Part shown: positions 1 through 26,972 of the stretch, in pieces
Layout of the letters: each line of letters begins with the position of its first letter
How positions within the stretch are numbered: position 1 is the stretch's first letter
IMG/VR virus record: IMGVR_UViG_3300046757_000757
Span: 1-26,972 of that record
Length of the DNA stretch: 26,972 nucleotides
Source of the DNA: a virus
Direction: 5' to 3' (one strand)
Translations under genes and position numbers: made by a program
The notes under the pieces: generated by a model
The model's input: only the letters and a program-made list of their open reading frames with translations
Databases searched by the model: none
Told to the model about the DNA's origin: nothing

Positions 1-2
1 TT

Positions 3-614
3 AAAAACTTTGTTGAAGGTAAAGGATATGCTACAAGCTCAGGTGGTGTTTCAGATGCAACGAACGCAGCTAATTTTGCTGTTAACGCTGTAGGTTCAGA
101 ACCAACTACTGGTAGTTTTAATCTTGTATTAGTTGGTAGTAACACTGGTAATAATGCGGCAAGAACAGACAGCGGAGGACTTAGTTTTAATGTTGGTACT
201 CAAACGCTTAATGCTACAGCATCGTCAGCAAACTACGCTGACTTGGCAGAGAAATACGTAGGTGACGAAGCATACGAACCAGGTACTGTTGTTGTATTTG
301 GCGGCGCTGAAGAAATTACTGCTTGTACAATAAAAGGTGATCGTAAAGTAGCAGGTGTTGTATCAACTGATCCTGCATACTTAATGAACAATCAGTTAGA
401 AGGCGATACTGTTGTTCCATTAGCACTAACAGGGCGTGTTCCTTGTAAAGTAATTGGTACTGTTGCTAAAGGTGACATGCTTGTAACTAGTGCTGTTCCT
501 GGATATGCTATTGTTGATAACGATCCTAAGATGGGTACTGTAATTGGTAAGGCTGTAGGAACAAAAGAAGATGACGGCAAAGGCACTGTAGAAGTTGTAG
601 TTGGTCGCTTATAA
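3..614 (+). CDS. C-terminal part of a large virion/tail-fibre-like protein (5' truncated)
   Basis: The frame is open from the first bases of the window to the stop at 614, so only the last 203 residues are seen. The upstream part is rich in Gly, Ser, Thr and Asn, as in fibre proteins. The C-terminal module begins at YADLAEKYVGDEAYEPGTVV and runs through VVFGG, a DRKVAGVVSTDPAYLMN-type segment and a beta-rich end. From family knowledge, this module closes long structural proteins of marine T4-like phages and resembles the Peptidase_G2/IMC type of autocleaving chaperone domain. The ATG-like start near 243 that a gene finder might choose is GCA-GAG-in-frame context inside the longer frame, so a start there is not needed. 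A virion protein fits the three structural genes downstream. The exact fibre identity is unknown. Confidence 0.7.
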   Translation, partial: KNFVEGKGYATSSGGVSDATNAANFAVNAVGSEPTTGSFNLVLVGSNTGNNAARTDSGGLSFNVGTQTLNATASSANYADLAEKYVGDEAYEPGTVVVFGGAEEITACTIKGDRKVAGVVSTDPAYLMNNQLEGDTVVPLALTGRVPCKVIGTVAKGDMLVTSAVPGYAIVDNDPKMGTVIGKAVGTKEDDGKGTVEVVVGRL

Positions 615-620
615 TAAATA
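613..620 (+). promoter_or_regulatory. T4-type late promoter motif (AATAAATA)
   Basis: AATAAATA followed by C lies directly after the stop of the preceding structural gene and about 23 bases before the next ATG. A strong AGGAG lies between them. The motif matches the T4 late -10 element TATAAATA at seven of eight positions. Late use is inferred from the motif and the structural gene it precedes. Confidence 0.45.
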
Positions 621-642
621 CATGTACACAGGAGTTAAATAG

Positions 643-1377
643 ATGGCATTAAAAACAATTAATTTAGGAAATGTTGCTAACGACGGGACAGGTGACGATT
701 TAAGAGAAGCATTTGAAAAGGTTGTATTTAACTTTTCTGATTTAGATGCGAGAACTCCTGAAGCAACTACTGTAACAAATTTAGGAACAGGAAGCGGACT
801 TTACTTTGATACAAACGTAAACGATTTAAGATTTAAATCATTAATCGGCGGACAAAATGCAACACTAACATCAACAGATAATGAAATTACAATTGACGTT
901 GATGCAGGTGTAACACAGTTTATCGTTGCAGGAGACACCGGTAGTTTAACGGTAACTGAAAATACTACAGTTACTATACAGGGCGGAACTTTAGTAACTA
1001 CTACAAGAGACGGTAATAACATTAGAATTGATTCTAGTGCGTTAGGTAGTCTTTCGCAAGACCCAGCACCGCAACTAAGTGCTTCTTTAGATGCAAACGG
1101 ACAAAGTATTGGCAACATACAAACACTAACAGCAGTTAGTGTACTAGGTAATCTTACTGGTAATGTTACTGGTAATGTACATAATATTGATATTAGAGAG
1201 TTAGACTTTTATCGACAACCTAGCAATAGTTGGGACTTTGGATCTATTGGTGATGTAGCAGTTACAAATATTTACGACTTTTTATTTAAAACAGTAAACG
1301 TAGACTTCGGTGGTATTGGTACAGCATCTCCTAACATAACACTAGATGCTGGCTCAATTAATATACCGGCATTCTAA
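643..1377 (+). CDS. Small virion structural protein with NDGTGDDLREAF module
   Basis: This 244-residue protein begins with an N-terminal module (about residues 6-38) containing INLGNVANDGTGDDLREAF and then a FNFSDLD-type helix end. The rest is a Thr/Asn/Gly-rich beta-type sequence with repeated TGNVTGNV units near residue 175. From memory, the N-terminal module is common in short structural proteins of T4-like marine phages and may dock them to a tail or fibre. A related module opens the protein at 4185. An AGGAG lies 8 bases before the ATG, and a late-type motif lies before that. No enzymatic motif is seen. The virion role is inferred from composition and neighbours. Confidence 0.6.
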   Translation: MALKTINLGNVANDGTGDDLREAFEKVVFNFSDLDARTPEATTVTNLGTGSGLYFDTNVNDLRFKSLIGGQNATLTSTDNEITIDVDAGVTQFIVAGDTGSLTVTENTTVTIQGGTLVTTTRDGNNIRIDSSALGSLSQDPAPQLSASLDANGQSIGNIQTLTAVSVLGNLTGNVTGNVHNIDIRELDFYRQPSNSWDFGSIGDVAVTNIYDFLFKTVNVDFGGIGTASPNITLDAGSINIPAF

Positions 1378-1395
1378 ATAAAGGAATAACCTTGA

Positions 1396-4152
1396 ATGGC
1401 GAACATCTGGACAGTACAAAATAACCTAAGTTTAGGAACATATAACGAATCAGTATCATTAAGTGGTGCTAACGCAATTCAGTTAGCAGTTCCTGTTGGT
1501 ACTACAATAGCATTGATTAGCGGAAATATTCCCCCGGGGCTAAGAATTGACGGTACAACTCTTAGAGGTACTCCACTAGAAGTTGCAAGAGAAACAGAGT
1601 TTAAATTTGTACTAAGAGCAACACTTAATGACGAAGTTGAAGATAGAACTTTTAAAATTACGATTGTAGGAGCCGATGCTCCTGTGTGGGTTACACCAGA
1701 AGGCGAACTAGCACTTGGTAATAATGATGCATTATATGTTTTAGACTCAAGTCCAATAAACTATCAATTGCAAGCCACAGATAAAGATTTAGCAGCTGGA
1801 CAAAAATTAGAATATTTTATAGCATCAGGTGACGGACAATTACCTCCAGGTATTACATTATCATCTACGGGATTAATTAGTGGAGTTGTTGATCCAGTAT
1901 TAGCATTAGACAAATTAGCAGCTCAAGGTTATTATGATGATAACGCATACGGAGCATATGCATTTGATTTTGGTACAAGACCAGCAAACGGATATGACAG
2001 TTATTTTTATGATGTAGATACATATGACCTAAGTGTACCGACCAAATCACCTAAAAAACTTAATAGGAATTATCAATTTACTGTAAGTGTATCAGACGGT
2101 GATACAGTAGCCAAACGTAAATTTAGAATCTATGTAGTCGGCGATGACTTTTTAAGATCAGACAACACTATATTACAAATTGGTGATGCAACATTTAGTG
2201 CAGACAATACACACGTTAGAACTCCTATATGGCTAACACCAGGAAACCTTGGATACAGACGTGCAAATAATTACGTTACTTTATTTTTAGATATTGTTGA
2301 TAAAGAAACACTGTCAGGATTTGTTGGATTTACATTAGAAGATGTAAACGATGACGGTACTCCTAGTGTTATTCCTCCAGGATTAGAACTTGATAGTGCT
2401 ACTGGTGAATTAGCAGGAGTTGTTCCATATCAACCAGCGGTTACAAAAGAATACAAATTTACTGTAAATGCTGTTCGTTACGCAGCAACAGGAACAACTA
2501 CATTTGAAAATGTAGATATTGTTATACACGATAATGCTGTAAAAGGTGACACAGTAATCAAGATTAAAAAGAACGATAGACTTCTTGATTTATTAGATCA
2601 AACTATTACTATTAAAGGGCAAACATATTTAATAACAGAAGTTAATAATGCTATATTAGCATTTGACACTATCACTATTAATAGACCTTTAGAAACATAT
2701 ACAAGAGCAGGTCTTGTGTTTACAGAAGAACTTACTGATAGCACAACTAGTACTCTTGAAGCAAATAAAAAGAAAACATTTACAGTAACATTACTAGGCG
2801 AAGTTGATTCAACTATTACATGGTTATCTGATAGTAAGTTAGGTATCATCGGAGCAAACTATACTAGTGTATTTGCTGTTAAGGCTAAAACATCTGTACC
2901 AAATGCTGTTATAAGATATACTTTAACTAGTGGTAGATTGCCGCCCGGACTTACACTTGCACTTGATGGTGAAATATTTGGTAAGGTAAGACAGTTTGGT
3001 GAAAACTATTATAGATCTTTTTGGAAATCAGGAAGGGTATATAACGCCGGAGATGTTGTAAGTTATAATGGAAACTTATATCTTGGAAATAGTACACACA
3101 CCGCAAGTGGATCTTTTAGTACTGATTTAACTACTAAATGGGAACCTTACAAATTTGTTAAATCAGGATTGCCAACTTTTGATTCTGGTGAGTTAGTATT
3201 TGATGGAGACAGTACAACTGTTGATAAATCTTATACATTTACAGTTAACGCACAAGACCAATTTGGATTTAGTGCAATAACAAAATCATTTACTATTAAT
3301 GTTGACGATCCAAATGATTTTGTATACAGTAATTTAATTGTACAACCAATGATGAAAGAATCACAAAAAGCACTCTTTAATAACTTTATTAGTGATCCTA
3401 CTATCTTTACTCCGGGTGATATTTATAGACCAAGTGACATACAGTTTGGTATACAGAACCAAATTAAAATGTTAGTGTATGCAGGAATTGAAACTAAGTT
3501 TATACAAGACTATGTTGCAGCTGCTTCTAAAAATCATAAACGCAAAAAATTTAAATTTGGTAGTATAAACTCGGCTATTGCAAAAATACCAGGTACAAAT
3601 GATTCAGTATACGAAGTTGTATATGTAAATGTAATTGACCCAGCGGATACTAACAAAGGTGTTGTTAGAGAAAGTATAAAAATTAAAACTAACAATGCAC
3701 TTAAAATTAATCAATCAAATTTTGAAACACAGGATAACTCATCAGGAACAATAGATGAAAACAGTGATAGATTTAGACCTAAGACTAATCCTATAGATAT
3801 AAGCAGTGATGCTGTCAAAATTAGTGAAAATTTAGATAATAAACGATACATAAGTAACATAACGAATATGAGAAACCAACTTGCTAGAGTCGGTGTTTCA
3901 GATGGGAACTTCTTACCATTATGGATGAGAACCCCACAAGAGAACAGTATTGAAGAACTAGGATATATTACAGCAGTTCCGTTGTGTTATTGTAAGCCTG
4001 GTCAAAGTGCTGACATAATTATAAACATTAAAAACAGTGGATTTGACTTTAGCACATTAGAGTTTGAAGTTGATAGATATGTAATTGATTCAACTAAAGG
4101 TAATAGTGAGGAACAATACATCCTTTTCGCAAACTACGAGTTTAATATTTAA
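1396..4152 (+). CDS. Large virion protein with Ig-like (He_PIG) repeats and a CBM-like insert
   Basis: This 918-residue protein has at least four PPGL/PPGI units typical of putative Ig (He_PIG) domains: near residues 45 (IPPGLRIDGTTLRGTP), 149 (LPPGITLSSTGLISG), 326 (IPPGLELDSATGELAG) and 515 (LPPGLTLALDGEIFG). Cadherin-like strands such as YQFTVSVSDGD separate them. Around residues 540-582 is a compact WKSGRVYNAGDVVSYNGNLY segment ending in KWEPY, which looks like a carbohydrate-binding CBM5/12-type fold. The last 270 residues form a different domain with a TPGDIYRPSDIQFGIQNQ motif, which I recall from large structural proteins of T4-like cyanophages. The protein probably sits on the tail or capsid surface and may bind cell-surface glycans (inference). 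It lies between two smaller virion genes in the same direction. Confidence 0.7.
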   Translation: MANIWTVQNNLSLGTYNESVSLSGANAIQLAVPVGTTIALISGNIPPGLRIDGTTLRGTPLEVARETEFKFVLRATLNDEVEDRTFKITIVGADAPVWVTPEGELALGNNDALYVLDSSPINYQLQATDKDLAAGQKLEYFIASGDGQLPPGITLSSTGLISGVVDPVLALDKLAAQGYYDDNAYGAYAFDFGTRPANGYDSYFYDVDTYDLSVPTKSPKKLNRNYQFTVSVSDGDTVAKRKFRIYVVGDDFLRSDNTILQIGDATFSADNTHVRTPIWLTPGNLGYRRANNYVTLFLDIVDKETLSGFVGFTLEDVNDDGTPSVIPPGLELDSATGELAGVVPYQPAVTKEYKFTVNAVRYAATGTTTFENVDIVIHDNAVKGDTVIKIKKNDRLLDLLDQTITIKGQTYLITEVNNAILAFDTITINRPLETYTRAGLVFTEELTDSTTSTLEANKKKTFTVTLLGEVDSTITWLSDSKLGIIGANYTSVFAVKAKTSVPNAVIRYTLTSGRLPPGLTLALDGEIFGKVRQFGENYYRSFWKSGRVYNAGDVVSYNGNLYLGNSTHTASGSFSTDLTTKWEPYKFVKSGLPTFDSGELVFDGDSTTVDKSYTFTVNAQDQFGFSAITKSFTINVDDPNDFVYSNLIVQPMMKESQKALFNNFISDPTIFTPGDIYRPSDIQFGIQNQIKMLVYAGIETKFIQDYVAAASKNHKRKKFKFGSINSAIAKIPGTNDSVYEVVYVNVIDPADTNKGVVRESIKIKTNNALKINQSNFETQDNSSGTIDENSDRFRPKTNPIDISSDAVKISENLDNKRYISNITNMRNQLARVGVSDGNFLPLWMRTPQENSIEELGYITAVPLCYCKPGQSADIIINIKNSGFDFSTLEFEVDRYVIDSTKGNSEEQYILFANYEFNI

Positions 4153-4156
4153 TAAC

Positions 4157-4164
4157 GATAAATA
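4157..4164 (+). promoter_or_regulatory. T4-type late promoter motif (GATAAATA)
   Basis: GATAAATAG lies in the short gap after the 918-residue gene and ahead of the virion gene at 4185. It is followed by AGGAG at 4170-4174. It matches seven of eight bases of the T4 late -10 element. Confidence 0.5.
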
Positions 4165-4184
4165 GTTGTAGGAGAACATAAAAC

Positions 4185-4811
4185 ATGGCAAGTAATATAA
4201 CCAACGCAAATATAGACGCTGACTTTCCGATAGCAGGTCAGGATAACGATAGCCAAGGCTTTCGTGATAACTTTAGTGAAATTAAAACAGGCTTAGGTAC
4301 AGCGGCTACAGAAATAACATCTTTGCAAACAACTACTGCAAAGTTAAATGCAAACAATACTTTTTACGATAGTGAAAATGCTGTTCCAGTTGAATTAATT
4401 AATCCGAGATTAAGAGAAATTACTAAAACATATCATCAAACAGGTTCTCAAGGTAGTGCTCAACAAGTATCACCGTTTGATGTTTCTTTTTCAGGTATTG
4501 AAGGCGGACATTATCATAAAATTACAGTTGGTGCAGTATCGCCAAGTGTTAGTGCAAACATGACAGTAAATGTTAGTGGTTGGCCAGCATCAGGTGAATA
4601 TGCTGAAATGCGTTGTGAAATTTTTGCTCAATCAGGACATGCTATAACAGTTACTTGGGCAGCAGGCTTAGGTAGCGTTTTAAAAACTGACGGTAATGCA
4701 ATATGGGATTCATTTGTTGTTAACAGTTCAGCTAATCCGCACATTGTTGATTTTTGGACAACAGACGGCGGTAATACTGTATATGGCAGATATCTAGGAC
4801 AATATTCTTAA
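4185..4811 (+). CDS. Small virion structural protein with DNDSQGFRDNF module
   Basis: This 208-residue protein opens with a segment containing FPIAGQDNDSQGFRDNFSEI (about residues 14-33) and a short helical stretch, LGTAATEITSLQTTTAKLN. A beta-rich domain follows, with conserved-looking GGHYHKITVGAVSPS and ITVTWAAGLGSVLKTDG segments. The N-terminal pattern parallels NDGTGDDLREAFEKVVFNF in the gene at 643, which suggests a shared assembly or docking module. AGGAG precedes the ATG by 10 bases and a late promoter motif lies just upstream. No catalytic residues are seen. A virion role is likely; tail or fibre accessory protein is an inference. Confidence 0.6.
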   Translation: MASNITNANIDADFPIAGQDNDSQGFRDNFSEIKTGLGTAATEITSLQTTTAKLNANNTFYDSENAVPVELINPRLREITKTYHQTGSQGSAQQVSPFDVSFSGIEGGHYHKITVGAVSPSVSANMTVNVSGWPASGEYAEMRCEIFAQSGHAITVTWAAGLGSVLKTDGNAIWDSFVVNSSANPHIVDFWTTDGGNTVYGRYLGQYS

Positions 4812-4813
4812 GA

Positions 4814-5041
4814 ATGACACACCCTCTAACAAAAGTTGGAACATTAAAAGATAACGAGTTAGAAGATAAAATTATTGATCTAAGTTCTCGTTATTGGAAA
4901 ACAACTAATCCAGAAGTACAACAACAAATCATGCTAATTCTTGATGATTATAGACAAGAACTTAGTACTCGTCGTGCAAAACAGCAAATTAAAGAACAAA
5001 ATGGCGAAAATGATCTTGACAATTTAATTAATATCAGTTAA
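4814..5041 (+). CDS. Conserved small unknown protein (helical)
   Basis: This 75-residue protein is charged and mostly helical. A short LTKVGTLKDNELEDKIIDL segment is followed by an amphipathic helix with many Gln, Arg and Lys residues (QQQIMLILDDYRQELSTRRA). It resembles small helical unknowns that I recall from T4-like marine phages. It begins 3 bases after the preceding stop, so it is probably translated from the same mRNA. No clear Shine-Dalgarno site is visible. No function is known. Confidence 0.6.
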   Translation: MTHPLTKVGTLKDNELEDKIIDLSSRYWKTTNPEVQQQIMLILDDYRQELSTRRAKQQIKEQNGENDLDNLINIS

Positions 5042-5050
5042 ACTGTATAC

Positions 5051-5581
5051 ATGCTTATGAAAACTGACGAACTCGGTATACCACGATTCTCTAACAAAGA
5101 TTTAGTCGATATGATCTATACAGGTCATGTGGATAAAGTCCATGTGGTTTTGTGCGATGCAAACGACGATGTAGATAAGTTTAATAAGGCTATGGAAGAA
5201 CAAGGCCTCAACAAACTACAAAAGTATATTCCATTAGAAGTAGATCAACAGACTTTTGACGGTGTATGTCAAAGTGAATGGTTTATGCCTGATGAATACA
5301 AAGACATTAATGTATATGAATATGTACTAGGCAAAGCAGAAACACCCTGCCCACAACACGTACAAGATCGTATATGGGAAGAAATGGAAGCATATGGCGA
5401 ACGTGATATGCACAATTTATTACGCTATATGATCTATCTAGTAGACTTTATGCGTGAAAATGATATTGTATGGGGTGTAGGTAGAGGTAGTTCTGTAGCA
5501 AGTTATGTGTTATACTTAATAGGCGTACACAAGATCAATTCAATTCAGTTTGACCTGGATTGGCGCGAGTTCCTTAGATAA
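5051..5581 (+). CDS. DnaE (DNA polymerase III alpha)-like palm fragment
   Basis: This is a 176-residue protein. Residues about 105-176 match the palm region of bacterial DNA polymerase III alpha: an ERDMHNLLRYMIYLVDFMRE helix, then VGRGSSVASYVLYLIGV (residues 143-159), then FDLDWREFLR at the C-terminus. In full DnaE the GRGS segment binds the incoming nucleotide's phosphates and is followed by FERFLNPER and the catalytic PDFDIDF motif. This protein ends exactly at the equivalent of ERFL and lacks the catalytic Asp motif, so it cannot be a polymerase on its own. Residues 1-100 are not recognised. I recall similar short proteins annotated as Pol III alpha in T4-like marine phages. ATG 5057 is an alternative start; neither has a clear ribosome site. 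Confidence 0.65.
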   Translation: MLMKTDELGIPRFSNKDLVDMIYTGHVDKVHVVLCDANDDVDKFNKAMEEQGLNKLQKYIPLEVDQQTFDGVCQSEWFMPDEYKDINVYEYVLGKAETPCPQHVQDRIWEEMEAYGERDMHNLLRYMIYLVDFMRENDIVWGVGRGSSVASYVLYLIGVHKINSIQFDLDWREFLR

Positions 5582-5584
5582 ATA
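5577..5584 (+). promoter_or_regulatory. T4-type late promoter motif (GATAAATA)
   Basis: GATAAATAC spans the stop codon of the DnaE-like gene and is followed by AGGAG at 5595-5599 and ATG at 5607. It fits a late promoter with a leader of about 17 bases. Confidence 0.5.
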
Positions 5585-5606
5585 CGTATATAATAGGAGA
5601 ATTATT

Positions 5607-6020
5607 ATGGCAATGAATAAAAACGTAAACAAAGTTTATAAGACTATGAAAGGTAAAACCATAGACTTAGAACTTTTAAGACAAAAAAATGAAATGACTC
5701 CGGCAGTTGGTAATGCTAGAGTTAATGCACGTGGCGACGAATTAGGCCCAGGCGGCAAAATTATACGTAAAAAAGAAGATGTACTTAGAGATTACTATGC
5801 AGATAATCCAGCAACTGTACCTGACGAAAGTGTAGGAAAAATTGTTGCAGATGAACCTGCGGCAGTAGAAGAATCAACATCTAAGCCTAAAACAACTAGA
5901 GCTCAAAAGAAAGCAGCATCTAAAGAAGTAGTAAATGAACCTACTGAAGCTGAACTTGCTGAGTTTGACGATGATTGGGTAGAAGATGATGATGGCAATT
6001 TTGTTAAAAAAGGTGACTAA
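5607..6020 (+). CDS. Probable late/virion protein with acidic C-terminus
   Basis: This 137-residue protein starts at ATG 5607, 7 bases after a strong AGGAG and just behind a late promoter motif. The same frame stays open upstream to 5550, but an extended start would overlap the DnaE-like gene and has no ribosome site. The N-terminal half is basic, with a conserved-looking NKVYKTMKGKTIDLELLRQK segment and a GDELGPGGKIIRKKEDVLRD segment. The middle is Ala/Lys/Pro/Glu-rich and probably disordered. The end is strongly acidic (FDDDWVEDDDGNF). I recall related proteins in T4-like marine phages, but the function is not known to me. Late expression suggests a virion or assembly role. Confidence 0.6.
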   Translation: MAMNKNVNKVYKTMKGKTIDLELLRQKNEMTPAVGNARVNARGDELGPGGKIIRKKEDVLRDYYADNPATVPDESVGKIVADEPAAVEESTSKPKTTRAQKKAASKEVVNEPTEAELAEFDDDWVEDDDGNFVKKGD

Positions 6021-6466
6021 TGTCTGAATATATTGATTATGACCGATTAACACAAGGTCAAAAAGGTGTCAAAATGACACACAAGGGGAAGCCTAGAGCA
6101 ATAGGCAATCGTGTACTTGTTACTGGTATGGACTTTGGTGAACAAAAAACTGAAGGCGGAATTATTATTGCAAGTGACGATGGTAAAACTAGAGGCATCT
6201 ATCCTCGCTGGGGCCAAGTATATTCAAAAGGCCCAAAGAACAAAGATGTCTACAATGTAGGACAATGGGTTCTAGTCGAACACGGTCGATGGACTAGAAG
6301 TTTTGAATGCGACACTGGCGAAGAAGTTTTAGTACTTAGAATGGTCGAAGCAGAAAGTGTGCTAGGCTATGCAGATGAGAAACCAAATGACTTACGTCTA
6401 GGTGAAGAATACAGTGACGGTCCAGACACCGTTGACCCACAATCGTTTATACCAGAAAAGGACTAG
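6020..6466 (+). CDS. 31: GroES/gp31-like co-chaperonin
   Basis: This 148-residue protein has the GroES fold pattern. AIGNRVLVTGM (residues 27-37) matches the first strand. KTEGGIIIASDDGKTRG (43-59) matches the mobile loop that binds GroEL. RWGQVYSKGPKNKDVYNVGQ (63-82) and then WVLVEHGRWTRSF match the later strands, and EEVLVLRMVEAESVLGY matches the C-terminal part. It is longer than GroES (about 97 residues) through N-terminal and C-terminal extensions, as in T4 gp31, which replaces GroES for folding the major capsid protein. The gene overlaps the preceding stop by one base (TAATG), so it is translationally coupled to the probable virion gene. It would cap the host GroEL ring in the cytoplasm. 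Confidence 0.75.
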   Translation: MSEYIDYDRLTQGQKGVKMTHKGKPRAIGNRVLVTGMDFGEQKTEGGIIIASDDGKTRGIYPRWGQVYSKGPKNKDVYNVGQWVLVEHGRWTRSFECDTGEEVLVLRMVEAESVLGYADEKPNDLRLGEEYSDGPDTVDPQSFIPEKD

Positions 6467-6469
6467 TAA

Positions 6470-6775
6470 ATGAACTACGTAGAAAAAATTGCCGAATGGC
6501 ATCATGACCGTAATTTAATTGACGGAAGTACTGATAAAGATCAGTATATGAAGTTGATACAAGAAGCAGGTGAACTAAGTGATAACATCTGCAAAGGAAA
6601 AGATATTCGTGACGATATTGGAGACATGATGGTTGTACTAATTAACATCATGACTAGAAACGGTATTACAATGGAAGAATGTCTTTCCGTAGCCTATGAC
6701 GATATTAAAGATCGTAAAGGAATGATGGTAGACGGTGTGTTTATTAAAGAAGCAGATCTAACCAAACTTTCTTAA
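6470..6775 (+). CDS. mazG: MazG-like nucleotide pyrophosphohydrolase
   Basis: This 101-residue, all-helical protein carries the MazG metal-binding pattern. KLIQEAGELSDNI (residues 28-40) supplies E32 and E35, and IRDDIGDMMVVLINI (46-60) supplies D49 and D52. The family hydrolyses (d)NTPs to monophosphates. Phage members have been proposed to recycle host nucleotides or lower ppGpp, but substrates differ and cannot be read here. It has the single-domain length common in marine phages. It begins 3 bases after the co-chaperonin stop and ends before a sigma70-type promoter, so it is probably the last gene of the preceding transcript. Confidence 0.75.
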   Translation: MNYVEKIAEWHHDRNLIDGSTDKDQYMKLIQEAGELSDNICKGKDIRDDIGDMMVVLINIMTRNGITMEECLSVAYDDIKDRKGMMVDGVFIKEADLTKLS

Positions 6776-6794
6776 ATAATTCTTCCAAAAGAAC

Positions 6795-6823
6795 TTGACT
6801 CTTTAATGCTTATACAGTATAAT
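6795..6823 (+). promoter_or_regulatory. Sigma70-type promoter (TTGACT-17-TATAAT)
   Basis: The -35 TTGACT is at 6795-6800 and the -10 TATAAT at 6818-6823, with a 17-base spacer. Eleven of twelve consensus bases match. It lies in the short gap after mazG and would start RNA near 6830, just before an AAGGAG site and ATG 6846. It probably drives the small membrane gene and the exonuclease using host RNA polymerase. Confidence 0.65.
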
Positions 6824-6833
6824 GTAAGCATTA
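6804..6833 (+). promoter_or_regulatory. Palindrome overlapping the promoter (possible operator)
   Basis: TAATGCTTA (6804-6812) and TAAGCATTA (6825-6833) are perfect 9-base inverted repeats whose centres are 21 bases apart, about two helical turns. They enclose the -10 box and reach past the expected start point. This geometry suits a dimeric repressor. The repeat could instead fold as a 5' leader hairpin, but most of it would not be transcribed. Confidence 0.4.
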
Positions 6834-6845
6834 AGGAGTTTTTTT

Positions 6846-7007
6846 ATGAAATTACCAACACAACTAACAGGTTTGGGTACAATGGGGTTAACCGGAATTG
6901 TATTAATGTACCTGCATATTACTGGATCATTAATAGGATGGGCTTGGCCTATTTTATACCTGTTTTTAATTATTGGCGGAATTGGCCAGGAGAATACTAA
7001 AAAATGA
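6846..7007 (+). CDS. Tiny membrane protein (53 aa)
   Basis: This 53-residue ORF starts at ATG 6846 behind AAGGAG (6832-6837) and a sigma70-type promoter. It ends with a TGA that overlaps the next gene's ATG (ATGA at 7004-7007). The sequence is hydrophobic from about residue 14 to 46 (GLTGIVLMYLHITGSLIGWA, then WPILYLFLIIGGIG), enough for two short membrane segments, and closes with a polar QENTKK tail. The placement between a good promoter and a coupled gene supports it being real. Its function is unknown; a role in membrane modification or early takeover is only a guess. Confidence 0.6.
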   Translation: MKLPTQLTGLGTMGLTGIVLMYLHITGSLIGWAWPILYLFLIIGGIGQENTKK

Positions 7008-7540
7008 GCATACATGCTTCTATTGACCTTGAAACAATTGACACAAAACCAAGTGCTACAGTTTTAAGTTTAGGTGGCGTTAAGTTTGATCCTAAATCAA
7101 ACGACGAACCACATTCAGAGTTTTATATTAAAATTTGCATTGAAGATCAAGATAAGTTAGGTCGTAGTGCAAGTGATGACACAATAGAGTGGTGGGGTAA
7201 ACAAGATGAACAGATACGTAACGAAGCATTTGATCAAACCGGAGCCGTCAGCGTAGATGAGGCTTTAAAACAGATTAGCAAGTTTAGTGTTGGTGTTGAT
7301 ACATTTTGGGGACAAGGATATGGTTTTGACTATACCATTATGGAAGACATGTTCCGCCAAGGCGGAAGACCTATTCCGTGGAACTTCTGGCAAATACGGG
7401 ATTCTAGAACACTTTTTGGGTGTTGTAAACAAGATCCACGTAAAGCAATACAAAACGATTTACACAATGCATTAGCAGATGCTTACTATCAATCAAAAGC
7501 AATCCAGGTTGCTTACAAAGAATTAAACATTGAGCGTTGA
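7004..7540 (+). CDS. dexA: DexA-like 3'-5' exonuclease (DEDDh)
   Basis: This 178-residue protein has the DnaQ-fold exonuclease pattern. SIDLETID near the N-terminus gives D8 and E10, GFDYTIMEDMF gives D109, and DLHNALADAYYQ gives H154 and D159. Together these form a complete DEDDh active site. Overall length and the early TVLSLGGVKFDP strand fit the T4 DexA/Rv2179c-like group. Such enzymes degrade single-stranded DNA or RNA ends from 3' to 5'. The ATG overlaps the stop of the tiny membrane gene, so the two are translationally coupled from the promoter at 6795. The stop codon itself overlaps the -35 box of the next promoter. Confidence 0.75.
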   Translation: MSIHASIDLETIDTKPSATVLSLGGVKFDPKSNDEPHSEFYIKICIEDQDKLGRSASDDTIEWWGKQDEQIRNEAFDQTGAVSVDEALKQISKFSVGVDTFWGQGYGFDYTIMEDMFRQGGRPIPWNFWQIRDSRTLFGCCKQDPRKAIQNDLHNALADAYYQSKAIQVAYKELNIER

Positions 7541-7565
7541 CAAATCATATAAAAAATGTTAAAAT
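7537..7565 (+). promoter_or_regulatory. Sigma70-type promoter (TTGACA-17-TAAAAT)
   Basis: A perfect -35 TTGACA (7537-7542) overlaps the exonuclease stop codon. The -10 TAAAAT (7560-7565) follows after 17 bases. RNA would start near 7572, just before GGAG (7580-7583) and the TTG start of the clamp loader gene. It probably drives the coupled run of genes up to thyX. Confidence 0.6.
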
Positions 7566-7589
7566 AATAGAAACAATACGGAGAAGAAC

Positions 7590-8504
7590 TTGAAAGAATT
7601 ATGGGTAGAGAAGTATCGTCCTAAGACGGTAAGTGGTTATGTATTTCGCGACGAAGCACAACGTAACCAGGTAAATAATTGGATTAAAGAAAAAACTATT
7701 CCACATTTATTGTTTAGTGGTAATGCAGGTATTGGTAAGACAACACTTGCAAAATTATTGTTCAATGAACTTGAAATACAGGAATTAGATATTCTTGAAA
7801 TAAACGCATCGCGAACAAACTCAGTAGATGATGTACGTGATAAAATTGTAAACTTTGTACAAATGATTCCATTTGGGGAATTTAAGGTTGTATTATTAGA
7901 TGAGGCTGACTACTTATCTCCAAACGCTCAAGCGGCGTTGCGTGGTGTTATGGAAGAGTATCATACTACTGCTCGTTTCATTCTTACTTGTAACTATCCA
8001 AATCGTGTTATTCCCGCTTTGCATAGTAGGTGTCAAGGTTTCCACATTGCTAAAATTGACCAAACTGAGTTCACAGCTCGAGTCGCTGAAATACTTATTA
8101 CTGAAGGTGTTACTCCTGATTTGGATACACTAGATACATATGTAAAAGCAACATATCCAGACTTGCGTAAATGCATTAACACAGTACAAATGAATGTACA
8201 AGACAACAGTTTGCTAAAGCCTAATGAAGGCGATACAGGCGAAGCTGATTGGAAACTTGACATGGTTGAATTGTTTAAGGCAGGTAAAATTCAAGAAGCA
8301 CGTAAGTTACTTTGTGGTGCTGTACGTCCTGAAGAGATGGAAGAAATTTATCGATGGTTGTATGACAACATTGAACTGTTCGGCGACAATGCACAGCAGG
8401 ACAGAGCTGTACTTGTAATTAAACAAGGACTAGTAGATCATACTCTAGTTGCAGATCCGGAGATTAATTTAGCAGCAACACTTATTAGATTGGCTTCGCT
8501 TTAA
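7590..8504 (+). CDS. 44: Sliding-clamp loader large subunit (gp44-like AAA+ ATPase)
   Basis: This 304-residue protein follows T4 gp44 and RFC/DnaX small subunits. WVEKYRPKTVSGY lies at the N-terminus. Walker A GNAGIGKT is at residues 44-51, Walker B LLDEAD at 102-107, sensor 1 in ILTCNYPNRVIP, and the SRC arginine-finger motif (HSRCQGF) near 145. A helical collar domain follows. With a gp62 partner not seen here, it would open and load the gp45 clamp onto DNA using ATP. The start is TTG 7590, set by GGAG 6 bases upstream and by homology from the first residues (MKELWVEKYRPKT). Its stop overlaps the next ATG by one base. Confidence 0.9.
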   Translation: MKELWVEKYRPKTVSGYVFRDEAQRNQVNNWIKEKTIPHLLFSGNAGIGKTTLAKLLFNELEIQELDILEINASRTNSVDDVRDKIVNFVQMIPFGEFKVVLLDEADYLSPNAQAALRGVMEEYHTTARFILTCNYPNRVIPALHSRCQGFHIAKIDQTEFTARVAEILITEGVTPDLDTLDTYVKATYPDLRKCINTVQMNVQDNSLLKPNEGDTGEADWKLDMVELFKAGKIQEARKLLCGAVRPEEMEEIYRWLYDNIELFGDNAQQDRAVLVIKQGLVDHTLVADPEINLAATLIRLASL

Positions 8505-9076
8505 TGCAAATCCTTGATAATATATTTCCTACAAGGCTAGTAGATGAAATTGAAAATGCAATGTTGCATGTGGACACCCCGTGGCAATATTCTGATCATA
8601 CATACGGTAGAGGAAAACAACTTAGAAAAGGCGAAGTTGAGGAACATCAACTAGTACATGCCGCATTTTATGAAGGTGACGGAACATATCTTTGGCCGTT
8701 ACTAAATGTTCCTTTGTACTTTATTGAAAAGGAACTTAGCCGAAAAATTATTAGTATACAGCGATGTAAAGTAAATACATTAATGTATACTCCACTATAC
8801 GAAGATGGGTTGAATCATCCTGTACATGCAGATAGACACGAGCCAGGTTGGCATTCTATTATATATTATGTTACAGACGGTGATAATCCTACAGTGTTTA
8901 CAGATATAAAATATCCTAATTTAGAACACGACGAATCATCGTATAATATTGTTAACAAAGTAGAACCACGTAAAGGTCGAGTTGTTATATTTCCAAGTGA
9001 ACTATATCATGCAAGTACACCGACACAACTAAAGAAACGTGTGGCTGCTAATTATGTTGTAAAATTTGAAGAATAA
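8504..9076 (+). CDS. 2-oxoglutarate/Fe(II)-dependent oxygenase
   Basis: This 190-residue protein has the double-stranded beta-helix iron site. [15 protein letters not shown] gives H108 and D110. [19 protein letters not shown] gives the distal H169 and R179, about 10 residues later, for binding 2-oxoglutarate. [12 protein letters not shown] is the typical strand before the distal His. The length and pattern fit the prolyl-4-hydroxylase-like enzymes often found in marine T4-like phages, whose substrates are mostly unknown. It overlaps the clamp loader stop and the ferredoxin start (TAATG on both sides), so it is co-translated with a ferredoxin. Whether the two cooperate is not shown. Confidence 0.8.
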
Positions 9077-9426
9077 TGAGTTACTTAGTTACAGAAGATT
9101 GTATTAATTGTAAGCATATGACATGCGTAGAAGTGTGTCCTGTGGATTGTTTTTACGAAGGTAAGAACATGTTAGTAATTGACCCAAACGAATGTATTGA
9201 CTGTGGAGTTTGTGTACCAGAATGCCCAGTAGATGCAATCATTGGTGATCAAGAACCAGGATGGGATCCTAACAGAATAAAAGTACTAGAAATACATAAT
9301 GAGAAATATGCTCAAAGGTGGCCAAACATTACTGAGGCTAGAACGCCCCCTGAAGATGCAGAAGACTGGGCTGGTGTAGAAAATAAAATGGATCTGTTTT
9401 CGGAGGAACCAGGACTTGGAGACTAA
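9076..9426 (+). CDS. fdxA: 7Fe-8S ferredoxin (FdxA type)
   Basis: This 116-residue protein matches the Azotobacter FdI/FdxA family over its whole length. The first motif, [19 protein letters not shown], gives C9, C12, C17, C21 and C25. The second, [13 protein letters not shown], gives C40, C43, C46 and C50. By family alignment (offset +1 from FdI), C9, C17 and C50 bind a 3Fe-4S cluster, and C21, C40, C43 and C46 bind a 4Fe-4S cluster. The family C-terminal tail is also present ([10 protein letters not shown], then [13 protein letters not shown]). It is a soluble electron carrier. All ligands are intact, so it should be functional. It sits inside a DNA-replication operon, which is unusual. Confidence 0.88.
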
Positions 9427-9649
9427 ATTAATTTCACCGTGTATTTCCGAGTGCGACAATAACGGAGAGTTTTGTCCTGCTTGTGGAAGAACAATGGAAG
9501 AAAAGTTTGAATGGAAGGGCGGAGCAGATATAGCTCGACAAAAACAAATTTTGGAAAACTGTGCAAACCGTTTGCCAAGACAAGACTTTGAGTACTGGGA
9601 AGAAATGTACGAGCTCAAAGTTGCTGAAAAAACAAGAGAGAATAATTAA
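9416..9649 (+). CDS. DUF1289-like small Cys protein
   Basis: This 77-residue protein carries [20 protein letters not shown] (C9, C13, C20, C23) followed by [20 protein letters not shown]. This is the pattern of DUF1289, a family of short bacterial proteins with four conserved Cys and a trailing helix, suspected to bind metal or an Fe-S cluster. The start is TTG 9416, overlapping the ferredoxin end by 11 bases. A strong GGAGG (9402-9406) lies 9 bases upstream. The overlap with a ferredoxin gene suggests a linked role in iron-sulfur or redox work (inference). The C-terminal part is helical and charged. Confidence 0.75.
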
Positions 9650-9650
9650 A

Positions 9651-9842
9651 ATGGCTACCCGAAACGATATTACTGGAGACAGTATACAATCAAAAAGTAA
9701 CTCTAAAAAGTTTAGAGATAACTATGATGCAATCTTTAACAAAAAAGATTACAAACATACACAACAGGACCTAACTGAATTAAACAGTGACGGTAACAGA
9801 GAACGTGGACGCTACGGCGAAGATTTAAAAAAGGAAAAGTAA
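9651..9842 (+). CDS. Small conserved unknown protein
   Basis: This 63-residue protein is polar. The N-terminus MATRNDITGDSIQSKSNSKK is followed by FRDNYDAIFNKKDY and a charged tail. I recall similar short proteins with an MATRNDITGDSI-type start in T4-like phages, without a known function. The frame is open further upstream (to 9561), but ATG 9651 lies 1 base after the DUF1289-like stop and gives the recognisable start. Its stop overlaps the thyX ATG (TAATG), so it belongs to the same coupled run. Confidence 0.6.
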   Translation: MATRNDITGDSIQSKSNSKKFRDNYDAIFNKKDYKHTQQDLTELNSDGNRERGRYGEDLKKEK

Positions 9843-10522
9843 TGACAGAAGTAAAACTAGTATCATACAGCACACCAACAGAAGAATTTGCAAACGAAGG
9901 TATTGAAAACTTACAAGACCTCATTGCATTTTGTGCAAGGGTAAGCAATCCTACAGCACAAATTAATAGTGAAACAAGTGCAAAACTAATTAAGTATCTA
10001 ATTAAACATGCACATTGGTCACCGTTAGAGATGGTTAATGCTGTTATGGAAATTGACACTACTAGAGACATTGCACATCAAGTTGTACGTCATCGTAGTT
10101 TTGCTTTTCAAGAGTTTAGTCAACGTTATGCTAACCCAGAAGAAATGGGCGAGCAATTTGTAATACGTGAAGCACGTTTACAAGACACTAAAAATAGACA
10201 AAACAGTATTGCTCTTGACTTAGAAGACCCTGCACAGGCCGCTATTGCCGATAGATGGGTACAAGAACAGCAAGATGTAATATGGAGAGCTCAACAAGCA
10301 TATAATTGGGCTATTGAAGCAGGTATTGCAAAAGAACAAGCTCGTTGTGTATTACCAGAAGGAAATACAAAAACAAGACTCTATATGAACGGTACACTTA
10401 GAAGCTGGATACATTATATTGATCTAAGAGGCGCCAATGGAACTCAGCAAGAGCATATGGATATTGCACATGCTTGCGCCAAAGTCATTGCAGACATCTT
10501 TCCTTTAATGAAAGAACTTTAA
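9842..10522 (+). CDS. thyX: Flavin-dependent thymidylate synthase ThyX
   Basis: This 226-residue protein has the ThyX signature RHRSFAFQEFSQR (R83-H84-R85, seven residues, S93, R95), which binds dUMP and FAD. Also present are HAHWSPLEMVNAVMEI, typical of the helix near the flavin, and ARCVLPEGNTKTRLYMNGTLR in the C-terminal half, containing the conserved R(x)VLP segment. The enzyme makes dTMP from dUMP with methylene-tetrahydrofolate and NADPH, and supplies thymidine for the AT-rich phage DNA. The length is typical of the family. It is the last gene of the run starting at 7590 and faces phoH tail to tail. Confidence 0.92.
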   Translation: MTEVKLVSYSTPTEEFANEGIENLQDLIAFCARVSNPTAQINSETSAKLIKYLIKHAHWSPLEMVNAVMEIDTTRDIAHQVVRHRSFAFQEFSQRYANPEEMGEQFVIREARLQDTKNRQNSIALDLEDPAQAAIADRWVQEQQDVIWRAQQAYNWAIEAGIAKEQARCVLPEGNTKTRLYMNGTLRSWIHYIDLRGANGTQQEHMDIAHACAKVIADIFPLMKEL

Positions 10523-10524
10523 TT

Positions 10525-10560
10525 AAAAATGCCCTGCACTTAAAAAAAGTTACAGGGCAC
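10525..10560 (-). terminator. Hairpin terminator, mainly for phoH
   Basis: TGCCCTG (10530-10536) pairs with CAGGGCA (10553-10559). An inner ACTT/AAGT stem flanks an A-rich loop. Read on the minus strand, the hairpin is followed by a run of five T, as in a rho-independent terminator. It lies in the 61-base gap between the convergent thyX and phoH genes. The + side lacks a T-run, so it may stop thyX transcripts less well. Confidence 0.65.
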
Positions 10561-10583
10561 AAATTAAGGATGTCTATTCTATA

Positions 10584-11309
10584 TTATTCATCTCCATATA
10601 GTTGTAATATTTCTTTGACTGCATTATGTCTTTCAATATCTCCTTGTTCAAAGCGGACTATGTCCAAATGATTTGCCTTAGAGGCTTCTAGTAGTTTCAC
10701 AAAGTCTAGCAAGCCGTTATCTAGTAGTCTATCAGCCTGAGCTAAGTCGCCTGTGACTGCCATTCTAGATCCTTCTCCTAAACGTGTAAGTAACATTTTC
10801 ATCTGATTTGGCGTAGCATTTTGCATTTCATCTGCCAGTATATAAGAATTTTTAAATGTTCGCCCACGCATAAATGCTAATGGAGCAATCTCAATTATGC
10901 CTTCTTCGATCATGCCTTCAATTTCTTTTGCATTAAAGTATTCTCTAAGAACATCAAATATTGGTCTTGTCCAAGGAGCCATTTTTTGTTCTAATGTGCC
11001 TGGTAGAAAACCTAAATCTTCGTCGACCGATACCGCTGGTCTTGTTACGATAATTTTATCAATAGCACCTTCTTTGAAAAGTTTTACCGCTACTTGCACA
11101 GCCAAAATGGTTTTGCCTGTTCCTGCTGGACCAATACCGAAGACTATGTCTTTCTTTTGATCTAACAGTCTTAACACGTAGGATTCTTGGTTTAAATTTC
11201 TTGGAAGTATGTTTACTGAAGTTTTCTTTTGATAAATGTTTATGTCTACTACATTGTTACTGTAGTTGTTTACGCTTTGTCTCTGACGAGACTTCTTTTT
11301 TGCACCCAT
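10584..11309 (-). CDS. phoH: PhoH-like ATPase
   Basis: This 241-residue protein has Walker A GPAGTGKT (residues 60-67), an IIVTRPAVSVDEDLGFLPG segment after it, a FMRGRTFKNSYILADEMQN segment with Walker B (D160, E161), and TRLGEGSRMAVTGDLAQ with sensor residues. This is the full PhoH ATPase core, and the N-terminal basic tail is short. PhoH is frequent in marine phages. It is named for a phosphate-starvation gene, but its role in infection is unresolved and may involve RNA. It is the only minus-strand gene in the window. A very strong GGGAGGA lies about 6 bases before the ATG. A weak host-type promoter could lie near 11377-11407 (TTAACA, 19 bases, TATATT on the minus strand). Confidence 0.9.
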   Translation of the reverse strand: MGAKKKSRQRQSVNNYSNNVVDINIYQKKTSVNILPRNLNQESYVLRLLDQKKDIVFGIGPAGTGKTILAVQVAVKLFKEGAIDKIIVTRPAVSVDEDLGFLPGTLEQKMAPWTRPIFDVLREYFNAKEIEGMIEEGIIEIAPLAFMRGRTFKNSYILADEMQNATPNQMKMLLTRLGEGSRMAVTGDLAQADRLLDNGLLDFVKLLEASKANHLDIVRFEQGDIERHNAVKEILQLYGDE

Positions 11310-11343
11310 TAAGTCCTCCCTATGGATTTATTAAGTAAGGCCT

Positions 11344-11355
11344 GTGTCGGGACAC
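11344..11355 (-). other. Short inverted repeat in the phoH leader
   Basis: GTGTC-GG-GACAC is a perfect short palindrome in the gap between phoH and the + strand gene at 11456. Flanking AGG and CCT can extend it imperfectly. On the minus strand it would lie in the phoH leader, about 35 bases before the start codon. It could be a leader hairpin or a protein site. No T-run follows on either strand, so it does not look like a terminator. Confidence 0.3.
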
Positions 11356-11419
11356 TGCCCTACAAAAATATTTAGCAATATAACGCAAGGTAAAAATACA
11401 TTGTTAACTGCTTAAAACC

Positions 11420-11427
11420 GATAAATA
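11420..11427 (+). promoter_or_regulatory. T4-type late promoter motif (GATAAATA)
   Basis: GATAAATAAG lies 29 bases before ATG 11456, in the 146-base gap divergent from phoH. A weak AAGGA ribosome site lies between motif and start. This is the expected switch point to rightward late transcription. Confidence 0.5.
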
Positions 11428-11455
11428 AGTATACAAAGATATCAAGGATACCATC

Positions 11456-11977
11456 ATGCAAGACATAATGAACATTGTAAAGAACATTGACAACATCTAC
11501 AACAGCAATACATCATTTAATATTTTAAAGGATTTTGAACGTGTTTTAGATGAATTAGATCTATATGTGTATAAAAACTGGAAGGATGGCGAATTATGTG
11601 CTGGTCCTATTATAGATCGTCATTGGGTTACATGCTCATTTATGTGGGATAAAGATAACATGCCAGATCCAATGGGCGGCAAACGTTTACTTGATTATGA
11701 TTGCAAAGTATCCTACGGTAAAGACTATCTTATTCAACCACGTAAAATTAAAGTACCAGACGATATTCGTCCTGGAACTAAGAAGGGTAAATTAGATAGA
11801 AAAGATATTTGGGTAGTAGAAATACAGATGCCTAAGAAACTTATAATAGATATTTACGGTGGTAAGTTTGCTACAGAAGAATATCAAGAAGAACCTGCCG
11901 TGGCACCAGATGTTGCTACAGCGCCGCAAGCGGCTGACGAAGCAGTACCTACGGCTCCAGAAGGAGAAACAGTATAA
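11456..11977 (+). CDS. Unknown late protein (173 aa)
   Basis: I do not recognise a family. The N-terminal part looks helical (IMNIVKNIDNIYNSNTSFN, then ILKDFERVLDELDLYVYKNW). The middle part is beta-rich, with a WVTCSFMWDKDNMPDPMGGK segment, and then a basic YLIQPRKIKVPDDI stretch. The last 30 residues are rich in Ala, Pro and Glu and are probably disordered. A late promoter motif precedes it, and its stop overlaps the next ATG (TAATG), so the two genes probably work together. Two-gene coupling and late timing suggest a virion or assembly role, but nothing in the sequence proves it. Confidence 0.6.
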   Translation: MQDIMNIVKNIDNIYNSNTSFNILKDFERVLDELDLYVYKNWKDGELCAGPIIDRHWVTCSFMWDKDNMPDPMGGKRLLDYDCKVSYGKDYLIQPRKIKVPDDIRPGTKKGKLDRKDIWVVEIQMPKKLIIDIYGGKFATEEYQEEPAVAPDVATAPQAADEAVPTAPEGETV

Positions 11978-12693
11978 TGGGATTACAAGCAGGAGATTTA
12001 AAAAACATGATGTATGATATCTTCGAAGTTGATTCGTATGCGTCTAAAATGGGCGATGATAAAAATATTGTTACACTAAGTTTTAGTGTAATGGAAAAGG
12101 CAGCGGCAGATGACTTAATGAACTTCTTAGAAAAAGGTTATTCATTTGTGTTAGATGCAGATGCAACACCGGGTGAGCAAAGTGACGGAACTTATAAAGT
12201 GTTTGTTGAAATGGAAAGAGACAAGGATGTCCACAATAACATTTTAGAAATCGTTGACGGTGTAAAAGAACTTTCAAACATAGATGATTTTAAATTCCGT
12301 TATTATAAAGGATTTAAATCAAAGTCTGTAACAGAAGAAGAATTAACAGCAACTATACCTAATGATCCAGCAAACTATGGACTTAGGGTAGATGAAACAA
12401 ATTTAGACAATTATAAAAACTTCTTTAGTAATAGTTTTGTTGAAAGTGTCAATTTATTAGAAAACAAATTAACAATTAAAAAAGCATTTGCAGACCCGAT
12501 TAAATTTGAACTTATTGACTTTGGCGAAAGAACTGAAGTGTATTCAAATATTAAAGAAACATTAGACATTATGGAATCGTATCCTGAAGTACTCTATTTG
12601 ACAAAGTACTTAGGTGACTATAATATAAGTAAGTATGGAGACAAACTTGTCTTTGAAAATAAAGATAAGGCTCTCGTTTTAAAAAGGATCTAA
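11977..12693 (+). CDS. Unknown protein (238 aa), coupled to the preceding gene
   Basis: No known domain is recognised. The protein is acidic and mixed alpha/beta. DLKNMMYDIFEVDSYASKMG near the start, KVFVEMERDKDVHNNILEIV (residues about 74-93) and an acidic C-terminal half are the main features. There is no signal peptide or membrane segment. Its ATG overlaps the stop of the gene at 11456. The endolysin gene begins 3 bases after its stop. The end of this gene contains a possible host-type promoter (12598-12624). The function is unknown. Confidence 0.6.
   Translation: MGLQAGDLKNMMYDIFEVDSYASKMGDDKNIVTLSFSVMEKAAADDLMNFLEKGYSFVLDADATPGEQSDGTYKVFVEMERDKDVHNNILEIVDGVKELSNIDDFKFRYYKGFKSKSVTEEELTATIPNDPANYGLRVDETNLDNYKNFFSNSFVESVNLLENKLTIKKAFADPIKFELIDFGERTEVYSNIKETLDIMESYPEVLYLTKYLGDYNISKYGDKLVFENKDKALVLKRI
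12598..12624 (+). promoter_or_regulatory. Possible sigma70-type promoter (TTGACA-15-TATAAT)
   Basis: Perfect -35 and -10 hexamers occur inside the unknown gene, about 70 bases before the endolysin start. The spacer is only 15 bases; using TAATAT at 12621-12626 gives 17. It could add transcription of the lysis genes, but short spacing and its location inside a gene make it uncertain. Confidence 0.3.
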
Positions 12694-12695
12694 AA

Positions 12696-13583
12696 ATGAG
12701 TTTTGAATTACAAAAAGAACAATTAGCACAACTAATACCAGGTAACAACGATGTCGATTCGTGGCACGAAGCACTGGTTGCTATTATGCCTAAGTATGGT
12801 ATTAATACTGTAAGACGTGCGGCACACTTTATAAGTCAGTGTGCTCATGAAAGTAACAACTTTCGTTCATTGCAAGAAAACTTAAACTATAGTGAAAAAT
12901 CACTTAATGCTGTATTTGGTAGGTACTTTGGTACTGGCGTTCATCCAGCAGGACACACAAGACGTAATGCAGCTGAGTATGCTCGCAACCCAGAAAAAAT
13001 TGCAAACTATGTATACATGGATGAATTCCGTAAGTACAAAATGGGTAACGTCAATGAAGGTGACGGTTGGTTATTTAGAGGCCGTGGCTTAAAGCAATTA
13101 ACAGGACGCGAAAACTATACACGTTTTGGTAAAACTGTAGACATGACAGCAGAAGAAGCTGCTGAATACGTTGCAACACCTAAAGGTGCTGTTGAGTCAG
13201 CATGTTGGTTTTGGGACGCAAATAATTTAAACTCAATTGCAGACACTGATGATGTTGTAAAAATGACTAAAAAGATTAACGGTGGTAACATTGGTCTTGA
13301 GTCGCGTCAGAAGCGTTATACAAAAGCAATGGAAGTATTTGGTAACCCTGTATCATTAGCAGACGATCATGGAGATGATGATTTTGACGTAGATGATATC
13401 GGCGTACTACGTAAAGGTTGCAAAGGCGAAGGTGTTAAATTAATGCAGGAAGCATTAGGCATTGGAGCAGATGGAATCTTTGGCCCAGGAACAGAACGGG
13501 CATTAAAAGAGTGGCAGTCTAGCAAAGGCTTAGTAGTAGACGGCATTGCAGGCCCTGCAACACTCGGAGAACTTTTGGGGTAA
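12696..13583 (+). CDS. GH19-type endolysin with peptidoglycan-binding domain
   Basis: This is a 295-residue, two-domain protein. Residues about 20-215 match glycoside hydrolase 19/chitinase-like lysozymes. HFISQCAHESNNFRSL contains the probable acid E52, and GDGWLFRGRGLKQLTGRENY (about 122-141) is the family signature. Residues about 232-295 form a PG_binding_1 domain (VLRKGCKGEGVKLMQEALG, then ADGIFGPGTERALKEWQ and VVDGIAGPATLGELLG). There is no signal peptide, so release would need a holin. It cuts glycan strands of the cell wall at lysis. It heads a lysis block with spanins 230 bases downstream. Confidence 0.88.
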   Translation: MSFELQKEQLAQLIPGNNDVDSWHEALVAIMPKYGINTVRRAAHFISQCAHESNNFRSLQENLNYSEKSLNAVFGRYFGTGVHPAGHTRRNAAEYARNPEKIANYVYMDEFRKYKMGNVNEGDGWLFRGRGLKQLTGRENYTRFGKTVDMTAEEAAEYVATPKGAVESACWFWDANNLNSIADTDDVVKMTKKINGGNIGLESRQKRYTKAMEVFGNPVSLADDHGDDDFDVDDIGVLRKGCKGEGVKLMQEALGIGADGIFGPGTERALKEWQSSKGLVVDGIAGPATLGELLG

Positions 13584-13588
13584 TAATT

Positions 13589-13816
13589 ATGTGGAAAGAA
13601 CAAGTTATGCAAGTACTGGAAGGTCATTTCGGTACTAAAAAAGAGATCACTGAAACAAGTCATTTTTTAGATGACCTAGACGGTGACGAAATTGATATAG
13701 TTGATGTAACAGTTCAAATATGTGAAAAGTTAGATATTAATATACCTGAAGAAGAAACATTTGATATAGGAACTGTACAAGAATTACTTGATGTAGTGGA
13801 GAAACACGTTGTTTAG
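13589..13816 (+). CDS. Acyl-carrier-protein-like protein lacking the pantetheine Ser
   Basis: This 75-residue protein aligns without gaps to bacterial ACP over about 50 residues. HFLDDLDGDEIDIVDVTVQI (residues 25-44) corresponds to [20 protein letters not shown], and then DINIPEEETFDIGTVQELLD corresponds to the DTEIPDEEAEKI helix-3 region. The length and strong acidity also fit. The Ser that carries 4'-phosphopantetheine (in DSL) is Glu34 here (DEI), so it cannot be charged in the usual way. It may be a structural or regulatory ACP mimic (inference). It lies between the endolysin and spanin genes and overlaps the i-spanin start by 8 bases. Confidence 0.65.
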   Translation: MWKEQVMQVLEGHFGTKKEITETSHFLDDLDGDEIDIVDVTVQICEKLDINIPEEETFDIGTVQELLDVVEKHVV

Positions 13817-14294
13817 CTCTATTCGTATAGCACTTGTACTAGTGCTACTTGCATCTGCCGGCGGCGGCTATTTGTATGTTAAAAAATTACAAGGCGACCT
13901 TGATACGGCAAAGGCTAATATTATAAAACTTGAAGATGGTATCAACGAACAAAAGGCTGTAATTGCACAACAAGAAGCAGACTTTGAAGCCATTATTAAG
14001 GTTAGAAATGATCTTGAAGATGTAAATAGAATGCTGGAGACTGCTAATAACAACTTAAATGAAAAGTTTAATAAGTTAAATGCATCCGGTGAAAGACGTG
14101 ACATTGGTGCGTTATCAACATCAAGACCAAAGTCGATAGAGAGAATTTTAAATAAAGACGAAGTTAACGAAAGACGTTGTTTTGAAATTATACAAGGTTC
14201 AGAGTTAACTGAAGAGGAACTAAATGCTACAAAAAAGTCAAAGATCAATACTGTATGTCCTGAGCTTGCTAATCCTAACTACATTCCTTACTAG
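13809..14294 (+). CDS. Inner-membrane spanin (Rz-like)
   Basis: This 161-residue protein has one N-terminal membrane helix (about residues 5-24: IRIALVLVLLASAGGGYLYV). A long charged helix, typical of a coiled coil, runs from about 27 to 90. A polar periplasmic end with two Cys (C124, C150) follows. This is the architecture of an i-spanin, which joins an outer-membrane lipoprotein to fuse the membranes at lysis. The start is TTG 13809 with GTGGAG about 7 bases before. The o-spanin-like gene starts inside its 3' end in another frame, a classic spanin arrangement. The host would therefore be Gram-negative. Confidence 0.75.
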   Translation: MFSSIRIALVLVLLASAGGGYLYVKKLQGDLDTAKANIIKLEDGINEQKAVIAQQEADFEAIIKVRNDLEDVNRMLETANNNLNEKFNKLNASGERRDIGALSTSRPKSIERILNKDEVNERRCFEIIQGSELTEEELNATKKSKINTVCPELANPNYIPY

Positions 14295-14616
14295 TTGTAG
14301 TACGATTCAGCCATTAGAAGTTTTCAAGACAGAAGTAGAACGACGACCTCTTAATTTGCCTTTACCTGCACCAGCAGAACTTGAACAAGTCCGTTGGATA
14401 ATAATTAATCGAGAAAATGCTGAAGAAGTATTTGCAGATTTAGAAAAGAAAAACATTGATCCTGTTATAATAGGATTAACAGATGAAGATTACGAGAACT
14501 TCAGAAAAAATTATGCACAGATCCGTGCATATATGATAAAACAAAACTCAATCATTGACGCTTACAAAGAGTACTATGAAGGTGAGCAAGATGACCAAAA
14601 GGTTGACAACAACTAA
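14224..14616 (+). CDS. Outer-membrane spanin lipoprotein (Rz1-like)
   Basis: This 130-residue protein has a signal sequence (SILYVLSLLILTTFLTSC) ending in the lipobox LTSC, with lipidated C25, followed by STIQPLEVF. The Pro-rich RRPLNLPLPAPAELEQVRW segment near residues 41-60 is usual in o-spanins. A helical end follows. The ATG 14224 lies within the i-spanin gene, giving a 71-base overlap in a different frame. A GAGG lies about 8 bases upstream. Paired with the i-spanin it completes outer-membrane disruption. It is longer than Rz1 of lambda but within the range of phage o-spanins. A TTGACA promoter overlaps its 3' end. Confidence 0.75.
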   Translation: MLQKSQRSILYVLSLLILTTFLTSCSTIQPLEVFKTEVERRPLNLPLPAPAELEQVRWIIINRENAEEVFADLEKKNIDPVIIGLTDEDYENFRKNYAQIRAYMIKQNSIIDAYKEYYEGEQDDQKVDNN

Positions 14617-14631
14617 TAGTTTTGTTATAAT
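14603..14631 (+). promoter_or_regulatory. Consensus sigma70 promoter (TTGACA-17-TATAAT)
   Basis: TTGACA (14603-14608), 17 bases, and TATAAT (14626-14631) match the consensus at all twelve positions with ideal spacing. The expected start is about 14638, only about 14 bases before the iscS ATG, and this leader has no Shine-Dalgarno site. It would give host-polymerase, probably early, expression of the Fe-S genes. Confidence 0.7.
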
Positions 14632-14651
14632 ACATTTTTAACTAAAAATTT

Positions 14652-15869
14652 ATGAAAAGGATATACCTAGACTACGCATCGACCACTCCATGCGATCCGA
14701 AAGTTGCTAACTTAATGGCAAAATACCTCACCTTTGAAGGAGAGTTTGGTAACCCTGCAAGTAGAAGTCACAGTTTTGGTTGGGAAGCTGATCAAGCAAT
14801 TGACACAGCAAGACAACAAGTAGCAGACCTTATTGGTGCTGACCCAAGGGAAATTGTATTTACAAGTGGTGCTACTGAAGCAGATAACCTTGCTATTAAA
14901 GGCACAGCACAATTCTACGAAACAAACGGCAAACACATTATTACAAGTAAAATTGAACACAAGGCAGTACTTGATCCTTGTAGAGAACTTGAACGTGATG
15001 GGTTTGAAATTACATATCTTGAACCAAATGATGATGGCATAATTACAGCAGATATGATTGCAAGTGCGATCAGAGAAGATACTATACTTGTAAGTATTAT
15101 GTTTATTAATAATGAACTTGGTACTCTTAACGATATCGAAGGCATTGGTAAACTTTGCTTTGATAAGAAAATTACATTTCATGTAGATGCGGCTCAGGCT
15201 ACAGGCAAAGTTGAAATTAACTTAGCAGAACTTCCTGTAAATTTAATGAGCTTGTCTGCACACAAAACATATGGTCCAAAAGGCGTAGGTGCATTATATA
15301 TTCGCCGTAAACCACGTGCAAGAATAAGAGCACAAATGCATGGTGGCGGACACGAAAGAGGCAATAGAAGTGGAACGTTACCTACACATCAAATTGTAGG
15401 AATGGGCGAAGCATACAGAATTGCTAAAGAAAGATTTGAACAAGACAAGGCTCATGTAAATATGTTGCATGATCGCTTGTTAGAAAGAGTCAACAAAGTC
15501 GACGAAGTATATTTAAACGGAAGTCTTGATCACAAAGTTAAAAACATTCTAAATGTTAGTTTTAATTTTATTGAAGGCGAAAGTTTGATTATGGCTTTAG
15601 AAAATGTTGCTGTTAGTAGCGGTAGTGCATGTACAAGTGCAACACTTGAACCAAGTTATGTATTACGTGCTTTGGGCAGAGCAGACGAACTAGCACACAG
15701 TAGTATACGATTTAGTTTTGGAAGACAAACTACAATCGAAGATATTGACCAAACAGCAGACACATTATTAGACGTAGTTGAAAAATTAAGACAACTATCT
15801 CCACTATGGGACATGTACCAAGACGGCGTTGATATGGAAGCGTTCGACTGGGATGAGTACATGCATTAA
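14652..15869 (+). CDS. iscS: Cysteine desulfurase IscS
   Basis: This 405-residue protein, the length of E. coli IscS (404), matches it throughout. [12 protein letters not shown] is at the N-terminus. H103 lies in [12 protein letters not shown]179 is in [10 protein letters not shown]. The PLP lysine K205 is in [11 protein letters not shown]. The sulfur-carrying C327 is in [20 protein letters not shown]. The C-terminal tail [13 protein letters not shown], which in IscS contacts IscU, is kept. It takes sulfur from cysteine as a persulfide and passes it to a scaffold. The gene for that scaffold is 9 bases downstream. A consensus promoter lies just upstream. All key residues are intact, so it is probably active. 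Confidence 0.93.
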
Positions 15870-15878
15870 GGAATTATT

Positions 15879-16304
15879 ATGGCATATTCAGAAGAAGTAA
15901 CAAAAAGGTTTAAAGGTGTATTATCAAATCCTGAAGGATTTAATGTAGGAAAGTTTGATCCAAAAGATCCTAAAGTAGCAACAGGAATGTCCGGAGCGCC
16001 GGCCTGTGGTGATGTAATGCGTCTACAACTTAAATTAGACGAAGATGATAAAATTGAAGATGTAGTTTTTAAAACATATGGTTGCGGAAGTGCTATAGCA
16101 AGTTCAACAATGTTTGTTGAAATGCTTAAAGGTAAAACAGTAGACGAAGCAAGACAAATTAAAGATAAAGATATTGCAGAAGCATTAGATTTACCACCAA
16201 TCAAAATACATTGTTCTGTACTAGCAGAAGATTCAATTAAAAAAGCTATCGACGATTGGGATAAAAAGAGAGAAATAAGACAGCACAACGGAGGACCTAA
16301 ATAA
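15879..16304 (+). CDS. iscU: Fe-S cluster assembly scaffold IscU
   Basis: This 141-residue protein carries all IscU cluster ligands: GAPACGDVMRLQ (C43, D45), FKTYGCGSAIASS (C69) and KIHCSVLAEDSI (H111, C112). LPPIK at 105-109 corresponds to the LPPVK motif that the HscA chaperone recognises. Clusters are built on IscU from iron and the sulfur of IscS. AAGGA lies 6 bases before the ATG, only 9 bases after iscS, so the two are one operon. The last 12 residues (REIRQHNGGPK) are polar. Its stop overlaps the next ATG. Loss of no key residue is seen. Confidence 0.93.
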   Translation: MAYSEEVTKRFKGVLSNPEGFNVGKFDPKDPKVATGMSGAPACGDVMRLQLKLDEDDKIEDVVFKTYGCGSAIASSTMFVEMLKGKTVDEARQIKDKDIAEALDLPPIKIHCSVLAEDSIKKAIDDWDKKREIRQHNGGPK

Positions 16305-16489
16305 TGCCAGCAAAATTTAAACCATCACAAACTATTAGAGATAAGGCCTCTGGTAAAAAGAAAACACAACACTTTTACTTAAAGTCAACTCCAACTATTG
16401 AACTTACAGATTATTTAGAAAGCAGTAATGCAAGACCAAAAATAAAAGTTAAGGTCCAACGGGAACTTGTTCGTAGAGGAGTAAAATGA
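16304..16489 (+). CDS. Small basic conserved unknown protein
   Basis: This 61-residue basic protein has a recognisable pattern: MPAKFKPSQTIRDK at the start, TQHFYLKSTPTIELTDYLES in the middle and VKVQRELVRRGVK at the end. I recall similar short proteins in T4-like cyanophages and pelagiphages, with no known function. It overlaps the iscU stop (TAATG) and the next gene's ATG (ATGA), so it is translated as part of the iscS-iscU chain. It could bind nucleic acid because of its charge (inference only). Confidence 0.65.
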   Translation: MPAKFKPSQTIRDKASGKKKTQHFYLKSTPTIELTDYLESSNARPKIKVKVQRELVRRGVK

Positions 16490-16764
16490 ACTGGTGGGAT
16501 CGATTCTTAGAGTGGGGTTGGCAAAGAGAAGCCAACAGGCAATTCGCTCAGGCCCAAGCAACTATAGACGATATAGGTCACATTACTAAGCCTGCAAAAA
16601 AAGTAATTGATGTCATGGAAGATGATATCGATCCAAATGAAGTTACAATAGAGAACGCATACAAAACAAGATGGATATGGTACCATACAATACTAGCAAT
16701 AGGTATTTTTATGACAAACGTATTACTAATAGCCATTTTAACAGCATTAATTATTAAGTTATGA
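16486..16764 (+). CDS. Small membrane protein with one C-terminal helix
   Basis: This 92-residue protein begins with Trp-rich MNWWDRFLEWGWQREANRQF and a charged middle. It ends with a hydrophobic membrane segment at about residues 69-91 (WYHTILAIGIFMTNVLLIAI and following). This suggests a cytoplasmic N-terminus anchored to the inner membrane. Both ends overlap neighbouring genes by ATGA. No family is recognised. It is the first of several tiny membrane proteins in a row. Confidence 0.6.
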   Translation: MNWWDRFLEWGWQREANRQFAQAQATIDDIGHITKPAKKVIDVMEDDIDPNEVTIENAYKTRWIWYHTILAIGIFMTNVLLIAILTALIIKL

Positions 16765-16958
16765 GTATACAAGAAGTAATAGGATTTAGTTTTTTATTTG
16801 TAATAGTAGCAACTGTATTAGTAATACTATCTTGGTTTATGGCAGAACTAATACACGGTAAAGGCCTTGGTACAAAAGGAATTGAAACAAAGCCTTATAG
16901 ATCTAAATCAGGGAAGATTCGCACAGCGAAAAAATCTAGACAAAACCACATAGTATAG
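16761..16958 (+). CDS. Small membrane protein with basic tail
   Basis: This 65-residue protein has one hydrophobic helix at residues 5-28 (EVIGFSFLFVIVATVLVILS) and then a basic tail with many Lys and Arg (SKSGKIRTAKKSRQ), which predicts a cytoplasmic C-terminus. The ATG overlaps the preceding TGA, and its TAG overlaps the GTG of the next gene. No family is recognised. Such short one-pass proteins are typical of phage accessory regions. Confidence 0.55.
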   Translation: MSIQEVIGFSFLFVIVATVLVILSWFMAELIHGKGLGTKGIETKPYRSKSGKIRTAKKSRQNHIV

Positions 16959-17140
16959 TGTCTTACCCAAATCCGAACCCAACAAAACCTAACACTATAA
17001 GAATGACTGTTGAAGTTGAAATACCTTATGACCTTGAAGTAGTACAATACGTTGATAAGGGCAAACAAAAAATTATTGATTATATTAACAGTGATAAATT
17101 CCAATCATACGAAATGATAATAGGACCTAATAATGATTAA
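16958..17140 (+). CDS. Small soluble unknown protein
   Basis: This 60-residue protein starts at GTG 16958, overlapping the preceding stop by one base (TAGTG). A short Pro/Asn-rich start is followed by a beta-alpha pattern (IRMTVEVEIPYDLEVVQYVD) and IIDYINSDKFQSYEMIIG. There is no membrane segment. No family is recognised and no clear ribosome site is seen, so translation probably depends on coupling. It overlaps the next tiny ORF by 8 bases. Confidence 0.5.
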   Translation: MSYPNPNPTKPNTIRMTVEVEIPYDLEVVQYVDKGKQKIIDYINSDKFQSYEMIIGPNND

Positions 17141-17228
17141 AAAGTTTTTTAACGATATTAAAGAGGAACTTAAATCAGCTCACTGGTTATGGTGGGTAAT
17201 GTTATTTTGCTTATTGGTACTATTATAA
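17133..17228 (+). CDS. Tiny membrane protein (31 aa)
   Basis: The protein is MIKKFFNDIKEELKSAHWLW plus WVMLFCLLVLL: a short amphipathic start and one hydrophobic helix ending at the C-terminus. AGGA (17122-17125) lies 7 bases before the ATG. The start overlaps the preceding gene by 8 bases, and the stop overlaps the next ATG (TAATG). Good ribosome spacing and coupling on both sides support a real gene despite its size. The function is unknown. Confidence 0.5.
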   Translation: MIKKFFNDIKEELKSAHWLWWVMLFCLLVLL

Positions 17229-17377
17229 TGAAAAAAGAATATGACTGGTGGCTTAAACCGATTAGTCCTGAAAGTAAAGCAATTCGTGAACAAGGAAAAA
17301 AGATTGATGCCTACAGGGCAGGGATAAGAAATGAAAAAAGAAAAAGTACTCCAATACGCAAATCTAGCGCCAAGTGA
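17228..17377 (+). CDS. Small basic unknown protein (49 aa)
   Basis: The start is ATG 17228, overlapping the stop of the tiny membrane gene. The protein reads MKKEYDWWLKPISPESKAIR and continues Lys/Arg-rich to SSAK. It has no membrane segment. The frame is open further upstream to 17189, but that start would lie inside the preceding gene without a ribosome site. It overlaps the next ORF by 47 bases in another frame. The function is unknown. Confidence 0.5.
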   Translation: MKKEYDWWLKPISPESKAIREQGKKIDAYRAGIRNEKRKSTPIRKSSAK

Positions 17378-17501
17378 ATCTATTATAGAAAAACTAACAG
17401 AAATTCACCCAATGAAGCAAGTCTTTTGGGCTTCAATTATTCAAATATCTGTGTTTGGTTTCATGCTTCTAGCCTTCTTTATTATAGACAAAATCAGCTA
17501 A
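17331..17501 (+). CDS. Small membrane protein (56 aa)
   Basis: ATG 17331 lies 6 bases after GGGA (17321-17324), within the 3' end of the preceding small gene. The protein starts MKKEKVLQYANLAPSESIIE and has one membrane helix at about residues 31-52 (VFWASIIQISVFGFMLLAFF). It closes with IIDKIS. The long overlap, good ribosome site and membrane helix, like its neighbours, support it. The stop overlaps a late-type promoter motif. Confidence 0.5.
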   Translation: MKKEKVLQYANLAPSESIIEKLTEIHPMKQVFWASIIQISVFGFMLLAFFIIDKIS

Positions 17502-17504
17502 ATA
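17497..17504 (+). promoter_or_regulatory. Possible T4-type late promoter (GCTAAATA)
   Basis: GCTAAATAA overlaps the stop of the small membrane gene, 34 bases before ATG 17539 and well ahead of GAGGG (17528-17532). It matches six of eight late-element bases. A TATAAT at 17514-17519 follows but has no -35 partner. Confidence 0.35.
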
Positions 17505-17538
17505 ATAGTACAATATAATAAACACACGAGGGCACTTT

Positions 17539-17823
17539 ATGTGGGAAATGATCGAGAGAATGGCGGACGACCGTCTATGGATTTATACAGCAATAGCCGG
17601 TAGTATATTTGGTGCATTGTTCATTGCATACATGCGTGATACTAAAATGGCATTATGGGCATACAGTAAATGGGACTGGTTACTTGATTCTCTTAGAGAC
17701 AGGTATGGATGGACTTGGTTAGATCAAGATCCTGATGCATGGAAGACGATCAATCCTAGCATAGCAAAAAAGATCGAAGAGATCGATGCTCGCTTATCTA
17801 AACTTGAGGGAAAGAAAAAATGA
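17539..17823 (+). CDS. Small Trp-rich membrane protein
   Basis: This 94-residue protein has one membrane helix at residues 14-32 (WIYTAIAGSIFGALFIAYM). A Trp-rich segment follows (ALWAYSKWDWLLDSL, then RYGWTWLDQDPDAW), and the protein ends with a coiled-coil-like helix (SIAKKIEEIDARLSKLEG). A clear GAGGG ribosome site precedes it. Its stop overlaps the next ATG (ATGA). I recall comparable membrane proteins in marine T4-like phages, with no known function. Being next to another small membrane protein, the two may form a complex. Confidence 0.6.
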   Translation: MWEMIERMADDRLWIYTAIAGSIFGALFIAYMRDTKMALWAYSKWDWLLDSLRDRYGWTWLDQDPDAWKTINPSIAKKIEEIDARLSKLEGKKK

Positions 17824-18113
17824 GTGAAGACACACAAACTAAGAAAGTTAATATTGAGCTAGAAGTAGATACTAGCACCGTAGACAGTTCTAAAAACAGA
17901 TATCAAGGACTTATTGATATGGCAAGAGCTGTTGATGCTTGGAGAATATTTCCAAGATTATTCTTAACTGTTTATATTATTTTACTTTACAAATGTGTAA
18001 TTTGGTATATGGACTTAGCGGCTCCTACAATGGAACAATCAGGTTTAATTAGTATTGTTGTTGGTGCGGGTGCAGCATGGTTTGGACTATACACCGGAAC
18101 TAGCAAGAAGTAG
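17820..18113 (+). CDS. Small two-helix membrane protein (holin possible)
   Basis: This 97-residue protein has a charged N-terminus (TKKVNIELEVDTSTVDSSKN). The first hydrophobic helix is at about 45-63 (PRLFLTVYIILLYKCVIWYM) and the second at about 75-92 (SGLISIVVGAGAAWFGLYTG), with a short basic end. The Gly/Ala-rich second helix and two-pass layout resemble class II/III holins, and the window has an endolysin and spanins but no other clear holin. It is 3 kb from them, so the holin idea is weak. It is translationally coupled to the preceding gene. Confidence 0.55.
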   Translation: MSEDTQTKKVNIELEVDTSTVDSSKNRYQGLIDMARAVDAWRIFPRLFLTVYIILLYKCVIWYMDLAAPTMEQSGLISIVVGAGAAWFGLYTGTSKK

Positions 18114-18136
18114 CTCACTAACAAATAAGTACTAGT

Positions 18137-18967
18137 ATGGACTATTATGACGTACTAGGCGTTCCTAAAGGCGCTTCTGCCCAAGAACTTAAAAAAGCAT
18201 ACAAGAAACAAAGTATGAAACATCACCCTGACAGAGGTGGTGACGAAGAACAGTTCAAAAAAATTAACGAAGCATACGCAACACTTAAAGATCCCCAAAA
18301 AAGATCTGAGTACGATAATCCAAGTCCGTTTGGGCAAAGTGGATCACAAGGATTTAATGGTGGACAAGGGTTTGCTGGTTTTGAAAATATTAATGATGTT
18401 TTCAATAATATGTTTAGTGGAGGATTTCAGCCTAGAGGAAATATGGATGTAACCTTAGGCATTAAGTTAACACTAGAAGAATCTTTTAGAGGTAAAAGTT
18501 TAATTGCTAATTACCAATTAAACACAGGCAAACAAGAAACAGTTACTATTGATATTCCTAAAGGTGCAAAGGACGGCGATACAATTAGATACCAAGGACT
18601 TGGTAATGAGTTTCCTGGACGAGGTAGAGGCAATTTAAACTGTAGGGTACAAATACAACCGCATAGACTTTATAGGCGTGACGGAGACAACTTGTATACT
18701 CTACACAAAGTAGATGCACTGGGCATGATTACTGGATGTAAAACTATAGTACAAACAATAGACGGTCGTAAGTTAGAACTAAAGATACCTAAAGGCACAC
18801 AGAATCAAACGACATTCAATATTACAGATAATGGCATGCCTAATATAAACACAGGTAGACGTGGAAACTTATATATAACTATAGAAGCAGAAATATTTAA
18901 AACTGACAGTGAAGAACTACTAAAATTGATTAGAGAGATAAATGAGAGAAGAAATGAAATTAGTTAA
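18137..18967 (+). CDS. DnaJ-like co-chaperone (type B, no zinc finger)
   Basis: This 276-residue protein starts with a J domain (residues 2-62: YYDVLGVPKGASAQELKKAY, with HPD at 30-32 in KHHPDRGG). A Gly/Phe-rich linker follows (SPFGQSGSQGFNGGQGFAGF). From about residue 100 come two client-binding C-terminal domains (VTLGIKLTLEESFRGKS, IPKGAKDGDTIRYQGLG, DIPKG-type repeats). No zinc-binding CxxCxG repeats are present, so it is CbpA-like rather than DnaJ proper or HscB. It would stimulate host DnaK. It is followed at once by peptide deformylase and ClpA, forming a protein-quality group. Confidence 0.85.
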   Translation: MDYYDVLGVPKGASAQELKKAYKKQSMKHHPDRGGDEEQFKKINEAYATLKDPQKRSEYDNPSPFGQSGSQGFNGGQGFAGFENINDVFNNMFSGGFQPRGNMDVTLGIKLTLEESFRGKSLIANYQLNTGKQETVTIDIPKGAKDGDTIRYQGLGNEFPGRGRGNLNCRVQIQPHRLYRRDGDNLYTLHKVDALGMITGCKTIVQTIDGRKLELKIPKGTQNQTTFNITDNGMPNINTGRRGNLYITIEAEIFKTDSEELLKLIREINERRNEIS

Positions 18968-19457
18968 AAGCCCAGATCCGTGGTTAGAAAAAACAGTAAA
19001 AGAGTTTGATTTTAATGTATTAGATGCTAAGTCTATTGCAGAAGAAATGATTACACTTATGACTGCAGAAGGCGGAATTGGACTTAGTGCTAACCAAGTT
19101 GCATTAGATGCTCAAATTTTAGTAATGAAACCGCACTTGTTAGAAAATAAAGAACCGTTTGCAATGATCAATCCTACAATTGAAAGTGTAACAGTTAATA
19201 TGGAAAATATGCCAGAAGGATGTTTAAGTTGGCCTGGGCTAATATTATCGGTAAAACGTCCTAGAGGAATTATAGTTAAATATCTTGACACAGACGCTAA
19301 AGAGTGTATAATAGAATTATACGATTTAGATGCTAGATGTTTTTTACATGAATATGATCACTTACAAGGGATCGAATTTGTAGATAGAGTATCTAGATTA
19401 AAATTAGATTTAGCTAAGAAAAAAATGAGAAAACAGAGGAAAAAACAGTATGGTTGA
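18954..19457 (+). CDS. def: Peptide deformylase
   Basis: This 167-residue protein has the three deformylase motifs: GGIGLSANQV (residues 40-49), EGCLSWPG with metal ligand C90, and LHEYDHLQG with H132, E133 and H136. It removes formyl groups from new proteins. ATG 18954 gives MKLVKSPDPWL, the usual family start; ATG 18942, 12 bases upstream in frame, is an alternative. The gene overlaps the J-protein end. It is slightly shorter than bacterial enzymes and ends in a Lys/Arg-rich tail, as in marine phage versions I recall from cyanophages. A TTGACA/TATAAT pair lies inside its 3' half. Confidence 0.88.
   Translation: MKLVKSPDPWLEKTVKEFDFNVLDAKSIAEEMITLMTAEGGIGLSANQVALDAQILVMKPHLLENKEPFAMINPTIESVTVNMENMPEGCLSWPGLILSVKRPRGIIVKYLDTDAKECIIELYDLDARCFLHEYDHLQGIEFVDRVSRLKLDLAKKKMRKQRKKQYG
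19285..19312 (+). promoter_or_regulatory. Possible sigma70-type promoter (TTGACA-16-TATAAT)
   Basis: Both hexamers match consensus perfectly, with a 16-base spacer, inside the deformylase gene and 138 bases before the clpA start. The location suggests separate early expression of clpA. Being within coding sequence it could be chance. Confidence 0.4.
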
Positions 19458-21693
19458 ACCAAGTAAGGAACTACAGTTAGTTTTTGATAAAGCAATAAGT
19501 GATGCTAAGTCGCTTCAGCACGAATATGTTACACTGGAGCATATCATGTTTGCCATGCTTTGTTCTGAGAACTTTTACAACATAGTTCAAGGTTACGGAG
19601 CAGATCCTGATTTTGTAAAATCAAACTTAGAGCATTACCTTAAAGAAAAACTTGGTGATATTAAAACTGAAGAAACAAAATATAAGCCAAAGAAAACATC
19701 ATCTGTAGAACGTGTTCTTAATAGAGCATTTACACAAGTGTTGTTTAGTGGCCGTCCTGAAATTACACTTCCTGATGTTATGTTAAGTTTACTCAGTGAA
19801 AAGAAATCAATGGCTACTTACTATCTTGAAGAAGTAGGTATTACGAAAGAAAAATTTGCTGAATATATTAATTCAGAGTTCGAAGCTGAATACGAGGACG
19901 AAGAAATAAGCGGAGCCGCACAAAAGGCGTTACGTGCATTTACTACAAACTTAAATGACGATGTTAAAAAGAACAAAGTTGATCCTGTTATTGGACGAGC
20001 CGAAGAACTAGAATCACTTGCATTAGCACTAGGTCGTAGACAAAAGAATAATGTACTAATGGTCGGTGATCCAGGTGTAGGTAAAACAGCAATCGCTGAA
20101 GGCCTTGCATATAATATTGTTAATGATAATGTACCAGACTTCTTAAAAGAGTTCAGTGTGTATAATCTTGACATTGGTAGTATGCTTGCTGGTAGTAAAT
20201 ATCGAGGCGACTTTGAAGAGCGTTTTAAACTTGTATTAACAGGCTTAAAAAGCAAAGGCAAAACTATCATGTTTATTGACGAAGCTCATATGATGAGTGG
20301 AGCAGGAGCTGCAGGTAGCAATAGTGCAAACGACTTAGCAAATATGCTAAAGCCTGCTCTTGCTAAAGGTAACATTAAAGTTGTTGCGTCAACTACATGG
20401 GAAGAATATCGTAAATATTTTGAAAAGGACCGTGCATTAATGCGTAGGTTCCAACGTGTAACAATTGACGAGCCTAGTAATGAAGTGACTAAAGATATTT
20501 TACGTGGTATTAAGAAATACTATGAAGACTATCATGCAACTACTATTACAGACTCAGCAATTGATGCGGCTGTAAAATTAAGTGTAAAGTATCAATCAGA
20601 TAAGAAATTACCTGATAAAGCAATTGACTTACTTGATGTAGCATGTTCAAGATTCAAACTGTCTAATACTCCAGAAGGAGAGCGTACAGTTAGTGAAGAA
20701 GAAGTACAATTTGAACTTAGTAAAATGATTAACCTTCCAACTGAACAAGTTGCTGAAAGAGAATCTGGAAACTTAGTTAATCTTGATAAAAATATTAAGA
20801 AAGTTGTATACGGTCAAGACACTGCTGTTGACGAAGTTGTTGATAAGATACTTGTTAGTCAAGCAGGTCTAAAGCCAGAAGATAAGCCTGTAGGTTCATT
20901 TGTGTTTATGGGACCAACTGGTACTGGTAAAACAGAAACAGCAAAAGCACTATCAAACGAATTAGGTGTTAAACTTGTTAGATTTGATATGAGTGAATAT
21001 CAAGAAAAACATGCTGTAGCAAAACTAATTGGTTCTCCTCCAGGTTATGTAGGACACGAAGAAAATGCAGGTTTGTTAATTACAAAACTTCAAGAAAATC
21101 CTAACTGTGTATTACTACTAGACGAGATTGAAAAAGCACACCCTGATGTTTCACAACTGTTGTTACAAATTATGGACAACGGTAAAGTTACTGGATCAAA
21201 TGGTAAAGAGGCAGACGCTCGTAATAGCATTATTATCCTTACAACTAACTTAGGTGCTAAACAAGCAGAAAAGAATTCAATCGGATTTGGTGACGAACAA
21301 GAAGAAGTTTATGAAGATACTGAATTGAAAAAGTTTTTTGCTCCAGAGTTTAGAAATAGACTCGACGGTGTAATTACATTTAACAAACTTGGTAAACCTG
21401 TAATGATGAAAATTGTTGGCAAGTTTCTTGTTGAACTTAAAAATATGGTTAAGGACAAAGGAGTTGTTATTAACATTACAGATGAAGCACTAGACTACTT
21501 AGTGGATAAAGGCTTCGATCCAAAGATGGGGGCAAGGCCATTACAACGTGTTATTGATAAAGAAATTAAAAGACCTTTATCAAGAGAATTGTTATTCGGT
21601 AAACTAAAAACTGGTGGAACACTAACAATCGACATTGTAAACGGTGAGGTCTCTCTAAATGTATTAGAGGAATCGACAGTTGAAAACACATGA
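19450..21693 (+). CDS. clpA: ClpA-type AAA+ unfoldase
   Basis: This 747-residue protein is close to E. coli ClpA (758). It has an N-domain (1-140), then D1 with Walker A GDPGVGKT (206-213), pore loop KYRGDFEERFK (250-260) and Walker B FIDEAH. D2 has Walker A GPTGTGKT (488-495), pore loop GYVGHEE (532-538) and LLDEIE (556-561). There is no ClpB-type middle coiled coil. IGF at 611-613 stands where ClpA has the IGL tripeptide that docks on ClpP; ClpX uses IGF. No clpP gene is in the window, so it probably feeds substrates to host ClpP (inference). The ATG overlaps the deformylase end by 8 bases. Confidence 0.92.
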   Translation: MVEPSKELQLVFDKAISDAKSLQHEYVTLEHIMFAMLCSENFYNIVQGYGADPDFVKSNLEHYLKEKLGDIKTEETKYKPKKTSSVERVLNRAFTQVLFSGRPEITLPDVMLSLLSEKKSMATYYLEEVGITKEKFAEYINSEFEAEYEDEEISGAAQKALRAFTTNLNDDVKKNKVDPVIGRAEELESLALALGRRQKNNVLMVGDPGVGKTAIAEGLAYNIVNDNVPDFLKEFSVYNLDIGSMLAGSKYRGDFEERFKLVLTGLKSKGKTIMFIDEAHMMSGAGAAGSNSANDLANMLKPALAKGNIKVVASTTWEEYRKYFEKDRALMRRFQRVTIDEPSNEVTKDILRGIKKYYEDYHATTITDSAIDAAVKLSVKYQSDKKLPDKAIDLLDVACSRFKLSNTPEGERTVSEEEVQFELSKMINLPTEQVAERESGNLVNLDKNIKKVVYGQDTAVDEVVDKILVSQAGLKPEDKPVGSFVFMGPTGTGKTETAKALSNELGVKLVRFDMSEYQEKHAVAKLIGSPPGYVGHEENAGLLITKLQENPNCVLLLDEIEKAHPDVSQLLLQIMDNGKVTGSNGKEADARNSIIILTTNLGAKQAEKNSIGFGDEQEEVYEDTELKKFFAPEFRNRLDGVITFNKLGKPVMMKIVGKFLVELKNMVKDKGVVINITDEALDYLVDKGFDPKMGARPLQRVIDKEIKRPLSRELLFGKLKTGGTLTIDIVNGEVSLNVLEESTVENT

Positions 21694-22327
21694 TACAACT
21701 AAACTTTTTTACGATCAATACGTATACAAACTAGTAATCAACAACGGTTTAGCCGATATATTTCGGAATAAAAATCTAACTCATGCAAGAATGGTACTTG
21801 ACAGGTTAGATAGTGCCGAGCAAGACGGTGAACCGTTAGTTGTACAACGTATGCGTAGAGAGATTCCTGTAACAACAGCTCACTTTAATGACGCAAAAAA
21901 GTTAATTCGATTCTTGTATAACTTTGACGACTATACATTACGTATCGAACTATCTCATATGAGTATATATTCTAACTCAAAAGAATGGCTTACATCTATT
22001 AAGAATACACTAACTCCAGAGTGTTTTAGAGAGTTTTGGGAGCCTAACTCAGCATATACACTTAAACCTAATGTTATTATATCTGACTCGTATCCTGAAT
22101 TTGATTATAAAGTTACTTTAGGCAGAGCTAAAGGTACTCCTGAATTTGCTAAATTTGTACATAATAATCCTAATTTAATTAAGGCAGGTCCTACTCTAAT
22201 TAGAAAGTGTGAAGAAAGCAGTTATGTAGACGGATATTATTTTTTTGTTAGAGATGAGAAAAGTCTTGCATTAATTAACTTATTTTTAAGCAATATTCGC
22301 CGAATTGATAAAATTGTCGCTATGTAG
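21680..22327 (+). CDS. Unknown protein (215 aa)
   Basis: I do not recognise this family. The protein is basic and alpha/beta, with a YDQYVYKLVINNGLADIFRN start, several Arg-rich segments (VVQRMRREIPV) and a C-terminal EFDYKVTLGRAKGTPEFAKF region. It has no membrane segments. The start is TTG 21680, with AGAGG (21666-21670) 9 bases before, overlapping the clpA end by 14 bases, so it is coupled to clpA. It could be a ClpA adaptor or target selector because of that coupling, but the sequence gives no direct support. Confidence 0.55.
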   Translation: MKTHDTTKLFYDQYVYKLVINNGLADIFRNKNLTHARMVLDRLDSAEQDGEPLVVQRMRREIPVTTAHFNDAKKLIRFLYNFDDYTLRIELSHMSIYSNSKEWLTSIKNTLTPECFREFWEPNSAYTLKPNVIISDSYPEFDYKVTLGRAKGTPEFAKFVHNNPNLIKAGPTLIRKCEESSYVDGYYFFVRDEKSLALINLFLSNIRRIDKIVAM

Positions 22328-22334
22328 TGTTTTA

Positions 22335-22342
22335 GATAAATA
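22335..22342 (+). promoter_or_regulatory. T4-type late promoter motif (GATAAATACTTAC)
   Basis: GATAAATA followed by CTTAC strongly resembles the T4 late promoter TATAAATACTATT. The ATG of the next gene starts 6 bases after the motif, at about the expected RNA start. There is no ribosome site between them. Confidence 0.45.
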
Positions 22343-22347
22343 CTTAC

Positions 22348-22698
22348 ATGGCACAGAGCGAAACAATATTATCTAATCAATCACACCCTGGTGATAGTAC
22401 AATAGAATCCTACACAGGTGAAAAGTATAAAGGCGACGGTTATTATGGCCGTGCAGACGGTTTACATACAGTACAATATAATATAACCGGATTTATAGGT
22501 AAGATTAAAATGCAGGCAACACTTGCAATTGATCCAACTTCTGATGATTGGTTTACACTAGATTCAACAGAACATGACGATAGTGCATCTGCAACAGGCT
22601 CACATATTAAAAACTTTACAGGTAACTATGTATGGGTAAGAGCTGTTGTAAGTAATTGGACAGATGGAACAGTTACTAGTATTCAATTAAATCATTAA
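22348..22698 (+). CDS. Small beta-rich probable virion protein
   Basis: This 116-residue protein is beta-rich, with QYNITGFIGKIKMQATLAID and YVWVRAVVSNWTDGTV segments reminiscent of small surface or decoration domains in marine T4-like phages. A late promoter motif lies directly before it. No other Met in frame gives a plausible start before residue 54. There is no Shine-Dalgarno site, so it may be translated without a leader. The virion role is an inference from promoter class and fold-like pattern. Confidence 0.55.
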   Translation: MAQSETILSNQSHPGDSTIESYTGEKYKGDGYYGRADGLHTVQYNITGFIGKIKMQATLAIDPTSDDWFTLDSTEHDDSASATGSHIKNFTGNYVWVRAVVSNWTDGTVTSIQLNH

Positions 22699-22707
22699 GG
22701 AAGCATC

Positions 22708-23304
22708 ATGGAACACTTTATAAGAGTAGTAATGGAAAAACAGGACACACTAAGCGAAGGCTTAAATGAGTCAGTATTTCCAGGAAGTTATGTATTTGAA
22801 TCAGAGCAAGGTGCTACGATATTTGAAATGCCTCTAGCAAAAGAACTTACATCAGAAGAAGCAGACGAATTTGCACAAAAATTAAGTGAATATGTATTTG
22901 ATCAAGGTTACAATGATTTTGACATTGAAATATCTACAAATGATAAACTCGACGAAGACGAAGAAACATACGAAGACGATGATGACTTTTTTGAAGAATA
23001 TGGTGTTTTGTGGTACAACGAAGATGATGACCCGATAGACGAAGCAGAATACCGAGGACGTAAAGTTAAATTAGGCAAGCCTATGCAAGGTGATGTTAAG
23101 AAGTTTAAAGTTTATGTTAAAGACCCAAAGACAGGTAATGTTAAAAAAGTAAACTTTGGACACGGTGGTAGTAGTGTTAAAGGTAAGTCAATGAAGATTA
23201 GAAAAAATAATCCAGCTGCAAGGCGCTCATTCCGTGCTAGACATAACTGTGATAATCCAGGACCGCGTACAAAGGCAAGATACTGGTCATGTAGGAAGTG
23301 GTAA
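22708..23304 (+). CDS. Probable virion-associated protein with acidic middle and Cys basic tail
   Basis: This 198-residue protein has a short leader (MEHFIRVVMEKQDTLSEG) containing LSE-G, a site like T4 prohead protease targets. An acidic stretch (DEDEETYEDDDDFFEEYG) is followed by a YRGRKVKLGKPMQGDVKKFK segment. A basic end with FRARHNCDNPGPRTKARYW and a final Cys/Trp follows. The tail pattern recurs in several proteins that I recall from T4-like cyanophages (DUF5872-like). The two tail Cys may bind zinc. AAGGA precedes the ATG. A role inside the capsid is inferred from the leader and tail. Confidence 0.6.
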   Translation: MEHFIRVVMEKQDTLSEGLNESVFPGSYVFESEQGATIFEMPLAKELTSEEADEFAQKLSEYVFDQGYNDFDIEISTNDKLDEDEETYEDDDDFFEEYGVLWYNEDDDPIDEAEYRGRKVKLGKPMQGDVKKFKVYVKDPKTGNVKKVNFGHGGSSVKGKSMKIRKNNPAARRSFRARHNCDNPGPRTKARYWSCRKW

Positions 23305-23305
23305 T

Positions 23306-23662
23306 ATGCGTATTGACGAGTTAGGAAATAATAATAGTAATTTAAGATTAGATTTTGATAACGTAGAAGACTTATGTATTTTTATACGTAATAATCCTAT
23401 GTTTTATCGTAAGCAATTTTTCCCATGTATGGCTAATATATCTGATAAACTTGATGCAGGTAAAAAATGTGATCCAGTTAAAGACATAGGTCCATGCGTT
23501 GATAATGCTTGTGACGCTTATTGTAATGCATATGATTTGCCACATGACTCTAAAACATTATTTCCGGTAGACGACAGACGTGCCGCAATAGAAAAACTAT
23601 ATGCAGAAGAAATGCCTAATGTTAAAAAAGGAATGTATAAGGCTGAATCATCATGTTCGTAA
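23306..23662 (+). CDS. Small Cys-rich unknown protein
   Basis: This 118-residue protein starts at ATG 23306, with AGGAAG 7 bases upstream. The frame is open further upstream but inside the previous gene. MRIDELGNN is followed by a YRKQFFPCMANISDKLDAGK segment and then CDPVKDIGPCVDNACDAYC, with several Cys, and a charged end. The Cys spacing suggests disulfides or a metal site. I recall similar proteins from T4-like cyanophages. It overlaps the next gene by 10 bases. The function is unknown. Confidence 0.6.
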   Translation: MRIDELGNNNSNLRLDFDNVEDLCIFIRNNPMFYRKQFFPCMANISDKLDAGKKCDPVKDIGPCVDNACDAYCNAYDLPHDSKTLFPVDDRRAAIEKLYAEEMPNVKKGMYKAESSCS

Positions 23663-24726
23663 GAGAATTATTCGAAGCAGAAAAGAAAGTAGCGGTTGCG
23701 GCATTTGGTCGTATGAATCCACCTACTATTGGACATGAAAAACTTGTAAACAAAGTAAAAAGCCAAAGTGGTGATCATTACATTTTCCTAAGTCAAACAC
23801 AAAAACCAAAAGATAATCCACTACCGTTCGATGAGAAATTAAGATTTGCCAAAGAATTTTTTCCCGGTGTTAACGTAGGGCATCCGCAAGTACGTACACC
23901 AATTCAAATGTTACAACTATTAGAAAAGTTAGGATATACTGATATTGTATATGTTGCAGGTTCTGATAGAGTAGAAAGTTTTGATAAACTGTTTAACGAT
24001 TATAACGGTAAAGAATATAACTTCAATAGTATTAAAGTAATAAATGCAGGCGAACGTGATCCGGATGCAGAAGGTGCTGAAGGCATGAGTGCAAGTAAGA
24101 TGAGATCGGCTGCCGCTCAAGGAGACTTAGATTCATTTACTCAAGGTGTTCCTAAACTAGCAGCTGCAGAAGAAATGTATAATGCTGTACGTAAAGGTAT
24201 GGGAATTAAAGACGAAGTACCAGCACAAGAAGATACGGCTAAGAATAACGACGACTATCAAGCAAAGAAAAAAGCACTACAAGATATTCAAGCAGATCCA
24301 AACACTGCTAAAGATCCTGAACTTAAAAAAGAACTTGCACGTAGAAAAGCTGAATTAGAAAAAACAAACGAAATATTAGGCTTTGCTACTAAAAATCCAA
24401 AACGTGCAACTATAAAAGTTAAAAAACGTCCACCAGAAGAAGATAGTGTAAAAGATAAAATTGCAAAACGTAGAGCAATGGCCGCTAAAGGCGATTCTCG
24501 TGCGTTTAAAGCAGGCGCACTTGGCGAAGGCGACTTAGTAGTGGATAAAGGATCATTAATATCATACCTACGTGATATGATACAAAAATATGTTATGGAA
24601 GAAAACGATGTTGAAAAACTTTCTCAACTATTAAAATTTATGGTAGGTAAAGAAATTAAGTCACATGGTGATAAAAGATATCGTATTACTTCTGAAGATA
24701 TAGTTGAGGCTTTAGGACGTGGATGA
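23653..24726 (+). CDS. Nucleotidyltransferase (cytidylyltransferase/NMNAT-like) with long C-terminal extension
   Basis: This is a 357-residue protein. After a leader MFVRELFEAE comes a Rossmann nucleotidyltransferase domain (residues 12-180). FGRMNPPTIGHEKLV contains the HxGH-type motif (PTIGH), VAGSDR lies at about 101-106, and GMSASKMRSAA contains the (S)xxSxxR motif near 144-153. These residues bind a nucleotide for adenylyl or cytidylyl transfer; the acceptor is unknown. The C-terminal half (after 190) is helical and Lys-rich, with an AKRRAMAAKGDSRAFKAG segment that is not part of the usual enzyme. The leader LFE-A looks like a prohead protease site, so the enzyme may be packaged in the capsid (inference). 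Confidence 0.75.
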   Translation: MFVRELFEAEKKVAVAAFGRMNPPTIGHEKLVNKVKSQSGDHYIFLSQTQKPKDNPLPFDEKLRFAKEFFPGVNVGHPQVRTPIQMLQLLEKLGYTDIVYVAGSDRVESFDKLFNDYNGKEYNFNSIKVINAGERDPDAEGAEGMSASKMRSAAAQGDLDSFTQGVPKLAAAEEMYNAVRKGMGIKDEVPAQEDTAKNNDDYQAKKKALQDIQADPNTAKDPELKKELARRKAELEKTNEILGFATKNPKRATIKVKKRPPEEDSVKDKIAKRRAMAAKGDSRAFKAGALGEGDLVVDKGSLISYLRDMIQKYVMEENDVEKLSQLLKFMVGKEIKSHGDKRYRITSEDIVEALGRG

Positions 24727-24934
24727 GCTTGCACAAATAGTAAAGTTAGCAGGAGTTAATGAGTTTAAAGGATATCAAGAATATACTTTAGAGAACATGA
24801 GTCATACTGCTACCGAACTAAAGCAAAAAGAAAGAGAAATGGGTATAAAACCCGGAGACCAAGAATGGTTTAAATTATGGTTTAGTTTACCTTATATGAA
24901 CGGACCAGTAAAGTTTAGAGGACGTACAAAATGA
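24719..24934 (+). CDS. Small conserved unknown protein
   Basis: This 71-residue protein starts at GTG 24719, with GAGG 9 bases upstream, and overlaps the nucleotidyltransferase end by 8 bases. The sequence is IVKLAGVNEFKGYQEYTLEN and then GIKPGDQEWFKLWFSLPYMN, a pattern I recall from small proteins in marine T4-like phages. It is soluble, with a central helix and an aromatic-rich end. Its stop overlaps the next ATG (ATGA). The function is unknown. Confidence 0.6.
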   Translation: MDELAQIVKLAGVNEFKGYQEYTLENMSHTATELKQKEREMGIKPGDQEWFKLWFSLPYMNGPVKFRGRTK

Positions 24935-25833
24935 ATCTTCGTCAGTTATTTGAAAGAGGAAGAATTGTTCCAGGTGTTAACACTACGCCTGATGTCGGTC
25001 CTAACGAAATTAAAAAACAAGCTGCAAAGTTTGGATTTAAAGTAGACAAAGACGGCAGACCACAAAATCATCCTAAAAAAGTAAAAGGTTCTAAAACGAA
25101 TGTTGCATTTAACTTAGGCATGACTGAAGGCAACATGCTTGCTAATCCTAAAAATACATTCCTTACAAAAGCAGACACAGCATACGACTTTATTAAGGTA
25201 GGTACAAACTTAGCAAACTTAAAAGATGTTCCAGCAGGCGGAAATATGGACGAGCCAGACATAATGATTGCTCCATATGCAGGCGCTAAAGAAATGAAGT
25301 ATCTTATGAAGCAACTTAATCGTATTGGTTATAAAACACAAGATGCTCAAGGCTATCAAGATGCCCACTATGACGAAGAGCCAACTGGTGGAGAAGCACC
25401 TCCACAAATGAAGGCACAAGGTCCATTAGGTAAAATTAAAATATCTAAGTTACGTGGTGTACAAAAAGAAAGAACATACGAAAAATTAGCAAAGCAACTT
25501 GAACGTGTATTAGAAGACGACTATGCTCCGTTACAGATTGACCGTAAAGGTAGAGTAATTAACGGACATCACAGACTAGATGCATTACGTTTAGTAGGTG
25601 AAGAATATGCTCGTGTACATATGATCGACGATATAGTAGAAAACATAAAAGAAAACTTTGCTGATGGTAAGAAAAAAGGCAAAAGCAGACCTGGTAGAGT
25701 AAAGAAGTCAGGTGCTAGTTGTAACGGTAGTGTTACCAGTTTAAGAGCAAAAGCAAAGAAATCTAGTGGCGAACGTGCTAAAATGTACCACTGGTGTGCT
25801 AATATGAAGTCAGGTAGAAAGAAGAAGAAATAA
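24931..25833 (+). CDS. ParB-like nuclease-domain protein with Cys basic tail
   Basis: This 300-residue protein has a leader MNLRQLFERGRIVPG and a Lys-rich N-terminal region. A domain at about 170-240 matches ParB/Srx-like proteins: GKIKISKLRGVQKERTYEKL, then IDRKGRVINGHHRLDALRLV with the GHHR motif near residue 210. The last 60 residues (SRPGRVKKSGASCNGSVTSL, then ERAKMYHWCANMKSGR) form a basic Cys-containing tail like that in marine phage virion-linked proteins. ParB-fold proteins can bind DNA or nucleotides or cut DNA; the activity here is not proven. The leader suggests packaging with the genome (inference). It is coupled by ATGA to the preceding gene and by TAATG to the next. Confidence 0.7.
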   Translation: MNLRQLFERGRIVPGVNTTPDVGPNEIKKQAAKFGFKVDKDGRPQNHPKKVKGSKTNVAFNLGMTEGNMLANPKNTFLTKADTAYDFIKVGTNLANLKDVPAGGNMDEPDIMIAPYAGAKEMKYLMKQLNRIGYKTQDAQGYQDAHYDEEPTGGEAPPQMKAQGPLGKIKISKLRGVQKERTYEKLAKQLERVLEDDYAPLQIDRKGRVINGHHRLDALRLVGEEYARVHMIDDIVENIKENFADGKKKGKSRPGRVKKSGASCNGSVTSLRAKAKKSSGERAKMYHWCANMKSGRKKKK

Positions 25834-26033
25834 TGTTTAGCAAACAATGTAAATTACACTTAGAAGAACAAGGCGAAACAGGATTAGAACATATGAAGGC
25901 TGCACTAAAAACAGCCGTACAACTACAATTACTTGTACCAGCACTAGTAGTACACAGTGTTGCACCTAGGTTCTTTACTGATACAGCAACAAGAGTAATG
26001 AAAGATATTTTGCACAATCGTAAAGATGCATAA
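25833..26033 (+). CDS. DUF6356-like small protein
   Basis: This 66-residue protein begins MFSKQCKLHLEEQGETGLEH and then MKAALKTAVQLQLLVPALVV followed by HSVAPRFFTDTATRVM. The pattern matches DUF6356, a short family with a KHCKLHLEEaGmt-type start and one hydrophobic helix, seen in marine bacteria and phages. It probably associates with the membrane through residues 23-44. The ATG overlaps the preceding stop (TAATG). The function is unknown. Confidence 0.65.
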   Translation: MFSKQCKLHLEEQGETGLEHMKAALKTAVQLQLLVPALVVHSVAPRFFTDTATRVMKDILHNRKDA

Positions 26034-26036
26034 ATA
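26029..26036 (+). promoter_or_regulatory. T4-type late promoter motif (CATAAATA)
   Basis: CATAAATAC spans the stop of the DUF6356-like gene, 28 bases before ATG 26064. A weak GGGA lies between. It matches seven of eight bases of the late element. Confidence 0.4.
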
Positions 26037-26063
26037 CAATATAAGTTAATTCGGGATTTAAAA

Positions 26064-26810
26064 ATGAAGATATACGAAATTACATCAATTAAAAAAGAGT
26101 CAACTCAATTAGACGAAGCATTACCAGCGTTATTAATACCTGGTATTATTGCAGGCGTAAGAATTGCAGGTGGTTGGGCAGCAAAACAAGGTGCAAAAAT
26201 ACTTGCACAAAGAGGCGCAGCGGCTGCAGGCGCAAAAGAATTAGGCAAACAGGCTGCTAAACAAACTGCTAAAGGAGCAGGTGCTGTTGCAAAAGGTGTT
26301 GCTAAAGCACCAATTAAGCACCCTGTTGCAACTGCTACAGTAGGTGGCGGAGCATATGTTGCTAAGAAAGCAGGTGATGCAATTGACGCTGTTGGTGATT
26401 CAGTTGATGACATTGTAGCAAAAGCCGGAGATGGCATTGATGCTATAAGAGATCAAATAACAGCCGCATTTGGTAATGCAGGGTTTGGAAAAGTTGCAGC
26501 ATTTGCATCTAAGTATGCAATTCCAGCATTGGCCGCTGTTGCTATACTATATGGCGGTAAAAAGATTTGGGATTATTTAACTAAAGAAGGCGAAGCACAA
26601 CCTGCAACAGAAAGTGCTACAGCAGGCGCTACAGCATCGGGCAACGTAGCATCGGTTGCTAATCCGGTTGCGGCTAATGCTAAAATTAAACGTGATAAAA
26701 AAGGTGTTCCAGTAGCACCACAAAAGAAAAACAAAGATGGTACTGCTGTTAATGCGTTAGACATGGATAACAATATTATGGGCGGTAAACCAATTAAAAG
26801 GGTGCAATAA
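26064..26810 (+). CDS. Ala/Gly-rich probable internal virion protein with membrane segment
   Basis: This is a 248-residue protein. A leader MKIYEITSIKKESTQLDEAL has LDE-A, a site like T4 prohead protease targets. It is followed by hydrophobic PALLIPGIIAGVRIAGGWAA, then Ala/Lys-rich helical repeats (AKQTAKGAGAVAKGVAKAP), an acidic DAVGDSVDDIVAKAGDGIDA stretch and a membrane-like helix at about 150-166 (YAIPALAAVAILYGGKKIW). The end is low-complexity, basic and Ala-rich. The mixture suits a protein that is packaged and acts at membranes during DNA entry, but this is inference. A late promoter motif precedes it. Confidence 0.55.
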   Translation: MKIYEITSIKKESTQLDEALPALLIPGIIAGVRIAGGWAAKQGAKILAQRGAAAAGAKELGKQAAKQTAKGAGAVAKGVAKAPIKHPVATATVGGGAYVAKKAGDAIDAVGDSVDDIVAKAGDGIDAIRDQITAAFGNAGFGKVAAFASKYAIPALAAVAILYGGKKIWDYLTKEGEAQPATESATAGATASGNVASVANPVAANAKIKRDKKGVPVAPQKKNKDGTAVNALDMDNNIMGGKPIKRVQ

Positions 26811-26811
26811 A

Positions 26812-26972
26812 ATGGCTGATAAAGATAAAAAACCTAAAGTAGATCCAAACAAAAAACCTAAAGGTGCATTTGCTCAAGGGTTTGCAAAAGGATATCAAGC
26901 AACTGGCAAAGTAACAGATCCTGATTCTTTACGTAAAGGTATTAAAAATAAATGGAAAAGCATGATAACTCC
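26812..26972 (+). CDS. Unknown protein, 3' end outside the window
   Basis: The ATG lies 1 base after the preceding stop. The 53 visible residues begin MADKDKKPKVDPNKKPKGAF and continue AQGFAKGYQATGKVTDPDSL to the window edge without a stop. The start is very Lys/Pro-rich. No family can be named from this part. It is probably co-transcribed with the Ala-rich gene upstream. Confidence 0.5.
   Translation, partial: MADKDKKPKVDPNKKPKGAFAQGFAKGYQATGKVTDPDSLRKGIKNKWKSMIT

What the first reader, a model, noticed from the sequence alone, without database searches (positions are those of the whole stretch)
22708..26810. Shared N-terminal leaders resembling capsid-targeting/prohead-protease sites
Four proteins start with short leaders ending in (L)-x-E: LSE-G (22708), LFE-A (23653), LFE-R (24931) and LDE-A (26064). 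T4 gp21 cleaves after (L/I)-x-E, and T4 internal proteins use such N-terminal targeting peptides. If so, a nucleotidyltransferase, a ParB-like protein and an Ala-rich membrane protein could be packaged and injected with the DNA.
Basis: partly seen in the sequence, partly recalled or inferred. Interest (0 to 1): 0.65.

Follow-up and report, generated by a model that had tools for sequence, protein, structure and literature searches.

The report
Capsid-targeting tags on phage cargo proteins
Two enzyme-like proteins of this uncultured marine T4-type phage, and probably a third, begin with short cut-off tags of the kind T4 uses to load proteins into its head; related enzymes bearing such tags have been found in purified virions, which suggests that these phages bring ready-made enzymes into the host with their DNA.

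Summary
The nucleotidyltransferase (23653, MFVRELFE|A) and ParB-like protein (24931, MNLRQLFE|R) carry a short leader whose Glu8 is nearly invariant in each family and which recurs on unrelated neighbours in relatives (115/1250 protein starts versus 12/6945 internal Met). The 26064 leader fits more loosely. At 22708 the claimed LSE|G site is not conserved and lies at the start of a conserved domain. Independent support: cyanophage homologues of the nucleotidyltransferase are published virion proteins in four phages; all four have T4-like leaders (MKKFSAFLNE|A, MKNFSSFLTE|A, MRFRQFIIE|A, MKSFLQFLKE|A). S-CREM2's virion-detected SAM hydrolase and kinase also carry such leaders. So the capsid-targeting reading is well supported; injection is inferred. 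Going further: protein 26064 and many small leader-bearing relatives contain a copy of their lineage's major-capsid cleavage junction and mature N-arm (SATAGATSAGNVA; shuffle z about 9-10). T4 gp61.1 has the same plan (MKTFKEFIKE|D plus a gp23-arm-like sequence), as do cyanophage proteins detected in virions. No description of this was found. Cleavage was not tested here.

The parts
23653..23676 (+). 8-aa leader MFVRELFE of the nucleotidyltransferase; predicted cut after Glu8 (base 23676), before Ala
   Evidence: E8 nearly invariant in 29 homologues; leader modelled at pLDDT about 55 against about 90 for most of the following enzyme core; virion-detected homologues carry longer T4-like leaders
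23653..24726 (+). nucleotidyltransferase (GRMNPPTIGH; adenylyl/cytidylyltransferase superfamily), predicted virion cargo
   Evidence: PHROG 3041/395 cytidyltransferase; Foldseek: PPAT/NMNAT-type folds; homologous to MS-detected virion proteins
24931..24954 (+). 8-aa leader MNLRQLFE of the ParB-like protein; predicted cut after Glu8
   Evidence: E8 nearly invariant in 24 relatives, position 6 mostly L/I
24931..25833 (+). ParB/sulfiredoxin-fold protein with a basic C-terminal module; predicted virion cargo
   Evidence: Foldseek ParB N-domain E 4e-4 on a low-confidence model; 14 of 24 relatives also carry an NT5C 5'-nucleotidase domain
26064..26117 (+). 18-aa leader MKIYEITSIKKESTQLDE of the Ala-rich protein; possible cut after Glu18
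   Evidence: relatives: QLDE|M, QVNE|A, KLNE|A; looser than the two above
26064..26810 (+). Ala/Gly-rich protein with a hydrophobic stretch and a separate C-terminal module
   Evidence: the C-terminal module (aa about 183-248) occurs in relatives as small leader-bearing proteins
26610..26660 (+). E|SATAGATASGNVASVA: copy of the major capsid protein cleavage junction and mature N-arm of the lineage
   Evidence: G010 gp23 has LSE|SATAGATSAGNVATLNR; local alignment z 9.5 against shuffles; z 10.0 against this clade's arm, at most 1.2 against other clades
22708..22758 (+). claimed leader MEHFIRVVMEKQDTLSE: not a leader, start of a conserved domain
   Evidence: LSE not conserved; stand-alone homologues of about 88 aa
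23306..23662 (+). better start for the small gene listed at 23234 (MRIDELGNNN..); only a partial leader-like start
   Evidence: gene caller and relatives: MKLNEVQE, MKLFEIQE

Best explanation
The nucleotidyltransferase, the ParB-like protein and probably the Ala-rich protein are head cargo of a T4-type marine phage. Their short N-terminal leaders, M-[KR]-[LI]-x-[ED]-[LI]-h-(x)-E|[ADGST], work like T4 capsid-targeting sequences: they recruit the protein to the scaffold core of the prohead and are then cut after Glu by the gp21-type prohead protease, leaving the mature protein free in the head with the DNA. The most likely outcome is delivery into the host with the genome. The NTase would then act at once on nucleotide or NAD-type metabolism. 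Shown here: conservation, recurrence on unrelated proteins, clustering near the NTase gene, gp21 and gp23 in relatives, and leaders on homologues that other groups found in virions. Inferred: targeting, cleavage, injection and enzymatic role.
For: E8 nearly invariant in both families while most leader residues drift. Same leader on many protein families, 115/1250 starts versus 12/6945 internal Met. Codon use at L6 and E8 varies synonymously and E8 GAA use matches background, so the constraint is on protein, not DNA. The simple [LI]xE start motif is enriched within 8 kb of the NTase gene in pooled genomes: 27/143 versus 53/950, odds ratio 3.9. NTase homologues detected in virions by MS in four phages all have T4-like leaders. 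In S-CREM2 a pattern fixed from T4 IPIII residues 4, 7, 8 and 10 hits 4/25 recovered detected non-structural or unknown proteins versus 1/120 undetected, p 0.003. The same pattern in T4 hits two IP genes, gp24, Alt and gp61.1. gp21 in five reference phages and two relatives; gp23 sites [LI]xE conserved.
Against: No mass spectrometry exists for this uncultured lineage. Window leaders are 8 aa, shorter than the T4 10-19, and do not fit the T4 IPIII spacing exactly. gp21 and gp23 are outside the window and were found in only 2 and 3 of 29 relative contigs; contigs of 152-275 kb lack both by Pfam, probably fragments or divergent but unexplained. HTVC008M NTase has a leader-like start without the Glu. 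Enrichment near the NTase is significant on its own only in C48C1 and G005. The S-CREM2 authors allow that such enzymes could be co-purified contaminants.
Confidence: 0.82

Rival explanations
1. The leaders are propeptides of head-assembly factors (scaffold or core components) that stay in the head and are not injected.
For: T4 scaffold, vertex and core proteins are cut by the same protease; some relatives of the leader proteins look like capsid-arm mimics rather than enzymes.
Against: The NTase family, the S-CREM2 SAM hydrolase and the kinase are enzyme families with no obvious assembly role.
Confidence: 0.25
2. The shared N-termini are a translation-start or DNA-level feature or chance, not a protein signal.
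For: [LI]xE alone is common; genome-wide enrichment at starts is mild.
Against: Synonymous codons vary at conserved positions; Glu8 is kept in two unrelated families; the pattern is rare at internal Met; virion-detected enzymes bear it.
Confidence: 0.04
3. The leaders are targeting helices that are not cleaved.
For: An Asp at position 10 of T4 IPIII blocks processing but still allows targeting; no cleavage data here.
Against: Glu is nearly invariant and is followed mostly by A, D, G, S or T, as expected of a cleavage site.
Confidence: 0.1
4. The enzymes are highly expressed infection proteins that co-purify with virions, and the leader serves something else.
For: S-CREM2 and S-SCSM1 authors raise this possibility.
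Against: NTases were found in independent preparations by different groups; in S-CREM2 the T4-type leader pattern favours detected over undetected proteins.
Confidence: 0.07

Closest known systems
T4 capsid targeting sequence of internal proteins IPI, IPII, IPIII and Alt
   Same: short N-terminal leader with spaced hydrophobic residues ending in Glu; on unrelated proteins; phage encodes gp21
   Different: window leaders are 8 aa; cargo are nucleotidyltransferase and ParB-like proteins; processing not shown here
Cyanophage virion-associated cytidylyltransferase/NMNAT (T4-GC190; S-CREM2 gp154, S-SZBM1_140, S-SCSM1 ORF91)
   Same: homologous enzyme, T4-type leader in front, MS-detected in virions
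   Different: window lineage is uncultured, has a shorter leader, and 35-45% identity in the enzyme domain
T4 gp61.1
   Same: leader (MKTFKEFIKE|D) followed by a copy of the phage's own gp23 mature N-arm, as in the C-terminal module of 26064 and its small relatives
   Different: sequence follows the Straboviridae capsid arm; in the window the module is fused to the Ala-rich protein; no function found for gp61.1
Polyvalent injected proteins of phages (PMC5512222, seen in the search list only, not read)
   Same: multidomain, mixed nuclease/nucleotidase-type modules in relatives of the ParB-like protein
   Different: those are defined by very large multidomain architectures; membership not tested

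Membership tests
T4-type capsid-targeting propeptide | short N-terminal leader (10-19 aa in T4) ending in [LI]xE | tested here: inconclusive
   23653 and 24931: L-F-E at 6-8, Glu nearly invariant, but 8 aa long; 26064 loose, 18 aa; 22708 not met
T4-type capsid-targeting propeptide | hydrophobic residues at T4 IPIII positions 4 and 7 for targeting, 8 and 10 for processing | tested here: inconclusive
   virion-detected cyanophage homologues fit apart from the one-residue-shorter S-SZBM1 leader; the window leaders are shorter and do not fit exactly
T4-type capsid-targeting propeptide | same leader on non-homologous proteins | tested here: met
   27 sequence clusters with the leader, 7 with two or more members
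T4-type capsid-targeting propeptide | phage encodes a gp21-type protease with [LI]xE sites in gp23 | tested here: met
   in relatives, not in the window fragment
T4-type capsid-targeting propeptide | protein present and processed in virions | not testable with these tools
   presence reported for homologues in four phages; processing not reported in what was read
T4-type internal/ejected protein | ejected into host with DNA | not testable with these tools
   inference only
NMNAT/cytidylyltransferase-like family of cyanophages (T4-GC190) | homology over the catalytic domain | tested here: met
   E 3e-43 to 2e-18 against S-SM1, S-SCSM1, S-SZBM1 and S-CREM2 homologues; GRMNPPTIGH motif; fold match
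gp23 mature N-arm mimic (T4 gp61.1-like) | copy of the phage's own capsid cleavage junction/N-arm | tested here: met
   26064 module z 10.0 with its clade's arm, at most 1.2 with others; tested against relatives' gp23, as the window's own is not in the fragment

The most novel reading that the evidence does not exclude
T4-type phages, from T4 itself (gp61.1) to uncultured marine ones, make small head proteins that, once the prohead protease removes their leader, expose an N-terminus copying the mature arm of their own major capsid protein. This lets cargo dock in, or compete for, the capsid-arm site on the inner shell. In the window this module is fused to the Ala-rich protein.
Probability: 0.5. 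Interest if true: 0.85.

Novelty: new variant of a known kind. Interest (0 to 1): 0.72.

Why it matters
Virion proteomes of marine T4-type phages repeatedly contain metabolic enzymes, and some authors could not say whether these are cargo or contaminants. A sequence tag gives a testable rule for predicting virion cargo in this abundant group of ocean viruses, and suggests that NAD/nucleotide enzymes, SAM hydrolase, kinases and nucleotidases are delivered before phage transcription begins. The capsid-arm copy, found also in T4 gp61.1 (a gene with no function found), could be tested directly in laboratory T4.

Tried and rejected
Bare [LI]xE counting genome-wide: only mildly enriched, not decisive. 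LSE|G at 22708: rejected as not conserved; MEHFIRVVME at the same start fits the T4 spacing by chance, but its Glu10 is D, K or other in relatives. DNA-level or translation-signal explanation: disfavoured by codon diversity. First clustering of leader families merged through shared modules and was redone with a coverage limit. My simple gene caller misplaces starts in cyanophages that lack Shine-Dalgarno sites, so published coordinates or all in-frame starts were used. In the first run of the mimic matrix part of the T4 gp61.1 tail was typed wrongly; it was redone from the DNA, and the conclusion stands. C48C1 shows no clear capsid-arm mimic, and HTVC008M only a weak one (z 3.5). Pfam gp21/gp23 not found in most long relative contigs: left open.
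Full report
The window is a 26,972-base IMG/VR virus fragment from a T4-type marine phage: clamp loader, virion structural proteins and a Clp-type protease are in it, and DNA polymerase lies just downstream in a near-identical contig.

Conservation separates the four claims. Three scans of viral contigs returned about 146 loci. In the nucleotidyltransferase family the leader reads MFLRELFE|A, MKLRQLFE|A, MLLRELYE|A and so on; in the ParB-like family MKFQEISE|D, MKLRQLYE|H, MKIYDLDE|A, MKVNELLE|A. Glu8 is nearly invariant (90% or more) in both alignments, while most other leader residues are not. Protein 26064 keeps an MKI.EIT start and a Glu before the hydrophobic stretch (QLDE|M, QVNE|A, KLNE|A), a weaker case. 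Protein 22708 fails: LSE|G is not kept, and MEHFIRVVM is the start of a domain that also exists alone as proteins of about 88 aa.

The leader is a module. Among 1250 distinct protein starts in the loci, 115 match M[KRFLINQ]h.[EDQNKH]h.{1,2}E, against 12 of 6945 internal Met; the simpler [LI]xE gives 211/1250 against 374/6945. The first pattern was drawn from these families, so its odds ratio is descriptive, and related sequences inflate both p-values. It occurs in 27 sequence clusters, 7 with two or more members, with A, D, G, S or T mostly following the Glu. Leu6 uses many synonymous codons and Glu8 uses GAA at about the background rate, so the constraint acts on protein. In whole reference genomes and large relatives, [LI]xE starts cluster near the nucleotidyltransferase gene (pooled 27/143 within 8 kb against 53/950; C48C1 9/18 against 9/158). 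Most single genomes are not significant, and the pool counts the window and its near-identical contig separately. C48C1 and Melnitz show overt T4-like leaders there: MKKFKQYIDE|G, MINFSKYITE|D, MQGFKTFLSE|A.

The machinery is T4-type. gp21 (PF03420) is in T4, C48C1, HTVC008M, Melnitz, S-ShM2 and two relatives of the window; gp23 is in three relatives. gp23 keeps [LI]xE sites at the expected place, e.g. FLTE|A in T4 and YLAE|T in G005. The head genes are not in the window fragment, and several long relative contigs lack both by Pfam.

External test. Published virion proteomes report the homologous cytidylyltransferase/NMNAT in S-SM1 (PMC3037559), S-CREM2 (PMC10665884), S-SZBM1 (PMC9146016) and S-SCSM1 (PMC9602691). 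The window enzyme matches each of these genes. Their N-termini are MKKFSAFLNE|A, MKNFSSFLTE|A, MRFRQFIIE|A and MKSFLQFLKE|A. In S-CREM2 the virion-detected SAM hydrolase (MKDFDSFLEE|F), APH-type kinase (VKRFDAFLTE|E) and gp13 (MKDLHSFLTE|Q) have the same leader, and the Cas9-like protein has LRFASFMAE|A ending at residue 25. A pattern fixed from T4 IPIII mutagenesis (residues 4, 7, 8 and 10; PMC9026906) matches 4/25 recovered detected non-structural or unknown proteins against 1/120 undetected, with all in-frame starts allowed (p 0.003). In T4 the pattern returns the genes at 65416 and 65834 (IP genes), gp24, Alt (identities from my knowledge of T4) and gp61.1.

A second signal. gp23 of the window's relatives has the junction TRKYL[AS]E|[ST]ATAG[AT]TSAGNVATLNR. 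The C-terminal part of 26064 reads ATE|SATAGATASGNVASV, z 9.5 against shuffles. More than 20 small proteins (60-115 aa) in relatives are a leader followed directly by such a sequence, e.g. MRIRELIKE|YATAGATQAGNIASVANP. T4 gp61.1 (MKTFKEFIKE|DMVAGDSGGNPENISIGTTSGAVVNKGP) mirrors gp23 TE|AEIGGDHGYNATNIAAGQTSGAVTQIGP; it and cyanophage proteins S-ShM2_188, S-CREM2 gp160 (MS-detected) and S-SCSM1 ORF97 (annotated virion protein) do likewise. Across five Straboviridae, two cyanophages and two members of the window lineage each mimic matches its own clade's capsid arm and not the others; Melnitz is moderate, HTVC008M weak, C48C1 absent. Some annotators already name such proteins 'major head protein', and two papers mention gp61.1 by name; I found no paper on the leader-plus-arm design (the library is open-access only).

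Cargo. The enzyme core of 23653 models well (pLDDT about 90 in most blocks) and matches PPAT/NMNAT-type adenylyltransferases, while the leader (block 1-10, pLDDT 55) lies outside the fold. The ParB-like model is of low confidence, but its middle matches ParB N-domain/sulfiredoxin folds; 14 of 24 relatives also carry an NT5C nucleotidase domain.

Verdict. The capsid-targeting interpretation is well supported for two proteins, plausible for the third and rejected for the fourth. Cleavage and injection remain inferences. The capsid-arm copy is a real sequence feature whose function is a hypothesis.

Noticed in passing
T4 NC_000866.4 18966-19130 (-), gene 61.1; also RB43, Ac42, V07, Thanatos: T4 gp61.1 is a capsid-targeting-type leader plus a copy of the gp23 mature N-arm; in RB43, Ac42 and V07 it is the C-terminal part of a longer protein whose front matches proteins near the nucleotidyltransferase in HTVC008M, C48C1 and Melnitz.
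   Followed up: partly
window 24719-24934; L116 5538-6104; G005 gp22 (L251 244-1332) C-terminus: The motif LAG[LV] ends the scaffold protein (DIRRLAGLN) and recurs in small island genes (IVKLAGVNE; in G001 VLKKLAGIN) and at the end of a 639-aa protein in G005 (NIKALAGL): a possible second targeting signal.
   Followed up: partly
relatives of window 24931-25833 (e.g. L006, L011, L030): 14 of 24 ParB-like relatives carry an inserted NT5C 5'-nucleotidase domain that the window protein lacks.
   Followed up: no
S-CREM2 OR473000 7704-10313 (-), gp12: Virion-detected Cas9-like protein with an internal leader-like motif LRFASFMAE|A ending at residue 25, which may be a late leader or a different true start.
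   Followed up: no
window 22708-23304 C-terminus; window 24931-25833 C-terminus: Small basic Cys-containing modules (SFRARHNCDNPGPRTKARYWSCRKW; KMYHWCANMKSG) at protein ends; the first also occurs in SAR11, Roseobacter and Flavobacterium phages.
   Followed up: no
G001-G004 (119-275 kb relative contigs): Long contigs with the ParB-like protein or the nucleotidyltransferase have neither gp21 nor gp23 by Pfam, G003 even at 275 kb; fragments, divergent heads or other phage types.
   Followed up: no
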